Source: Burkholderia sp. USMB20 (GTDB taxonomy: Bacteria > Pseudomonadota > Gammaproteobacteria > Burkholderiales > Burkholderiaceae). Taken from it: a stretch of DNA of 64,000 nt. The notes below the pieces were generated by a model, which saw nothing but the letters and a program-made list of their open reading frames with translations, made no database searches and was not told the origin of the DNA. Shown piece by piece: positions 1-64,000 of the stretch; position 1 is the first letter of the stretch; each line of letters begins with the position of its first letter. A program made the position numbers and the translations under genes. The stretch is taken from contig NZ_JTAN02000003.1 of the NCBI RefSeq assembly GCF_000949135.2, forward strand, positions 186,001-250,000, in the 5' to 3' direction.

Positions 1-918
1 CGCGCAGAGCAATTGCTTCGCATCGCGAAACCGCGCTTCGTCGAGCAGTTGCCGATAGCTCGACCCGGCGTCCTCGAGCCGACGCCGCAACGTGCGCGTC
101 GATACCAGCAGCGCGTCGGCGAGCGCCTCCGGGCTCGAATAGTCGCCGGCCGTTCGCGCCAGTTCCGCGCGCACGCGCTCGACGAGATCGCCTTCCTCCT
201 GGCGTACCTGCGCATACTCGCGCTCGACCTGCACCAGCGCCTGCCGGTGCGCGACTTCGTCGGCGAGCGGCAGCGGCCAGTCGAGCACGTCGTGCGCGAT
301 CCACAGCGCGTTCGCCGCGCAGCCGAATTCGACCGGCGGCAACTGGTCGCGATAACGCGCGAAATAACCGGGCTCGGGCCACGTGAAGCGCAGCACGATC
401 GGCGGCGACGCGCGTCCGGACCACTGCGAGATGTTCTGCGCGAGCCCCGTCAGCACGAACTCGAACATCACGTGATGCTGCAGCACGGGGCTCGCCTGCA
501 CGCCGTGCAGCTCGAGCGTCGCGCCGTGCGCGTCCTCCGCGTAGGTCAGCCGATATTGGCGGTTGCGCATCCGGAAGTAGCGCTGCGTGACGACCAGCGC
601 TTCCCGGATGTCCCGCGCGGTCAGCGTCGCATAGCCGAGGAAGCCGTGCACGGTCGGCTTCAGCAGCAGCCCGAACGCGAGCCCGATGCCCGGATCGCCG
701 CCGATCTCGATTGCGTTGAGCACGAGCCGGCCCCATTGCGACGGCGCGACGCGCGCGTCCGGTTCGGCCAACACTGCATCGCGCAGCCCGGTGCCCGCGC
801 GCACCGCGGCCAGGTCGACGCCGCGTGCGGCCAGCGCCTGCAGCAGCAGGCGCGTATAGGCGACCGGAATCGTCGGCCGGCGTAGCCCGAGGTGATCCTT
901 GCGAGACGGGGAGGTCAT
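1..918 (-). CDS. AraC family regulator, OruR/ArgR-like (3' end cut by window)
   Basis: Reading leftward from an ATG at 918, 306 codons run off the window edge without a stop. The first ~200 residues look like the arabinose-binding-type N-terminal domain of OruR-like AraC regulators. The last ~60 residues begin the AraC helix-turn-helix (a segment like ALADALLVSTRTLRRRLED, then SYRQLLDEARFRDAKQLL). About 30-40 residues of the second helix-turn-helix should lie outside the window. The gene is divergent from the FadH-like gene starting at 1022, so it may control that gene; this is inferred from position only. The effector cannot be read from the sequence. Confidence 0.8.
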   Translation of the reverse strand, partial: MTSPSRKDHLGLRRPTIPVAYTRLLLQALAARGVDLAAVRAGTGLRDAVLAEPDARVAPSQWGRLVLNAIEIGGDPGIGLAFGLLLKPTVHGFLGYATLTARDIREALVVTQRYFRMRNRQYRLTYAEDAHGATLELHGVQASPVLQHHVMFEFVLTGLAQNISQWSGRASPPIVLRFTWPEPGYFARYRDQLPPVEFGCAANALWIAHDVLDWPLPLADEVAHRQALVQVEREYAQVRQEEGDLVERVRAELARTAGDYSSPEALADALLVSTRTLRRRLEDAGSSYRQLLDEARFRDAKQLLCA

Positions 919-994
919 GTCGATTTGGCCGGAAATGACAAGCATTATGGCTGTTTGCCCCCTCACGTTCAAGGCGGCGCGCGGCCTACGATGA

Positions 995-3055
<2,061 letters not shown>

Positions 3056-3079
3056 CGGTACGGCCGCGAGGCGCCGCCG

Positions 3080-3490
3080 TCACTCCATCTCGACGCGTTG
3101 TGTCTCGCGCTCTTCCGCTTCCAGCATCGCCTTGACGATCAGATAGACGGCGGGCAGATCGTCGTCGTCGCGCTTCCAGTCGACGGCTTCCTCGACGTCC
3201 GCGGCGACCATCCGGCTGTCGCGCAGCCGGATGAAGGCGTCGACGACCATCGGATCGTTACGGTTCAGGAAGCCGGTGTTCGAGAACGCCAGCTCCTCGA
3301 CATTCAGCAGCGCCTGCCAGCTCATCGTGCGGACTGCGGCCGGATGGCTGCGGCGCCGCAAGCCGAGCGCCCGCTGCGCGGGGCCGCCGACGACACGCTG
3401 AAGATCGACGACTGCTTGCCGCGCGGCACGCTCGAAGTGGACGGGGTTGAAGCCGGGTTGCTCGGGATCGAATGCGGATGACTGGAACAT
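3080..3490 (-). CDS. Uncharacterised 136-residue protein under a LexA-type promoter
   Basis: I do not recognise this protein. It is 136 residues with a basic middle (LGLRRRSHP) and an acidic C-terminal half containing KRDDDDLP and ending ERETQRVEME. It has no signal peptide or membrane segment. The ATG at 3490 has a GAGG-type ribosome site a few bases upstream. A sigma70-like promoter with an embedded 16-bp LexA box lies 64-97 bp upstream, so the gene is very probably induced by DNA damage. It is a single gene, converging on fadH. An internal Met (MSWQALLNVEELAF) is an alternative start. A role in the SOS response is inferred from regulation alone. Confidence 0.7.
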   Translation of the reverse strand: MFQSSAFDPEQPGFNPVHFERAARQAVVDLQRVVGGPAQRALGLRRRSHPAAVRTMSWQALLNVEELAFSNTGFLNRNDPMVVDAFIRLRDSRMVAADVEEAVDWKRDDDDLPAVYLIVKAMLEAEERETQRVEME

Positions 3491-3553
3491 GGTCGCCTCA
3501 CAAAAGTCCGTCCGTCATGGGTGACGGAATTCGGGTCAAATGGTACAAAAGCA

Positions 3554-3569
3554 CTGTAAATATATACAG
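3554..3569. promoter_or_regulatory. LexA (SOS) box
   Basis: CTGTAAATATATACAG matches the proteobacterial LexA operator CTGT-N8-ACAG exactly, with the usual AT-rich centre. Flanking bases extend the symmetry (CACTGT / ACAGTG, 3552-3571). It overlaps the -10 hexamer and spacer of the leftward promoter of the gene at 3080-3490. The rightward side has no gene to serve. Confidence 0.85.
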
Positions 3570-3587
3570 TGTTCGAGGCGGTTTCAA
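3559..3587 (-). promoter_or_regulatory. Sigma70-type promoter overlapped by the LexA box
   Basis: On the minus strand a -35 TTGAAA (3582-3587) is followed after 17 bp by a -10 TATATT (3559-3564), each one base or so from consensus. The LexA box covers the -10, so repressor would block polymerase. Transcription would start near 3552 and run into the small gene starting at 3490. Confidence 0.75.
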
Positions 3588-3795
3588 GTGCTGAATGAAT
3601 GTGTTCGTGCGGCGACCGGCTTCGGGCGGGCGGATTCGGGCGAGCGGCGAGGGCGGTCGGCGAAGGGGGCCGACGCATGAAGCCGCATTAGTCAGAAGCC
3701 CGTTTCTGCTCCGTGCTCTTCGCTTCATCGCGCTGCGCACGTCGTGTCTCGGAACCTCGCGGTGGCCTCGCTGCGCCGACCGCCCGTCTGGCGAT

Positions 3796-4689
3796 CTACA
3801 CCGACGCGGCAATCGTCTCCCGCAGCCATCGATGCGCCGGATCGCGATGCACGCGCTCGTGCCACAGCATCGACATCTCGTAGCCGGGCACCTCGACCGG
3901 CGCCTCCACGACGCGCAATGCGGGCGTGTTGCGCACCAGCCGCTCGGGCAGCATCGCCACGAGGTCGGTTGTGGCGACGGCCGTCATCACGAACAGAAAA
4001 TGCGGCACCGACAGCACCACGCGCCGCGTGGCGCCGGCTTTGGCGAGCGCTTCGTCCGTCACGCCGAAGAAGCCGCCGCCGTCGGGCGACACGATCACGT
4101 GTTCCAGCGCGCCGAACTGCGCGAGCGTCGGGCGGCGCTTCAGTTTCGGATGACCGGCGCGGCCGACCAGCACGTAACGCTCGACGAACAGCGGCAGGCG
4201 ACGCATCCCTTCCGGCGAACCTTCGGTCGTATGGAAGGCCAGGTCGATACCGTTTCGCTCGGCGTCCTGCTCGATGCGCGGCGGCACGAGTTCGACGACG
4301 GCGACGCGCGTCGCGGGCGCGGCCGAGCGCAGCGTGTTCAGCGCGGGCAGCACGATCGTCGATTCGCCGTAGTCGGTTGCGGCCACGCGCCACGTGTTCG
4401 TCGCGGTTGCCGGATCGAACGGCGTGGCCGTCAGCACCGCGCGTTCGACCGCTTCGAGTGCGTCCCGCAGCGGCTCGCGCAGCGTTTCCGCGCGCGCGGT
4501 CGGCCGCATTCCGCGCGGCCCCGGCAGCAACAGCGGATCGCCGAACAGGTCGCGCAGTTTCTGCAGCTGCACGCTGACCGACGGCTGCGACATGTTCAGT
4601 TTCTCGGCCGCCCGCGTGACGTTGTGCTCGGCGAGCAGCACGTCGAGCGTGACCAGCAGGTTCAGATCCAGTCGTCTGAGATTGTTCAC
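3796..4689 (-). CDS. LysR family transcriptional regulator
   Basis: A 297-residue LysR-type regulator. The N-terminal winged helix-turn-helix (about 5-65) carries LDLNLLVTLDVLLAEHNVTRAAEKLNMSQPSVS split over the usual positions, and the rest is the periplasmic-binding-protein-like effector domain. It is divergent from the flavodoxin-fold quinone reductase at 4776 with an 86-bp gap, the normal arrangement of a LysR regulator and its target. That gap contains a roughly symmetric GGAATAT / ATTTCC stretch near 4700-4725 that could be the binding site. Ligand unknown. Confidence 0.85.
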   Translation of the reverse strand: MNNLRRLDLNLLVTLDVLLAEHNVTRAAEKLNMSQPSVSVQLQKLRDLFGDPLLLPGPRGMRPTARAETLREPLRDALEAVERAVLTATPFDPATATNTWRVAATDYGESTIVLPALNTLRSAAPATRVAVVELVPPRIEQDAERNGIDLAFHTTEGSPEGMRRLPLFVERYVLVGRAGHPKLKRRPTLAQFGALEHVIVSPDGGGFFGVTDEALAKAGATRRVVLSVPHFLFVMTAVATTDLVAMLPERLVRNTPALRVVEAPVEVPGYEMSMLWHERVHRDPAHRWLRETIAASV

Positions 4690-4775
4690 GGCTATACCTG
4701 GAATATCGGGAATTCATTTCCAATATAGCTTCGGCGACGGCATCCTGCAGTCATTCAATCAACGGAGCCTTGAAC

Positions 4776-5561
4776 ATGAACGTGCTGATCGTCTATGCCC
4801 ATCCCGAACCGCGCTCGCTGAACGGTGCGTTGCGGGATTTCGCGGTCGAGCATCTCGAAGCGGCAGGCCACGCCGTGCAGGTGACCGATCTGTATGCGAT
4901 GAACTGGAAGGCCGCGTTCGACGCGGATGACGTGACCGATCGTGCGCCCGATGCGCGCTTCGATCCCGCACGCGATTCGAAGCGCGCGTTCGAGACGGGC
5001 ACGCAGCGCGACGACATCGCGCGCGAGCAGGACAAGCTGAAGTGGGCCGACGCGGTGATCCTGCAGTTTCCGCTGTGGTGGTTCTCGATGCCGGCGATCA
5101 TGAAGGGCTGGGTCGAGCGCGTGTATGCGTACGGCTTCGCGTACGGCGTCGGCGAGCATTCCGACCTGCACTGGGGCGACCGTTACGGCGAAGGTTCGCT
5201 GGCCGGCAAACGGGCGATGGTGATCGTCACGACGGGCGGCTGGGAGTCGCATTACAGCGCGCGCGGCATCAACGGGCCGATCGACGACGTGCTGTTCCCG
5301 ATCCAGCACGGGATTCTGTATTACCCGGGGTTCGACGTGCTGCCGCCGTTCGTGATTTACCAGACGCACCGGATGGACGACGGGCGCTTCGACGAAACGC
5401 GTGCGGCGCTCGGCAAGCGTCTCGACGAACTGTGGACCGCGCAGCCGATTCCGTTCCGGCGACAGAACGCGGGCGACTACGACATTCCGGCGCTGACGCT
5501 GAAGGCGGAAATCGCGCCGGGGACGGTCGGGTTCGCGGCGCATCTGGCGAGCGAGCGGTGA
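4776..5561 (+). CDS. NAD(P)H dehydrogenase (quinone), flavodoxin-2 fold
   Basis: A 261-residue protein of the NQO1/MdaB/KefF flavodoxin-like family. The FMN phosphate-binding start (MNVLIVYAHPEPRSLNGAL) and the conserved block LQFPLWWFSMPAIMKGW plus WVERVYAYGFAYG around residue 110-130 are both visible. It should reduce quinones or similar electrophiles by two electrons with NAD(P)H. I place the start at the ATG at 4776 because GGAG at 4763-4766 is well spaced from it; an in-frame TTG at 4770 is too close. The divergent LysR gene probably regulates it. Confidence 0.85.
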   Translation: MNVLIVYAHPEPRSLNGALRDFAVEHLEAAGHAVQVTDLYAMNWKAAFDADDVTDRAPDARFDPARDSKRAFETGTQRDDIAREQDKLKWADAVILQFPLWWFSMPAIMKGWVERVYAYGFAYGVGEHSDLHWGDRYGEGSLAGKRAMVIVTTGGWESHYSARGINGPIDDVLFPIQHGILYYPGFDVLPPFVIYQTHRMDDGRFDETRAALGKRLDELWTAQPIPFRRQNAGDYDIPALTLKAEIAPGTVGFAAHLASER

Positions 5562-5622
5562 TCGTCACTGTATCGTCGTGACGCGGGGCGCCACCTGAAC
5601 CGGCGGCTGTGCAAAACGTCAC

Positions 5623-5653
5623 GGGCGGCCGGCGAGAAAATCGCCGGCCGCCC
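5623..5653. terminator. Hairpin between converging quinone reductase and catC
   Basis: A perfect 13-bp stem (GGGCGGCCGGCGA / TCGCCGGCCGCCC) with loop GAAAA lies in the 143-bp gap between the converging genes. There is no clear T tract, so it is a terminator-like hairpin by position rather than a textbook intrinsic terminator. Confidence 0.55.
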
Positions 5654-5704
5654 GGGGCGTGCTTCGCGCGGCCGTTCGATAACGCCGCGCTTCACATTCA
5701 CTGC

Positions 5705-5995
5705 TTACCGATCATCTTCCCGCACCGAAGAAGGATGCCGGCACAGCGCCCGCACTTCCATCTCCATATACGGAAACAACGGCAGCTGACTCAACAGGTC
5801 GTGCAGCTGCTGCACGCTCTCGACGTCGAAAATACTGACGTTCGCATACTTCCCCGCGATCCGCCACAGATGCCGCCAGACGCCTTCGTTCATCAGCCGC
5901 TGGCACATCGCCTTCTCTTCGGCCTTCAGCGTGGCCGCCTTGACCGGATCCATGTCCGCCGGCAGGCGGACGGTCATTTCCACATGAAACAGCAT
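5705..5995 (-). CDS. catC: Muconolactone delta-isomerase
   Basis: A 96-residue protein, exactly the family size. It has the muconolactone isomerase pattern: MLFHVEMTVRLPADMDP at the start, GVWRHLWRIAGKYANVSIFD in the middle and LPLFPYMEMEV near the end. It converts muconolactone to beta-ketoadipate enol-lactone, the third catechol-branch step of the beta-ketoadipate pathway, in the cytosol. It is the last gene of a leftward catB-catA-catC operon, 43 bp after catA, with an AAGGAG ribosome site. CatR and muconate are expected to induce it. Confidence 0.93.
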   Translation of the reverse strand: MLFHVEMTVRLPADMDPVKAATLKAEEKAMCQRLMNEGVWRHLWRIAGKYANVSIFDVESVQQLHDLLSQLPLFPYMEMEVRALCRHPSSVREDDR

Positions 5996-6038
5996 CCTGC
6001 GCTCCTTGCGTTGTCGATTCGCCGAACGGGACGGCCGC

Positions 6039-6941
6039 TCAGGCCTGCGCCCGCACCCGTTCGACTTCGCTCGCCGGCACGTCCTGCTTGTCCTTGAGCA
6101 GCGAGAAATCGAAGTCGATCAGTGCGAACTGCCCGTCGACGCCATACGGCTTGCCTTCCGCGCCCTCGGCCTGCCTGATCTTCGGGATCAGCCCTTCGCG
6201 GGTCGCGAATGCGAAGTCGTCCCAGATATGCGGATCGCCTTCGATGTTGATCTGCGTCGTCAGCTTACGATATCCGTCCGCGGAAACGAAGAAGTGGATG
6301 TGCGCCGGACGATGGCCGTGGCGGCCGAGCTGGTCGAGCAGTTGCTCGGTCTTGCTGCCCGGCGGCACGCTGTAGCCGACCGGCAGCACGCTGCGGAAGC
6401 TGTAGCGGCCCTCGGCATCGGTGCGGATCGAGCGGCGCAGGTTGAACGCCGGCTGCGACTGATCGAAGTACGAGTAGTTGCCCAGATGGTTCGCGTGCCA
6501 TACCTCGACGAGCGCATTCGCGAGCGGCGTGCCGTCCTGGCCGAGCACCTGGCCGCGCATGATCAGCGTCTGGCCCGGATCGGTGCCGTCGTCGAGACGC
6601 GCATGGCCGACCGATTCCGGTGCGCCCGCGACATACAGCGGCCCTTCGATCGTGCGCGGCGTGCCGCCGTGGAAGCCGGCCTTCTCCTCGGCCTCGTCCA
6701 TCCGCACGTCGAGGAAGCGCTCGAGGCCGAGGCCCGCGGCGATCAGCCCGAATTCACGGCCGGCTTCGTTCAGGTAGTTGAGCGCGGTCCAGAACTCGCT
6801 CGGCTGCACGTCGAAATCCTCGATCGTGTAGCAGAGGTCCTTCACGATCCGGTTGACGATCGCGCGCACGCGCGGATTGCCGGGCTTTTCCGCGGCGTCG
6901 TCGAAGGTCTTCAGCAGGGCGTCGATGGCTTGCTTGTTCAT
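6039..6941 (-). CDS. catA: Catechol 1,2-dioxygenase
   Basis: A 300-residue intradiol ring-cleavage dioxygenase. The non-haem Fe(III) ligands are visible as Tyr156 (GNYSYFD), Tyr190 (LPVGYSVPPG), His214 and His216 (HRPAHIHFF). The N-terminal ~90 residues are the helical dimerisation domain of this family. It cleaves catechol to cis,cis-muconate. It lies between catB (36 bp upstream) and catC in one leftward operon. The anthranilate dioxygenase genes 3.6 kb away make the catechol this enzyme would use. Confidence 0.95.
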   Translation of the reverse strand: MNKQAIDALLKTFDDAAEKPGNPRVRAIVNRIVKDLCYTIEDFDVQPSEFWTALNYLNEAGREFGLIAAGLGLERFLDVRMDEAEEKAGFHGGTPRTIEGPLYVAGAPESVGHARLDDGTDPGQTLIMRGQVLGQDGTPLANALVEVWHANHLGNYSYFDQSQPAFNLRRSIRTDAEGRYSFRSVLPVGYSVPPGSKTEQLLDQLGRHGHRPAHIHFFVSADGYRKLTTQINIEGDPHIWDDFAFATREGLIPKIRQAEGAEGKPYGVDGQFALIDFDFSLLKDKQDVPASEVERVRAQA

Positions 6942-6977
6942 CTGTGTCTCCGGTTTCGGTTGTCGTGTCGTGCGGGA

Positions 6978-8111
6978 TCAGCGGGCGTCGCGTCGCATCC
7001 GTTCGATGCGGGCCCAGTCGAAGGTGATGCCGAGGCCGGGCGCGGCCGGCAGGTGCAGCTTGAAATCCTGGTAGCGCAGCGGCTCGACGAGGATTTCCTC
7101 GGTGAGCAGCAGCGGGCCGAACAGCTCGGTGCCCCATTTCAGCGAGCCGAACGTGCTGAACAGTTGCGCGGACGCCATCGTGCCGGCCGCGCCTTCGAGC
7201 ATCGTGCCGCCGTACAGGTCGATGCCGGCCGCCGACGCGATCGATGCGACGCTCGCCGCGCCGAGCAGGCCGCCCGACTGCGCGATCTTCACCGCGAACA
7301 CGTCGGCCGCGCGGTCCTGCGCGAGCGCGAACGCATCGACGGGGCCGTGCAGCGCTTCGTCGGCCATGATCGGAATGTGCGCGAGCTGCGTGAGGCGTTT
7401 CAGCCCCGCGCGATTGGTTGCGGCGATCGGCTGCTCGACGAGGCTCACGCCGGCGTCCGCGAGTCGTGCGCCGGCGCGGATCGCGTCGGTTTCGGTCCAG
7501 GCCTGGTTCACATCGACGCGCACGTCGCCGCGCTCGCCGAGCGCGCGCTTGATCGCGATCACGTGCGCGACGTCGTCGTCGACCGCGTTCGAGCCGATCT
7601 TCAGCTTGAATGCGCGATGGCGGCGTGCGTCGAGCATCGCCTCGGCTTCCGCGATGTCGCGCTGCGTGTCGCCGCTCGCGAGCGTCCACGCGACGTCGAC
7701 CGCGTCGGTCGTGCGGCCGCCGAACAACTCGGACAGCGGCACGCCGAGGCGGCGCGCCTGCGCATCGAACAGCGCGGTTTCGAGCGCGCACTTCGCGAAC
7801 CGGTTGCCCTGGAACAGCTTGCGCGCACGCGCCATCGCAGCGCCCGGACGCGTCGCGTCCATGCCTTGCAGCAGCGGCGCGAAGTAGGTGTCGATGTTGA
7901 CCTTGATGCTCTCGGGGCTCTCCTCGCCATACGCGAGCCCGCCGATCGTGGTCGCCTCGCCGACGCCTTCGATACCGTCCGTGCATCGAACGCGAACCAG
8001 CACGAGGGTCTGGCAATTCATCGTCGCGACCGACAGTTTGTGGGGCCGAATCGTCGGCACGTCGACGAGCAGCGTGTCGATGCGTTCGATGGTGGCGGCA
8101 GTTGCTATCAT
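6978..8111 (-). CDS. catB: Muconate cycloisomerase
   Basis: A 377-residue enolase-superfamily enzyme. It has the capping domain (IERIDTLLVDVPTIRPHKLS), the catalytic lysine segment AFKLKIG, the metal-binding DVNQAW and the segment ADEALHGP. It cyclises cis,cis-muconate to muconolactone. The reading frame stays open upstream, but the ATG at 8111 is preceded by AGGAGG at ideal spacing, so the longer version is rejected. It is first in the leftward catBAC operon and divergent from catR. Confidence 0.93.
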   Translation of the reverse strand: MIATAATIERIDTLLVDVPTIRPHKLSVATMNCQTLVLVRVRCTDGIEGVGEATTIGGLAYGEESPESIKVNIDTYFAPLLQGMDATRPGAAMARARKLFQGNRFAKCALETALFDAQARRLGVPLSELFGGRTTDAVDVAWTLASGDTQRDIAEAEAMLDARRHRAFKLKIGSNAVDDDVAHVIAIKRALGERGDVRVDVNQAWTETDAIRAGARLADAGVSLVEQPIAATNRAGLKRLTQLAHIPIMADEALHGPVDAFALAQDRAADVFAVKIAQSGGLLGAASVASIASAAGIDLYGGTMLEGAAGTMASAQLFSTFGSLKWGTELFGPLLLTEEILVEPLRYQDFKLHLPAAPGLGITFDWARIERMRRDAR

Positions 8112-8184
8112 GCGATTCCTCCTGTTGGTGCACATGGTAGGAATTCCCGCCCGGCGTCGTCCAACACTCTTTCCGACTACTTCC

Positions 8185-8199
8185 ATACCTTTGAGGCAT
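8185..8199. promoter_or_regulatory. Candidate CatR binding site
   Basis: ATAC-N7-GCAT (8185-8199) sits in the 91-bp catB-catR gap. It contains the LysR T-N11-A signature (T8186, A8198). It is one base from the ATAC-N7-GTAT motif known for CatR/BenM regulators. It lies about 75 bp upstream of the catB start and just ahead of the catR start, so it could serve both activation and autorepression. Assigned from motif and position only. Confidence 0.5.
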
Positions 8200-8202
8200 G
8201 AA

Positions 8203-9093
8203 ATGGAATTGCGCCAGCTCCGCTACTTCATCGCCGTCGCGGAGGAAATGAACATCACGCGGGCCGCGGAGCGGCTGCACATGACGCAACCGCCGCTGAG
8301 CCGCCAGCTCCAGGCGATCGAGGACGAGGTCGGGCTGCCGCTGTTCGAGCGCGGCGCGCGGCCGCTGAAACTGACCGACGCGGGCCGCGTGTTCTATGCG
8401 CAGGCGACGCGGGTCGTCGAACAGGCCGACGAGCTCGGCCCGCTGACGCGGCGGCTCGCGCAATTGTCGGAGCGGATCGTGATCGGCTTCGTGCCGTCGA
8501 CGCTCTATGGCGCGCTGCCGGACGTGATCCGCGCGTTTCGCGAGGCGCAGCCGGACGTCGAGCTGTCGTTGATCGAAATGTTCACGCTCGAGCAACTCGG
8601 CGCGCTGAAAGGCGGGCGGATCGACGTCGGGTTCGGCCGCCTGCGCTTCGACGACGACCAGCTCGTGCGCGAGGCGCTGATTGAGGAAAAGCTGATCGCG
8701 GCGCTGCCGGTCGGGCATCCGCTCGCCGATCCGGACCGGCCGCTGACGCTCGCGGACATCGCGAACGAGACGCTGATCGTCTATCCGAGCACGCCGCGGC
8801 CGAGCTTCGCGGACCAGCAGTTGTCCGCGCTGCGCGACGGCGCGCTCGTGCCCGCGGCCGTGCACGAGGTGCGCGAACTGCAGACGGCGCTCGGGCTCGT
8901 CGCCGCGCAGGTGGGCGTGTCGCTGGTGCCGGAAAGCGTGGAAGGCGTGCGCGTGAAGGGCGTCGTCTACCGGCGGCTGCCGGAACCCACGGCGACGTCG
9001 CCGATCATCATGAGCCGCCGGCTGCACGGCGAAAGCGCCGCGACGACCGCGTTCTGCGCGATCGCGCGGGCGATGATCGCGCCGGCGGCGTAG
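8203..9093 (+). CDS. catR: LysR family regulator of the cat operon
   Basis: A 296-residue LysR-type regulator starting MELRQLRYFIAVAEEMNITR, the characteristic CatR/BenM/ClcR N-terminus. The helix-turn-helix follows (ITRAAERLHMTQPPLSRQL), then the effector-binding domain. By family it senses cis,cis-muconate and activates the divergent catBAC genes. The ATG at 8203 is chosen because homologues begin MELRQLRYF; the open frame upstream overlaps catB. The gene is followed by an octamer repeat array and the converging andR. Confidence 0.9.
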   Translation: MELRQLRYFIAVAEEMNITRAAERLHMTQPPLSRQLQAIEDEVGLPLFERGARPLKLTDAGRVFYAQATRVVEQADELGPLTRRLAQLSERIVIGFVPSTLYGALPDVIRAFREAQPDVELSLIEMFTLEQLGALKGGRIDVGFGRLRFDDDQLVREALIEEKLIAALPVGHPLADPDRPLTLADIANETLIVYPSTPRPSFADQQLSALRDGALVPAAVHEVRELQTALGLVAAQVGVSLVPESVEGVRVKGVVYRRLPEPTATSPIIMSRRLHGESAATTAFCAIARAMIAPAA

Positions 9094-9228
9094 GGCCGGT
9101 CGTTTCCGTATCGATTGCAACTAACGGTCGATTTCGCCACGCTACGCCGAATGCGGAGAGGGCATCGCGATGCGATGTCATTTGCCGTAGATGCAGGCGC
9201 GCAGCGAGGCGATCAGGTCGGCAGGCGG

Positions 9229-9364
9229 GAAGGCGGGAAGGCGGCAAGGCGGCAAGGCGGCAAGGCGGCAAGGCGGCAAGGCGGCAAGGCGGCAAGGCGG
9301 CAAGGCGGCAAGGCGGGAAGGCGGCAAGGCGGCAAGGCGGCAAGGCGGCAAGGCGGCAAGGCGG
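9229..9364. repeat. Octanucleotide tandem repeat, 17 units
   Basis: Seventeen contiguous 8-bp units, mostly CAAGGCGG with GAAGGCGG variants at units 1, 2 and 12, plus degenerate half-units on both sides. The array fills the intergenic space between the converging catR and andR. A CAAGGCGG unit reads GCCTTGCC on the other strand when shifted. Octamer arrays are common variable loci in Burkholderia. All three frames stay open through it, but no gene is supported. Confidence 0.9.
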
Positions 9365-9412
9365 TAAGGCGCAAGCAGCAAGGCAACCGACCCCGACAAG
9401 CCCCGCACCCGC

Positions 9413-10375
9413 CTACCGCTTCCCGTCGAGCGTCTCCGACGGCGATTCGCCGAACTTCTCCCGGTACGCGATCGCGAACCGCCCGAGGTGCGTGAATCCA
9501 CAATCGAGTGCGATATCGGCGATCCGTCGCTCGGACGCCGACCCGCGCAGCAATTCCCGCGCATGTTCGAGCCGCGTCGCGCGCAGGTATTGCATCGGGC
9601 TCATTCCGCGGAACTGCAGGAAGGCGTCGCGCAGCGTCCGCTCCGGCACGTTGGCGGCCTGGACGATATCGGCGAGCTGCAGCGGCTGCGCGTAGTGCGC
9701 GTTCACGAACTCCTGCGCGCGCCGCACGAAACCCGGCGCGGGATCGAGGCGCGCGCTCGGTACCGACGGCGGGTGGCCTTCGATCAGCAGATCGATCAGC
9801 AGGTGCTCGAGCTGCGACGCGACGCGCGGGTTGGCATTCGCGCGTTCGAGCAGTTCGGGCGAGCGGGCGACGAGCATCAGCTGCTGGCGCCACGCGGCGA
9901 GCGCGGCATCGCTGATGTGCAGCACGGGGTCGAGCATCGCGCGCGGATCGCCGGTCAGCGAGCCGACGGTCGCGGCATCGATGCGCAGCACGAACTGCTC
10001 GCAGTCGGCGGAGAGCACCGCGTCGAAGCGCTCGCCGGGCGCGCACAGCACGCCCGTCTGCCCGTCGACGCCGAGCCGGCGGCCCATCGCGTGGACTTCC
10101 GCCTGCCCGGACAGGCAGAACATCAGCAGGTAATAGCCGTCGACGGCGTCGACCTGCACGCGCATCGCATCGCCGAACGCGATGGTGCCGATCCCGAGCC
10201 CGCCGAGCCGGACGAAATCCATATGCGATGCGCCTTGCACGCGACCGCTCGGCAGCAGCGCGTGCGGCTGCATCACGCGCGAGATCCGCTCGCGGGTCTC
10301 GTCGAGATCGCGGGATTCGAACAGCCGGTGCGCGCGCAGCGCAAGCGGCTCGAACGACGTTGGGGACATGGGCAT
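9413..10375 (-). CDS. andR: AraC/XylS family regulator of anthranilate dioxygenase
   Basis: A 320-residue AraC/XylS regulator. The N-terminal half is a cupin-type sensor resembling AraC-binding-like domain 2 ([19 protein letters not shown] region). The C-terminal ~100 residues hold two helix-turn-helix units ([24 protein letters not shown] and [33 protein letters not shown], each in shorter runs). It is divergent from the andAcAdAbAa operon, the arrangement known for AndR in Burkholderia cepacia DBO1, where anthranilate is the inducer. A compound inverted repeat between the genes is a candidate site. An ATG two codons downstream is an equally possible start. Confidence 0.82.
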
Positions 10376-10468
10376 CGGCCTTGGTGTGGACGCGCGCTTC
10401 GATCCGACGAATGGGTCGCGATCGTGCGCCGGGTCGCGTGTGTCGCCATGCTAGCGCAGAAATCCGCC

Positions 10469-10503
10469 GAAAGTGGATATTGCGCCGCCGCAATCGCACT
10501 TTC
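10469..10503. promoter_or_regulatory. Compound inverted repeat, candidate AndR operator
   Basis: Nested symmetry in the andR-andAc gap: outer arms GAAAGTG (10469-10475) and CACTTTC (10497-10503), inner arms ATTGCG (10479-10484) and CGCAAT (10489-10494) around a 4-bp centre. The outer and inner arms are separated by 3 and 2 bp. The element ends about 77 bp before the andAc start, a usual place for an AraC-type activator. No protein-binding evidence exists in the sequence itself. Confidence 0.5.
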
Positions 10504-10579
10504 CGGATAGACGCCGAATATTAGCTTTTCAAAAATCGGCTCCATGGAATCAACGAACCGGAACCACAAGGAGTCCGAC

Positions 10580-11851
10580 ATGGAGCAGACAGAATCGCCC
10601 GTCGTATTCGCCACGCGTGACGACGCGTCCGATGTGCGCTTTCCGCACGAAGACGGCTCACGCGTGCCGTACAAGGTGTTCAGCTCGCGCGCGGTCTACG
10701 ATCGCGAGCAGGAACGCATCTTCCGCGGGCCGACCTGGAATTTCGTCGCGCTGGAAGCGGAAATCCCGAACGCCGGCGACTTCAAGAGCACGTTCGTCGG
10801 CGATACGCCGGTCGTCGTCACGCGCACCGAGGACGGCACGCTGTCCGCGTGGGTGAACCGCTGCGCGCACCGCGGCGCGCAGGTCTGCCGCAAGTCGCGC
10901 GGCAACGCGAGCTCGCACACGTGCGTCTACCACCAGTGGAGCTTCGACAACCAGGGCAACCTGCTCGGCGTGCCGTTCCGGCGCGGCCAGAAGGGGATGA
11001 CCGGGATGCCGGCCGACTTCGACCCGAAGCAGCACGGGCTGCGCAAGCTGCGCGTCGACAGCTATCGCGGGCTCGTGTTCGCGACCTTCAGCGACGACGT
11101 GGCGCCGCTGCCCGAATACCTGGGCGAGCAGATGCGTCCGTGGATCGATCGGATCTTCCACAAGCCGATCGAGTATCTCGGCTGCACGCGCCAGTATTCG
11201 AAGTCGAACTGGAAGCTGTACATGGAGAACGTGAAGGATCCGTATCACGCGAGCATGCTGCATCTGTTCCATACGACCTTCAACATCTTCCGCGTCGGGA
11301 TGAAGGCGCGCTCGATTCCGGATGCGAACCACGGGCTGCACAGCATCATCACGGTGACGAAGACGGGCGACGACACGTCGGCAGCATACAAGCAGCAGAA
11401 CATCCGCTCGTTCGACGAGGGTTTCCATCTCGAAGACGAGTCGATCCTCGATCTCGTGTCGGAATACGACGAGGACTGCACGAACCACATCCAGCCGATC
11501 TTCCCGCAGCTCGTGATCCAGCAGATCCACAACACGCTGGTCGCGCGCCAGATCCTGCCGAAGGGGCCGGACAACTTCGAGCTGATCTTCCACTTCTTCG
11601 GCTACGCGGACGACACGCCCGAGCTGCGCGCGCTGCGCATCAAGCAGGCGAACCTCGTCGGGCCGGCCGGCTACATCTCGATGGAGGACACGGAGGCGAC
11701 CGAACTCGTGCAGCGCGGCACGGTGCGCGACGCCGATGCGACGTCGGTGATCGAGATGTCGCGCGGCAATCCGGACCAGCAGGACACGGTGATCACCGAA
11801 AGCCTGATCCGCAAGTTCTGGGTCGGTTATCAGAAGCTGATGGGCTATTGA
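10580..11851 (+). CDS. andAc: Anthranilate 1,2-dioxygenase, oxygenase large subunit
   Basis: A 423-residue ring-hydroxylating dioxygenase alpha subunit. The Rieske 2Fe-2S ligands are C95, H97, C115 and H118 (RCAHRGAQ and CVYHQW). The mononuclear iron ligands are the D220, H223 and H228 segment (ENVKDPYHASMLHLFH). It hydroxylates anthranilate, which then loses CO2 and ammonia to give catechol. The ATG at 10580 is chosen because AAGGAG lies 6 bp upstream; an in-frame ATG 36 bp earlier has no such site. It is first in the andAc-Ad-Ab-Aa operon, as in B. cepacia DBO1. Confidence 0.9.
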   Translation: MEQTESPVVFATRDDASDVRFPHEDGSRVPYKVFSSRAVYDREQERIFRGPTWNFVALEAEIPNAGDFKSTFVGDTPVVVTRTEDGTLSAWVNRCAHRGAQVCRKSRGNASSHTCVYHQWSFDNQGNLLGVPFRRGQKGMTGMPADFDPKQHGLRKLRVDSYRGLVFATFSDDVAPLPEYLGEQMRPWIDRIFHKPIEYLGCTRQYSKSNWKLYMENVKDPYHASMLHLFHTTFNIFRVGMKARSIPDANHGLHSIITVTKTGDDTSAAYKQQNIRSFDEGFHLEDESILDLVSEYDEDCTNHIQPIFPQLVIQQIHNTLVARQILPKGPDNFELIFHFFGYADDTPELRALRIKQANLVGPAGYISMEDTEATELVQRGTVRDADATSVIEMSRGNPDQQDTVITESLIRKFWVGYQKLMGY

Positions 11852-11868
11852 AGCGGGAGCGCGGAACG

Positions 11869-12354
11869 ATGGAAAACCTGACGGAAGACATGAAGACGTG
11901 GTTCGAGATTTACATGCTCCAGAACCGCTACATCGGCCACCTCGACAACGACCGGCTCGAACGCTGGCCGGAAATGTTCACCGAGGACTGCACGTACGAG
12001 ATCGTGCCGAAGGAGAACGCCGATCTCGGGCTGCCGGTCGGGATCGTCCACTGCACGAACCAGCGGATGCTGCGCGACCGCGTGGTGTCGCTGCGGCACG
12101 CGAACATCTTCGAAGAGCACACGTACCGGCACATGACGTCGGGCCTCACGATCGTCGCCGAACGCGACGGCGAGATCGACACCGAGAGCAACTACGTGGT
12201 CGTGCAGACGCGCAGCAACGGCGAATCGAACGTGTACCAGGCCGGCAAGTATTACGACACGGTCGTGCGCACGCCCGACGGGCTGCGCTACAAGACCAAG
12301 CGCGTGATCTACGACACGTCGCGCGTGCAGACGCTGCTCGCCACCCCGATCTGA
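11869..12354 (+). CDS. andAd: Anthranilate 1,2-dioxygenase, oxygenase small subunit
   Basis: A 161-residue ring-hydroxylating dioxygenase beta subunit of the SnoaL-like cone fold. It has the family blocks NRYIGHLDNDRLERWPEMF and CTYEIVPKENADL, then the RMLRDRV and HTYRHMTSG segments. The beta subunit caps the alpha trimer and has no cofactor. It begins 17 bp after andAc, and GGGAGCGCGGAACG supplies a weak ribosome site. It should form an alpha3-beta3 oxygenase with AndAc. Confidence 0.9.
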   Translation: MENLTEDMKTWFEIYMLQNRYIGHLDNDRLERWPEMFTEDCTYEIVPKENADLGLPVGIVHCTNQRMLRDRVVSLRHANIFEEHTYRHMTSGLTIVAERDGEIDTESNYVVVQTRSNGESNVYQAGKYYDTVVRTPDGLRYKTKRVIYDTSRVQTLLATPI

Positions 12355-12379
12355 CCGATCCGACAGCCAAGGAAACGAC

Positions 12380-12706
12380 ATGACCGAAGCAACGCTCGCC
12401 GAATGGCACCCGCTGGGCACATTCGACGAATTCTCCGAAGACGAACCGGCGGCGCGCGTCGCCGGCCAGAAGCCGATCGCGGTGTTCCGGATCGGCGACG
12501 AACTGTTCGCGATGCATGACCTCTGTTCGCATGGTCACGCGCGCTTGTCCGAAGGCTATGTGGAAGACGGCTGCGTCGAATGCCCGCTGCACCAGGGGCT
12601 GATCGACATTCGCACGGGTGCGCCGAAATGCGCGCCGATCACCGAGCCGGTGCGGACCTATCCGATCCGGATCGTCGACGGGCAGGTGGAAGTCAATGTC
12701 GGCTGA
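12380..12706 (+). CDS. andAb: Anthranilate dioxygenase Rieske ferredoxin
   Basis: A 108-residue Rieske ferredoxin. The 2Fe-2S ligands are C49 and H51 (DLCSHGHARL) and C68 and H71 (CVECPLHQG). It shuttles electrons from the reductase AndAa to the oxygenase AndAcAd. AAGGAAACGAC precedes the ATG. Its last 11 bp overlap the start of andAa, pointing to coupled translation. Confidence 0.92.
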   Translation: MTEATLAEWHPLGTFDEFSEDEPAARVAGQKPIAVFRIGDELFAMHDLCSHGHARLSEGYVEDGCVECPLHQGLIDIRTGAPKCAPITEPVRTYPIRIVDGQVEVNVG

Positions 12707-13916
12707 CCCGTTCGTGATCGTCGGCGCCGGCCACGCGGCGCGGCGCACGGCCGAGGCGCTGCGCGCGCGCGACGCCGACGCACGCATCGTGATGATCGGC
12801 GCGGAGCGCGAGTTGCCGTACGACCGGCCCGCGCTGTCGAAGGACGCGCTGCTGTCGGACGGCGGCGAGCAGCGCGCGTTCATCCGCGACGCCGCGTGGT
12901 ACGACGCGCAGCGCATCGAGTTGCGGCTCGGCTCGCGCGTCGACGCGATCGACCGCGCCGCGCAGCGTGTACGGCTCGACGACGACGCGACGGTGCCGTA
13001 CACGCGGCTCGTGCTCGCGACCGGTTCGCGCGTGCGTGCGTTCGGCGGGCCGGTCGACGAAGGCGTCGTCCTGCATTACGTGCGCACCGTGGCCGACGCG
13101 CGTGCGTTGCGCGCGCAGCTCGCGCCGGGGCGTCGCGTGGCGGTGCTCGGCGGCGGCTTCATCGGCCTCGAAGTGGCGGCCGCGGCGCGCCAGCTCGGTT
13201 GCGACGTGACGGTGATCGACCCGGCTGCGCGCCTGCTGCAGCGTGCGTTGCCGGAAGTCGTCGGCGCGTATGCGCGGCAACTGCATGACGCGCGCGGCGT
13301 GCTTTTCCAGATGGCGACGCTGCCACGTGCGATTCGCCGCGCACCGGGCGGCGGCGCGATCGTCGAGACCGATCGCGGCGACGTGCCGGCCGATATCGTG
13401 GTCGTCGGGATCGGCGTCGTGCCCAATGTCGAGCTCGCGCAGGCGGCCGGCCTCGAGGTCGACAACGGGATCCGTGTCGATGCGGGATGCCGGACGGCCG
13501 ATCGCGCGATCTTCGCCGCCGGCGAGGTGACGATGCACTTCAATCCGCTGCTCGGGCGTCACGTACGGATCGAGTCGTGGCAGGTCGCGGAAAACCAGCC
13601 GGCCGTCGCGGCCGCGAACCTGCTCGGCGCGGACGAAACCTATGCCGAGCTGCCGTGGCTGTGGTCCGATCAGTACGACTGCAACCTGCAGATGCTCGGG
13701 CTGTTCGGCAGCGAACGGACGACCGTCGTGCGCGGCGATCCCGCGAGCGGGCCGTTCACGGTGTTCGGGCTGGGCGACGACGGGAAGATTGTCGCGGTGG
13801 CCGCGGCGAACCTGGGGCGCGACATCGGCGCGTCGCGTCGGTTGATTGCGGCGGGCGCGGTGCCCGATCCGGCGAAGCTAGCCGATCCGGCGGTGAACCT
13901 GAAGACGTTTCTCTGA
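12696..13916 (+). CDS. andAa: Anthranilate dioxygenase ferredoxin reductase
   Basis: A 406-residue FAD-dependent pyridine nucleotide-disulfide oxidoreductase of the aromatic dioxygenase ferredoxin-reductase group. It has an N-terminal FAD fold (FVIVGAGHAARRTAEALR), a central NADH fold (VAVLGGGFIGLEVAAAAR) and a C-terminal reductase domain with YDCNLQMLGLFG. It passes NADH electrons to AndAb. The ATG at 12696 overlaps andAb by 11 bp and gives the normal N-terminus. It is the last gene of the and operon. Confidence 0.9.
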   Translation: MSADPFVIVGAGHAARRTAEALRARDADARIVMIGAERELPYDRPALSKDALLSDGGEQRAFIRDAAWYDAQRIELRLGSRVDAIDRAAQRVRLDDDATVPYTRLVLATGSRVRAFGGPVDEGVVLHYVRTVADARALRAQLAPGRRVAVLGGGFIGLEVAAAARQLGCDVTVIDPAARLLQRALPEVVGAYARQLHDARGVLFQMATLPRAIRRAPGGGAIVETDRGDVPADIVVVGIGVVPNVELAQAAGLEVDNGIRVDAGCRTADRAIFAAGEVTMHFNPLLGRHVRIESWQVAENQPAVAAANLLGADETYAELPWLWSDQYDCNLQMLGLFGSERTTVVRGDPASGPFTVFGLGDDGKIVAVAAANLGRDIGASRRLIAAGAVPDPAKLADPAVNLKTFL

Positions 13917-14080
13917 GGCAACGCGCGAACGTGGCCGGGGCGGCCGTGTTCGCGTCGGATCGCTTGAACGCAGCAGGAAACCCGTTCGGGACAACATTCC
14001 CGGCGCGCGCGATGCGCACGGGTTTGTCGCGGGCCGGCGATCGGTGCATATTAGCGGCATTGCCGCTTCACCGGTCGCCC

Positions 14081-15367
14081 ATGACGACAGACAAAGCCCT
14101 CGAACTGAAACGCAGCAAGCGCCGCGCGCTCTGGCTGCTGCTGGCCGCCGTCGCGGTATTCGTCACGACGATCCTGCTGCCGCGCGGCCCGTGGGTCGAC
14201 GGCTTCAAGGCGGTGGCCGAGGCTGCGATGGTCGGCGCGCTCGCCGACTGGTTCGCGGTCGTCGCGCTGTTCCGCCGCGTGCCGATCCCGTTCGTGTCGC
14301 GCCACACCGAAATCATCCCGAAGAACAAGGACAAGATCGCCGACAACCTCGCGGTGTTCGTGCGCGAGAAATTCCTCGGCCCCGACGCGCTCGCCGCGCA
14401 GATCCGCCAGCACGATCCCGCGCAGAAGCTCGGCGCATGGCTCGGCGAGCCCGCGAACACCGACGCGCTCGGCGGCTACGTGACGAAGCTGATGAGCTTC
14501 GCGCTCGACATGACCGACGACGCGCGGATCCAGTCGTTCGTCCACGACGCGTTCCGCGCGGTGATCGACCGGATCGACCTGTCGCAGTCGGCCGGCGCGA
14601 TCCTCGACACGCTGACGAAGGACGGCCGCCACCAGGCGCTGCTCGACGATGCGATCGAACAGGTGGTCGACGTGCTCGACAAGGAGGAGAACCGCGAGGT
14701 GATCGCGGGCTTCATCGTCGAATGGCTGAAGACGCAATACCCGAAGATCGAGAAGATCATGCCGACGCAGTGGTTCGGCGAGAACGGCGCGCGCATGCTG
14801 GCGAGTGCGGTGAGCCGCGTGCTCGAGGGCGTGGCGGCCGATCCCGAACACGAGCTGCGGCAGCGCTTCGACCGCACGGTCGTGCGGCTGACCGAGCGGC
14901 TGAAGCACGACCCGGCATTCATCGCGAAGGGCGACGAGATCAAGCGCTACATCCGCGATGGTGACGCGTTCAACGACTACGTGCGCGATCTGTGGGATCA
15001 GTTGCGCGCATGGCTGAAGGCCGATCTCGCACGGCCCGATTCGACGCTGCACCGGCAGGCCGCGACGCTCGGCGGCTGGCTCGGCGCGCGGCTCGCGGAG
15101 AGCCCGGCGCTGCGCGCGTCGCTGAACGAGCACATCGAGAAGGCCGTGCACGAGATGGCGCCGGATTTCGCGGATTTCCTGATGCGTCACATCCGCGACA
15201 CGGTGCGCAACTGGGATGCGCGCGAGATGTCGCGGCAGATCGAGCTGAACATCGGCAAGGACCTGCAGTACATCCGCATCAACGGTACGCTGGTCGGCGG
15301 GCTGATCGGGCTCGGGCTGTATCTGGTGTCGCTGGTGCCGCGCTGGGCGGCGGGGTGGCTGCATTGA
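14081..15367 (+). CDS. DUF445 family membrane-associated protein
   Basis: A 428-residue protein of the DUF445 (YjiN-like) family. One hydrophobic segment lies at about 17-34 (ALWLLLAAVAVFVTTILL), followed by the family block AMVGALADWFAVVALFRR. A second hydrophobic segment near the C-terminus (about 403-420) contains LVGGLIGLGLYLVSLV. The middle is helical and charged. Its function is unknown. The ATG at 14081 matches the family N-terminus; the open frame upstream overlaps andAa. No partner gene is apparent. Confidence 0.85.
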   Translation: MTTDKALELKRSKRRALWLLLAAVAVFVTTILLPRGPWVDGFKAVAEAAMVGALADWFAVVALFRRVPIPFVSRHTEIIPKNKDKIADNLAVFVREKFLGPDALAAQIRQHDPAQKLGAWLGEPANTDALGGYVTKLMSFALDMTDDARIQSFVHDAFRAVIDRIDLSQSAGAILDTLTKDGRHQALLDDAIEQVVDVLDKEENREVIAGFIVEWLKTQYPKIEKIMPTQWFGENGARMLASAVSRVLEGVAADPEHELRQRFDRTVVRLTERLKHDPAFIAKGDEIKRYIRDGDAFNDYVRDLWDQLRAWLKADLARPDSTLHRQAATLGGWLGARLAESPALRASLNEHIEKAVHEMAPDFADFLMRHIRDTVRNWDAREMSRQIELNIGKDLQYIRINGTLVGGLIGLGLYLVSLVPRWAAGWLH

Positions 15368-15415
15368 TGCGGCCCCGAGCGTCGAGCATGTGGCGCGGCA
15401 TCGTGTGCCGCCGCA

Positions 15416-15715
15416 TCACGCGTGCGCCTTCGCACCGTGCAGTTGCAGGCCGAGCGCCTTGATCACCTTCAGGATCGTGCCGAAGCTCGGATTGCCGTCG
15501 TGCGACAGCGCCTTGTACAGCCCTTCGCGCGACAGGCCCGCGTCGCGCGCGACCTGCGACATGCCGCGCGCGCGGGCGATCACGCCGAGCGCATGCGCGA
15601 TGAAGGCCGGGTCGTCGCCGGCTTCCTGCAGACAGGCCTCGAAGTAGTCGGCCATGTCGTCGTCGGTCTTCAGGTGTTCGGCCGAATCCCACGGCCGGGT
15701 CTTGATCTTGTCCAT
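15416..15715 (-). CDS. Antitoxin of a HigBA-like addiction module
   Basis: A 99-residue protein with a lambda-repressor-like helix-turn-helix at about 45-75 (ARARGMSQVARDAGLSREGL). It matches the family annotated as putative addiction module antidote protein. It follows its toxin by 3 bp, in the reversed toxin-first order typical of higBA. It should bind both the toxin and the operon promoter. It is the last gene of the pair, converging on the DUF445 gene. Confidence 0.88.
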   Translation of the reverse strand: MDKIKTRPWDSAEHLKTDDDMADYFEACLQEAGDDPAFIAHALGVIARARGMSQVARDAGLSREGLYKALSHDGNPSFGTILKVIKALGLQLHGAKAHA

Positions 15716-15718
15716 CGG

Positions 15719-16036
15719 TTACTCCAGGTCGAGCCGCTCGAGCATCGCGTGGGCGGCGCGGATGTCCGCCTGTTGCGTCGACTTGTCGCCGCCGCAGAGC
15801 AGGATCACCCATATCGTTCCGCGCCTGACGTAGTAGACGCGATAACCGGGGCCGTGGTCGATACGCATTTCGACGACGGGCGAGCCGGCGGATTTCCAGT
15901 CGCCCGGATTGCCCATCGACAGGCGGTCGATGCGGGCCTGGATGCGCCGCCTGGCGACGCGATCCTGCAGGCCGGCAAACCACGCGTCGAAGACATCGGT
16001 GGTCCGGATACTGAACGTAGGGGCACTGTAGGGCAT
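15719..16036 (-). CDS. RelE/ParE-superfamily toxin (HigB-like)
   Basis: A toxin of about 105 residues in the putative addiction module killer protein (Gp49-like, RelE/ParE) family. It shows the family blocks FDAWFAGLQDRVARRRIQAR, DWKSAGSPVVEMRIDHGPGY and RVYYVRRGTIWVILLCGGDK. Family members are mRNA interferases. Two starts are possible: ATG at 16036 (MPYSAPTFSIRTTDVF), chosen as nearer the family length, or ATG at 16057. A promoter-like TTGACA-17-TACAGT covers both starts (see that entry), which leaves the true start open. Confidence 0.85.
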   Translation of the reverse strand: MPYSAPTFSIRTTDVFDAWFAGLQDRVARRRIQARIDRLSMGNPGDWKSAGSPVVEMRIDHGPGYRVYYVRRGTIWVILLCGGDKSTQQADIRAAHAMLERLDLE

Positions 16037-16053
16037 GGATCTCGGTGTGTCAA
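16025..16053 (-). promoter_or_regulatory. Promoter-like sequence over the toxin start
   Basis: On the minus strand TTGACA (16048-16053) and TACAGT (16025-16030) are separated by exactly 17 bp. A transcript would begin near 16018, downstream of both candidate toxin ATGs. It may be fortuitous, or may drive an antitoxin-favouring message. Confidence 0.35.
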
Positions 16054-16202
16054 CCATGGTTCACAGGTTCGATGAATGAAATTGGCTTGCCCCCAACGAT
16101 AGGGCCGCGCGCGCCGCTTGAGGTCGAATTGGCCGTCAGGCCGACCCTTTCGCGCGGCCGGACCCGGCCATTCGGCCGAAGTCGGAATTCCGCGAATCCG
16201 TC

Positions 16203-16431
16203 TACAATCAAAAACGTCCTTGCCGCCCGCGCGTGCTTGCCGCGCGCGGGTGAATCCGTTTGTCCTCCCGCCCAGGGAGGCGCCGTCGTGCGTTGCACAC
16301 GTTGCTCCGCACGGCGGGCAGTGCCGTGGTTTGTGTCCAGTAGGTAAAGCGTCCGCGTGCCGTAGGCCGGCGCGCGTTCTGAACGTCGCGCGCCCGTAAG
16401 CCGGGCAGGCGGCATCAACCGAGAGTCCCCC
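16203..16431 (+). other. Long structured 5' leader of the thiamine-diphosphate enzyme gene
   Basis: A TACAAT -10 (16203-16208) with no good -35 would start a leader of about 215 nt. It holds successive hairpins: CCCGCGCG / CGCGCGGG (16226-16250), CCTCCC / GGGAGG (16264-16280) and an imperfect GCCG-GTGCG / CGCAC-GGC stem (16282-16315), followed by a GCGCGC / GCGCGC pairing near 16370-16395. It does not match the TPP riboswitch or any other class I know. A structured regulatory leader is inferred; plain GC-rich untranslated sequence is the alternative. Confidence 0.4.
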
Positions 16432-18072
16432 ATGAAAGCATCGGATCTGTTCGTGAAGGCGCTGGAAGCCGAAGGCGTCGAGTACGTGTTCGGCATTCCC
16501 GGCGAGGAAAACCTCGATCTGCTCGAATCGCTGCGGCGATCGAAGATCAAGCTCGTGCTGACCCGGCACGAGCAGGCGGCCGGGTTCATGGCCGCCACCT
16601 ACGGCCGCCTGACGGGCCGCACCGGCGTGTGTCTCGCGACGCTCGGGCCGGGCGCGACCAACTTCGTGACGGCCGCCGCGTATGCGCAGCTCGGCGGCAT
16701 GCCGATGCTGATGATCACCGGGCAGAAGCCGATCAAGTCCAGCAAGCAGGGCCACTTCCAGATCGTCGACGTCGTCGACATGATGCAGCCGCTCACGAAG
16801 TTCACGCGGCAGATCGTGTCGATCGGCAACATTCCGTCGGCGGTGCGCGAGGCGTTCCGGCGCGCGGAGGAGGAGCGTCCGGGCGCCGCGCACCTCGAAC
16901 TGCCGGAAGACATCGCGCACGAGGAGGGCGACGGCAAGCCGATTCCGCGCAGCTACAGCCGGCGGCCGGTGGCGGAGGAGAAGGCGGTCGCGCACGCGGT
17001 CGACGCGATCCAGGCCGCGCGTCACCCGCTGCTGATGATCGGCGCGGGCGGCAATCGCAAGACGACCTGCAAGATGCTGCTCGAATTCGTCGACAAGACG
17101 GGCATCCCGTTCTTCACGACGCAGATGGGCAAGGGCGTGATCGACGAAACGCATCCGCTGTGGCTCGGCAACGCGACGCTGTCCGACGGCGACTTCGTGC
17201 ATCGCGCGATCGAGCATGCGGACTGCATCATCAACGTCGGCCACGACGTGATCGAGAAGCCGCCGTTCTTCATGCGCACGGACGACAAGACCGTGATCCA
17301 CGTGAACTTCCTCGGCGCGCAGGTCGATCCCGTCTACTTCCCGCAGATCGAAGTGGTCGGCGACATCGCGAACGCGGTATGGCAGATGAAGGAAGCGGTG
17401 ACGCCGCAATCGCACTGGGATTTCGAGCGCTTCAAGATGATCAAGGCGCATTTCGACGCGCACCTCGAGAAGGGCCAGCACGATCCGCGCTTCCCGATGT
17501 ACCCGGTGCGGATCGTGAACGACCTGTACAACGCGCTGCCGGTCGACGGGATCGTCTGTCTCGACAACGGGATGTACAAGATCTGGTTCGCGCGCTACTG
17601 GCGCGCACACGAACCGAACTCGCTGCTGCTCGACAACGCGCTCGCGTCGATGGGCGCCGGCCTGCCGTCGGCGATCGCGACGAAGATCGTGCATCCGCAG
17701 CGCAAGGTGATCGCCGTCTGCGGCGACGGCGGCTTCATGATGAATTCGCAGGAACTCGAAACGGCCGTGCGGCTGAAGCTCGACATCGTCGTGATGATCC
17801 TGCGCGACGATGCGTTCGGGATGATCCGCTGGAAGCAGGAAAACATGAACTTCCCCGATTTCGCGATGACGCTGAAGAACCCCGATTTCGTGTCGTATGC
17901 GCAGAGCTACGGCGCGCACGGGCATCGCGTCGAAGCGGCCGACGATCTCGGGCCGCTGCTGCGCGACTGCTTCGCGACGCCGGGCGTGCACGTGATCGAC
18001 GTGCCGATCGACTATTCGGACAACGAGCGCGTGCTCAACCGCGAAATCAAGCGCCTGTCGGCGCAACTCTGA
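16432..18072 (+). CDS. Acetolactate synthase-like thiamine-diphosphate enzyme
   Basis: A 546-residue enzyme with the three domains of the pyruvate decarboxylase/acetolactate synthase family. The cofactor-activating glutamate is E47 (LTRHEQAAGFMA). The TPP/Mg motif starts at CGDGGFMMNSQELETA, but the NN that normally closes it reads RDD. The C-terminal IDVPIDYSDN resembles catabolic AlsS rather than biosynthetic IlvB, and no small-subunit gene follows. It probably joins two pyruvates or related 2-oxoacids. The aldehyde dehydrogenase 28 bp downstream suggests a joint pathway whose substrate is unknown. Confidence 0.8.
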   Translation: MKASDLFVKALEAEGVEYVFGIPGEENLDLLESLRRSKIKLVLTRHEQAAGFMAATYGRLTGRTGVCLATLGPGATNFVTAAAYAQLGGMPMLMITGQKPIKSSKQGHFQIVDVVDMMQPLTKFTRQIVSIGNIPSAVREAFRRAEEERPGAAHLELPEDIAHEEGDGKPIPRSYSRRPVAEEKAVAHAVDAIQAARHPLLMIGAGGNRKTTCKMLLEFVDKTGIPFFTTQMGKGVIDETHPLWLGNATLSDGDFVHRAIEHADCIINVGHDVIEKPPFFMRTDDKTVIHVNFLGAQVDPVYFPQIEVVGDIANAVWQMKEAVTPQSHWDFERFKMIKAHFDAHLEKGQHDPRFPMYPVRIVNDLYNALPVDGIVCLDNGMYKIWFARYWRAHEPNSLLLDNALASMGAGLPSAIATKIVHPQRKVIAVCGDGGFMMNSQELETAVRLKLDIVVMILRDDAFGMIRWKQENMNFPDFAMTLKNPDFVSYAQSYGAHGHRVEAADDLGPLLRDCFATPGVHVIDVPIDYSDNERVLNREIKRLSAQL

Positions 18073-18100
18073 ATCCGCCGTTCACCGGAAGGAGCGCTCC

Positions 18101-19534
18101 ATGCTGAAGGATACCTATCCGTACTATCTGGCCAACGAGGCCGTCTACGCGAACACCGATCTGGAAGTCACCGACAAGTTCAGCGGCAAGGTCGCGACAC
18201 GCGTCGCGCTGGCCGACGCGAAGGCGATCGATGCGGCCATCGGCGCGGCGGTCGACGCCGCGAAGCCGATGCGCGAGTTGCCGGCCTACAGGCGGCAGGC
18301 GGTGCTCGACCACTGTGTCGCGCGCTTTCGCGAGCGCTTCGACGAGCTGGCCGAGGCGCTGTGCATCGAGGCCGGCAAGCCGATCAACGATTCGAAGGGC
18401 GAAGTGACGCGGCTGATCGATACGTTCCGCGTCGCGTCCGAGGAGTCGGTGCGCATCGACGGCGAAGTGATCAACCTCGAGATCTCGGCCCGCGCGCAAG
18501 GCTACACCGGCTATACGCGGCGTGTGCCGATCGGCCCGTGCTCCTTCATCTCGCCGTTCAACTTCCCGTTGAACCTCGCCGCGCACAAGGTCGCACCGGC
18601 GCTGGCCGCAGGCTGTCCGTTCGTGCTGAAACCGGCGAGCCGCACGCCGATCGGCGCGCTGATCATCGGCGAGGTGCTCGCCGAAACCGACCTGCCGAAG
18701 GGCGCATTCTCGGTGTTGCCCGCGCATCGCGACGGCGCGGACCTGTTCACGACCGACGAGCGCTTCAGGCTGCTGTCGTTTACGGGCTCGCCCGCCGTGG
18801 GCTGGGCGCTGAAGGAGAAGGCCGGCAAGAAGAAAGTCGTGCTGGAGCTCGGCGGCAACGCGGCGGCGATCGTCGACGCGGACCAGCGCGACCAGCTCGA
18901 CTACGTGGTCGAGCGTCTCGCGTTCGGCGCGTATTACCAGTCGGGCCAGAGCTGTATCGGCGTGCAGCGGATCCTCGTGCATGCGGACCTGTACGACGCG
19001 CTGCGCGACAAGCTGGTCGCGAAGACGCGTTCGCTGAAGATGGGCGATCCTAAGGATCCGTCGACGTTCGTCGGCCCGATGATCTCGGAATCCGAATCGC
19101 GCCGCCTGTCGGGCTGGATGGATGCGGCCGTCGCGGCGGGCGCGAAGATCGTCGCGGGCGGCAAGGTCGACGGCGCGATGTTCGAGGCGACGCTGCTGGA
19201 AAACGTCGGCCGCGAACAGGACCTCTACCGGAAGGAGGCATTCGGTCCGGTCGCGATCCTCGAGAAGTTCGAGCGCTTCGACGATGCGCTCGCGCGCGTC
19301 AACGACAGCGACTTCGGGCTGCAGGCCGGCGTGTTCACCGATTCGCTCGCGCATGCGCAGCGCGCATGGGACGAGCTGGAGGTGGGCGGCGTCGTGATCA
19401 ACGACGTGCCGTCGTTCCGCGTCGACAACATGCCGTATGGCGGCGTGAAGGATTCGGGGCTCGGCCGCGAAGGAATCCGCTACGCGATCGAGGACATGAC
19501 CGAGCCGCGCCTGATGGTCGTGCGGCGCCGCTAG
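18101..19534 (+). CDS. NAD(P)-dependent aldehyde dehydrogenase
   Basis: A 477-residue aldehyde dehydrogenase. The catalytic cysteine is C285 (YQSGQSCIGVQRI) and the general-base glutamate lies in VVLELGGNAAAIV. The substrate-entry block SFISPFNFPLNLAAHKVAPA (in shorter runs) is typical of the family. AAGGAG precedes the ATG, 28 bp after the thiamine-diphosphate enzyme, so the two are co-transcribed. The operon ends at the strong hairpin at 19554. The aldehyde is not identifiable from sequence. Confidence 0.87.
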   Translation: MLKDTYPYYLANEAVYANTDLEVTDKFSGKVATRVALADAKAIDAAIGAAVDAAKPMRELPAYRRQAVLDHCVARFRERFDELAEALCIEAGKPINDSKGEVTRLIDTFRVASEESVRIDGEVINLEISARAQGYTGYTRRVPIGPCSFISPFNFPLNLAAHKVAPALAAGCPFVLKPASRTPIGALIIGEVLAETDLPKGAFSVLPAHRDGADLFTTDERFRLLSFTGSPAVGWALKEKAGKKKVVLELGGNAAAIVDADQRDQLDYVVERLAFGAYYQSGQSCIGVQRILVHADLYDALRDKLVAKTRSLKMGDPKDPSTFVGPMISESESRRLSGWMDAAVAAGAKIVAGGKVDGAMFEATLLENVGREQDLYRKEAFGPVAILEKFERFDDALARVNDSDFGLQAGVFTDSLAHAQRAWDELEVGGVVINDVPSFRVDNMPYGGVKDSGLGREGIRYAIEDMTEPRLMVVRRR

Positions 19535-19553
19535 CCGCGACGGGCGCCGCATG

Positions 19554-19597
19554 ACGGCACGCGGGCGGGCGCATCGCGCCGGCCCGCGTGCCGTTTT
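19554..19597 (+). terminator. Intrinsic terminator after the aldehyde dehydrogenase
   Basis: A 13-bp perfect stem ACGGCACGCGGGC / GCCCGCGTGCCGT encloses a 15-nt loop that can itself pair (GGCGC / GCGCC). It is followed by TTTT. It sits 20 bp after the aldehyde dehydrogenase stop. Confidence 0.8.
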
Positions 19598-19779
19598 CGT
19601 TTCGGCGCACACCGACGGATCGCGGCGATGTCCGCCGTGCGCCATCGTCGCGGCAGCGCGTGCCGCGCCGGCCGAACGCGCTCGACTGCACGCATCGCAT
19701 CGTGATGTAATCGCGCGAAATGGCCAACCGGGGTACGACACCGGCTGGCGTGCGCATTCATTCCTCACGAGGTCGATTC

Positions 19780-21363
19780 ATGTCCCCCGTCTCGGCATTC
19801 AAGCTGGTTCTGTTGTCATTCCTCGCGATCGTCGCGCTCGAATACATCGCCAAGCGGTTGCGGTTGCCGCCAGCGGCCGCGCTGCTGATCGGCGGCATCG
19901 GCATCGCGTTCATTCCCGGCCTGCCGCCGATCAACCTCGATCCGGAGCTCGTGCTGCTCGTGTTCTTGCCGCCGCTGCTGATGGACGGCGCGTATTTCAC
20001 CGTGTGGGAAGAGTTCAAGCGCAATGTGGGCGGCATCCTGCTGCTCGCGATCGGCGCGGTGGTGTTCACGACGTTCGCGGTCGGCTTCGCCGTGCACTGG
20101 GTCGTGCCGTCGCTGCCGTGGGCCGCGTGCTTCGCGCTCGGCGCGATCGTGTCGCCGCCCGATGCGGTGGCCGCGAAGGCGGTGCTCGAACGCGTCGCGC
20201 TGCCGCGCCGTCTGATGGTGCTGCTCGAAGGGGAGAGCCTGCTGAACGACGCGGCGGGCCTGGTGCTGTTCCGCTTCGCGGTCGCCGCCGCGCTGACGGG
20301 CGCGTTCAGCCTCGAGCACGCGGTCGTGCGTTTCGCGGAACTCGGGCTCGGCGGCGTCGTGGTCGGCTTCCTGGTCGGCAAGCTCGTCGTGTGGTTCCTG
20401 AAGCTGCTCGACGACGACTACCTGGTGGTCACCGTCGCGGTGATCGCCGGCTGGATCGCATACATCGCGGGCGAGATGGCCGAGGTGTCGGGCGTGATCG
20501 CGACGGTCACGACCGGCATGATCGTCGGCTGGCATCAGCACGAGGTGTTCTCGGCGGCCGTGCGCACGCGCGGCACCGCGTTCTGGCAGGTCATCGTGTT
20601 CCTGCTCGAAGCGCTGGTGTTCGTGCTGATCGGGCTGTCGCTGCGCGGCGCGATCCACCGGCTCGGCGGCTTCGAGCAGGTGCTCGCCACGATGATGCCG
20701 GCCGTGCTCGCGGTGCTGGCGGCCGTGATCGTATCGCGCTTCGTGTGGATTTATGCCGTCGAGGTGCTGAAGTGGCCGGTGCGCGGGATCGTGCGGCGCG
20801 GCGGCGCGCCCGACTGGAAGGCCGCGACGGTCATGAGCTGGGCCGGCATGCGCGGGGTCGTGACGCTGGCGATCGCGCTGTCGTTGCCGGAGGCGCTGCC
20901 GGGCCGCGACGTGATCCTGGTCGCGTCGTTCGCGGTGATCCTCGTCACCGTGCTGCTGCAGGGCACGACCATCGGCCCGCTGATCCGGCTGCTGCGCCTG
21001 CCGCAACGCGAAGAGCGCGCCGCGCATCACCTGACCGAGCCGCAGACGTGGGCGCATATCGAGGCAGCGCAGCTCGCGGCGATCCAGCCGCTGGTGCGCG
21101 ACGACAGCGGCAACGTGATTCATCCGCGCCTGCTGGAGCAATACACGTATCGTGCGGAGCTGACCGAGCGGGCGAAGAACGAGCCCGAATATCCGGCGGA
21201 GGTCCGCGTCGCGCACTACGACGTCGTGCTGGCCGCGATCAAGGCCGGGCGCGCGGAGCTGCTGCGCCTGCATCGTACGGGCCGCATTCACGACGAGATG
21301 CTGCACATGGTCGAGCGCGATCTCGACCTGCAGGAAGTATCGGCGCAGCACGCGCGCGGGTAA
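19780..21363 (+). CDS. CPA1 family Na+/H+ antiporter (NhaP-like)
   Basis: A 527-residue integral membrane protein with about 12 hydrophobic segments followed by a ~120-residue cytoplasmic tail. Family blocks include PDAVAAKAVLERVALPRR, GESLLNDAAGLVLF (ND ion-binding motif) and MSWAGMRGVVTLAIAL. By family it exchanges protons for Na+ or K+. The ATG at 19780 has GAGG upstream at suitable spacing; the open frame continues 60 bp further. It is a single gene, closed by a perfect 16-bp palindrome at 21364. Confidence 0.87.
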   Translation: MSPVSAFKLVLLSFLAIVALEYIAKRLRLPPAAALLIGGIGIAFIPGLPPINLDPELVLLVFLPPLLMDGAYFTVWEEFKRNVGGILLLAIGAVVFTTFAVGFAVHWVVPSLPWAACFALGAIVSPPDAVAAKAVLERVALPRRLMVLLEGESLLNDAAGLVLFRFAVAAALTGAFSLEHAVVRFAELGLGGVVVGFLVGKLVVWFLKLLDDDYLVVTVAVIAGWIAYIAGEMAEVSGVIATVTTGMIVGWHQHEVFSAAVRTRGTAFWQVIVFLLEALVFVLIGLSLRGAIHRLGGFEQVLATMMPAVLAVLAAVIVSRFVWIYAVEVLKWPVRGIVRRGGAPDWKAATVMSWAGMRGVVTLAIALSLPEALPGRDVILVASFAVILVTVLLQGTTIGPLIRLLRLPQREERAAHHLTEPQTWAHIEAAQLAAIQPLVRDDSGNVIHPRLLEQYTYRAELTERAKNEPEYPAEVRVAHYDVVLAAIKAGRAELLRLHRTGRIHDEMLHMVERDLDLQEVSAQHARG

Positions 21364-21379
21364 CCGGCCGCGCGGCCGG
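21364..21379. terminator. Palindrome directly after the antiporter stop
   Basis: CCGGCCGCGCGGCCGG is perfectly symmetric and begins at the base after the stop codon. There is no T tract, so it is a probable 3' end hairpin only. Confidence 0.4.
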
Positions 21380-21868
21380 GCGTGAGCGCACGGCCGCCTT
21401 GCTGCGCCACCGGCGCCGGCCGGCGGCGTTCGATGCGTGCCGCGTCGCGGCCGATCCGGTTGCGGCGCGCGCTTTTCTCCTCTCCACCTTCCCCATTCCG
21501 TCGCATCGAAATCCGGTCCCGATACGTTCGACGGGCGGCCTTGCAGCGCATGCAAACCTCATGGCGGCGGCTTCGCAAACGTTGTCGTCTTTCGCGCCAG
21601 GAAATGATCTGATTTATCTGAATTCCGCTCTCTCATCATATTTGGCAAAACTAAACCGGAAGGAGATAGATGCTGTGTTCTAATTTCATTTAGAATCAGC
21701 CGGTTATCTTTATTGAGAGAAAGCGCGCGGAGGTAATGCGACCGTCGTCGGGGTGAATTCGGCGTTCGGATCCCCGCGAGGCAATGCCGACAGGCCAGAT
21801 CGGCAACACAGGCGGATTTCTCTGCCGCCATGTTTTAAGATGGCGTCCAAGTCGGATAAACAACTCCT
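21380..21868. other. Intergenic region upstream of the wsp operon, AT-richer
   Basis: No full gene is supported in this 489-bp stretch. From about 21580 the GC content falls clearly. An exact inverted repeat TTCTAA-N6-TTAGAA lies at 21678-21695. AAGGAG with ideal spacing precedes an ATG at 21670 that opens a seven-codon peptide (MLCSNFI) and a stop. These may belong to a regulatory leader of wspHRR, which begins at 21869 with a weak ribosome site. Confidence 0.4.
21678..21695. promoter_or_regulatory. Inverted repeat, possible operator upstream of wsp
   Basis: TTCTAA, six bases, TTAGAA: a perfect dyad in AT-rich DNA 174 bp before the wspHRR start. It overlaps the seven-codon open frame. The binding protein is unknown. 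Confidence 0.35.
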
Positions 21869-23002
21869 ATGAAAGAATCAATTGGAGATTTGGCGTTTGA
21901 AACGGTATTTATGAAAGAATCCAGCGGTGAAAATGCGCCGGATTGTCTCGAATCGGGGCTATCGGTTCTGCTCGTCGACGATCAGCCGTTCGTCGGCGAG
22001 GTGATCCGTCGCGCGCTGCGCAGCGAGCACGATATCGACCTGCATGTGTGCACTGACGCACACCGGGCGATGGCGGTCGCGCGCGACGTGAAGCCGACGG
22101 TCATCCTGCAGGATCTCGTGATGCCGGACATCGACGGCCTCGACCTCGTTCGCGCGTGGCGCGCGAACGCCGACACCGCACGCGTGCCGATCATCGTGCT
22201 GTCGGCGAAGGAAGAGCCGATCGTCAAGCGCGAGGCGTTCATCGCCGGCGCGAACGACTATCTCGTGAAGCTCCCGGACGCGATGGAGCTGACCGCGCGC
22301 ATCCGCTATCACTCGAATTCGTACCTGATGTCGCGGCAGCGCGACGAAGCGCTGGATTTCCTGTCGCACGACATGCGCTCGCCGCAGACCTCGATTCTCG
22401 CGCTGCTCGAGGTCTACCGGACCGAGCACGGCGACATGCCGGCGATCATGGAGCGCATTGCCGGCCACGCCCGGCGCGCGCTCGCGCTCGCCGACGGCTT
22501 CATCCACCTGACCCGCGCGCAGTCGGAACGCCGCGCGCACGAGGTCCTGAGCCTCAACGAGATCGTGCTCGACGCGGTCGACCAGCTGTGGGAGAAGGCG
22601 GCCGGATTCGGCAGCCGGGTCGTTGCCCACGTGCCCGGCACCGAGTGCGTGACGATGGGCGACCGCATGATGCTCACGCGCGCGGTCGCGAACCTGATCG
22701 ACAACGCGCTGAAGTACGGCCCGGCCGGTACGGACGTGCATTGCACGCTGAGCGACGACGACGGTGCCTGGCTGATCGGCGTCGAGGACGCCGGCTCCGG
22801 CATCGCGCCCGAGCAGCGCACGGCTGCGACCGAGTCGTTCGTGCGGCTCGAATCCGCGCATGGCGCGGCGCGCGGCGGCTTCGGCCTCGGGCTTGCGTTC
22901 GTCCGCGCGACGGCCGCGCGGCATCGCGGCCAGATCCTGATGCGCAATACGGCGCGCGGCTTCATGGTCGCGCTTCGGCTGCCGGCACAAGCGGAGCGAT
23001 GA
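21869..23002 (+). CDS. wspHRR: Hybrid receiver/histidine kinase of the Wsp system
   Basis: A 377-residue protein with an N-terminal receiver domain (about 32-150; acidic pair D37 D38, phosphoacceptor D82, lysine K112) and a C-terminal histidine kinase. The kinase has H165 in DFLSHDMRSP, the N box NLIDNALKYG, and glycine boxes VEDAGSGI and GGFGLGLAF. In Burkholderia the wsp cluster carries such a gene in place of the diguanylate cyclase gene wspR. It should take phosphate from WspE and pass the signal on to a target outside this cluster. It lies first in the seven-gene operon. Confidence 0.82.
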   Translation: MKESIGDLAFETVFMKESSGENAPDCLESGLSVLLVDDQPFVGEVIRRALRSEHDIDLHVCTDAHRAMAVARDVKPTVILQDLVMPDIDGLDLVRAWRANADTARVPIIVLSAKEEPIVKREAFIAGANDYLVKLPDAMELTARIRYHSNSYLMSRQRDEALDFLSHDMRSPQTSILALLEVYRTEHGDMPAIMERIAGHARRALALADGFIHLTRAQSERRAHEVLSLNEIVLDAVDQLWEKAAGFGSRVVAHVPGTECVTMGDRMMLTRAVANLIDNALKYGPAGTDVHCTLSDDDGAWLIGVEDAGSGIAPEQRTAATESFVRLESAHGAARGGFGLGLAFVRATAARHRGQILMRNTARGFMVALRLPAQAER

Positions 23003-23125
23003 TTTCGCGGCGCGGCCCGCCGGTGCCGCGTTGCCCGCAGACCCCGATGCGCTCGCGGCGCGCCGTCCGGCGCGCAGGCGGGCGCGGATTTTTTCAACGC
23101 TGATTTTAGAAAGCCCATAACGAAC

Positions 23126-24802
23126 ATGGCCACCGTGACGCCCCGCGCGACCAATGAAAGCCTGCACACGACGAGCGGCGCCGCCCGGCTGACGCTCGGC
23201 AACCGTATCCTGATCAGCTTCGGCGTGCTGTTCGTGCTGATGCTGGTGATGGCCGGCGTGTCCTACGAGCGCCTGCGCGCGATCAACAGCGAAGCCGTCA
23301 GCATCGAACGCGATTCGCTGCCCGGCGTCTATCTCGCGGCGTCGCTGCGCGGCGCGGTCAACGAATCGTTCACGGCGCTGCAGCAGGCGACGTTCGTCGA
23401 CACCGATCCCGAACTCGTGCAGCGCGATTTCGCGAAGATCGGCGAGGCGCTCAAGGAGGTCGAGTCGTTGTCGGTCGACTACCAGAACACGACGTTCCGC
23501 GATGACGACCGCCAGCGCTTCGCGACGTTTCGAGGCGCCTTCGACCGCTACCTGCCGCTGCTGAACGACGCGGTGCAGAAGAGCCGCGTGTCGCGCGAAG
23601 AGGCCGTCGCCGCCTATGCGAAGGTGCAGCCTTCATGGGCCGAGGTCGTGCGCAACGCGAATATCCTGGTGCAGGAGAACCGCAAGTTCGCCGACCAGTC
23701 CGCGAAGCTGATCCGCGAATCCGTGCAGGACACCGAGGTCGTGCTCGCGACCGCGCTGGCGATCGTGCTGCTGTCCGCGCTGGGGCTGGGCTACGGGCTG
23801 TACCGTTCCGTCACCGTGCCGATGACGCGGCTCGTCGAGGTGCACGACGTGATGCGTACCGGCAACCTGACGCGCCGCCTCGACCTGCGCCGCCGCGATG
23901 AATTCGGCACGCTCGAGACGGGCTTCAACAGGATGGCCGACGAGCTCACCGAACTGGTCGCGCGCGCGCAGCAGTCGTCGCTGCAGGTGACGACGTCGGT
24001 CGCCGAAATCGCGGCGACGTCGCGCGAGCAGCAGGCGACCGCGAACGAAACCGCGGCGACGACGACCGAGATCGGTGCGACGTCGCGCGAAATTTTCGCG
24101 ACGTCACGCGATCTGCTGCGCACGATGAACGAGGTGAACGGCGTGGCCGAGCAGTCGGCGACGCTCGCGGGCGTGAGCCAGAGCGGCCTCACGCGGATGG
24201 GCGAGACCATGCGCAGCGTGATGGACGCGGCCGGTTCGGTGAACGCGAAGCTCGCGATCCTCAACGAAAAGGCGCTGAACATCAACCAGGTCGTCGCGAC
24301 CATCACCAAGGTGGCCGACCAGACCAACCTGCTGTCGCTGAACGCGGCGATCGAGGCCGAGAAGGCCGGCGAGTACGGCCGCGGCTTCGCGGTCGTCGCG
24401 ACCGAGATCCGCCGCCTGGCCGACCAGACGGCGGTGGCGACCTACGACATCGAGCAGACGGTGAAGGAGATCCAGTCGGCCGTGTCGGCGGGCGTGATGG
24501 GAATGGACAAGTTCTCCGAGGAAGTCCGCCGCGGCATGCTCGACGTGCAGCAGGTCGGCGGGCAGCTGTCGCAGATCATCGCCGAGGTGCAGACGCTCGC
24601 GCCGCGCTTCCAGATGGTCAACGAAGGGATGCAGACGCAGGCGAACGGTGCCGAGCAGATCACGCAGGCGCTGTCGCAGCTGTCGGAAGCCGCGCAGCAG
24701 ACGGCCGAATCGCTGCGCCAGTCGTCGCAGGCGATCGACGACCTCACGCTCGTCGCGAACCAGTTGCGCACCAGCGTGTCGCGCTTCAAGGTCGACGCGT
24801 GA
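23126..24802 (+). CDS. wspA: Methyl-accepting chemoreceptor of the Wsp system
   Basis: A 558-residue chemoreceptor. A transmembrane segment lies at about 26-46, a periplasmic four-helix sensor follows, and the second transmembrane segment is near 205-228. A HAMP domain and the cytoplasmic coiled-coil hairpin complete it; the conserved tip reads [19 protein letters not shown]. WspA detects surface contact or envelope stress and drives the kinase WspE. It starts 123 bp after wspHRR and ends by overlapping the wspB start (TGA within GTGA). Confidence 0.88.
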
Positions 24803-25311
24803 CGCGCGTCGAGTCGCACGGCGCCGCGCACGCGCTGTTCCTGATGTTCGAGCTCGACGGCGAGCGCTACGCGCTCGACGCGGCCGACATCGACGAGGTG
24901 TTGCCGCTCGCGACCACCAAGGCCGTGCCCGGCGCGCCCGAATGGATCGCCGGGCTGCTGATGCGTGGCGGCCAGCCGGTGCCCGTGATCGACGTGCCGA
25001 TGCTCGCGCTCGGACGGCGCGCGCATGCGTTGCGTTCGACGCGACTGGTGATGGTTCGCTACCGCGCCGGGCAGCTCGACCGCGAGCGCGTGATCGGCCT
25101 GATCATCGAGCGCGCGACGCAGACGCTGCGGATCGATCGCACGGCGTTCCGCGCCAGCGGCGTATCGACCGCGCGCACGCGCTGGCTCGGGCGCGTCGCG
25201 AACACGCCCGACGGGATCGTGCAGCAGGTCTCGGTGTCCGATCTGATCGACGACGTTGCGCGCCTGTATCTGTTCGACGGCCTGCCGGGCCACGAAGGGG
25301 AGTCCGCATGA
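24799..25311 (+). CDS. wspB: CheW-like coupling protein WspB
   Basis: A 170-residue single CheW domain. [20 protein letters not shown] opens the beta-barrel and [18 protein letters not shown] marks the core. It couples the receptor WspA to the kinase WspE. It starts with GTG at 24799, overlapping wspA by 4 bp, and overlaps wspC by 4 bp, so translation is coupled along the operon. Confidence 0.85.
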
Positions 25312-26733
25312 AAGAGTCCGATTCGCGATTTCGCGGCTGGCTGCTGCGCGAGACCGGCATCGACCCCGATTCGCTCGGCAACGATTTTCTGAGCCGCGCG
25401 CTGACGGAGCGCGTGCAGGCGCTGCACGGCGACGGCGAGCGGCTGCCGTCGGCGGCGCGGCCGCCCGTCACGCCGGAAGCGCTCGACGCGTACTGGCAGC
25501 ACCTCAACGCGTCGGCCGACGAACGGCGCGCGCTGATCGAGCTGTTCATCGTGCCGGAGACGTGGTTCTTCCGCGATCGCGAGGCGTTCGCGACGCTCGC
25601 GCGGCAAGCGGCCGAGCGGCTCGCCGCGACGCCCGGGCGCGTGATCCGCGTGCTGAGCGCGCCGTGCTCGACCGGCGAGGAGCCGTATTCGGCGGCGATG
25701 GCGCTGCTCGACGCCGGGCTCGAGCCGGCCAGCTTCACGATCGACGCGCTCGACCTGAGCCCGCGCGCGATCGAACAGGCGCGGCTCGGCTGCTACGGGC
25801 GCAATGCGTTTCGCGGCACGGCGACCGAGTTCCGCGGCCGCTACTTCACGCCGGTCGCCGACGGCTGGCTGCTCGACGAGCGCGTGCGCGCGTGCGTGCA
25901 GTTTCGCCAGGCGAACCTGGTCGAACCCGGCACCGATACGGGCATCCGCTACGATTTCGTGTTCTGCCGCAACGTGCTGATCTATTTCGACCGCGACGCG
26001 CAGGACCGTGTGATCGGTTCGCTCGAAAGCGCGCTCGCCGACGACGGCATGTTGTTCGTCGGGCCGGCCGAAACGGGCGTCGCGATGCGGCACGGGATGC
26101 GTTCGGCCCGCGTGCCGCTCGCGTTCGCGTTTCATCGCGGGCGCGATGGCGCCGCGGCGGACGGGTACGCGGCCCGCCATGCGCACCGGCTGCCCGCGAT
26201 GCGCGTACCGGCGCGCCGAGCGTTTCGCCGTGGCGCCGCCGGCTGCGACGCGCCCGCTGCTGGCCGTCGTCCCGCCGGCGTGGGCGATGCCGCGCCGTCG
26301 CGCGCTGCCTTTGAACGGCCGGGCGACCGACGGCGTTCGGGCCGCGGGCCGACGCGCGCGTCGATCCGCTGGGCGATGCGGCGAACGTGGCCGACACGCC
26401 TGCGCCCGCGCCCCGGCGGCCGCCGACGGCGCCGCGCCGACGCTCGAGGAAGCGCAGGCGCTGGCCAACGCGGGCGCATTCGACGAGGCCGAGCGCGTGC
26501 TCGCGCAGTTCTCCGCGCACGCCGGGCCGCACGCCGACGCGTTCTACCTGAACGGGCTGATCGCGGATGCGCGCGGGCGCGTCGCGGAAGCGGGCGATTT
26601 CTACCGGAAGGCGCTGTATCTGCGGCCGACGCACCACGAAGCGCTGACGCATCTCGCGACCTTGCTGGACGTCGGCGGCGACGGCGCCGGCGCGCAATGG
26701 CTGCTCGAGCGTGCGCGGCGCTCGGCCGGATAA
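25308..26733 (+). CDS. wspC: CheR methyltransferase with TPR tail WspC, frameshifted
   Basis: The N-terminal ~285 residues are a complete CheR methyltransferase, with LSAPCSTGEEPYSAAMAL for S-adenosylmethionine and FVFCRNVLIYFD. The TPR tail expected in WspC is encoded at about 26440-26733 (LEEAQALANAGAFDEAERVL through ALTHLATLLDVG), but in a different frame. Read as written, translation from 25308 continues in a non-homologous frame to a stop ending at 26804. The Ala/Pro linker between the parts appears to change phase several times. The methyltransferase should modify WspA. Without the tail, receptor docking would be impaired, unless the shift is a sequencing error. Confidence 0.75.
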
Positions 26734-26763
26734 TGAGAATACGGGTTGGGAGCCGACATCGGG

Positions 26764-27483
26764 ATGACCGAGGAACGAATGAACCGCGACGCCGTTGCCA
26801 CTGACGACACGACGATCGGCGTCGACGATTGCTGGAACCGGATCGGCACGCACGGCGACCGCTCGTGCGAGCGGCTGGCCGATTGCCTGCGCTGCCTGAA
26901 CTGCCCGGTCTACGCGTATCACGCGGCGAAACTGCTCGAACGCCCGCTCGGCGCCGCCGAGCTGGCCGACGCGACGCAGCGGATCAGCGCGTTCGACGCG
27001 ACCCGCGCGCACGGCGACGACGATACGCATCAGGCGGCACTGGCGTTTCGCGTCGCCGACGAATGGCTCGCGCTGCCGATCGGCGTACTGCGCGAGATCG
27101 CCGGCACGCGTCCGATCCATTCGCTGCCGCATCGTCGCCATTCGGCCGTGCGCGGCGTGGTCAACATTCGCGGCACGCTGCGCATCGCGATCTCGATCGG
27201 CGCGCTGCTCGGCCTCGACGCGGGCAAGGGCCGCGAGGGTGGCGCGGACGGCCGTTTCACGCGGCTGCTGGTCGCCGCGCACCAGGGCGAGCCGGTGGTG
27301 TTTCCGGTCGACGAAGTCGAGGGCGTGCTGCGTTTCGGCGCATCCGAATGGGTGCCCGTGCCGGCGACGGTCGGGCGCGCGAGCGCCGGCCTGTCGCGCG
27401 GCGTGCTGTCGTGGCGCGGCAAGTCGATCGGCTTGCTCGACGACGATCGGCTGTTCGACGCCGTGACACGGAGCATGCGATGA
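26764..27483 (+). CDS. wspD: CheW-like coupling protein WspD
   Basis: A 239-residue protein with an N-terminal cysteine-bearing segment (RLADCLRCLNCPVYAYHAAKL) typical of WspD and a C-terminal CheW domain (about 85-235) containing AVRGVVNIRGTLRIAISIG. It is the second coupler in the WspA/WspE array. The ATG at 26764 has GGGAG 11 bp upstream; an in-frame ATG at 26779 with GAGGA close by is equally possible. It overlaps wspE by 4 bp (ATGA). Confidence 0.82.
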   Translation: MTEERMNRDAVATDDTTIGVDDCWNRIGTHGDRSCERLADCLRCLNCPVYAYHAAKLLERPLGAAELADATQRISAFDATRAHGDDDTHQAALAFRVADEWLALPIGVLREIAGTRPIHSLPHRRHSAVRGVVNIRGTLRIAISIGALLGLDAGKGREGGADGRFTRLLVAAHQGEPVVFPVDEVEGVLRFGASEWVPVPATVGRASAGLSRGVLSWRGKSIGLLDDDRLFDAVTRSMR

Positions 27484-29792
27484 GCGGTGATGACGATCTG
27501 AGCCAACTGTCGCTGCTCGAGCTGTATCGCGAGGAGACGCGCACGCAGACCCAGGCGCTGTCCGAGCGCCTGCTCGCGCTCGAATCGGGCGAGCCCGACT
27601 CCGTCGCGCTCGAGGCGTGCATGCGCGCCGCACATTCGCTGAAGGGCGCCGCGCGCATCGTCGGCGTGCCGCTCGGCGTCGACATCGCGGGGCGCATGGA
27701 AGAATGCTTCGTCGCGGCGCAGGCCGGCACGATCGCGCTGACGGCCACGCATGTCGACGTGCTCCTGGCCGGCGTCGACCTGCTGGTGCGCGTCGCCGAT
27801 CCGCAGGCGCAGCCCGTGTCGCCGGCGGAGATCGAGGCGTTCGCGCTGGCGCTGACGGGCGCCGACGGCGCGCACGCGATGCCAGCACCGGCTTTCGCGC
27901 CGCCGCCGGCGGCCGCGGTGCCGTCCGTCGTGCCGTCTCGCGAGCACGACGGCGCCGCGAACGAGCCCGTGGGGGCCGGCGCGCGGTGCCGCCGCTCGCG
28001 CTGCCGGCGGCCATGCCCGATCCGGTCCAGGCGGCCGCGCGGCCGGCGCGGGCGCGATGCGCCGCGTGCGGGCCGATACGCTGAACGGCTGCTGAGCCTG
28101 TCCGGCGAGTCGCTCGTCGAATCGCGCTGGCTCAAGCCGTTCGCGGAATCGATGCTGCGCGTGAAGCGTGCGCAGCGCGACGCGGCCCGTTCGCTCGATC
28201 TGTTGTACGAACAGTTTGCCGACGATCTCGACGCGGGCGTGCTCGCGTCGGTGAACGAAGTGCGGCACATGCTCAACGACCTGCAGCGTTCGCTCGCCGA
28301 GCGCATGGACGAATTCGACCGCTTCGAGCGGCGCAGCACGCATATCGCCGAACAGCTGTACGACGAGGCGCTACAGTGCCGGATGCGGCCGTTCGGCGAC
28401 GCGACGCGCGCGTATCCGCGCATCGTCCGCGATCTCGCGCGCTCGCTCGGCAAGCAGGTGCGCTTCTCGATCGTCGGCGAAGGCACGCAGGTCGACCGCG
28501 ACATCCTCGACCTGCTCGACGCGCCGCTCGGCCACCTGCTGCGCAACGCGATCGACCACGGCGTCGAAGCGCCCGACGCGCGCCTCGCGCGCGGCAAGCC
28601 GGCCGAGGCGAGCGTGACGCTCGAAGCGCGGCATAGCGCCGGCTCGCTGCTCGTCAGCGTGATCGACGACGGGCCGGGCGTCGACATGGATGCGTTGCGC
28701 GCGGCGGTCGTGCGCCAGCGCCTGACCGACGACGAGACGGCCGCGCGGCTGTCCGATCCCGAACTGCTCGAATTCCTGCTGCTGCCGGGCTTCTCGATGC
28801 GCGATGCGGTGACCGACGTGTCGGGGCGCGGCGTCGGCCTCGACGCGGTGCAGGAGATGGTGCGCGGCGTGCGCGGCGCGGTGCGCATCTTCAACGAGCC
28901 CGGCGCGGGCATGCGCTTCGTGCTGCAGTTGCCGCTCACACTGTCGGTGATCCGCAGCCTGCTGGTCGAGGTCGGCGGCGAGCCGTACGCGTTCCCGCTC
29001 GCGCACGTGCGCCGCACGCTCGAACTGTCGCACGACGACATCGACGTGCTCGAAGGCCAGCCGCATTTTCCGTTCGACGGCCGGCGCGCGGGCCTCGTCG
29101 CCGCGCACCAGCTGCTCGATGCCGGCGAGCCCGGCGTCGCGCGCGCGAGCACGGCGGTCGTGGTCGTCGGCGGCGAGCCCGAGCTCTACGGTGTCGCCGT
29201 CGACCGCTTCCTCGGCGAACGGATGCTCGTCGTGCAGCCGCTCGACAGCCGCCTGCACAAGATCCAGAACATCGCCGCCGGCGCGTTGCTCGAGAACGGC
29301 GACCCGGTGCTGATCGTCGATGTCGAGGACCTGATCCGCTCCGTCGACAAGCTCGTGCGCGGCGGACAGCTCGCGAAACTCACGCGCGACCGGCAGCTCG
29401 CGCTCGCCGACCGGCGCCGCCGCGTGCTCGTCGTCGACGATTCGCTGACGGTGCGCGAGCTCGAGCGCAAGCTGCTGGAAAAGCGCGGCTACGACGTGAC
29501 CATCGCGGTCGACGGGATGGACGGCTGGAATGCGGTGCGCAGCGACGCGTTCGACCTGGTCGTCACCGACGTCGACATGCCGCGCATGGACGGGATCGAA
29601 CTCGTCACGCTGATCAAGGGCGATCCGACACTCAAGCGCGTGCCGGTGATGATCGTGTCGTACAAGGATCGCGACGAGGATCGCCGGCGCGGGCTCGACG
29701 CGGGTGCCGACTACTACCTCGCGAAGAGCAGTTTCCACGACGAGGCGCTGCTCGACGCGGTGCACGACCTGATCGGGGACGCACGCGGATGA
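27480..29792 (+). CDS. wspE: CheA-type histidine kinase with C-terminal receiver WspE
   Basis: A 770-residue hybrid kinase. In order: Hpt domain with phosphorylatable H52 (AAHSLKGAARIVG), a linker, dimerisation and HATPase domains (HLLRNAIDHGVE, VIDDGPGVD, GRGVGLDAVQEMV), a CheW domain, and a receiver domain (VLVVDDSLTVRELE, phosphoacceptor in VVTDVDMPRMDG). It phosphorylates WspF and the output protein. The linker at about 27975-28087 reads as an Arg/Cys-rich stretch in the open frame, while both other frames show the expected Ala/Pro-rich sequence piecewise. Three successive -1 phase changes cancel out. Confidence 0.87.
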   Translation: MSGDDDLSQLSLLELYREETRTQTQALSERLLALESGEPDSVALEACMRAAHSLKGAARIVGVPLGVDIAGRMEECFVAAQAGTIALTATHVDVLLAGVDLLVRVADPQAQPVSPAEIEAFALALTGADGAHAMPAPAFAPPPAAAVPSVVPSREHDGAANEPVGAGARCRRSRCRRPCPIRSRRPRGRRGRDAPRAGRYAERLLSLSGESLVESRWLKPFAESMLRVKRAQRDAARSLDLLYEQFADDLDAGVLASVNEVRHMLNDLQRSLAERMDEFDRFERRSTHIAEQLYDEALQCRMRPFGDATRAYPRIVRDLARSLGKQVRFSIVGEGTQVDRDILDLLDAPLGHLLRNAIDHGVEAPDARLARGKPAEASVTLEARHSAGSLLVSVIDDGPGVDMDALRAAVVRQRLTDDETAARLSDPELLEFLLLPGFSMRDAVTDVSGRGVGLDAVQEMVRGVRGAVRIFNEPGAGMRFVLQLPLTLSVIRSLLVEVGGEPYAFPLAHVRRTLELSHDDIDVLEGQPHFPFDGRRAGLVAAHQLLDAGEPGVARASTAVVVVGGEPELYGVAVDRFLGERMLVVQPLDSRLHKIQNIAAGALLENGDPVLIVDVEDLIRSVDKLVRGGQLAKLTRDRQLALADRRRRVLVVDDSLTVRELERKLLEKRGYDVTIAVDGMDGWNAVRSDAFDLVVTDVDMPRMDGIELVTLIKGDPTLKRVPVMIVSYKDRDEDRRRGLDAGADYYLAKSSFHDEALLDAVHDLIGDARG

Positions 29793-30808
29793 ACATCGGC
29801 ATCGTCAACGATCTGCCGCTTGCCGTCGAGGCGCTGCGCCGCGTGATCGCGCTGCGCACGGATCACCGCGTGCTGTGGGTGGCGACCGATGGCGACGAGG
29901 CAGTGGATTTCTGCGTCGCGCATCCGCCCGATCTCGTGCTGATGGATCTCGTGATGCCGAAGCTCGACGGCGTGGCCGCGACCCGGCAGATCATGGCGCG
30001 CGCGCCGTGCGCGATCCTGATCGTGACCGCGAGCGTCAGCGCGAACACGTCGTCGGTCTACGAGGCGATGGGGGCCGGCGCGCTCGACGCGGTCGACACG
30101 CCGACGCTCGCGCTCGGCCTGCCGTCGGATGCGGCGCCGCAGCCGCTGCTCGCGAAGATCGACCAGATCGGCCGGCTGCTCGAAAGCCGGACCACGACGC
30201 TCGTGCCGCCCGGGCCCGCACCCGCGCGCGGCCAGCCGACGCTGATCGCGATCGGCGCGTCGGCGGGCGGGCCGACCGCGCTCACCGCGCTGTTGCGCGC
30301 GCTGCCGGCCGATTTTCCGGCTGCGCTCGTGATCGTCCAGCACGTCGACCAGGCGTTCGCGGTCGGCATGGCGGAGTGGCTCGACGGCTATACGCGGCTG
30401 CCCGTGCGCGTCGCGCGGCAGGGCAGCGTGCCGCAGGCGGGCGAGGTGCTGCTCGCGGCGACCAACGATCACCTGTACATCTCGCCGCGCGGCGTGCTCG
30501 GCTATACGCGGCATCCGGCCGAGACGCCGTACCGGCCGTCGATCGACGTGTTCTTCAACAGCGTCGCCGACGGCTGGGAGGGCGACGCGCTCGGCGTGCT
30601 GCTGACCGGGATGGGGCGCGATGGCGCGCTCGGGTTGAAGGCGATGCGCGCGAAGGGGTGCTACACGATCGCGCAGGACGCGGCGACGAGCGCCGTCTAC
30701 GGGATGCCGAAGGCGGCCGCGGCGATCGGCGCGGCGTCGGCGATCCTGCCGCTCGACCGGATCGCGCCGCAACTGATTTCACGCGTGACGCGCATGCCGC
30801 TCGACTGA
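29789..30808 (+). CDS. wspF: CheB-type methylesterase WspF
   Basis: A 339-residue chemotaxis methylesterase. The receiver domain (about 1-125) has its phosphoacceptor in LVLMDLVMPKLDG. The esterase domain has the catalytic serine in IGASAGGPTAL, histidine in VIVQHVDQAFA and aspartate in LLTGMGRDGALG. It removes methyl groups from WspA and resets the system; loss of WspF locks Wsp on in related bacteria. It overlaps wspE by 4 bp (ATGA) and is the last gene of the operon. No GGDEF gene (wspR) follows. Confidence 0.9.
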   Translation: MNIGIVNDLPLAVEALRRVIALRTDHRVLWVATDGDEAVDFCVAHPPDLVLMDLVMPKLDGVAATRQIMARAPCAILIVTASVSANTSSVYEAMGAGALDAVDTPTLALGLPSDAAPQPLLAKIDQIGRLLESRTTTLVPPGPAPARGQPTLIAIGASAGGPTALTALLRALPADFPAALVIVQHVDQAFAVGMAEWLDGYTRLPVRVARQGSVPQAGEVLLAATNDHLYISPRGVLGYTRHPAETPYRPSIDVFFNSVADGWEGDALGVLLTGMGRDGALGLKAMRAKGCYTIAQDAATSAVYGMPKAAAAIGAASAILPLDRIAPQLISRVTRMPLD

Positions 30809-30817
30809 CGGCGCGCC

Positions 30818-30836
30818 GCGGCCCCGGCGGGGCCGC
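30818..30836 (+). terminator. Hairpin at the end of the wsp operon
   Basis: GCGGCCCC / GGGGCCGC, an 8-bp perfect stem with a 3-nt loop, lies 10 bp after the wspF stop. Only ATTG follows rather than a T tract. It separates wsp from the fluoride-riboswitch promoter at 30838. Confidence 0.5.
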
Positions 30837-30837
30837 A

Positions 30838-30867
30838 TTGCGTGCGCCGTGCGGCGTCGCGTACAAT
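30838..30867 (+). promoter_or_regulatory. Promoter of the fluoride-responsive transcript
   Basis: TTGCGT (30838-30843), 18 bp, then TACAAT (30862-30867). Transcription would start near 30874, just before the riboswitch aptamer. Confidence 0.55.
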
Positions 30868-30877
30868 TGCCGCCTGC

Positions 30878-30967
30878 GGAGATGGCATGCCTCCCTGCGG
30901 TCGATCCCGGCGCGTCGCGCGCGGTTCGGCCCTCAACCGCCGGTTTGCCCGGCTGATGATGCCTGCG
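30878..30967 (+). ncRNA. Fluoride riboswitch (crcB motif)
   Basis: The aptamer core is plain: GGAGATGGCATGCCTCC (30878-30894; stem GGAG / CTCC, loop containing TGGCAT), later AACCGCCGG and CCGGCTGATGATGCCTGCG (ends 30967). GGCAT of the loop can pair with ATGCC, the fluoride-site pseudoknot. About 40 nt lie between the first stem and AACC and can fold as their own hairpin (CCG-CGCG / CGCGCGG). Downstream, GCCTGCG (30961-30967) can instead pair with CGCAGGC (30990-30996) around an inner TCCTG / CAGGA stem, an obvious switching partner. The controlled gene is a CLC-F exporter, which fits. Confidence 0.88.
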
Positions 30968-31051
30968 TGTTCCTGGGTCGTCAGGAGGTCGCAGGCCGTC
31001 CATGCGGTATTCTGCCGCCCAGGTTTTGATGTCCCGTCGAATCTGGAAATC

Positions 31052-32293
31052 ATGTTTTTCTCGACTTCTGCCGATTTTTTCGCGACCGTGCGCTACGTGT
31101 GCCGCTGGCTCGCGCTCTCTGCGTTGCTCGGCGCGCTGGCCGGCACGGCTTCCGCGTTATTCCTGATCGCGCTCGACTGGGCGACCGGCACGCGCGTCGC
31201 GCATCCCTGGCTGCTGTGGGGGCTGCCGGCCGCCGGTTTGGCGACCGGCTGGGTCTACCACCGGTTCGGCCAGTCGGTCGCGCGCGGCAACAACCTGCTG
31301 ATCGACGAGATTCACGACCCGAAGGCGCTGGTGCCGAAGCGGATGGCGCCGCTCGTGCTCGTCGCGACCGTCGTCACGCACCTGTTCGGCGGGTCGGCTG
31401 GCCGCGAGGGCACGGCCGTGCAGATGGGCGGCGCGCTCGCCGATCGCGTCACGCACCTGTTCCGGCTCGATCGCGAGCATCGGCGCGTGCTGCTGATGGG
31501 CGGCATCGCGGCCGGGTTCGCGTCGGTGTTCGGTACGCCGCTCGCGGGCGCCGTGTTCGGGCTCGAGGTGCTCGCGATCGGGCGCGTACGGTACGACGCG
31601 CTGCTGACCTGCGTCGCGTCGGCGATCGTCGCGGATGTCGTGTGCCGCGCGTGGGGCGTGCATCACACCGCTTATGCGATTCCGTTCGTGCCGGCCGTGT
31701 CGGCGACGGGGCTGGCCGCAACGGTCGTCGCGGGTGTCGCGTTCGGCGTCGTCGGCCGGCTGTTCGCGTTCGCGACGCATGCGTTGACCGCGTGGTTTCG
31801 CCGCGTGATCCGCCATGCGCCGCTTCAGCCGGTGCTCGGCGGCCTGCTGGTCGCGGTGGCCGCCACCGTGCTGAACGTGCCGCAGTATCTCGGGCTCGGC
31901 ATTCCGACGATCGAAGCCGCGTTTCACGGGCCGCTGCCGGCTTACGATTTCGCGGGCAAGTTCGCGTTCACCGTCGTCACGCTCGCGTCGGGATTCAAGG
32001 GCGGCGAAGTGACGCCGCTGTTCTACATCGGCGCGACGCTGGGCAACGCGCTCGGGCAGGTGCTGGCGCTGCCGGTGCCCGTGCTGGCGGGGCTCGGCTT
32101 CGTCGCGGTGTTCGCGGGCGCGGCCAACACGCCGATCGCGTCGACGATCATGGCAATCGAACTGTTCGGCGCGGATGTCGGCGTGTATGCGATCGTCGCC
32201 TGCGTGGTCGCCTATCTGTTTTCCGGACACGCGGGGATTTATCGCGCGCAGCGGGTGGCGGTGGGGAAGGGGGCGCAGGCGGAGGCGGAGTAA
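31052..32293 (+). CDS. CLC-F type fluoride/proton antiporter
   Basis: A 413-residue CLC-superfamily membrane protein. It has the CLC-F signature GGSAGREGTAVQMGG in place of the GREGP of chloride channels, and further CLC blocks GIAAGFASVFGTPLAGAVFG and GGEVTPLFYIGATLGN. By family it exports fluoride in exchange for protons. The ATG at 31052 gives the family N-terminus; its ribosome site is weak (GGAAAT). It lies behind a fluoride riboswitch, which strongly supports fluoride as substrate. A strong AGGAGG at 30983 precedes only an out-of-frame ATG. Confidence 0.9.
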   Translation: MFFSTSADFFATVRYVCRWLALSALLGALAGTASALFLIALDWATGTRVAHPWLLWGLPAAGLATGWVYHRFGQSVARGNNLLIDEIHDPKALVPKRMAPLVLVATVVTHLFGGSAGREGTAVQMGGALADRVTHLFRLDREHRRVLLMGGIAAGFASVFGTPLAGAVFGLEVLAIGRVRYDALLTCVASAIVADVVCRAWGVHHTAYAIPFVPAVSATGLAATVVAGVAFGVVGRLFAFATHALTAWFRRVIRHAPLQPVLGGLLVAVAATVLNVPQYLGLGIPTIEAAFHGPLPAYDFAGKFAFTVVTLASGFKGGEVTPLFYIGATLGNALGQVLALPVPVLAGLGFVAVFAGAANTPIASTIMAIELFGADVGVYAIVACVVAYLFSGHAGIYRAQRVAVGKGAQAEAE

Positions 32294-32386
32294 GGCGGCG
32301 TGCGGGGCGGCCGGCCGGGCGCATCGCGACGGAAACCGACGCCCGGTGATCCCGAGCGTCACCGGGAACGGCGGCGTTCTTTGCCG

Positions 32387-33100
32387 TTACGCCTTCGGCA
32401 GCTTCGCGACGTTCCGCGCGAGCAGTTCCTCGATATCGATGCCCTTCTCCGCGAGCAACGTCGTGACGACGCCGGTCAATTCCCCGAGGGTTTCCTTGAC
32501 CGACTCGCGGATCGTATCCACGACGACCTGCGTGCTGCGCTCGATCTCGATATTGACCTTGTCGTCGACGCCCTTCGCATCGAAGGTGGTCGCGCGTCGC
32601 GTTTCGGGAATCAGCCAGACGTCGAACCAGCCTTCGTCGCGATTGACGTCCGACACGGTGAGGCTGCAGCCGTTGATCGCGATATAGCCTTTCGCAAACA
32701 CGTAGCGCCTGAAATCGGCCGGCACGCCGATGCGGATCATCCGGTTGTGTTCGGACGACGCGATGTTCGCGATCGTTCCCATGAAGTCGACATGTCCGGA
32801 CAGCGGATGTCCGCCGATTTCAGCGCCGTCCTTCGCCGCCCGCTCGACGTTGATCCGGGCGCCGGTCGTGAGGTCGGCGAGCGTGGTGATGCGCAGGCTC
32901 GGCAACATCACGTCGAAGTCGATCAGCTCGGGCGAGTGGATGGTCGTCACGGTCAGGCAGACGCCGTCGACCGAGACGCTCGCGCCGATCTCGATGTCGG
33001 TGGTGAACCGCTCGGGGAATTCGATGCTGAACGTTCTCAGTTCGCCGTGATCCTCGATGGCCTTGATGACGCCAACACCCTGAACAATGCCTGTAAACAT
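32387..33100 (-). CDS. Riboflavin synthase alpha chain, enterobacterial RibC type
   Basis: A 237-residue protein made of two lumazine-binding repeats. The first opens MFTGIVQGVGVIKAIEDHG with SVSVDGVCLTVT; the second contains YIAINGCSLTVSDVN. The similarity is to E. coli RibC (blocks NVERAAKDGAEIGGHPLSGH, LIPETRRATT) rather than to the usual beta-proteobacterial RibE. The C-terminal ~35 residues (from about IRESVKETLGE) are an extra tail. It makes riboflavin from two 6,7-dimethyl-8-ribityllumazine molecules. It stands outside any rib operon and has no FMN riboswitch, so it may be a second copy; this is inferred. Confidence 0.88.
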   Translation of the reverse strand: MFTGIVQGVGVIKAIEDHGELRTFSIEFPERFTTDIEIGASVSVDGVCLTVTTIHSPELIDFDVMLPSLRITTLADLTTGARINVERAAKDGAEIGGHPLSGHVDFMGTIANIASSEHNRMIRIGVPADFRRYVFAKGYIAINGCSLTVSDVNRDEGWFDVWLIPETRRATTFDAKGVDDKVNIEIERSTQVVVDTIRESVKETLGELTGVVTTLLAEKGIDIEELLARNVAKLPKA

Positions 33101-33354
33101 GATCCGCCTTTCGTCGCAAATTGCCTGGCCGGTATGATAAGTGATCCCGGCGGGCGGCGTCGGGGCCGGATGCGTCGGCGTCGCCTGACGGACGGCGGCG
33201 TATTATTCTCAAGCACCGGCTGGAATGCGGTACGAGGCTATGGAGCGCAGTTGCACGATGCGCCTGCATCTGCGGGTGTACGGGGAACGCGGTACGTGCG
33301 GACAACGTCCGGCTCGAGCCTCGGGGATCGACAGAAAAGAACGAGAAAAGGGGT

Positions 33355-34326
33355 ATGTCGAAGAATATGCGGAAAATCTACGTGACCGCGTGGTGGGTGA
33401 CCATCATGCTGATAATCGTCGACGTGATCTGGGCATACCGCGTCGATTTCCGGATTGCGAAGGGCAGTCTGGTCGAAAGCGCGCAAATGCTGTCCGTCGT
33501 TCTTGCCGTCACCGCAGCTTCCTGGCTCGCCTCGCGCCCATCGTACAAAGTGCCGGCCAGGAAGGCGTTCTACGAGAATGTCGCGCAATCGTTCCAGTGG
33601 ATCGCGTTGTTGTCGGTGTTCACGCATGCAGGCGCGCTCCTTCAGTACCTGGCTGTGGCGACCGATCTGCCGCTCGTGAGCGATGCGTTGGTATCGATCG
33701 ATGCCGCGCTCGGGTTTCACTGGCTGCAAGCGTATAGATGGGTGACCGCAAATCCCGGTTGGCATGCCGTGCTCGGATTCGCGTATGCGTCCGGCAGCGT
33801 CCAGCTCCTTGCGATCCCGATCATTCTCACGCTGACGTCGAATTCGAAAGACTACGCCGAGTTTGCGGTGCAATTTATCGTCGCAGTCTTCGTGTCGATT
33901 CTGATCGCGGCATGGCTGCCGGCCGAGAGCGCGTTTCTTCACTTCGACATTCGCGATCCAGGTACGATTTCCACCGTATCGGACTTTGCGCCGTTGCGAA
34001 GCGGAGTCGTCCGGGAGCTGGCTTTCGCTTCGTCCCAAGGGCTCATTTCCTTTCCGTCGCTGCACACCATCCTTGCACTGTGCTTCGCGTACTCGCTGCG
34101 GCATGTGCGTATCGTCTTCCCGGTCGGAATCGTGCTGAACGGCATGATGATCGTATCGACGCCTACGCAGGGAGGGCATTACCTGTGCGACGTATTGTCG
34201 GGGCTGGTCATCGGCGTATTGCTGATTTACCTCGTTCGCAAGGGGTTTGCCGGGCAGCGCACGGCGGCTCGCGTGGCGCCGTCGAATGGAATCGACGACG
34301 CACGCAACGGCCTCGTGAATTCCTGA
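33355..34326 (+). CDS. PAP2-like integral membrane protein
   Basis: A 323-residue membrane protein with about six hydrophobic segments. Two phosphatase motifs are near the C-terminus: SFPSLHT and GGHYLCDVLSG. This is the arrangement of the Aur1/inositolphosphotransferase branch of the PAP2 superfamily. It probably acts on a lipid phosphate in the inner membrane; substrate unknown. The base composition is noticeably less GC-rich than in neighbouring genes (for example YVTAWWVTIMLIIVDVIW), a possible sign of transfer. It converges on the ABC exporter. Confidence 0.7.
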   Translation: MSKNMRKIYVTAWWVTIMLIIVDVIWAYRVDFRIAKGSLVESAQMLSVVLAVTAASWLASRPSYKVPARKAFYENVAQSFQWIALLSVFTHAGALLQYLAVATDLPLVSDALVSIDAALGFHWLQAYRWVTANPGWHAVLGFAYASGSVQLLAIPIILTLTSNSKDYAEFAVQFIVAVFVSILIAAWLPAESAFLHFDIRDPGTISTVSDFAPLRSGVVRELAFASSQGLISFPSLHTILALCFAYSLRHVRIVFPVGIVLNGMMIVSTPTQGGHYLCDVLSGLVIGVLLIYLVRKGFAGQRTAARVAPSNGIDDARNGLVNS

Positions 34327-34351
34327 CGATCGCATCGACGTCCCCGCGTGA

Positions 34352-34393
34352 CGCAACCGGCCGCGGCGGCGGTGCGCCGCGCATCCGGTTGCG
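34352..34393. terminator. Hairpin between converging PAP2 and ABC exporter genes
   Basis: CGCAACCGG (34352-34360) and CCGGTTGCG (34385-34393) form a perfect 9-bp stem with a long GC-rich loop in the 79-bp gap. There is no T tract. Confidence 0.4.
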
Positions 34394-34405
34394 ATCGGGG
34401 CGCCT

Positions 34406-36268
34406 TCAGGCTTGCGCCGGCTCTCCAAGCGGCCCGGCATGACCGTCCGCCGTGCGCCGCGGCGGATCGATCAGGCCCTTCGCGAGTTCCAGCGCCTGCC
34501 GCTCGAACAGCCGGCGATACGTCCCGCCGTCGATGCGGATCAGCGCGTCGTGGCTGCCTTCCTCGATCACCTTGCCGCGCTCGAGCACGATCAGACGGTC
34601 GAGCGCGCGCACCGTCGACAGCCGGTGCGCGACGACGAGCGTCGTGCGCCCGACCATCAGCCGCTCCATCGCCTGCTGGATCAGCACCTCGCTTTCGCTG
34701 TCGAGGCTCGACGTCGCTTCGTCGAGGATCAGGATCGGCGCATCCGCGAGGAACGCACGCGCGATCGCGACGCGCTGGCGTTCGCCGCCCGACAGCTTGA
34801 TCCCGCGCTCGCCGACGAGCGTGTCATAGCCGTCCGGCAGCGCGACGATGAAGTCGTGCGCGCTGGCAAGACGCGCGGCACGCTCGATCTCCGCACGGCT
34901 CGCGTCGGGGCGCGCATACGCGATGTTCTCCGCGAGCGTGCGGTGGAACAGCACGGGTTCCTGCTGGACGATCGCGATCTGGCTGCGCAGCGAATCCTGC
35001 CGCACCTGCGCGATGTCCTGGCCGTCGATCGTGATGCGGCCGCCCGACACGTCGTACAGGCGCTGGATCAGCTTGATGAACGTCGTCTTGCCCGACCCGG
35101 AATGGCCGACGAGGCCCACGCGTTCGCCGGGCGCGATGCGCATCGAGAAGTCGTCGTACAGCGGCACCGGATGGTTGCCGTAGCGGAACGTCACGTGCTC
35201 GAAGCGGATCTCGCCTTGCCCGATCCGGATCGCGGGCGCGCCGGGCCGATCGTCGATGCCGAGCGGCTGGCGCTCGAGCGCGACGAGCTCTTCCATGTCG
35301 TTGACCGAGCGCTGCAGGTTGCGGATGTGCATGCCGACGTCGCGCAGGTAGCCCTGCAGCATGAAGAACATCGTCAGCGAGAACGCGATGTCGCCGACGC
35401 TCGCTTCGTCGTTCGCCCACAGCCGCAGCGCGACGCCGATCATCGCCGCCTGCATCGCGACGAGCATCGCGCCCTGCAGCCCGCCGTTGAACGTGCCGCG
35501 CACCCACGTGCGGCGCGTGCGCTGGCGCCACTTGCCGATCACGCGATCGAGCCGCGCTTCCTCGCGCGATTCCGCGCCGAACGCCTTGACGACCGCGTTG
35601 CAGCTCACGGCGTCGGCGAGCGCGCCGCCCATGCGCGTGTCCCACAGGTTGCCGAGCCGCGCGGCCGGCGCGACGATGCCGAGCGACACCGCGACCGTCA
35701 CCGAGATGTACAGCAGCGAACCCGCACCGACGACGAGCCCCATCACCGGCCAGTGCGTGCCGAGCAGCACGGTCGCGCCGACGAGCATCGTGACCGACGG
35801 CAGCAGCGCGATCAGCACCGTGTCGTTCAGCAGGTCGAGTGCCCAGATCCCGCGCGTGATCTTGCGCACGGTCGATCCCGCGAAGCTGTTCGCGTGCCAG
35901 TCGGTCGAGAAACGCTGCACGCGATGGAACGACGCCGCGGCGATCTCGCTCATCATCTTCAGCGTGAGCGTGATGATGTTCAGGTAGACGCCCTGCCGCA
36001 GCAGCGTCGCGCCGATGCCGAGCGCGGCCAGCGTGCCGAACGCGGTGACGGCCGCATGCCACGCGGCGGCGCGGTCGGTCGGGCCGCTCGACAGCGCATC
36101 GACGAGGCGCCCGGCGAACAGCGGCGTGAGCACGTCGGCAAGCGCGCCGAGCAGCGCCAGCGTCGTGATCGTCGCGATGCGCACCGGCTGCTTGCGCCAG
36201 TAGCGGAACGTGAAGCCGAAGACGGCCTGGAATGCCTGGCCGCCCAGATGGGTGGTTTTTCTGGTCAT
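34406..36268 (-). CDS. ABC exporter, MsbA-like (fused permease and ATPase)
   Basis: A 620-residue half-transporter. The N-terminal ~330 residues form an ABC type-1 transmembrane domain. The ATPase domain has Walker A GHSGSGKTTF, signature LSGGERQRVAIARA, Walker B ILILDEATSSLD and the switch histidine in LVVAHRLSTVRALDRL. It should work as a homodimer exporting a lipid or hydrophobic compound. A 16-codon open frame with its own promoter and ribosome site lies 172 bp upstream, so expression may involve a leader peptide. Confidence 0.85.
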   Translation of the reverse strand: MTRKTTHLGGQAFQAVFGFTFRYWRKQPVRIATITTLALLGALADVLTPLFAGRLVDALSSGPTDRAAAWHAAVTAFGTLAALGIGATLLRQGVYLNIITLTLKMMSEIAAASFHRVQRFSTDWHANSFAGSTVRKITRGIWALDLLNDTVLIALLPSVTMLVGATVLLGTHWPVMGLVVGAGSLLYISVTVAVSLGIVAPAARLGNLWDTRMGGALADAVSCNAVVKAFGAESREEARLDRVIGKWRQRTRRTWVRGTFNGGLQGAMLVAMQAAMIGVALRLWANDEASVGDIAFSLTMFFMLQGYLRDVGMHIRNLQRSVNDMEELVALERQPLGIDDRPGAPAIRIGQGEIRFEHVTFRYGNHPVPLYDDFSMRIAPGERVGLVGHSGSGKTTFIKLIQRLYDVSGGRITIDGQDIAQVRQDSLRSQIAIVQQEPVLFHRTLAENIAYARPDASRAEIERAARLASAHDFIVALPDGYDTLVGERGIKLSGGERQRVAIARAFLADAPILILDEATSSLDSESEVLIQQAMERLMVGRTTLVVAHRLSTVRALDRLIVLERGKVIEEGSHDALIRIDGGTYRRLFERQALELAKGLIDPPRRTADGHAGPLGEPAQA

Positions 36269-36439
36269 GTATCGTTGCCCGGCGCATCGCGCGACGGGAC
36301 TTTCCGGTTCGGAGAACGTCGAAAACGCGACAGCCGGACCGCGCGCACGACGCGGGCGAAACGAAACGGGCTGTCGGGAAATTGCGCGGGCGGGCGGGTT
36401 AGCGGAGCACCCGGAAGCCGGCGCGGACGACGGGCTGGA

Positions 36440-36490
36440 TCAGCCGCGTCGTGGGACCACGTTCGGGAAGGTTGCTGGCATTCGGAACAT
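36440..36490 (-). CDS. Candidate 16-residue leader peptide or small protein
   Basis: MFRMPATFPNVVPRRG followed by TGA. The ATG at 36490 has GGGAGGTGCAG immediately upstream, one of the best ribosome sites in the window. A promoter-like TTGCAG-18-TAAAAT lies at 36544-36573. A near-perfect hairpin (ACGACG-GGCTG / CAGCC-CGTCGT, 36427-36452) straddles the stop codon, as in attenuators. It precedes the ABC exporter by 171 bp. The peptide has no run of one amino acid, so an amino-acid attenuator is not indicated. Confidence 0.4.
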   Translation of the reverse strand: MFRMPATFPNVVPRRG

Positions 36491-36543
36491 CTGCACCTCC
36501 CTGAAGTGAACGGTTGAAAGGACGCCGAAAAAGACGTGAAGGA

Positions 36544-36573
36544 ATTTTATCAGCAGAGCCGGACGCGCTGCAA
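36544..36573 (-). promoter_or_regulatory. Promoter-like sequence for the small ORF and ABC exporter
   Basis: On the minus strand TTGCAG (36568-36573), 18 bp, TAAAAT (36544-36549). It would start transcripts near 36537, 47 nt before the small ORF. The remaining sequence between here and the DyP gene (36574-36754) shows no further feature. Confidence 0.4.
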
Positions 36574-36754
36574 CGTCTGACGAATGCGGCGTTGCAGCAG
36601 CGATGCGGTTAGTATTCGGGGTTTTGGCCCTCTTTCGTGCGTGTTCCGCGGTGCGGTGCCGCACGGGGCGGCGGGCGGCATCGATTACACTCTGCCGTTG
36701 CGCGCCGGCCGCTGCGGCCCCGCGGATTCACCCCGATACACTCCTGAGGAAACG

Positions 36755-37636
36755 ATGAGCGACGTTCAGCAAGGCATCCTGGCTCCGATCGACACGGCGG
36801 CCCGATACCTCACTTTCACGATTTCGAACAACGTCAATGTGGCCGCGGCGCTCGCGGCATTGCGCGAGCTCGTCGACGGGCGCGACACGGTCGCAGGCTT
36901 CGGGCACGCGCTGGCCGCGCATCTCGGCCGCCCGGTTCCGGGGCTCACCGAATACCCGGCGTTCGCGGTGAACGACCGTACGCTGCCGATCACGCCGGCC
37001 GACGTCTGGGTCTGGCTGCGCGGCGACGATCGCGGCGCACTCGTGCTGCGCGCACGGGCGATCGAGCGGGCGCTCGCGCCGGCGTTCGTGCTGCAGGACG
37101 CGGTCGACGGGTTCCGCTATTCGAACGATCGCGACCTGTCGGGTTACGAGGACGGCACCGAGAACCCGACCGGCGACGACGCGCTGGCCGCGGCGGTCGT
37201 CACGGGGCAGGGCGCGGGGCTCGACGGTTCGAGCTTTGTCGCGGTTCAGCAATGGCTGCACGACTTCGACCAGATGGAGCGCATTGCGTCGGGCGACATG
37301 GATCACATCATCGGCCGCCGCCGCTCGGACAACGAGGAGCTCGACGACGCGCCCGAGTTCGCGCACGTGAAGCGCACCGCGCAGGAGAGCTTCGAGCCGG
37401 AGGCATTCATGCTGCGCCGTTCGTCGCCGTGGTCCGATGCGCGCCGCGCGGGGCTCTACTTCGTCGCGTTCGGCTGTTCGTTCCGCGCGTTCGACGTGCA
37501 GATGCGCCGGATGAGCGGCGCGGACGACGGCATCGTCGACGGCCTGTTCCGCTTCACGCGACCGCTGACGGGCGCGTATTTCTGGTGCCCGCCGGTGAAG
37601 GACGGCAAGCTGGACCTGTCCGCGCTCGGACTCTGA
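36755..37636 (+). CDS. DyP-type haem peroxidase
   Basis: A 293-residue dye-decolorising peroxidase similar to YfeX. The hallmark GxxDG is in SGYEDGTENPTGDD. The acidic/arginine region around FDQMERIASGDMDHIIGRRR and a late SPWSDARRAGLYFVAFGCS complete the ferredoxin-like folds. No twin-arginine signal is present, so it is cytoplasmic. It should oxidise substrates with H2O2 using haem. GAGGA precedes the ATG at 36755. A strong bidirectional terminator follows. Confidence 0.88.
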   Translation: MSDVQQGILAPIDTAARYLTFTISNNVNVAAALAALRELVDGRDTVAGFGHALAAHLGRPVPGLTEYPAFAVNDRTLPITPADVWVWLRGDDRGALVLRARAIERALAPAFVLQDAVDGFRYSNDRDLSGYEDGTENPTGDDALAAAVVTGQGAGLDGSSFVAVQQWLHDFDQMERIASGDMDHIIGRRRSDNEELDDAPEFAHVKRTAQESFEPEAFMLRRSSPWSDARRAGLYFVAFGCSFRAFDVQMRRMSGADDGIVDGLFRFTRPLTGAYFWCPPVKDGKLDLSALGL

Positions 37637-37654
37637 GCGCCGGACGACATCCGC

Positions 37655-37694
37655 AAACGGGCGGGCCGCGCATCGCGCGCGGCCCGCCCGTTTT
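37655..37694. terminator. Bidirectional intrinsic terminator
   Basis: A 15-bp stem beginning ACGGGCGGGCC and mirrored by GGCCCGCCCGT, with a short loop. It has AAA on the left and TTTT on the right, so it can act on both strands. It separates the converging DyP and OsmC genes. Confidence 0.85.
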
Positions 37695-37736
37695 CTATGT
37701 GACGCGTCGATCGCGTGCGGCGCGGTACGCCGCCCG

Positions 37737-38138
37737 TCAGTTCAGCGTCGTTTCGATGCGTGTGCCGCGCTTGATGAACAGCGTCACCGGCGTCTTCTCG
37801 CAGATTTCCGCGAGCCGCTGGCGCTGCGCATCGTCGAGCGGGCCGTCGAGCGTCACGACGCGGCGCACGTATTGCTGCCCTTCACGATCGGCATGCAGTT
37901 CGGTGCGCACGTCGATGCGCGTGGCCGGCCACGTCTTGCGCTGCATGTACATGCGCAGCGTCGCGGCCGTGCATTGCGCGAGCCCGGCCAGCACGAACTC
38001 GAACGGCGCCGGCCCGAGGCCCTGTCCGCCTTCGCGCGGCGCTTCGTCGCCGGTCAGCGCGTGCGTGCCGGCCTGCAGCTGGACGACGTAGTCGGGCGCG
38101 TCGGCGGCGAGGGTGGCGGCAGCGTGGATGAGCGGCAT
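37737..38138 (-). CDS. OsmC family protein
   Basis: A 133-residue OsmC/Ohr-fold protein. The two family cysteines are in VLAGLAQCTAATLRMYMQ and AEICEKTPVTLFI. Family members are thiol-dependent hydroperoxide reductases; this branch (YhfA-like) is poorly characterised. GGAG precedes the ATG. It lies downstream of the leftward LysR gene, 118 bp apart. The adjacent DyP peroxidase may share a peroxide theme. Confidence 0.82.
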   Translation of the reverse strand: MPLIHAAATLAADAPDYVVQLQAGTHALTGDEAPREGGQGLGPAPFEFVLAGLAQCTAATLRMYMQRKTWPATRIDVRTELHADREGQQYVRRVVTLDGPLDDAQRQRLAEICEKTPVTLFIKRGTRIETTLN

Positions 38139-38256
38139 GGCAAGTCTCCGGTAAGCGGGAAAGAGGCGGCCGCGACGATGCGCGGCGTGCGAGCCGTCAG
38201 CATACCGTCTCGACGAAAAACGCGGGCGCTACGCGCGTCGCCGGGGCTCGCCGGGA

Positions 38257-39177
38257 TCAGACGGCGACGCCGGCACTCCGGCGCACGAGCGTGGCGACGC
38301 GTTCGCGCACCCACTGGTGCGCGCGGTCGGTCTCGCGCGACTCGTGCCAGTACGCGAGCAGCGGAAACGGCTTGAGCCGCAGCGGCAGCGGCTGCACGGC
38401 GATCGGCAGCATCGCCGCCATGCGCAGCGCATACGTGCGCGGCAGCGTCAGCAGCAGGTCGCCCGCCGCGGCGATCTGGCAGGCGGCGAAGTAATGCTGG
38501 CAGACGAGCTGGATGTGACGGAAGCGTCCGTCGTTGCCGAGCAGCACGTCGAGCGATTGCGGTTCGCCGAGCGACGACACCGCGACATGACGCGCGGCGA
38601 AATAGTCGCTGCGCCGCAGCGGACCGCCGGTCAACGGATGATCGTGCCGCATCGCGACGACGAGCGAATCGTCGAGCAGGTGCTCGGTCACGATGCGCGG
38701 GCCGGTCTGCACGCGTCGATCGACAGCCAGATCGAGATTGCCCGACGCGAGTTCGCGTTCGATGTCGTGCACCGCGACGCGGCGGCTCACGAATCGCAGG
38801 CCCGGCGCTGCGCCGGCGAACGCGGCGACGATCTGCGGCAGCGCGATCGATTCGAGCACGTCGCGAATGCCGACCGCGATGCTCAGGTCGAGCGTCGCCG
38901 GGTCGAATGCCGCCGGGTCGCGCGCGGCGCGCTGCAGGCCGGCGAGGTGAAGCTGCACGTCCGCGATGATCGCGCGCGTGCGCTCGGTCGGCACGACGCG
39001 GTTGCCCTGGCGCACGAACAGCGGGTCGTCGAAATGCGCGCGCAGCCGGTTGAGCGCATGCGTGACGGCGGGCTGCGTCAGGTGCAGCGCACGGGCGGCC
39101 GCGCCGATGCCGCCGTGCACGTAGACCGCATCGAGCACGCGGAACAGGTTCAGGTCGAGACGATGATCGGCGGGCAC
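38257..39177 (-). CDS. LysR family regulator, NodD/PcpR-like branch
   Basis: A 306-residue LysR regulator starting with GTG at 39177 (MPADHRLDLNLFRVLDAVYV). The helix-turn-helix contains GIGAAARALHLTQPAVTHAL and is followed by the RTRAIIADVQLHL linker and the effector domain. Opening DLNLF...DAV is typical of the NodD/SyrM-like branch. Its target is unknown; the OsmC gene downstream in the same direction is a candidate partner. Confidence 0.85.
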   Translation of the reverse strand: MPADHRLDLNLFRVLDAVYVHGGIGAAARALHLTQPAVTHALNRLRAHFDDPLFVRQGNRVVPTERTRAIIADVQLHLAGLQRAARDPAAFDPATLDLSIAVGIRDVLESIALPQIVAAFAGAAPGLRFVSRRVAVHDIERELASGNLDLAVDRRVQTGPRIVTEHLLDDSLVVAMRHDHPLTGGPLRRSDYFAARHVAVSSLGEPQSLDVLLGNDGRFRHIQLVCQHYFAACQIAAAGDLLLTLPRTYALRMAAMLPIAVQPLPLRLKPFPLLAYWHESRETDRAHQWVRERVATLVRRSAGVAV

Positions 39178-39602
39178 GGACGAAGGCGGCGTGGTGGGCG
39201 GTGGGGCGATTCTAATGGATGCGCGAACAACGGAACGCGGGTGCGCGTTGTATAGGCGACCGATGCCGTCCGATGCATGCCGATGACGATCGTCCCGCTA
39301 CGCGAGCGTGCGTGGAGCCGAAGCGCGATGCGAGGCAGGCGTCACGATGCGAGTCCGCCCGTCGACACGCGCATTTCCGCGCGGCCAGATCATCGGTCGG
39401 CGATAGCCTGTAAAAATCCGCCATCATACTGTCCCGGTCGGCCATTTCGTGACAAAGAGACGACCCGTTCGGCTAGTTCGGCTAAGATGCCGTCGCTTCA
39501 TATTTCGAGATAGCCGTCCCTGTCGCACGTGTTCAAACCAAATATAAGCCTGACAGTTCGACGGCAATTAAAAGAAGTCGAAACAGTCCGGGGGCTTGGC
39601 CA
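39178..39602. other. Intergenic region between LysR and GlxA-type regulators
   Basis: 425 bp without a supportable gene. The right half is AT-richer. A direct repeat TTCGGCTA occurs twice in tandem near 39468-39484, which could be an activator site for the following AraC-type gene. No promoter is convincing. Confidence 0.4.
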
Positions 39603-40730
39603 GTGGAAGCAGCAGATCAGAGGTGGGTCGTAATCTATTTGAGTACGGGTTTTTCCTTGGCCGAGGCCGCGCGTCTGAGCGAGGCTTTCAACCTGGCGAA
39701 TCGCCTGAACGCGTTCAATGCGGATTACCAGCTGAAGTACGTATCCGAAAACGGGGGCTTGCTGCAGTCGTCGTCCGGTGTGCAGATCGCCGCCGACTCG
39801 CTCGGTGACGAGCATGGCCATCGTGCACACGCGTTCTTTCATCTTCATGGTGAGCGTGCGTCGATCAACTGGAACGATGCGTTGCGGCGCCGCCTGAGCG
39901 ACATCCGCCGCCATGCGCGCTGGATCGTCGATGCGATGGGCCTGTCGACGCTCGCCGCGTCGCAGCGGCAGACGGAAGTCGATCGCGCGCGAACCGATCG
40001 CACCCGCGGTGCGGCGGCCACGATCGAACTGCAGGCCGGCGAGGCCGACGTGTTTGCGACCGTGCTCGACATGTTCCGCGCCGATCTCGGCGACAGCGCC
40101 GCACAGGAGATCGCCAGCAACCTGATGCAGCCGGTCGAGCAGCGCTATGCGCAGTCGATGTGGGCGTTTCGCGAACTGAGCGCGAGCCCGTCGATCCGGA
40201 TGTCGGTGCAGCGGCTGCGCGCGCAGAGCGCGAACCGCATTTCGGTTGCGGAAGTCGCGCAGACGGTCGCGATGAGCGAGCGCAATTTCCTGCGGCGCTT
40301 CAAGAAGGAAATCGGCGTGACGCCGACCGAGTTCGTGCAGCACGTGCGGCTCGAGCGCGCCTGCCACATGCTGGTCCACACGACGCTGCCGGCCGACAAG
40401 GTCGCGCGGCGCACGGGCTTCGGCAGCGGCGAGCGTCTGGCCAAGCTGTTTCGCCAGCGCCTGCTGGTGTCGCCGACCGAATTTCGCGTCGCCGAGCGCG
40501 AGCGGATCCTGACGAACGGTGCCGGGACGCCGCACCCGCAGGCCGATCGGCAGCCCGCGCCGCGGCTCGCGACTGCCGACGGCGAGCGGGCGAGCCGGGG
40601 TGTGCGCGGCGATGCGCGGGAGAAAGCGGGGCGGATGAACGTAAAATCACCGTGTCGCGATCACGATCCCCGGTTTCCATGCCCCTGCTTCCCACTACCG
40701 CCACAGCCCCCTTCTGCCCGTCGGAAGTAA
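39603..40730 (+). CDS. GlxA-family AraC regulator with DJ-1-like domain
   Basis: A 375-residue regulator. The N-terminal part (about 1-190) resembles the DJ-1/PfpI-like domain of GlxA regulators. The C-terminal AraC double helix-turn-helix occupies about 205-305 (RISVAEVAQTVAMSERNFLR and KVARRTGFGSGERLAKLFRQ). It starts with GTG at 39603 with a poor ribosome site. The last ~65 residues are an irregular tail and the final 52 bp overlap mntH. The effector is unknown. Confidence 0.78.
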   Translation: MEAADQRWVVIYLSTGFSLAEAARLSEAFNLANRLNAFNADYQLKYVSENGGLLQSSSGVQIAADSLGDEHGHRAHAFFHLHGERASINWNDALRRRLSDIRRHARWIVDAMGLSTLAASQRQTEVDRARTDRTRGAAATIELQAGEADVFATVLDMFRADLGDSAAQEIASNLMQPVEQRYAQSMWAFRELSASPSIRMSVQRLRAQSANRISVAEVAQTVAMSERNFLRRFKKEIGVTPTEFVQHVRLERACHMLVHTTLPADKVARRTGFGSGERLAKLFRQRLLVSPTEFRVAERERILTNGAGTPHPQADRQPAPRLATADGERASRGVRGDAREKAGRMNVKSPCRDHDPRFPCPCFPLPPQPPSARRK

Positions 40731-41995
40731 AGGGCAGCATCACGATCGACGCCGGCGCGTCGCGCTGGATGAAGCTCAAGCGCTTCTTCGGCCCGGGCCT
40801 GCTGGTCGCGATCGGCTATATGGATCCCGGCAACTGGGCCACCGACATCCAGGCCGGCTCGCAATTCGGCTATTCGCTGCTGTGGGTCGTCGCGTTCTCG
40901 AGCCTCGCCGCGATCTTCCTGCAGATGCTCGCCGCGCGGCTCGGCCTCGTCGCGGGCAAGGATCTCGCGCAGGCCAGCTACGACCGCTATGGCACCTTCG
41001 GCCGCATCGTGCAGTGGGTGACCGCCGAGGTGTCGATCATCGCGTGCGACATCGCCGAAGTGCTCGGCTGCGCGCTCGCGTTCAAGCTGCTGCTCGGCGT
41101 GCCGCTCGCGTGGGGGATCGTGCTGACCGCGCTCGATACGGTGATCGTGCTCGGGTTGCAAGGCAAGGGCGTCCGGCAGATCGAGGCGATCGTGCTCGGA
41201 TTGATCGCGACGATGGCGTTCTGCTTCGTCGCGCAGGTCGCGATCACGCCGCCCGACTGGCATGCGGTCGCGAAGGGGCTCGTGCCGGGCAATCCGGGCC
41301 ATGACCGCAAGGACGCGATCGTGCTCGCGCTCGGCATCGTCGGCGCGACGATCATGCCGCACAACCTGTATCTGCATTCGTCGGTCGTGCAGACGCGCCA
41401 TGTCGTCGGCGGCGCGCGCGGCCTGATCCGCGACACGCTCGCGCTGGTGCGCATCGACACCTGCGTGTCGCTGTTCGTCGCGATGCTCGTCAATGCGGCG
41501 ATCCTGGTCGTCGCGGGCGCGGCGTTCCATGCGACCGGCCAGCACGACGTGACCGACATCGAACAGGCGTACCGGCTGATCACGCCGATCGCGGGCGGCG
41601 CGGCCGCGCTGCTGTTCGGCATCGCGCTGCTCGCGTCGGGGCAAAGCTCGACGCTGACCGGCACGATCGCCGGCCAGGTGATCATGGACGGCTTCCTGCA
41701 TACGAAAATCCCGTGCTACCAGCGCCGGCTGATCACGCGCGGGCTCGCACTGGTGCCCGCGCTGATCGGCGTGCTGTGGCTCGGCGAAAACTCGGTCGGG
41801 CAATTGCTCGTCTGGAGCCAGGTGCTGCTGAGTCTGCAGCTGCCGTTCGCGATGTGGCCGCTGATCCGGTCGGTCAGCGATCGCAACACGATGGGCGAGC
41901 ATGCGATCGGCCGCAGGATGCAGGCCGCCGCCTGGGTACTGTTCGCCGTCATCACCGGCACGAACCTGCTGCTGATCACGGGTGTCGCGGGCTGA
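40679..41995 (+). CDS. mntH: Nramp family divalent metal/proton symporter
   Basis: A 438-residue membrane protein with about 11 hydrophobic segments. It has the Nramp metal-binding motif MDPGNWATDIQAG and the second motif GATIMPHNLYLHSS. It imports Mn2+ (and Fe2+) with protons. It overlaps the tail of the upstream regulator by 52 bp and has a weak ribosome site, so the exact start is uncertain. No Fur or MntR box was recognised. A CAGGCGCG / CGCGCCTG hairpin follows at 42018. Confidence 0.88.
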   Translation: MPLLPTTATAPFCPSEVKGSITIDAGASRWMKLKRFFGPGLLVAIGYMDPGNWATDIQAGSQFGYSLLWVVAFSSLAAIFLQMLAARLGLVAGKDLAQASYDRYGTFGRIVQWVTAEVSIIACDIAEVLGCALAFKLLLGVPLAWGIVLTALDTVIVLGLQGKGVRQIEAIVLGLIATMAFCFVAQVAITPPDWHAVAKGLVPGNPGHDRKDAIVLALGIVGATIMPHNLYLHSSVVQTRHVVGGARGLIRDTLALVRIDTCVSLFVAMLVNAAILVVAGAAFHATGQHDVTDIEQAYRLITPIAGGAAALLFGIALLASGQSSTLTGTIAGQVIMDGFLHTKIPCYQRRLITRGLALVPALIGVLWLGENSVGQLLVWSQVLLSLQLPFAMWPLIRSVSDRNTMGEHAIGRRMQAAAWVLFAVITGTNLLLITGVAG

Positions 41996-42017
41996 TACAG
42001 CTTGTCACAGGCTGAAA

Positions 42018-42036
42018 CAGGCGCGTGGCGCGCCTG
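42018..42036 (+). terminator. Hairpin after mntH
   Basis: CAGGCGCG-TGG-CGCGCCTG, a perfect 8-bp stem, begins 23 bp after the mntH stop. No T tract. Confidence 0.4.
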
Positions 42037-42075
42037 CGTTAAACTGCGCCTTTTGCCAGCCGTTCGACGTCCGTC

Positions 42076-42663
42076 ATGTGGAGTGAAATCAGCAACATCG
42101 GCGATGCCGCGCTGACCTTGCCGGTCGCGCTGACCTGCGCCGTCTGGCTCGCGCTGTCCAACTGGCGGCTCGCGGTGCGCTGGATCGCGCTGCTCGCGGC
42201 CGGCATGAGCCTGGTCGGGGCGACCAAGATTCTCTATGCGGGCTGTGGTGTCGAGATCCCGCAGTTCGATTTCCGCGTGATCAGCGGCCATACGATGCTG
42301 TCGACGTCCGTGTGGACCGTCGCGCTGTCGATGCTGTGGCAGGCATTCCGTCCGGGCAAGGAGCCGGGCGTGGCGGCCGGTCTCGTCGTCGGCGCGCTGA
42401 CGGGCGTCGCGCGCGTGTTCGACCATTCGCACACGGTCCCGGAAGTCGTCGTCGGCTGGCTGCTCGGCGCGCTGGTCGCGCTGGTGTTCCTGCGCGCCTA
42501 CCGGCGGGCGCACAAGCGCGCGTTCTCGCCGCGCATCGCGGCCGTCTGCCTGCTCCTCGTGTCCGGCATCGCGTACGGGCATCGCGCACCGTTCCAGCAG
42601 ATGATCGACACGCATTCCCCGCAGTTCTGCGCGTTCATGCGTACGTCCGGCGACGGGTTCTGA
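42076..42663 (+). CDS. PAP2 superfamily phosphatase, small
   Basis: A 195-residue membrane protein with about five hydrophobic segments. PAP2 motifs: SGHTMLSTSVW (catalytic SGH) and ARVFDHSHTVPEVVVGW (R...H...). It lacks a clear KxxxxxxRP first motif, which is often weak in this branch. It probably dephosphorylates an isoprenoid or lipid phosphate at the periplasmic face. It starts with ATG at 42076, 80 bp after mntH. Confidence 0.75.
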   Translation: MWSEISNIGDAALTLPVALTCAVWLALSNWRLAVRWIALLAAGMSLVGATKILYAGCGVEIPQFDFRVISGHTMLSTSVWTVALSMLWQAFRPGKEPGVAAGLVVGALTGVARVFDHSHTVPEVVVGWLLGALVALVFLRAYRRAHKRAFSPRIAAVCLLLVSGIAYGHRAPFQQMIDTHSPQFCAFMRTSGDGF

Positions 42664-42810
42664 CGGCTGTTCGTTGCCGCGCATCGGTGCGCCGGTGCCG
42701 GATGCGGTCGTCGCCGCGGCGGTGGCCCCCCGAGTCCCGTCCCATTCCTTCTTGGTTATTGTCAAAAGCCGTTTCCCGGTCGTTATCGAGCCGACATCGG
42801 CGATGATCGG

Positions 42811-42840
42811 CCGTGCCGTGCCGTGCCGTGCCGTGCCGTG
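42811..42840. repeat. Pentanucleotide tandem repeat, six units
   Basis: CCGTG repeated six times without interruption, followed by a related CCGTCCGTCCGTCCG stretch. It lies in the 458-bp gene-free space (42664-43121) between the PAP2 and SDR genes, where nothing else is supportable. A candidate variable locus. Confidence 0.8.
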
Positions 42841-43121
42841 CCCGCCCGTCCGTCCGTCCGCTCGTCCCGCCGCCCGCGGATCCGAAGGTCATGAGTCATG
42901 TCTATGACCGGGCATTACGAAGATTCATTTCATCGATTGGCGGCAATCGCGTACGCTGGCGTTCGTTCGAGCGGGGCCGGCAGCGGCAGGCCGCCGGATT
43001 CGTCCGGCGCGGTGCGGCCGGCTCGCTATACTCGCGCATACCGCGCGGCCGTCGGCCGGCGCACGGCAACCGCCGTCGCGGCACCGGTCCGCCGCGACGA
43101 CTCACGACAGGAGCAGGTCCC

Positions 43122-43910
43122 ATGACAATCGTTTCCCCGCGCCTCGCAGGCAAGTACGCGTACATCACGGGCGCCGCCGGCGGCCTCGGCCGCGCGATCG
43201 CGCGCCGGATGGTCGAGCAGGGCGCGCGCGTGTTCCTGACCGACGTTGCCGACGCGGCGGTGCTCGATGCATTCGCCGACGAACTCAACGCGGGCCACGC
43301 GACGCCGGTCGCGTTTGCCGCGACGCAGGACGTCCGCGACGAAGCGCGCTGGCAAGCGCTGCTCGCGCAGGCGGTCGATGCGATGGGCGGGCTGTCGGTG
43401 CTCGTCAACAACGCGGGTGTCGGCTCGATCGGCTCGCCCGCGCAGATCGAACTGGACGAATGGCGGCGCGTGATGGCGGTCAACGTCGAGAGCATCGTGC
43501 TCGGCTGCAAGCATGCGCTGTCGTATCTGGCCGAGAGCCATCCCGCATCGATCATCAACATCTCGTCGGTGGCCGCGTTCAAGGTCGAGCCGGATTTCAC
43601 CGCGTACAACGCGTCGAAGGCCGCGGTCGCGTCGCTGACGAAGTCGGTCGCGATCGACTGCGCGCGCCGCGAGCTCGACGTGCGCTGCAACTCGATTCAC
43701 CCGGCGTTCATTCGCACGGGGATCGTCGAGCCGCTGTTCCAGTCGCTCGGCGAACGCGATGCGACGCGCAAGCTCGCACGCGGCATTCCGCTGCGCCGGC
43801 TCGGCGAACCGGACGACGTCGCGCATGCGGCCGTCTATCTGGCATCCGACGAAAGCCGCTTCGTGACGGCCGCCGAACTCGTGATCGACGGCGGCATGTG
43901 CGCGGTCTGA
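43122..43910 (+). CDS. Short-chain dehydrogenase/reductase
   Basis: A 262-residue classical SDR. NAD(P) motif [15 protein letters not shown], structural [10 protein letters not shown], catalytic serine in NISSVAAF, and Y-x3-K in AYNASKAAV. An acidic residue at the end of the second strand (FLTDVADA) favours NAD. The ATG at 43122 is preceded by GGAG. The MDR-type reductase 34 bp downstream probably belongs to the same operon, a common pairing in alcohol or ketone metabolism; the substrate is unknown. Confidence 0.85.
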
Positions 43911-43944
43911 CGCGCATCGATAAACACAACCGGAGGAGAACATC

Positions 43945-44961
43945 GTGTCGACACCCGTGAACCGCCAGCTGCTGCTGAAGACACGCCCGGAAGGCCGGGT
44001 CGGCCGCGAACACTTTTCGCTCGTCGAAACGCCGGTGCCGGCGCTCGCCGACGGCGAAGTGCTCGTGCGCGTGCTGTATCTGTCGATGGATCCGACCAAC
44101 CGCGTGTGGATGAGCGACGTGCCGCAATACCTGCCGCCCGTCGCGATCGGCGAAGTGATGCGTGCGCTCGGCATCGGGCGCGTGGTCGCGTCGCGCCACG
44201 CGGGGTTCGCGCAAGGCGATCTCGTGCAGGGGCTGCTCGGCTGGCAGGACTATGCGCGGGTGCCGGCCGACCAGGCCGCGCAACTCGTGAAGCTGCCCGC
44301 GCAGTCGGGCCTGCCGCTGCCGACGCTGCTCGGCGCGTGCGGGATGAGCGGCCTGACCGCGTACTACGGGCTGACCGACATCGCGCCGGTGCAGCCCGGC
44401 GAGACGCTCGTCGTGTCGGCGGCGGCCGGGTCGGTAGGCTCGATTGCCGGCCAGATCGGCAAGATCCACGGTGCGCGCGTGGTGGGTATCGCGGGTGGCG
44501 CGGACAAGTGCCGCTACCTCACCGAGACGCTCGGCTTCGACGCGGCCGTCGACTACAAGGCCGACGATTTCCGTGAGCAGCTGAAGGCGGCGACGCCGGA
44601 CGGCGTGCACGTGAACTTCGAGAACGTCGGCGGCGAGGTGATGCGCGCGGTGCTGTCGCGCATGGTGATCGGCGGGCGCGTCGCGCTGTGCGGCGTGATC
44701 TCGAACTACAACAGCGGCCGCGCGGCGGACGACGTCGGCGTGCTGATCTCGAAGCGGATCACGATGCGCGGCTTCCTGATCCTCGACTACCGCAAGAGCC
44801 GCGAAGCGGTGCAGACGCTCGCGGGATGGCTGCGCGACGGCCGGCTCAAGGCCGAGGAAACCGTCGCCGACGGACTCGAAAACGCCCCCGACGTGCTGAA
44901 CCGCCTGTTCGACGGCGACCATCGCGGCAAGCTCGTGCTGCGCGTCGATCCGGACGCGTGA
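43945..44961 (+). CDS. Zinc-free MDR NADP-dependent oxidoreductase (CurA/LTB4DH-like)
   Basis: A 338-residue medium-chain reductase. N-terminal block LSMDPTNRVWMSD; nucleotide-binding AAAGSVGSIAGQIGKIHGAR; no zinc-ligand cysteine pattern, so it belongs to the prostaglandin reductase/curcumin reductase group. It should reduce activated double bonds with NADPH. It starts with GTG at 43945 behind GGAGGAG. It pairs with the SDR upstream and ends 102 bp before a perfect intrinsic terminator. Confidence 0.86.
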   Translation: MSTPVNRQLLLKTRPEGRVGREHFSLVETPVPALADGEVLVRVLYLSMDPTNRVWMSDVPQYLPPVAIGEVMRALGIGRVVASRHAGFAQGDLVQGLLGWQDYARVPADQAAQLVKLPAQSGLPLPTLLGACGMSGLTAYYGLTDIAPVQPGETLVVSAAAGSVGSIAGQIGKIHGARVVGIAGGADKCRYLTETLGFDAAVDYKADDFREQLKAATPDGVHVNFENVGGEVMRAVLSRMVIGGRVALCGVISNYNSGRAADDVGVLISKRITMRGFLILDYRKSREAVQTLAGWLRDGRLKAEETVADGLENAPDVLNRLFDGDHRGKLVLRVDPDA

Positions 44962-45063
44962 GCCGTCGCGCTCGCGCGCATTGAGTCCGAATATTCCGGT
45001 ATCAGTTTAGGACTTTTCTCATATATTGTTCCGGTCGCTCTCCCTAAAGTAATTGCCGGCAAG

Positions 45064-45097
45064 CGGCGGCGTGACCTGCGCGTCACGCCGCCGTTTT
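45064..45097 (+). terminator. Intrinsic terminator after the MDR reductase
   Basis: CGGCGGCGTGAC and GTCACGCCGCCG form a perfect 12-bp stem with a 6-nt loop, followed by TTTT. Confidence 0.9.
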
Positions 45098-45219
45098 CAT
45101 TTGCGTGGCGAGAAGCGGGAAGGGAGGCGGAACATGCAGATGAAGACAACATGGGCGGCACCGACGGCGGCGCGCGATCGAACCAAGCGGCGCATCTTCG
45201 TCATCCGTGACGCGCGGCG

Positions 45220-46272
45220 TCACTCCCCCTGTTCGGCGCGCGCGTAGATGTCCCAGCTCGCCATGAACAGCGCAGCGACGAGCGGCCCGATCACGAAGCC
45301 GTTGATGCCGAACAGCGCCATCCCGCCGAGCGTCGAGATCAGCACGACCCAGTCGGGCATCTTCGTGTCCTTGCCGACGAGGATCGGGCGCAGCAGGTTG
45401 TCGACGAGGCCGATCACGCCGACGCAGAACGCGACGAGGATCACGCATTTCCAGATCGCGCCGATCGCGAGGAAGTAGAGCGCGGCGGGCACCCACACGA
45501 GGCTCGCGCCGATCGCCGGCAGGAGCGACAGGAACGCCATCAGCGCGCCCCACAGCACGACACCCTCGATCCCGAGGATCCAGAAGATCAGGCCGCCGAG
45601 CGCGCCCTGCACGAGCGCGACCGCGATGTTGCCCTTCACGGTTGCGCGCACAACCGTCGTGAACTTCGCGAGCAGCAGGTTCTTGTGCTCTTCGTCGAGC
45701 GGCATCGCGCGGCGCACGCGGCGGCCGATCTCGCCGCCGTCGCGCAGCAGGAAGAACACCATGTACAGCATCACGCCGAAGCTGACGACGAACTGGAACG
45801 TGTTCTGGCCGATGCTGAGCGCCTGGGTCGCCGCGAACTGGCTGATCTGCGCGGCGCCGTCGGTCAGCTTCTTCTGGATGCCGGGGATGTTGGTCAGCCC
45901 GTATTTCTGCAGCAGGTTCTGGATCGACGTCGGCAGCGCATGAATGATGTCATGGAAGTACTGCGAATAATTCGGCTGCGCGCTCTTCAGTTCCTGGTAC
46001 ACGTACGCGATTTCCTGCACGAGCGTCGCCATGACGAACACGAGCGGCAGGATCACGATCAGGATGATCAGCGACATCGTCACGAGCGCGGCCAGGTTGC
46101 GCCGCTTGCCGAAGCGCGCGGCAAGCCAGCGCTGCACCGGCTGGAACAGGATCGCGAGAATGGTGCCCCAGAAGACGGCGCCGGAGAACGGCGCGAGTAT
46201 CCAGCACAGTCCGACGGTGACCGCGAACAGCAGGAAATAGAAGAATTTTTGGTGATCGTGTCCGCTATCCAT
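45220..46272 (-). CDS. AI-2E family permease (PerM/YdiK-like)
   Basis: A 350-residue membrane protein with about eight hydrophobic segments of the AI-2E transporter family. Typical parts are FFYFLLFAVTVGLCWILAP at the start, GALGGLIFWILGIEGVVLW in the middle and GINGFVIGPLVAALFMASWD at the end. Members include TqsA (autoinducer-2 export) and Na+/H+ antiporters, so the substrate is open. The ATG at 46272 (MDSGHDHQKFF) is preferred to an in-frame start at 46347. Confidence 0.82.
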   Translation of the reverse strand: MDSGHDHQKFFYFLLFAVTVGLCWILAPFSGAVFWGTILAILFQPVQRWLAARFGKRRNLAALVTMSLIILIVILPLVFVMATLVQEIAYVYQELKSAQPNYSQYFHDIIHALPTSIQNLLQKYGLTNIPGIQKKLTDGAAQISQFAATQALSIGQNTFQFVVSFGVMLYMVFFLLRDGGEIGRRVRRAMPLDEEHKNLLLAKFTTVVRATVKGNIAVALVQGALGGLIFWILGIEGVVLWGALMAFLSLLPAIGASLVWVPAALYFLAIGAIWKCVILVAFCVGVIGLVDNLLRPILVGKDTKMPDWVVLISTLGGMALFGINGFVIGPLVAALFMASWDIYARAEQGE

Positions 46273-46439
46273 GGATGGTTCGCGCAGATTGATGCCTGGT
46301 TTGATTGAATTTCGTTGCCTCGGGCGCGATCGGCTCGCGAACGTCACGGATGTCGCGGCGCAGCGCGGCAGGGCGGCCTGATCGGCAGTATGCCCGCAAA
46401 GGTGCCGCCATCATACCCGCCGCGCGCGGCGCACGAGAA

Positions 46440-46465
46440 AACGCCGCGGCCGGGGCCGCGGCGTT
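46440..46465 (-). terminator. Intrinsic terminator of the Ysc84-like lipoprotein gene
   Basis: AACGCCGCGGCC and GGCCGCGGCGTT form a perfect 12-bp stem with a 2-nt loop. On the minus strand it is followed by TTTTCT. It lies 39 bp after the lipoprotein stop. Confidence 0.8.
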
Positions 46466-46503
46466 GCCGGGAAGCGAACCGGCCCGGGGGCCGTGCCGCA
46501 TCG

Positions 46504-47088
46504 TCAGATGTGGAGCCGGGTGACCTTGGTGCCGCTGACCGACAGATCGCCCATCAGGCCCGCGTTGGTCAGCACCAGCACCTCGACCGGTGCGGTGGCC
46601 GTGTTGGAGTCGATCGCGCCGTTCGCGCCCATCTTCACGACCGCGACGGAGGCGTCGGCGCCGGCCGACCAGCCTTCGGACTTGCGGAACGAGTCGAGCG
46701 CATCCTGCGTCATGAACAGGAACACGATCGCCTTCGATTGCGCACCGGCCTGCAGGCCGACCGACAGCGACGACGTGTTGTAGTAGCCGACGGTGCTGCC
46801 GCCGACGCGCAGCGCGCCGTTGCCGGACTGGCCGCCGACGATGAGGCCGGCCTGCAGCACGTTCGGGAACACGAGCACGCCGCGCGATTTCGCGACGAGT
46901 TCACGCGAGCCCGGCACCGTCGAATAGAGGCGCGAGATCGTCGCGTTCACGCTCGCGTCGATCGACTCGCGTTTCGACGCGCTGGCCGATGCGTTGTCGG
47001 GTTTGTTGGGCGTGGTGGTGCAGCCGGCAAGTGCGAGACTGCCGAGCATGACGGCGGCGGCGGCTTTCAGGACGAGGGACTTCTGCAT
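46504..47088 (-). CDS. Ysc84-domain lipoprotein
   Basis: A 194-residue protein with a lipoprotein signal: basic start, hydrophobic core and lipobox LALAGC with the lipidated cysteine at position 23. The mature part is the Ysc84/SYLF-type domain (LVFPNVLQAGLIVGGQSGNG and SVGLQAGAQSKAIVFLFM). The function in bacteria is unknown; the eukaryotic relative binds lipid and actin. AAGGAG precedes the ATG. Tail orientation suggests expression with or after the DUF883 gene, 51 bp upstream. Confidence 0.85.
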   Translation of the reverse strand: MQKSLVLKAAAAVMLGSLALAGCTTTPNKPDNASASASKRESIDASVNATISRLYSTVPGSRELVAKSRGVLVFPNVLQAGLIVGGQSGNGALRVGGSTVGYYNTSSLSVGLQAGAQSKAIVFLFMTQDALDSFRKSEGWSAGADASVAVVKMGANGAIDSNTATAPVEVLVLTNAGLMGDLSVSGTKVTRLHI

Positions 47089-47139
47089 GGCGTTTCTCCT
47101 TCGTTGTCGGGGTGAGGAAGGACGGGGTGGTCGCCCCGT

Positions 47140-47526
47140 TCAACGGCGGGAAAGGAGCAGGCCGGCGACGAACGCGAGACCCGCGACGACACCTGCGGTC
47201 TGCCATGGATTGTCGTGCACGGCTTGCGATACGCGTTCGGCCGAATCGCGCAGCCGCGCGACCGCGGTGCCCGACGCGTAGTCGAGCGTGCTGCGCGCTT
47301 CGTCGAGCCGCGCCTGCACGCGCTTGCGCAGCGCGGCGATATCGCCGTCGCCGTCGTTCTTCAGCAGGTCTTCCAGTTCATCGACCAGCCCGCGCAGATC
47401 GTCGGACACGTCCGCATGCAGGTCGCGAGCCGCCGAGCGCGTCGTGCGTCCCACGCGCCGGCCGGTGCGACGGATGTCGGACAGGCCGCGGTCCAGCTTG
47501 TGTTCGATCGAGTCGGTGAGCGCCAT
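47140..47526 (-). CDS. DUF883 (ElaB/YqjD-like) membrane-anchored protein
   Basis: A 128-residue helical protein. The N-terminal part is highly charged, with a coiled-coil-like middle (LVDELEDLLKND, ALRKRVQARLDEARSTL). The C-terminus has one transmembrane helix (NPWQTAGVVAGLAFVAGLLL) ending in RR. Family members ElaB and YqjD are inner-membrane, ribosome-associated, stationary-phase proteins. The ATG at 47526 has AGGAGG upstream; the frame runs on upstream without support. Confidence 0.87.
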   Translation of the reverse strand: MALTDSIEHKLDRGLSDIRRTGRRVGRTTRSAARDLHADVSDDLRGLVDELEDLLKNDGDGDIAALRKRVQARLDEARSTLDYASGTAVARLRDSAERVSQAVHDNPWQTAGVVAGLAFVAGLLLSRR

Positions 47527-47864
47527 GGTGTTTATCCTCCTTCGATTTGATTTGCAGGCTAATTTGAAGATAAGACGAATCCCAGCAACCAATGTGATTC
47601 ACATCAGCCAATTGAGTTTCGAGACAAATTTTCAATTCGCCGGCAAATTTCCCGGAAAGCCCCGCGCAATGGGACGGAGCGGCGGTTGAAAAAATTTCGC
47701 GCTTCGGGGCGAAGCGACCAGCAAGCCGTTGGCGCGACGTGAAAGTCCGGTAAATATGGCGTCGCCCGATGCGCCAGGTAAATAGTGCCGTTGCACGCAT
47801 CACGCTGATGCAATTGCACTAATCGCCCGTCTCTCGGTGGAGCAGGGTTTGTGCCCGCGGTGGC
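47527..47864. other. Intergenic region upstream of the DUF883 gene
   Basis: 338 bp of AT-richer DNA between the nuclease stop and the DUF883 start. It contains the perfect palindrome ATGTGATTCACAT at 47592-47604, about 66 bp upstream of the DUF883 ATG. Half-sites resemble CRP or GntR halves but without the CRP spacing. No terminator or gene is convincing. Confidence 0.45.
47592..47604. promoter_or_regulatory. Palindrome, candidate operator for the DUF883 gene
   Basis: ATGTGA-T-TCACAT is perfectly symmetric. The half-site spacing of one base rules out a normal CRP site (six bases) and is closer to GntR-type operators. Confidence 0.4.
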
Positions 47865-49766
47865 TCAGGTGGCGCCTCCGTCCGGCGCGAGGTCGATGAC
47901 GACGGGGTCGTGATCCGACGAGCGATAGGCATCGGGTGCGTAATAGGCCGCCCGTTGTGCCGCGGTTTTGTAATCGGGCACGGATTGCAGCGCGACCGGT
48001 TCGTCGGCATTGATGTGCCACGCGTGCACGGCCTTCACGCGCGCGGCGAGCGGCGACGTGGCGAGTGCGTGGTCGAGGTTGCCCGCTTCGCCGCGGAATA
48101 CGTAGCTGTAGCCGGCGTTGCCGGCGAAGCGGGCGACGAGGTTCGTGTAACCGCGCGATTCGAGCGCGCGCAGCGGGTCTTCCTTCGCGTAGCTGTTCAG
48201 GTCGCCGATCAGCAGCACGCCGTCGGCCGGGGCGCCGGTCGGCGACGTGGCGAGCCACGCGGCGATGCGTTCGGCCGTACGCGTGCGCGTCGCGTTCCAG
48301 CAGCCCTGACCGTCCGACTGGTCGAGATCCGGGCCGCTCGCCCGTGGGCAGTTCTTCGATTTCAGGTGATTGACCGCGACCGTGAATGCGCGGGTGCCGC
48401 CGATGCGCCGGAACGTCTGCGCGAGCGGCGGTCGATTGCCGCCGTCGAGCGCGACGGTCGCGGCGCGCCCGACGGGTTCGGTCGTCCGGCTGTCGTACAG
48501 CAGCGCGACCGCGATCGCATCGCGGCCGAGTCGCGCCGTGCCGGGGTCGACCGCGCGCCAGCCGTCGCCGAGCCGCGCCGCGAGACGCTGCACGGCGCTC
48601 GTGGGGCCGTGGCCGTTGTTCGCGATTTCCATCAGGCCGATCACGTCGGCGCGCAGTGCGCGCAGCGCGGCGACGATCTTCGCTTCCTGGCGCGCGAAGA
48701 CGGCGGGCGTCTTCGCGCCGCGATTGGCCGGATCGTCGAAGCCGCCGCCGCTTCCGTCGCCGTTGAAATAGTTGAAGACGTTGAACGACGCGACCCGCAC
48801 GTCGGCCTGCGGATGCCGCGGCGGGGCATCGGTCCGCGGATTCGATGCGGCGTCGAAGACCGGCGCCGACGCCGGCACGGGCTGCACTCGCCACGTGCCG
48901 TAGCGCTGCTCGAGCACACCTTCGACGCCGCGCACCGTGTAGCCCGCGCGCAGCGTGTTGGCGGCGCCCAGCGCAGGCGGCGGATAGCGGGCGGTCGCGG
49001 GGTTCACGCGGCTCGAACCGTCGTCGAGCACGATGCGGTTGCGGGCATTGGCCGCCGCCTGCGCGGCGGCGTCAGCCGGCGGCACCACGTGCGTCGGCAT
49101 GTAGAGGCGACCGTGGCTGAGCACGATGCTGCCGTAGCGGCCGAGGTCGTAGGTATCGCTGACGGTCAGCGTTTGCGGAAAGCGCACGCGCATGCCTTCA
49201 TGCGCGGCGAATACTGACTCGCTGTCGACCGGCAGCACGAGCGCGGCCGGCGTGACGGTCTGCCCGCGCGCGCAGACGGCCACGCGGCCCGACAGAGCCA
49301 GTTGCGTGCGGCCGTACTTCTGCTCGATCCTGCCGGTGACGTGCACGCGTTCGCCCGGGCGGACACGCGCGTGCGGCGCGTAGACGAACAGGCCTTCCGG
49401 GACGCCCGGCCGGTGGCGCCGCTGCGCATCCGCCTGCTGGACGAAGAATCCGCCGAAGCCGTCGGCGCCGCCGAATGCCGCGGTGACGATCGCTTCGATC
49501 GACGCGGTGCGCCCGGCCAGCGGCGACCGGCCGCCGGAATGCCGGAGGTCGGCGATCGCCGTCGTGGGGCCGCCGCAGCCCGCGCTGACCGGAGGCGCGG
49601 TGGCGGCGGCGGTGGCGGCCGGCGCTGAAAGGGCAAATGCGGCAAATGCGGCAAACGAGGCAAACGAGGCAAACGAGGCAAACGAGGCAAACGAGGCAAA
49701 CGAGGCAAGCGGGGCAAGCGGGGCGAGCGACGCGGCGAGCGCGAGCGGCGGCGGCAGGCGTGACAT
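47865..49766 (-). CDS. Secreted endonuclease of the ExeM/NucH family
   Basis: A 633-residue exported nuclease. The signal peptide (about 1-55) has an unusually long hydrophobic core made of LAPLA, six SFA and two AFA triplets, encoded by a 9-bp tandem repeat. Residues ~70-300 contain the OB-fold region seen in ExeM. Then comes an endonuclease/exonuclease/phosphatase domain: VASFNVFNYFNGDGS, IGLMEIANNGHGP, VNHLKSKNC, LIGDLNSYAKED and SSDHDPVVIDL. It should degrade extracellular DNA. The ATG at 49766 has GGAG upstream; a longer open frame adds 18 unlikely residues. Confidence 0.85.
   Translation of the reverse strand: MSRLPPPLALAASLAPLAPLASFASFASFASFASFASFAAFAAFALSAPAATAAATAPPVSAGCGGPTTAIADLRHSGGRSPLAGRTASIEAIVTAAFGGADGFGGFFVQQADAQRRHRPGVPEGLFVYAPHARVRPGERVHVTGRIEQKYGRTQLALSGRVAVCARGQTVTPAALVLPVDSESVFAAHEGMRVRFPQTLTVSDTYDLGRYGSIVLSHGRLYMPTHVVPPADAAAQAAANARNRIVLDDGSSRVNPATARYPPPALGAANTLRAGYTVRGVEGVLEQRYGTWRVQPVPASAPVFDAASNPRTDAPPRHPQADVRVASFNVFNYFNGDGSGGGFDDPANRGAKTPAVFARQEAKIVAALRALRADVIGLMEIANNGHGPTSAVQRLAARLGDGWRAVDPGTARLGRDAIAVALLYDSRTTEPVGRAATVALDGGNRPPLAQTFRRIGGTRAFTVAVNHLKSKNCPRASGPDLDQSDGQGCWNATRTRTAERIAAWLATSPTGAPADGVLLIGDLNSYAKEDPLRALESRGYTNLVARFAGNAGYSYVFRGEAGNLDHALATSPLAARVKAVHAWHINADEPVALQSVPDYKTAAQRAAYYAPDAYRSSDHDPVVIDLAPDGGAT
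49633..49722. repeat. 9-bp in-frame tandem repeat inside a signal peptide
   Basis: Ten 9-bp units in three blocks: two GCAAATGCG, six GCAAACGAG, two GCAAGCGGG. On the coding (minus) strand they specify PLA, SFA and AFA triplets of the nuclease signal peptide. Because the unit is three codons, gain or loss would change only the length of the hydrophobic core. Confidence 0.9.
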
Positions 49767-49974
49767 GGAGTGCTCCACAGGAAGAAAATTCGAAGGTTCG
49801 GGCAAGCATCTTGACGGCAAAATCGCGTGCTGCGTTCGAAGTGGCCATCAGGCCAGTGTCGAACGGCCAACGATGACGGCAAGGCCGCCCGCGGCTGTTA
49901 CGCTTCGCATCTGACGTGTCATTCCGGCCTGCGATCCGAACGCCTCTTGCGCACGGCCCCCACTGGAGAGTTCC

Positions 49975-50328
49975 ATGTCCTACATGCTGTTGATTGTCGA
50001 ACCGACCGGCCAGCGCGCCGAACGCACGCTCGAGGAGGGGCAGGCGCTGTACGCGCGGATGGTCGATTTCGCGCAGACGCTGAAGGCGCGCGGCGTGCTG
50101 CGCGGCGTCGAGTCGCTCGAGCGCTCGGAGCGCGCGACGCGTGTGCAGGTGCGCGACGGCGAGACGCGCCTCGTCGACGGCCCGTTCGCCGAGGCGAAGG
50201 AAATGGTCGGCGGGTTCTTCATCGTCGACGTCGACACGCGCGAGGAAGCGATCGCGATCGCGCGCCAGTGCCCGGCCGCGCAATGGTGCACGGTCGAAGT
50301 GCGCGCAGTCGGCCCATGCTTCCTGTGA
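49975..50328 (+). CDS. YciI/DGPF domain protein 1
   Basis: A 117-residue YciI-like protein. It starts MSYMLLIVEPTGQR and contains the DGPF signature in LVDGPFAEAKEMVGGFFIVD, the hallmark of proteins encoded next to ECF42 sigma factors. The fold is ferredoxin-like; no activity is established. It heads a rightward set: DGPF1, DGPF2, VOC protein, sigma factor. GGAGAG precedes the ATG. A TGTCGA hexamer lies at 49857, reminiscent of reported ECF42 -35 elements, but a matching -10 is not clear. Confidence 0.85.
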   Translation: MSYMLLIVEPTGQRAERTLEEGQALYARMVDFAQTLKARGVLRGVESLERSERATRVQVRDGETRLVDGPFAEAKEMVGGFFIVDVDTREEAIAIARQCPAAQWCTVEVRAVGPCFL

Positions 50329-50453
50329 CGGTCGCGGCTCGGTGTTAACCCGGATTCGTCGCGCCGTACGTCGATCCGGCAGTCTGCCGCCCGTCGTAGG
50401 GATAAGGCGCCGATGAACGGACGCCCCTTTCCACCGATGACAAGGAGTGAACG

Positions 50454-50873
50454 ATGCGATTCATGATCATGATCCGGGCGAACGCCGTCAGCGAATCCGA
50501 CGCATTGCCGGACAACCGGCTGGTCGAGGCGATGACGGTCTATCACGAGGAGCTGGCCAAGGCCGGCGTGCTGCTCGATGCGAACGGCCTGCGGCCGAGC
50601 GCGCGCGGCTGGCGCGTGCGCTACTCAGGTGGCAAGGGCACGGTGGTCGACGGCCCGTTCGCGGAGACGAAGGAACTGATTGCCGGCTATACGCTGATCC
50701 AGGTGCGCTCGCGCGACGAGGCGCTCGAATGGACGCGCCGGTTTCCCGCGCCGTTCGGTGCGGAGATGGACTGCGAGATCGAGGTGCGGCCGCTGTTCGA
50801 ACTCGACGACCTGACGCCCAGCGAGGCGGTCGAGCGGTTCCGCGAACTCAATGTCGGACACGGCCACGCCTGA
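50454..50873 (+). CDS. YciI/DGPF domain protein 2
   Basis: A 139-residue paralogue of the preceding protein: MRFMIMIRANAVSESDALPD, then VDGPFAETKELIAGYTLIQV and a longer C-terminus. AAGGAG precedes the ATG. It follows the first copy after 125 bp and leads into the VOC gene 35 bp later. The tandem pair arose by duplication followed by divergence. Confidence 0.85.
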   Translation: MRFMIMIRANAVSESDALPDNRLVEAMTVYHEELAKAGVLLDANGLRPSARGWRVRYSGGKGTVVDGPFAETKELIAGYTLIQVRSRDEALEWTRRFPAPFGAEMDCEIEVRPLFELDDLTPSEAVERFRELNVGHGHA

Positions 50874-50908
50874 CTCCACCCCAAGCCAATCTCACCGGAG
50901 CACCCGTC

Positions 50909-51325
50909 ATGCACAAGATGGTTTTCATCAACCTGCCCGTGGCCGACCTGCCGCGCTCGAAGACGTTCTACCAGGCACTCGGTTTCGAAGTCGTGCCGGC
51001 CTATACCAACGATCAGGCTGCCTGCATCAAGATCAGCGACACGATTTTCGCGATGCTGCTCGTGCGGCCGTTTTTCCAGACCTTCACCGGCAAGACCATC
51101 GTCGATCCGGCGACGCAGGTGCAGGCGCTGTCGTGCCTGTCGTGCGACAGCCGCGCCGAGGTCGACGCGATCGTCGCGAAGGCGCTCGCGGCCGGCGGGT
51201 CCGCGCCGCAAGCGCCGCGCGAGTATCCGAACATGTACGGCCACGGGTTCGACGATCCGGACGGCCACGCATGGGAGCTGATGGCCATGCCGCTCGATGC
51301 GTCCGCCCAGGGGCAAGCGTCGTGA
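50909..51325 (+). CDS. VOC (glyoxalase/bleomycin resistance) family protein
   Basis: A 138-residue VOC-superfamily protein. It opens MHKMVFINLPVADLPRSKTF and has the C-terminal metal-box segment GFDDPDGHAWELMAM. The role is unknown; relatives bind metal and small ligands. It is translationally coupled to the sigma factor (stop TGA within GTGA). Confidence 0.83.
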   Translation: MHKMVFINLPVADLPRSKTFYQALGFEVVPAYTNDQAACIKISDTIFAMLLVRPFFQTFTGKTIVDPATQVQALSCLSCDSRAEVDAIVAKALAAGGSAPQAPREYPNMYGHGFDDPDGHAWELMAMPLDASAQGQAS

Positions 51326-52590
51326 CGCGTGAGGCGACTCACCGTGCGATCGAAGCGGTCTGGCGGATCGAGGCGCCCAAGATCATCGCGCGCGCCGCGC
51401 GCGTGGTGCGCGACGTCGGCGTGGCCGAGGAACTGGCGCAGGACACGCTCGTCGCGGCGCTCGAGCACTGGCCCGTCGACGGCGTGCCCGACAATCCGGC
51501 CGCGTGGCTGATGACGGCCGTGAAGCGGCGCGCGCTCGACCGGGTGCGGCAGGAGTCGCTGCATGCGGCGAAGCGCGACCAGCTCGGCCATGAAATGGAC
51601 GCGCTCGAGGCGCACGTCGTCCCCGACATCGCGGAGGCGCTCGCCGACGCGCGCGACGACGATATCGGCGACGACCTGCTGCGGCTGATCTTCACGTCGT
51701 GCCATCCGGTGCTGTCGACCGATGCGCGCGTCGCGCTGACGTTGCGGCTGCTCGGCGGGCTGACCACGAGCGAGATCGCGCGTGCGTTCCTGTCGCCCGA
51801 GCCGACGATCGCGCAGCGCATCGTGCGCGCGAAGCGCACGCTCGCGGCGGCACGCGTGCCGTTCGAGGTGCCGGCCGCCGACGCGCGGCCCGCGCGGCTC
51901 GCGTCGGTGCTCGAAGTGATCTATCTCGTGTTCAACGAAGGCCATGCGGCGACCGCGGGCGACGACTGGATGCGCCCGGCGCTGTGCGACGAGGCGCTGC
52001 GTCTCGGCCGCGTGCTCGCCGGGCTCGTGCCGGACGAAAGCGAAGTGCTCGGGCTCGTCGCGCTGATGGAACTGCAGGCGTCGCGCATGCATGCGCGGAC
52101 CGATGCGCAGGGGCGCCCCGTGCTGCTGCTCGACCAGGACCGCAGCCGCTGGGATCCGCTGCTGATCCGGCGCGGCCTCGCGGCGCTCGAGCGGGCGACG
52201 AGGCTCGGCGGCGTGCGCGGCCCGTATGCGCTGCAGGCCGCGCTGGCGGCGTGCCATGCACGCGCGCGGCACGCGTCGGACACGGACTGGGCGCAGATCG
52301 TCGCGCTGTACGACGCGCTCGCGGAAGTCGCGCCGTCGCCGGTCGTCGAGCTGAACCGTGCAGTGGCGGTGGGGATGGCGTTCGGGCCTGCCGCGGCGCT
52401 GGAAATCGTCGACGTGCTGCGAGACGATCCGGCGCTCGCGCGCTATCACTGGCTGCCGAGCGTGCGTGGCGACCTGCTCGCGAAGCTCGGCCGCGCCGAC
52501 GAGGCGAAGGTCGAGTTCCGCCGCGCGGCGGAATTGACCCGCAACGAGCGCGAAAGGGAATTGCTGTTGAAGCGCGCGACGGATGCGTGA
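51322..52590 (+). CDS. ECF42-type RNA polymerase sigma factor with C-terminal extension
   Basis: A 422-residue protein, twice the size of a normal ECF sigma factor. Residues ~5-170 hold sigma2 (ARVVRDVGVAEELAQDTLVAAL, NPAAWLMTAVKRRALDR) and sigma4 (LTLRLLGGLTTSEIARAFL, PTIAQRIVRAKRTL). Residues ~190-422 form the helical TPR-like extension of group ECF42 (YLVFNEGHAA, RALAALERATRL-like and LNRAVAVGMAFGP). ECF42 has no anti-sigma factor and its genes lie with DGPF proteins, as here. It starts with GTG overlapping the VOC stop. Confidence 0.87.
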   Translation: MTREATHRAIEAVWRIEAPKIIARAARVVRDVGVAEELAQDTLVAALEHWPVDGVPDNPAAWLMTAVKRRALDRVRQESLHAAKRDQLGHEMDALEAHVVPDIAEALADARDDDIGDDLLRLIFTSCHPVLSTDARVALTLRLLGGLTTSEIARAFLSPEPTIAQRIVRAKRTLAAARVPFEVPAADARPARLASVLEVIYLVFNEGHAATAGDDWMRPALCDEALRLGRVLAGLVPDESEVLGLVALMELQASRMHARTDAQGRPVLLLDQDRSRWDPLLIRRGLAALERATRLGGVRGPYALQAALAACHARARHASDTDWAQIVALYDALAEVAPSPVVELNRAVAVGMAFGPAAALEIVDVLRDDPALARYHWLPSVRGDLLAKLGRADEAKVEFRRAAELTRNERERELLLKRATDA

Positions 52591-52666
52591 CGCAGACGGG
52601 CGACGCCGGTGTGCGTGCACCGCGCGTCGCATCGAACGCTGAACGCCGAACGCCAAAACGCGGGCC

Positions 52667-52848
52667 GCCAAACGCCAAACGCCAAACGCCAAACGCCAAA
52701 CGCCAGACGCCAGACGCAGAACGCAGAACGCAGAACGCAGAACGCAGAACGCAGAACGCAGAACGCAGAACGCAGAACGCAGAACGCAGAACGCCGAACG
52801 CCGAACGCCGAACGCCGAACGCCGAACGCCGAACGCCGAACGCCGAAC
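52667..52848. repeat. Heptanucleotide tandem repeat, 26 units in four blocks
   Basis: Uninterrupted 7-bp units: five GCCAAAC, two GCCAGAC, eleven GCAGAAC, eight GCCGAAC. Each block differs from the next by one base, so the array grew by local duplication. Degenerate units extend it leftwards to about 52637. It begins 77 bp after the sigma-factor stop and ends about 210 bp before the rubrerythrin gene. All frames stay open, but it is not coding. Confidence 0.92.
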
Positions 52849-52930
52849 GAAACGCCTCCCCAGCCAGCGCCCCGCCTCCACCCGTCCCTCATTCCCGCTC
52901 CCCGCTATCGGACGGATTGAAAAAGCCTAT

Positions 52931-52960
52931 TGGGGGATGCGAACGCCAGCGCCTAGATTA
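52931..52960 (+). promoter_or_regulatory. Possible promoter of the rubrerythrin operon
   Basis: TTGGGG followed after 18 bp by TAGATT, about 100 bp upstream of the rubrerythrin ATG. A modest match only. No OxyR, PerR or Fur site was recognised. Confidence 0.35.
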
Positions 52961-53059
52961 AAAGGCACGAAGCGTGCGTGTCCGGCGTACGCATCGTTCC
53001 CCATATCCATCATCGGCCCGGCTTCGCACGCGGCCGCGCCGACTCGAACGGAGGCGCAC

Positions 53060-53482
53060 ATGGCTCAACTCAAGGGCAGCAAGACCGAAGAGAATCTGAA
53101 GGCCGCATTCGCGGGCGAATCGCAAGCGAACCGGCGTTATCTGTATTTCGCTTCGAAGGCCGACGTCGAAGGCCAGAACGACGTCGCCGCGCTGTTCCGC
53201 TCGACTGCCGAAGGCGAAACGGGCCATGCGCACGGTCACCTCGAATACCTCGAAGCAGTCGGCGATCCGGCGACGGGTCTGCCGTTCGGCTCGTCGCGGC
53301 TGAACCTCGAATCGGCGATCGCCGGCGAGACGCACGAGTACACCGACATGTATCCGGGCATGGCGAAGACGGCCCGCGAAGAAGGCTTCGACGAAATCGC
53401 GAACTGGTTCGAGACGCTCGCGAAGGCCGAACGCAGCCACGCGAACCGCTATACGAAAGCGCTGGACGCACTCGTCGACTGA
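53060..53482 (+). CDS. Rubrerythrin, diiron domain only
   Basis: A 140-residue ferritin-like diiron protein: [38 protein letters not shown] and [20 protein letters not shown], with the last glutamate/histidine block [14 protein letters not shown]. It lacks the C-terminal rubredoxin domain of classical rubrerythrin, so it needs another electron donor. Members reduce H2O2. It is first in a three-gene set with an Fe-S oxidoreductase and a DUF3501 protein, either of which could be that donor or partner. Confidence 0.9.
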
Positions 53483-53607
53483 CGCGGGCGTCGCCCCGAG
53501 GCCGCACGGCCCGGCCGGGCAGGTCCCGCGGCCGGCAGTGCGTTGATCGCCGCCCGCGCCGCGCGGGCGGCGCGTTCGCGCGCATGCGCGCCACGCTGGA
53601 GCGCCTC

Positions 53608-54945
53608 ATGCCCCACAAGGAAGGCAGTCTCGAAGCCCCGACCCGGCATCCGCTCGACTGGCAGTCCGAAGCGTTCTACGACCAGGCCGCGATCGATGCG
53701 GAAATGACGCGCGTGTTCGACATCTGCGCCGGTTGCCGGCGCTGCGTGTCGCTGTGCGGCGCGTTTCCCGCGCTGTTCGATCTCGTCGACGACACGCCGA
53801 CGGGCGACATCGAGGAAGTGCCGAAGGACGCGTTCGGCAAGGTCGTCGACCAGTGCTACCTGTGCGACCTCTGCTACATGACGAAATGCCCGTACGTGCC
53901 GCCGCATGCATGGAACGTCGACTTCCCGCACCTGATGCTGCGCGGCAAGGCCGCGCGCTACAAGCGCGGCGAGGCGCCGCTGCGCGACAAGGTGCTGTCG
54001 AACACCGACGCGCTCGGCCATTTCGCGGGCATTCCGATCGTCACGCAGACGGTGAACGCGGTCAATCGCACGCCGCCCGCGCGCCACGCGCTCGAAGCGG
54101 CGCTCGGCGTCGATCGCAACGCATGGCTGCCGGAGTTCGCGCCCCGCAAGTTCCGGCGCGCGGCGAAGCGCTCGGACGGCCCGCCGGTTCGCGACGGCGA
54201 ACGCACGCCCGGCAAGGTCGCGATCTACGCGACGTGCTACGTGAACTTCAACGAGCCGGGCATCGGCCACGACCTGCTCGCGATCCTCGCGCACAACGAG
54301 ATCCCGTACGAGCTCGTCACGCGCGAAGCGTGCTGCGGGATGCCGCTGCTCGAGCAGGGCAATCTCGCGGGCGTCGCCGCGAAGAAGGAAGTGAACATGC
54401 CGGTGCTGGAGCGCTATGCGCGCGAAGGCTATGCGCTGATCGGCGCGATCCCGAGCTGCGTGCTGATGTACAAGAGCGAACTGCCGCTGATGTTCCCCGG
54501 CGACGAAGCCGTGCGCGCGGTGGCCGATGCATTCTGGGATCCGTTCGAGTACGTGATCGCGCGGCATCGCGACGGTTTGCTCAAGACCGATTTCAAGCAG
54601 GGCCTCGGCACCGTGTCGTATCACGTGCCGTGCCACGCGCGCGTGCAGAACATCGGCCGCAAGACGGCCGACACGCTGTCGCTCGTGCCCGATACGCGCG
54701 TGAACGTCGTCGAGCGCTGTTCCGGGCACGCGGGCACGTTCGGCGTGAAGAAGGCCTTCCATGCGGACGCGATGCGGATCGGCGCGCCCGTGTTCAAGGC
54801 GATGGCCGAGCCGAAGCCGGATTTCGTGTCGTCGGACTGCGCGCTCGCCGGCCATCACATCGTGCAGGGCATCGACGAGAAAGGGTTGCCGGCCGCTCCG
54901 CTCGCGCATCCGCTGACGCTGCTGCGCCGCGCGTACGGCATCTGA
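53608..54945 (+). CDS. Fe-S oxidoreductase, heterodisulfide reductase/GlpC-like
   Basis: A 445-residue protein. Two 4Fe-4S sites lie near the N-terminus: CAGCRRCVSLCGAFP (about 34-48) and CYLCDLCYMTKCPYVPP (about 83-99). Two CCG-type cysteine domains follow, with REACCGMPLLEQG and HVPCHARVQNIGRK...ERCSGHAGTFG. The layout is that of HdrD/GlpC electron-transfer subunits, but there is no flavin subunit beside it. The ATG at 53608 is chosen for GGAG 6 bp upstream. It lies between rubrerythrin (125 bp) and DUF3501 (44 bp). Confidence 0.86.
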   Translation: MPHKEGSLEAPTRHPLDWQSEAFYDQAAIDAEMTRVFDICAGCRRCVSLCGAFPALFDLVDDTPTGDIEEVPKDAFGKVVDQCYLCDLCYMTKCPYVPPHAWNVDFPHLMLRGKAARYKRGEAPLRDKVLSNTDALGHFAGIPIVTQTVNAVNRTPPARHALEAALGVDRNAWLPEFAPRKFRRAAKRSDGPPVRDGERTPGKVAIYATCYVNFNEPGIGHDLLAILAHNEIPYELVTREACCGMPLLEQGNLAGVAAKKEVNMPVLERYAREGYALIGAIPSCVLMYKSELPLMFPGDEAVRAVADAFWDPFEYVIARHRDGLLKTDFKQGLGTVSYHVPCHARVQNIGRKTADTLSLVPDTRVNVVERCSGHAGTFGVKKAFHADAMRIGAPVFKAMAEPKPDFVSSDCALAGHHIVQGIDEKGLPAAPLAHPLTLLRRAYGI

Positions 54946-54989
54946 ACCGGCCGCTTCACGACGACATCGACGCTATCCGAGGACATCCC

Positions 54990-55571
54990 ATGACGCTGAC
55001 CCGCGACTCGCTGCTGACGCTCGAAGCGTACGCGAAGATCCGCAAGACCGAACACGCGCGGCTCGTCGCGCACAAGCGCCGCCGCGCGGTGGCGCTCGGC
55101 AACCATCTGCGCCTCCTGTTCGAGGACGAGACCACGATCCGCTACCAGATCCAGGAAATGCTGCACATCGAGAAGATCTTCGACGAGGCCGGCATCGAAG
55201 GCGAACTGGAAGCCTATCTGCCGCTCGTGCCCGACGGCACCAACCTGAAGGCGACGCTGCAGATCGAATACGAGCACGAAGCCGAGCGGCGCGCGGCGCT
55301 CGCGCGGCTGATCGGCGTCGAGGATCGCGTGTACCTGCGGGTCGACGGGCACCCTGACGTCTATGCGATCGCCGACGAGGATCTCGACCGCGACAACGCG
55401 GAGAAGACCTCGGCCGTGCATTTCGTGCGCTTCGAACTGAGCGGGCCGATGCGCGCGGCGCTCAAGGACGGCGCGACGCTGTCGATCGGCTGCGATCACC
55501 CGGCCTATACGGTGCCGCCGCAGCGCATCGCGGCGGACGTGGCCGCGTCGCTGGCCGGCGATCTGCGCTGA
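54990..55571 (+). CDS. DUF3501 family protein
   Basis: A 193-residue protein of DUF3501: LTRDSLLTLEAYAKIRK, then HKRRRAVALGNHLRLLFED, IRYQIQEMLHIEKIFDEAG and a late DHPAYTVPPQRI. Soluble, with no metal-binding cysteine motif visible. The family is found next to rubrerythrin and the Fe-S oxidoreductase in many genomes, which suggests one complex or pathway, but no function is known. Last gene of the operon. Confidence 0.87.
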   Translation: MTLTRDSLLTLEAYAKIRKTEHARLVAHKRRRAVALGNHLRLLFEDETTIRYQIQEMLHIEKIFDEAGIEGELEAYLPLVPDGTNLKATLQIEYEHEAERRAALARLIGVEDRVYLRVDGHPDVYAIADEDLDRDNAEKTSAVHFVRFELSGPMRAALKDGATLSIGCDHPAYTVPPQRIAADVAASLAGDLR

Positions 55572-56302
55572 CGCGCGGCCCGGCGCCGCGCTCCATATCG
55601 CGCAGATCGCACGTCGTCCGGCCGCGAAACGCGGCGCCCGACCGTCGCGCCCGCCGCCGTCGCCTGCCCGTTACCGCCGAAGATGTAACAGGCCCGTCCA
55701 CGCTTGCATGCCGGGAAACAATGTGCATCGCCTGTCCGACCGCTTTCATTACTCGCCGAGAAACAATAAAAAGATTGTGCACGGAGAAATTTCGGCTCAA
55801 CGGAATTTGAATGATTTACCGATCCGTGAATATCTTGTTACGAAATTTTCCCTGATTTACCGATTTTGGCCGGGCATTCGCGGGGTGGTTGCCGGCAAGG
55901 GTCGGAACATGGCGGATCGCTTGCCGGGCGGGGTGCGGCCGCACCCCGCAGAGCCCCGCCAGACGGGGCTTCCCAGCGTTGCGCATAACGATCGCGTAAA
56001 AAAATTCAACGGTAAATGGATGCGCATCCATGGCAGGTTGTTTCAGTGCGTAACATTAAGTCATTGTCATATTGAGATAAACCCTGAGGATGGTATGCTT
56101 CGTGCACAAAAATTCCCACATTGGAGTGAGACCGTGATTTGTGCGCCATTGCCGGGAATGGCGGCACCGTGAAAGTGCGGTGTCGCGCCGGCATGCACAA
56201 CAATCGGATAACCATAATGTGCAACCGGGCCGCCCCGTGACGCGATGCGTGACGGCGGCGCCGACAATCGCAGCCCCGGCCTGGCTGTGTGGAGAAACAA
56301 CT
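55572..56302. other. 731-bp intergenic region before the transposase-like gene
   Basis: No gene is supported. The segment 55735-55870 and the part after 56000 are clearly AT-richer than their surroundings. A perfect 22-bp palindrome lies at 55928-55949 (arms GCGGGGTGCGG / CCGCACCCCGC), directly followed by an AGCCCCG / CGGGGCT hairpin (55952-55970). The two hairpins back to back could be a transcription barrier. The rest may be the promoter region of the following gene. Confidence 0.5.
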
Positions 56303-57244
56303 ATGTTCTTCGATGAGCTTAACGATGAAGAGTGGTTTCGTCTTTCAACGCTGATCGCCGACGAGCCGATTCGGCTGAACCGTCGAGGCCGTCCACGCGC
56401 GGAACCGCGCGTCGTCGCCAACGCGGTCCTCTGGATCCTGACGACCGGTGAAGCGTGGTCCAAACTGCCCGGGCGCTATCCGTCCGGGCCGACGTGCCGC
56501 CGCCGCTACGAGGAGTGGCTCGCGAACGGCACGCTGCTGCAGATGATCGACGTGCTGACCCAGTTCAGCGGGCGCACGTTCGCGTATGTGCCGCCGCCGC
56601 CGGCGCCGGTCGCGCCGGCATGCCGTGCGGAACCGGCGCCCGACAACGACCGTCTGCGCGGCGTGTTCTGGCAGAACCCCGAGTCGTGGCAACTGCCGGT
56701 CGCGCACGCAAACGTTTGGGATGGCGAGGGCGCGACGCTGTCCGCGATGCCGAACGACGCAGCGCACGCGTCGTCCGGAGCGTCGTTCGCGGTCCCGGGC
56801 GCGCAGCCCGCGGGGCTGCGCCACGGGCGTCCGTCCGCCGCGAGCTTTGCCGCGGCCGAGCCGCAAGTCGATGAATACCGCGGCTATACGATCTGCGGCA
56901 GCGCGCAGCCGGTGCAGAACCTGATGTATCGCGCGTGGGCCGAGATCATGCAGGACGATCGGCGCGTCGAGCGCTCGGGCCTGATCGGCCCGCGCTTCAC
57001 CGATGCGGAGGAAGCCGAGCAGTACGCGCTCGACTGGGCGCGTCAGTGGATCGATCGCCACGGTGCGAGCGACGAACCGGTGCGTGCGCCGCAAAGCGAG
57101 GTGCTGGCCGGCCTGTCCGCGCTGGCGCGGGCCGAGTCGGACATCAAGCGCTTCATCGCCGAGCGTCGCGCGGGCGCGCTGTCCGAGAGCCGCAACGACT
57201 CGGTGCAGCCGGACCGCCGCGAATACGCGTACCGTGTAGGTTGA
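56303..57244 (+). CDS. Fusion of an IS5-type transposase N-terminus and an unrelated C-terminus
   Basis: A 313-residue protein. Residues ~1-85 match the N-terminal DNA-binding part (DUF4096) of IS5-type transposases: LNDEEWFRLSTLIADEP, RRGRPRAEPRVVANAVLWIL, TGEAWSKLPGRYPS and RRRYEEWLANGTLLQMIDVL. The DDE catalytic domain is absent. After an Ala/Pro-rich middle, residues ~190-250 form a domain seen in other Burkholderia proteins (DEYRGYTICGSAQPVQNLMY and EEAEQYALDWARQWIDRHG). It is probably a domesticated DNA-binding protein. It stands next to the bce genes, with GGAG before the ATG, and could regulate them; that is an inference. Confidence 0.72.
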   Translation: MFFDELNDEEWFRLSTLIADEPIRLNRRGRPRAEPRVVANAVLWILTTGEAWSKLPGRYPSGPTCRRRYEEWLANGTLLQMIDVLTQFSGRTFAYVPPPPAPVAPACRAEPAPDNDRLRGVFWQNPESWQLPVAHANVWDGEGATLSAMPNDAAHASSGASFAVPGAQPAGLRHGRPSAASFAAAEPQVDEYRGYTICGSAQPVQNLMYRAWAEIMQDDRRVERSGLIGPRFTDAEEAEQYALDWARQWIDRHGASDEPVRAPQSEVLAGLSALARAESDIKRFIAERRAGALSESRNDSVQPDRREYAYRVG

Positions 57245-57265
57245 TCGTCGTCCGCACGAAAAGAA

Positions 57266-57310
57266 AACGCGCGGGCCGTCGTGTGTCACGGCGCCCGCGC
57301 GTTGTTTTTT
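57266..57310 (+). terminator. Intrinsic terminator after the transposase-like gene
   Basis: AACGCGCGGG / CCCGCGCGTT stem with an inner GCCGT / ACGGC pairing, followed by GTTTTTT. It begins 22 bp after the stop. Confidence 0.88.
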
Positions 57311-57331
57311 GTCGCTTCCATTGCCCGTGAT

Positions 57332-57363
57332 GCCGGGTGCACCGTTGCGACGGTGCGCCCGGC
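57332..57363 (-). terminator. Terminator-like hairpin after bceA
   Basis: GCCGGGTGCACCGT pairs with ACGGTGCGCCCGGC through 14 positions with one G-T wobble; loop of 4 nt. It begins 10 bp after the bceA stop on the minus strand; no T tract. Confidence 0.5.
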
Positions 57364-57373
57364 AGGCATTGCG

Positions 57374-58900
57374 TCACTGGCGTCCGTAGGTATCGTCGAA
57401 GCGGACGATGTCGTCCTCGCCGAGATACGCGCCCGACTGCACTTCGATCAGCTCGAGCGGCATCTTGCCCGGGTTCTCGAGACGGTGCGACACGCCGAGC
57501 GGGATGTACGTCGATTCGTTCTCGGACAGCAGGAAGGTTTCGTCGCCGCGCGTGATGCGCGCGGTGCCGCGCACGACGATCCAGTGCTCGGCGCGGTGGT
57601 GGTGCATCTGCAGCGACAGTCGCGCGCCCGGCTTCACGACGATGCGTTTGACCTGGAAGCGCTCGCCCGTGTCGACCGAGTCGTAGTGCCCCCACGGGCG
57701 ATGGACCTTGCGGTGATCGGTCGCTTCCGCGCCGCGTTCGGCCTTGATGCGCCCGACGATTTTCTTCACGTCCTGCACGCAGGACTTGTCGGCGACGAGC
57801 ACGGCGTCGGGCGTTTCGACGACGACGAGATTCTGCGTGCCGACACATGCGACGAGCCGGCTTTCCGAATGCGCGAAGGTCGATTCGGCATTCTCGAACA
57901 GCACGTGGCCGCGGCCGACGTTCTCGGCATCGTCCTTCGGCAGGATCTGCCAGATCGCGTCCCACGAACCGACGTCCGACCAGCCTGCGTCGAGCGGCAC
58001 GACGACGCTTTCGCACAGCTGCGGCAGGTTCACGAGCCGCTCCATCACCGCGTAGTCGATCGAGTTCGACGGCGAGGACGCGAACGCGTCGCGGTCGACG
58101 CGGAAGAAGTCGCCGTCGTCCTTGCCACGTGCGACGGCCTGCTCGCAGGCCGCGAGGATCTCGGGTTCGAGCTGGCGGATCGCGTTCAGCCACACCGATG
58201 CGCGCACGATGAAGATCCCGCTGTTCCACCAGTATTCGCCGGAGGCGACGTACTGCTGCGCGAGTTCGAGATGCGGCTTCTCGACGAAGCGGTCGAGACG
58301 GCGCACGTCGAGGTTGCCGGTGCCGGCATCGCCGAGCGGCGCGCCGACGCGGATGTAGCCGTAGCCCGTTTCGGCGCGGCCCGGCACGATGCCCATCGTC
58401 GCGATCTTGCCCTGGGCCGCGCAGTGCACGCCGGCCGCGACGGCCGCATGAAAGCGCGGCTGGTCGGCCACCGCGTGGTCGGCCGGCATCACGGTCATCA
58501 CGGCATCGCCGCCGCGGGCGACGATCCGCAGCGCGGCGAGCGTCAGCGCGGGCGCGGTGTCGCGGCCAAGCGGCTCGAGCATGATCGACGCACGCTTGCC
58601 GGTCAGCCGCAGTTGCTCGGCGGTCGTGAAGCGGTGATCCTCGCCGCACACGATCAGCACCTCGTCGTTCAGCGGATGACCGGTCGCGAGGCCGTCGAGC
58701 CGCAGCGCGGTGGATTGCAGCAGCGAATGATCGCCGAGCAGGCCGATCAGCTGCTTCGGATAGTGTTCGCGCGACATCGGCCACAGACGCGTGCCCGAAC
58801 CGCCGGCAAGGATCACCGGCTGCACCGCGACGCGCGTGCTGGCGTCGCTGGCGGCGGAAGAAGAAGGGCGCGTATCGGCTGCCACGGCCGGAGCATTCAT
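57374..58900 (-). CDS. bceA: Mannose-1-phosphate guanylyltransferase / mannose-6-phosphate isomerase
   Basis: A 508-residue bifunctional enzyme. The N-terminal nucleotidyltransferase has VILAGGSGTRLWPMSRE with PKQL, and FVEKPHLELA. The C-terminal cupin phosphomannose isomerase carries HRPWGHYDSVDTGERF, the metal site LQMHHHRAEHWIVV and YIPLGVSHRLENPG. It supplies GDP-mannose for cepacian. The ATG at 58900 has GAGGAGAG upstream and a ~35-residue N-terminal extension. It is transcribed away from bceB-F. Confidence 0.9.
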   Translation of the reverse strand: MNAPAVAADTRPSSSAASDASTRVAVQPVILAGGSGTRLWPMSREHYPKQLIGLLGDHSLLQSTALRLDGLATGHPLNDEVLIVCGEDHRFTTAEQLRLTGKRASIMLEPLGRDTAPALTLAALRIVARGGDAVMTVMPADHAVADQPRFHAAVAAGVHCAAQGKIATMGIVPGRAETGYGYIRVGAPLGDAGTGNLDVRRLDRFVEKPHLELAQQYVASGEYWWNSGIFIVRASVWLNAIRQLEPEILAACEQAVARGKDDGDFFRVDRDAFASSPSNSIDYAVMERLVNLPQLCESVVVPLDAGWSDVGSWDAIWQILPKDDAENVGRGHVLFENAESTFAHSESRLVACVGTQNLVVVETPDAVLVADKSCVQDVKKIVGRIKAERGAEATDHRKVHRPWGHYDSVDTGERFQVKRIVVKPGARLSLQMHHHRAEHWIVVRGTARITRGDETFLLSENESTYIPLGVSHRLENPGKMPLELIEVQSGAYLGEDDIVRFDDTYGRQ

Positions 58901-59326
58901 GATGACACTCTCCTCGATTGAAGTCAGTGCCTGTTTGTAGCACGAAGTAAATCGACAATAAAACCGGGCGCTTTGCAAGATATTCGTCGCGCACGTATCC
59001 GGGAAAATTTTCCGCGATAGCATCCGATGCAAATAAAAAAATAAAAAATAATTCGGGTGAGCGCGCTGGAACCCTTTCCCGTAAAGGGATGCCGGGAACC
59101 GTAAAGTTTCCGAAAAAATCCCGATTCCCGATCGATTCGGGAAAACGTGCCGAATTAATTCGAGAATGTCGCGGCAAGAATTTCCGATTATTTTTCGAAA
59201 TACTTGTGCGCTTGAGAAGGGATTTTCTTACCGCTTCAATAGCGTCATGCAACGTTTGAATCGAAGGTGCGGCACGGGCTGCACGAGGAGCTGTTCGGCA
59301 AACGCCTGTTCAAAGAGGAAGCGGAC
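58901..59326. promoter_or_regulatory. Divergent bceA/bceB control region with three inverted repeats
   Basis: 426 bp, strikingly AT-rich for this genome. Exact dyads: CCCTTT-N5-AAAGGG (59072-59088), TCCCGA-N5-TCGGGA (59126-59142) and the 12-bp palindrome CGAATTAATTCG (59151-59162). The region must hold the promoters of bceA (left) and bceB-F (right). Which dyad binds which regulator cannot be told. Confidence 0.6.
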
Positions 59327-60700
59327 ATGTTGAGCGTGCTGGCGAGAGTCATCGATATCGCGATGGTCGTGTTGGGGGCGTTGATCGCCGCCGCGCTGCA
59401 CGGCGGCAGCATCTGGCTCAACGACTTGCAGCGCACGACGGTGCTGTTCGACTGCCTGCTGGTGGTCGTGTTCTTTCCTGCCATCGGCATCTACCAGTCG
59501 TGGCGTGGCAAGCGTCTCGTCGGGCTGGTCGGGCGCGTGGCGTTCGCGTGGCTGGTGGTCGAGCTCGCGGGCATCCTGATGAGCTTCAGCTTTCACCAGT
59601 CGGGCGACCTGTCGCGGCTGTGGCTGGGTTACTGGGCGGTCGTGACGATGGCGCTGCTCGCCGGCTCGAAGACCTGCGTGCACGTCGTGCTGCGACAACT
59701 GCGCCGCGGCGGCTACAACCTGAAGGCGGTCGCGATCGTCGGCGGCACGCCGGCGGCGCGGCGGCTGATCGCGCAGATGCGGGCGCGGCCGGAAGCGGGC
59801 TTCAACCCGGTGTGCGTATACGACGAAAGCGAAGCGCCGGGCGAAGTCGCGCTCGACGACGTGCGCATCGAGCGGCAGTTCGAATCGCTGGTGTGGCTGG
59901 TGCGCAGCCGCGCGATCAGCGAGCTGTGGCTCACGCTGCCGATCACGGAGGAGCGCCGGATTCACCAGATCGTGACGGTGTTCCGCCACGACTTCGTGAA
60001 TATCCGTTTCATCCCGGACGTGCGCACGCTGTCGTTCTTCAACCAGGAAGTGGTCGAGGTGCTCGGCGTGCCGGCGATCAATCTCGCGGCGTCGCCGATC
60101 ACCGACGTGCGGATCCTGCCGAAGTTCGTGTTCGACCGGCTGTTCGCGCTGGCGGCGCTCACGGCGCTCGCGCCGGTGATGGTGCTGATCGCGTGCCTGA
60201 TCAAGCTCACGTCGCGCGGGCCGGTGTTCTTCCGCCAGAAGCGCAAGGGCATCGACGGGCACGAGTTCGAGATCTACAAGTTCCGCTCGATGAAAGTGCA
60301 TCACGAAGTCGCGGGACAGGTCACGCAGGCGACCAAGCACGACACGCGCGTGACGCCGGTCGGGCGGTTCCTGCGCCGCACGAGCCTCGACGAACTGCCG
60401 CAGTTCATCAACGTGCTGAAGGGCGAGATGTCGGTCGTCGGCCCGCGGCCCCATGCGCTCGCGCACGACGACATCTACAAGGATCTGGTGAAGGGCTACA
60501 TGTTCCGCTACCGGATCAAGCCGGGCATCACCGGCTGGGCACAGATCAACGGCTTTCGCGGCGAGACCGACCAGATCGAGAAGATGATGGGACGCGTGAA
60601 GCTCGATCTGTACTACATGCAGAACTGGTCGTTCTGGCTCGACATCAAGATCGTCGTGCTGACGCTCTGGAAAGGCTTCACCGGCAGCAACGCTTACTGA
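59327..60700 (+). CDS. bceB: Undecaprenyl-phosphate glucose phosphotransferase
   Basis: A 457-residue polyprenyl-phosphate hexose-1-phosphate transferase (WbaP/GumD-type). Four hydrophobic segments at the N-terminus, a central nucleotide-binding-like region ([17 protein letters not shown]), a fifth hydrophobic segment near 285, and the catalytic domain: [38 protein letters not shown] and VGPRPHA. It loads the first sugar of the cepacian repeat. ATG 59327 is preferred because GAGGA is well placed; a GTG start at 59267 would add 20 residues. Confidence 0.87.
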
Positions 60701-60767
60701 CGCGCAACGCGCGCAGACACCCCGGTTTCACGAATTTCGAATCATTGGTCACGAGGTCCGACACATC

Positions 60768-62183
60768 ATGAATCTGACTATCATCGGCAGCGGTTACGTA
60801 GGTCTTGTCACCGGCGCCTGTCTCGCCGACATCGGGCACGACGTGTTCTGCCTCGACGTCGATCAGGCGAAGATCGACGTCCTGAACAACGGCGGCGTGC
60901 CGATCCACGAGCCGGGCCTCAAGGAAGTCATCGCGCGCAATCGCGCGGCCGGCCGCCTGCGCTTCTCGACCGACATCGAGGCCGCGGTCGCGCACGGCGA
61001 CGTGCAGTTCATCGCGGTCGGCACGCCGCCCGACGAGGACGGCTCGGCCGACCTGCAGTACGTGCTCGCGGCGGCGCGCAACATCGGCCGCTATATGAAA
61101 GGCTTCAAGGTGATCGTCGACAAGTCGACGGTGCCGGTCGGCACGGCCGAGCGCGTGCGTGCGGCGGTCGCCGAGGAACTCGCGAAGCGCGGCGGCGACG
61201 CGCCGATGTTCTCGGTCGTGTCGAATCCGGAATTCCTGAAGGAAGGCGCGGCGGTCGACGATTTCACGCGGCCGGACCGCATCGTGATCGGCTGCGACGA
61301 CGACGTGCCGGGCGAACGTGCGCGCGAGCTGATGAAGAAGCTCTACGCGCCGTTCAACCGCAACCACGAACGCACGCTGTACATGGACGTGCGCTCGGCC
61401 GAATTCACGAAATACGCGGCCAACGCGATGCTCGCGACGCGCATCTCGTTCATGAACGAGCTCGCGAACCTGGCCGACCGCTTCGGCGCCGACATCGAGG
61501 CCGTGCGCCGCGGGATCGGCTCCGATCCGCGCATCGGCTATCACTTCCTGTACGCGGGCTGCGGCTACGGCGGCTCGTGCTTCCCGAAGGACGTCGAGGC
61601 ACTGATCCGCACCGCCGACGAGCACGGCCAGGCGCTGCAGATCCTGAAGGCCGTGTCGTCGGTCAACGCGACGCAAAAGCGCGTGCTGGCCGACAAGATC
61701 GTCGCGCGCTTCGGCGAGGACCTGAGCGGCCGCACGTTCGCGATCTGGGGTCTCGCGTTCAAGCCGAACACCGACGACATGCGCGAAGCGCCGAGCCGCG
61801 AGCTGATCGCCGAGCTGCTGTCGCGCGGCGCGCGCATCGCGGCGTACGACCCGGTCGCGCAGCAGGAAGCGCGCCGCGTGCTCGCGCTCGATCTCGCGGA
61901 TCACCCGAGCTGGCTCGAGCGCCTCAGCTTCGTCGACGACGAGGCGCAGGCCGCGCGCGACGCCGATGCGCTCGTGATCGTCACCGAATGGAAGGCATTC
62001 AAGAGCCCGGATTTCGTCGCGCTCGGCCGCCTGTGGAAATCGCCGGTCATCTTCGACGGCCGCAACCTGTACGAGCCGGAGACGATGAGCGAGCAGGGCA
62101 TCGAATACCACCCGATCGGCCGCCCCGGCTCGCGCCAGGCCGTCGCCGCGCGCGTGCCGGGCGCCGCGCGCGCGAACGCGTAA
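60768..62183 (+). CDS. bceC: UDP-glucose 6-dehydrogenase
   Basis: A 471-residue UDP-glucose/GDP-mannose dehydrogenase family enzyme. NAD motif [19 protein letters not shown], the segment [20 protein letters not shown], catalytic cysteine in [14 protein letters not shown], and the C-terminal UDP-binding domain ([18 protein letters not shown]). It makes UDP-glucuronate, the acidic sugar of cepacian. The C-terminal ~20 residues (from [12 protein letters not shown]) are an extra tail. It lies 67 bp after bceB. Confidence 0.92.
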
Positions 62184-62232
62184 CCGGCGCGTTGCCGTTA
62201 CCCGTCGTTACCCGTTACCGAATCGAGACGCC

Positions 62233-62676
62233 ATGTTCCGCAACATCCTGATCGTCTGTCACGCGAACGTCTGCCGCAGCCCGGCGGCGGAACTGCTGTT
62301 CAAGTCGCACGCGGTGTCGCGTGGCGGCCCGCGCGTGACGTTCCACTCCGCCGGCGTGCGTGCCAACGACGGCGACGGCATCGATCCGGTGATGCGCCAA
62401 CTTCTCGCCGAGCGCGGCGTCGATGCGACGACGCACCGTTCGCGGCGGCTGTCGCGCCGGATCGTGCGCGACGCCGACCTGATTCTCGTCAGCGAGCGCG
62501 AACAGATCAAGGCCGTCGAGGCGGTCGATCCGTTCGCGCGCGGCAAGGTCCACCTGCTGGGCAAGTGGGAGGACGCCGAGATCGCGGATCCGCATGGCGG
62601 CCCCGAGGCCGACTATCGCGAGAGCTACTCATTGATCGAACGTCTGGTTCAAGGATGGCTGCAAAAACTATGCTGA
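62233..62676 (+). CDS. bceD: Low-molecular-weight protein tyrosine phosphatase
   Basis: A 147-residue LMW-PTP. The phosphate loop C-x5-R is C9-R15 in VCHANVCRSPAAELLF; the general acid lies in IADPHGGPEADYRESY. It should dephosphorylate the tyrosine kinase BceF, controlling polymer length and export, like Wzb/Wzc. It overlaps bceE by 7 bp. Confidence 0.92.
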   Translation: MFRNILIVCHANVCRSPAAELLFKSHAVSRGGPRVTFHSAGVRANDGDGIDPVMRQLLAERGVDATTHRSRRLSRRIVRDADLILVSEREQIKAVEAVDPFARGKVHLLGKWEDAEIADPHGGPEADYRESYSLIERLVQGWLQKLC

Positions 62677-63848
62677 AACGTCCCATGCGCCCGCTGGCGC
62701 TCGCCGTCGCGATGACGACATTCCTGTCGGCCTGCGCGAGCGCGCCCGGCAACTATCTCGACTCGTCGAACCTGAAGGACGAAGGCCGGCAAGGGCAGGC
62801 CGAAACCTATCCGGTTCATTACATCGACGCGAAGCTGGTGATGGATCAGCTGCAGAAGCAGCAGGTCGAGCATCCGCTGCCGCCGGGCCGATACACCGAT
62901 CCGTCGGAGTACGTGTACCGCGTCGGTCCGCAGGACATCCTCGGCGTCACGGTGTGGGATCACCCCGAGTTGACGACGCCGCAGGGCCAGTCGTTCTCGA
63001 GCGGCGGCAACACGACGCAGTCGGTCGCGGGCGCGCTGCAGCAGCCGTATACGACCGCGCTGCCGGGCCAGGCCGATCCATACGGCCAGACGGTCGCCGC
63101 CGACGGCACGATCTTCTTCCCGTTCGTCGGCCGCATCCGCGTGGCGGGCAAGACGGTCGCGCAGATCCGCGAGCAGATGGCATCGACCCTCGCGCGCTAC
63201 GTGAAGAATCCGCAGCTCGACGTGCGCGTGCTGTCGTTCCGCAGCCAGAAGGTGCAGGTGACGGGCGAAGTGAAGCAGCCGGGCCCGCTCGCGGTGAGCG
63301 ACGTGCCGCTGACGCTCGTCGACGCGATCTCGCGCTCGGGCGGCTCGACCAACGAGGCCGACCTGCAGCGCGTGCGCCTGACGCGCGACGGCAAGCTCTA
63401 CACGCTCGACGCGAACGGCGTGCTCGATCGCGGCGAAGTGAAGCAGAACGTGATGCTGCAGCCGGGCGACATCGTCAACGTGCCGGACCGCAGCGACAGC
63501 CGCGTGTTCATCATGGGCGAGGTCAAGACGCCGGTCACCGTGCCGATGCTCAAGGGCAAGCTGACCATCGCCGATGCGCTGACGGCCGGCGGCGGCATCC
63601 TCGACACCGATGCGAACCCGCGCAAGATCTACGTGATGCGCGGCATGCGCGACAACCCGACGAAGCCGGAAGTGTTCCGCCTCGACATGACGCAGCCGGA
63701 TGCGCTGATGCTGTCGAGCCGCTTCCCGCTCCAGCCGCTCGACGTCGTCTACGTCAGCACGGCCGGCTCGGTGCAGTTCAACCGCGTGCTGCAGCAGGTG
63801 TTGCCGACGATCCAGACGATCTTCTACATGCGGCAAATCACGCGCTGA
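62670..63848 (+). CDS. bceE: Outer-membrane polysaccharide export lipoprotein
   Basis: A 392-residue Wza-like export protein. A lipoprotein signal ends in FLSACASAPG. The polysaccharide-export domain opens YRVGPQDILGVTVWDHPELT and contains GTIFFPFVGRIRVAGKTV; two SLBB-type segments follow (VQVTGEVKQPGPLAVSD, VFIMGEVKTPVTVPML). It should form the outer-membrane channel for cepacian. ATG 62670 overlaps the bceD stop; an ATG at 62655 has its ribosome site too close. Confidence 0.9.
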   Translation: MLKRPMRPLALAVAMTTFLSACASAPGNYLDSSNLKDEGRQGQAETYPVHYIDAKLVMDQLQKQQVEHPLPPGRYTDPSEYVYRVGPQDILGVTVWDHPELTTPQGQSFSSGGNTTQSVAGALQQPYTTALPGQADPYGQTVAADGTIFFPFVGRIRVAGKTVAQIREQMASTLARYVKNPQLDVRVLSFRSQKVQVTGEVKQPGPLAVSDVPLTLVDAISRSGGSTNEADLQRVRLTRDGKLYTLDANGVLDRGEVKQNVMLQPGDIVNVPDRSDSRVFIMGEVKTPVTVPMLKGKLTIADALTAGGGILDTDANPRKIYVMRGMRDNPTKPEVFRLDMTQPDALMLSSRFPLQPLDVVYVSTAGSVQFNRVLQQVLPTIQTIFYMRQITR

Positions 63849-63898
63849 TAGCCCGCCGGGGCGGCGCCTGCCCCCCGGCACCACTCAAGCGGGAACGA

Positions 63899-64000
63899 AT
63901 GGTGAACACGCAAGCGAAACACTCCTACGCGGATCTGACCGCGAAAACCGAGGAAGAGGACGTCGTCCTCGGCCAGCTGCTCCAGGTGCTCATGGACGAC
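63899..64000 (+). CDS. bceF: BY-type tyrosine kinase, N-terminus only (window end)
   Basis: Only 34 codons are present: MVNTQAKHSYADLT then KTEEEDVVLGQLLQVLMDD, the entry to a Wzz-type chain-length domain. Position after bceE and the DVVLGQLLQVLMD pattern fit the Wzc-like kinase BceF, but the kinase domain is outside the window. GTG at 63902 is an alternative start. GCGGGA precedes the ATG. Confidence 0.72.
   Translation, partial: MVNTQAKHSYADLTAKTEEEDVVLGQLLQVLMDD

Follow-up and report, generated by a model that had tools for sequence, protein, structure and literature searches.

A divergent DUF2471 gene of Burkholderia with a predicted LexA-controlled promoter and a possible accessory role in the SOS response

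In the 64,000-nucleotide stretch of Burkholderia sp. USMB20 DNA analyzed here (contig NZ_JTAN02000003.1, positions 186,001 to 250,000; referred to below as the window), a small gene on the minus strand at 3080-3490 has a perfect CTGT-N8-ACAG LexA box over its promoter, and its product matches, as a divergent member, the Pfam family DUF2471. The reading that we lean towards, with confidence a little better than even, is that the gene belongs to the SOS regulon as a one-gene unit, repressed by LexA and induced by DNA damage, with a product that serves as a non-enzymatic accessory of DNA-handling proteins. We go no further than this because the LexA step rests on sequence and conservation, and the accessory step rests on the neighbors of sister copies.

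The gene is monocistronic, begins with an ATG at 3490, and has a GAGG ribosome-binding site, read from the sequence at 3499-3496 (minus strand), that is well conserved across the aligned orthologues. On the same strand, a TTGAAA -35 element (3587-3582) is separated by a 17 nt spacer from a TATATT -10 element (3564-3559), which falls within CTGTATATATTTACAG (3569-3554) and so inside the LexA box, CTGTAAATATATACAG as read on the plus strand at 3554-3569. This arrangement had been proposed in a preliminary description, and it was recovered both by script and by a separate promoter scan, for which shuffles averaged 0.0 promoters. The description had also held that the promoter can drive this gene only and that the product is a 136-residue protein with an acidic C-terminal half, and both statements stand. 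A LysR-type gene at 3796-4689, upstream on the same strand, ends before the promoter, and a 677-aa gene at 1022-3055, by eye of the 2,4-dienoyl-CoA-reductase type, is convergent on the other side, therefore the window gene is the only one within the promoter's reach. The C-terminal half of the protein has 17 D/E against 9 K/R (6 against 8 in the N-terminal half), and its pI is 5.0. We found 34 loci homologous to the window gene, and both flanking genes are present in 31 of the 33 named Burkholderia loci; one of the other two has no LysR match where its contig begins (L016), the other has neither neighbor (L033), and in L019 the LysR gene is farther from the orthologue. Elsewhere in the window are a fluoride riboswitch (RF01734, 30869-30972, plus strand, 37.4 bits against a threshold of 34), two small adjacent genes at 15416-16057 (minus strand) that by eye have a HigBA/RelE-type toxin-antitoxin look, and three tandem arrays (9219-9384, 8-bp unit x21; 49632-49717, 9-bp unit x9.6; 52633-52849, 7-bp unit x31) that are possible slippage-prone loci.

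The window, in which 0.27 perfect CTGT-N8-ACAG matches are expected, contains just one, the box at 3554-3569. The bare pattern is weak evidence, because 25 of 100 shuffles of the window hold at least one. The predicted LexA box is convincing through its quality and conservation, not through the pattern by itself. It matches CTGTATATATATACAG at 15 of 16 positions. For comparison we used the 7.7 Mb genome of a relative (G041), which has LexA and carries the same class of box at both lexA and recA, and in which there are 37 perfect sites against 25 for a reversed control pattern. The site at the orthologue of the window gene scores highest of the 37, above those of lexA and recA, and is the only one to reach 15/16. 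At least 12/16 is reached by 16 sites, including those at lexA (two boxes) and a FAN1-like nuclease, both identified by Pfam, as well as at recA, dinB, imuA and splB, which were recognized by eye. Two more LexA-boxed genes of this genome (L169 1617-2264 and L162 1538-1990) have no Pfam match.

Conservation of the box was followed at two depths. Each of the 33 named Burkholderia orthologues has a perfect box, located 75-86 bp upstream of its start codon. A second set of 54 high-identity orthologues from 65 genomes returned 30 loci, and all 30 have a perfect box; this set overlaps the first, with 19 loci on contigs as long as those of named ones and about 11 that look new. When the upstream regions of the window and the 33 loci were aligned, 15 of the 16 box columns were invariant, compared with 27 of 129 columns outside the box, a count that omits the last 15 columns of the alignment. 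Immediately below the box conservation is also fairly high, and much of the promoter drifts. One candidate exception, the homologue of Paraburkholderia xenovorans (L034) that appeared to have no box in a 250-bp scan, was rejected when a wider scan found two perfect boxes farther upstream, ahead of a small co-directional gene that comes before DUF2471. The check suggested earlier, for a box upstream of homologues, therefore leaves SOS control standing, with 33/33 named orthologues and P. xenovorans keeping a perfect one. The stronger expectation, that every homologue would have its box, holds for the named orthologues and fails in the wider family, in which 18 of 172 loci lack a box of their own. 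We consider predicted SOS control of the window gene well supported at the sequence level.

That wider family is DUF2471 (PF10616), which the window protein matches over residues 25-131 with an E value of 3e-5 and a score of 24.6 bits, which falls 0.4 short of the curated 25-bit cut-off; no other Pfam family matched at E values up to 10. The family search lists 23 of the 54 orthologues at an E value of 0.001 or lower; seven of the 23 exceed the cut-off by themselves (25.1-38.5 bits), as does the P. xenovorans homologue at 29.6 bits. We read the window protein as a divergent DUF2471 protein, and the idea that it belongs to no known family was not borne out, although the family, while named, is uncharacterized. 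Sister subfamilies are only 26-45% identical to the window protein, and 13 columns are invariant over seven diverse members. The window copy differs from the core Burkholderia copy of the family in its DDDD patch and in its profile score, since the core copy reaches 153-184 bits. DUF2471 is present in 65/65 Burkholderia genomes; across Burkholderiaceae it was found in 164 of 299 genomes, representing 10 of 25 genera. In a class-wide sample of 369 genomes only one (G001) matched, with 20 of the 368 others listed, and within the sampled genomes the family was found only in Burkholderiaceae.

We then asked how the box is distributed over the family, seeking it at 172 DUF2471 loci in an interval that starts 620 bp upstream of the match and ends 30 bp within it. 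A perfect box was found at 149 loci, a near-perfect one (one of the eight fixed bases changed) at five, and none at 18; as the loci were taken as best-scoring hits and share descent, these are not counts of independent events. The rest of the same loci served as background and held 6 boxes in 760,783 bp, or 0.5% per 650 bp. Perfect boxes were found at all loci of the window type (33/33), of P. xenovorans (1/1), of the window-like copies with 35-37% identity (4/4) and of the core of group g20 (30/30), at 30/31 Burkholderia core loci and at 26/28 Pandoraea loci, as compared with 3/12 other or plasmid Burkholderia copies and 22/33 in the remaining eight genus groups. The Pandoraea label was given because L207 is 100% identical to a P. 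oxalativorans plasmid, and the other genus groups are numbered (g3, g20 and so on). The census leaves out two duplicates (L095 and L096), the 30 loci of the high-identity orthologue set and ten further window-type loci, all of which have the box. It also excludes matches outside the listing and those for which no locus was retrieved. Judged by these counts, DUF2471 looks like an SOS-linked family of Burkholderiaceae.

Several loci without a box of their own have one at a distance. In the single Burkholderia core exception (L063/L259, genome G037) the box lies 2.3 kb upstream, and a group II intron (RF00029) is inserted between it and the DUF2471 start. At L103 and L105, DUF2471 is part of a cluster with a gene annotated as an error-prone DNA polymerase and with imuB, recognized by eye, and a LexA-type box precedes the cluster; L102 repeats L103 at the other end of its record. 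For the other 14 boxless loci (L097, L108, L109, L183, L217, L225, L226, L230-L235 and L253) we have no explanation, and several of them are weak or fragmentary DUF2471 matches.

The neighbors of the sister copies bear on what the protein might do. The core Burkholderia copy sits in the origin region of the secondary chromosome, together with parA- and parB-like genes (by eye), repA (Rep3), a KfrA-like gene and a gene for a Phage_integrase-family protein. A perfect CTGT-N8-ACAG also lies about 340 bp upstream of the secondary-chromosome repA (L170 4287-4302; L095 1711-1726), which could reflect LexA control of the replication initiator, or be a chance or other palindrome. In both the Burkholderia core and the g20 set, 29 of 30 loci have a recombinase-like gene within 1.5 kb downstream of DUF2471; the exceptions are L061 and L075. 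In many sister copies DUF2471 and its Xer-like partner are arranged head-to-tail, and several plasmid copies keep the pair; for pBC25416 the neighbors were taken from the RefSeq annotation. We aligned 78 partner sequences, six pairs of which represent one locus or record fetched twice. None of the 78 has the catalytic RI (Arg I), H/W (His/Trp) or Tyr residue at the aligned columns: RI is replaced by K (70) or T (8), H/W by F (69) or L (9), and Tyr by L (72) or I (6). The His II position is Q in 66, R in 8 and H in 4, and RII is kept in all 78. In the same alignment, six integrase-family proteins of G041 (of ten found) have RI, His II, RII and H/W in 6/6 and Tyr in four, with M at that position in L263 and L267. 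Because RI, H/W and Tyr are gone from the 78 sequences and RII is kept, we read the partner, from its residues, as a conserved protein of recombinase fold whose chemistry has been lost.

Other sister copies have other neighbors. A gene for a DnaQ-type exonuclease follows DUF2471 at 23 of 28 Pandoraea loci, as it does in one g17 locus (L216/L252); this assignment was tested against Pfam in one locus, where there was also a sub-threshold GIY-YIG match. In one g16 locus DUF2471 overlaps a gene for an AlkB-like oxygenase. No recombinase partner was found near any of the 28 Pandoraea loci or in the fetched g3, g8, g16 and g17 loci, searched mostly with a 1.5 kb flank, and of 33 loci in eight further genus groups, searched with mostly the same flank, 14 have a sought partner and 19 do not. 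Unlike the core copy, the window copy has no recombinase-like gene beside it, and neither it nor the four window-like Burkholderia copies (L240-L243) has any such partner neighbor in the loci searched. In P. xenovorans, L236, L254 and L255 a small gene stands before the window-like DUF2471 gene, behind two boxes or near-boxes, and in L254 a recombinase-like gene follows, the C-terminal motif of which by eye lacks H/W and Tyr. A homologue of the P. xenovorans small gene stands alone in G041 as an orphan 96-aa gene (L260 3271-3561, minus strand) with no Pfam match and with LexA-type sites at 3561 and 3579, one of them perfect and one a single base off.

We hypothesize that LexA bound over the -10 element would keep the window gene off, and that DNA damage, through RecA-driven cleavage of LexA, would turn it on; LexA binding and damage induction are both inferred here from the box and its conservation. 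We take its product to be a small, soluble, all-helical and probably non-enzymatic DUF2471 protein that most likely serves, as an accessory or adaptor, the DNA-handling proteins that the response also produces. Its accessory role and its partner we infer from the neighbors of sister copies, and the window copy, which stands alone, would work in trans; a possible partner is the dead recombinase found beside the core DUF2471 copy of the genus. Possibly the window gene belongs to an SOS operon whose pieces have become scattered. More tentatively, and with real doubt about the scheme as a whole, we speculate that DUF2471 is an SOS-dedicated adaptor of Burkholderiaceae with changing DNA-handling partners, chiefly a dead Xer-like protein at secondary-chromosome origins and on plasmids with which it would form a damage-induced replicon-maintenance module, and that the window gene and the separately boxed small gene elsewhere are remnants of a dispersed operon still under LexA.

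The pairing could also mean that DUF2471 regulates the dead recombinase, by binding and unseating or recruiting an Xer-like DNA-binding repressor or structural protein of secondary replicons, with the window copy as a duplicate acting on the same target. The head-to-tail arrangement in origin regions and on plasmids fits this idea, as does a partner that has wholly lost RI, H/W and Tyr while keeping its fold, and there is a precedent in MrpR of phage SPbeta, which the accessible part of PMC10516654 presents as a recombinase-fold repressor. However, the Pandoraea, g3, g8, g16 and g17 loci have no recombinase nearby within the flanks searched, and we consider this explanation unlikely.

Properties of the protein itself were weighed against other roles. 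Compared with ten close relatives, the window gene has a dN/dS of 0.07-0.16, and compared with L033 one of 0.31, which marks the protein as under selection. An AlphaFold2 model built with 23 sequences is all-helical (pLDDT 85, pTM 0.79); comparison with the PDB gave no convincing match, so that no fold match backs any function, and searches of PHROGs, PADLOC and NCBIfam with the window protein returned nothing. A phage origin for the gene was considered and rejected, as there was no match in phage records, and of 86 stretches of viral contigs that matched a pattern none was confirmed. SulA is a small SOS-induced single protein, and SidA-type SOS division inhibitors are membrane-bound. A SulA-like inhibitor, induced in the SOS response to block septation until DNA is repaired, would suit a small, single, tightly LexA-boxed gene, and the role may be vacant, since SulA (PF03846) was not found in any of the 19 Burkholderiaceae genomes searched, with a positive E. 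coli control. The window protein resembles SulA in being small and single, but there is no sequence match between them, DUF2471 being its sole Pfam match, and it has no hydrophobic or transmembrane segment of the kind seen in the membrane inhibitors (best 19-residue hydropathy mean 0.65). Sister copies occur on plasmids and next to recombinase-like, exonuclease and AlkB-like genes, settings that give no hint of action at the septum, and these neighbors favor a DNA-handling accessory over a division inhibitor, which we regard as improbable. An acidic DNA mimic or nuclease inhibitor would agree with the low pI and with a DDDD patch that is conserved within the window subfamily, and we give this idea very little credence.

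If the accessory reading is true, DUF2471, a domain of unknown function, can be placed in a pathway, namely the one by which a bacterial family responds to DNA damage. A conserved dead recombinase paired with many copies on secondary chromosomes is a concrete, testable partner, and the pairing raises the question of how multi-chromosome bacteria coordinate repair with replicon maintenance. DUF2471 was not mentioned in the literature searched, and no title among the matches listed concerned the window gene; in its accessible part, a B. cenocepacia peroxide study reports recA and offers no link to the window gene. As far as these searches reach, we claim as new only the family-wide SOS link and the pairing with a dead recombinase.

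Among the closest known systems are hypA and hypB, which the accessible text of a 2012 study (PMC3323433) gives as predicted LexA-boxed hypothetical genes in beta-Proteobacteria, with hypB reported as exclusive to Burkholderia. Like the window gene they are predicted SOS hypotheticals, a likeness drawn from their descriptions without locus tags, and one or the other may be a DUF2471 gene. The recombinase partner of the sister copies, as opposed to the window gene, is comparable to MrpR, since both have a recombinase fold without recombinase activity; from what is available of PMC10516654, MrpR keeps the Lys and Tyr positions, whereas the DUF2471 partners keep RII and not RI, H/W or Tyr. Finally, the window gene shares its class of box with the LexA/SOS genes of Burkholderia, namely lexA, recA, dinB, imuA, splB and the FAN1-like nuclease as found in G041. 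It differs from them in having, of the 37 sites, the box nearest to the symmetric consensus, and in encoding a product of unknown function.
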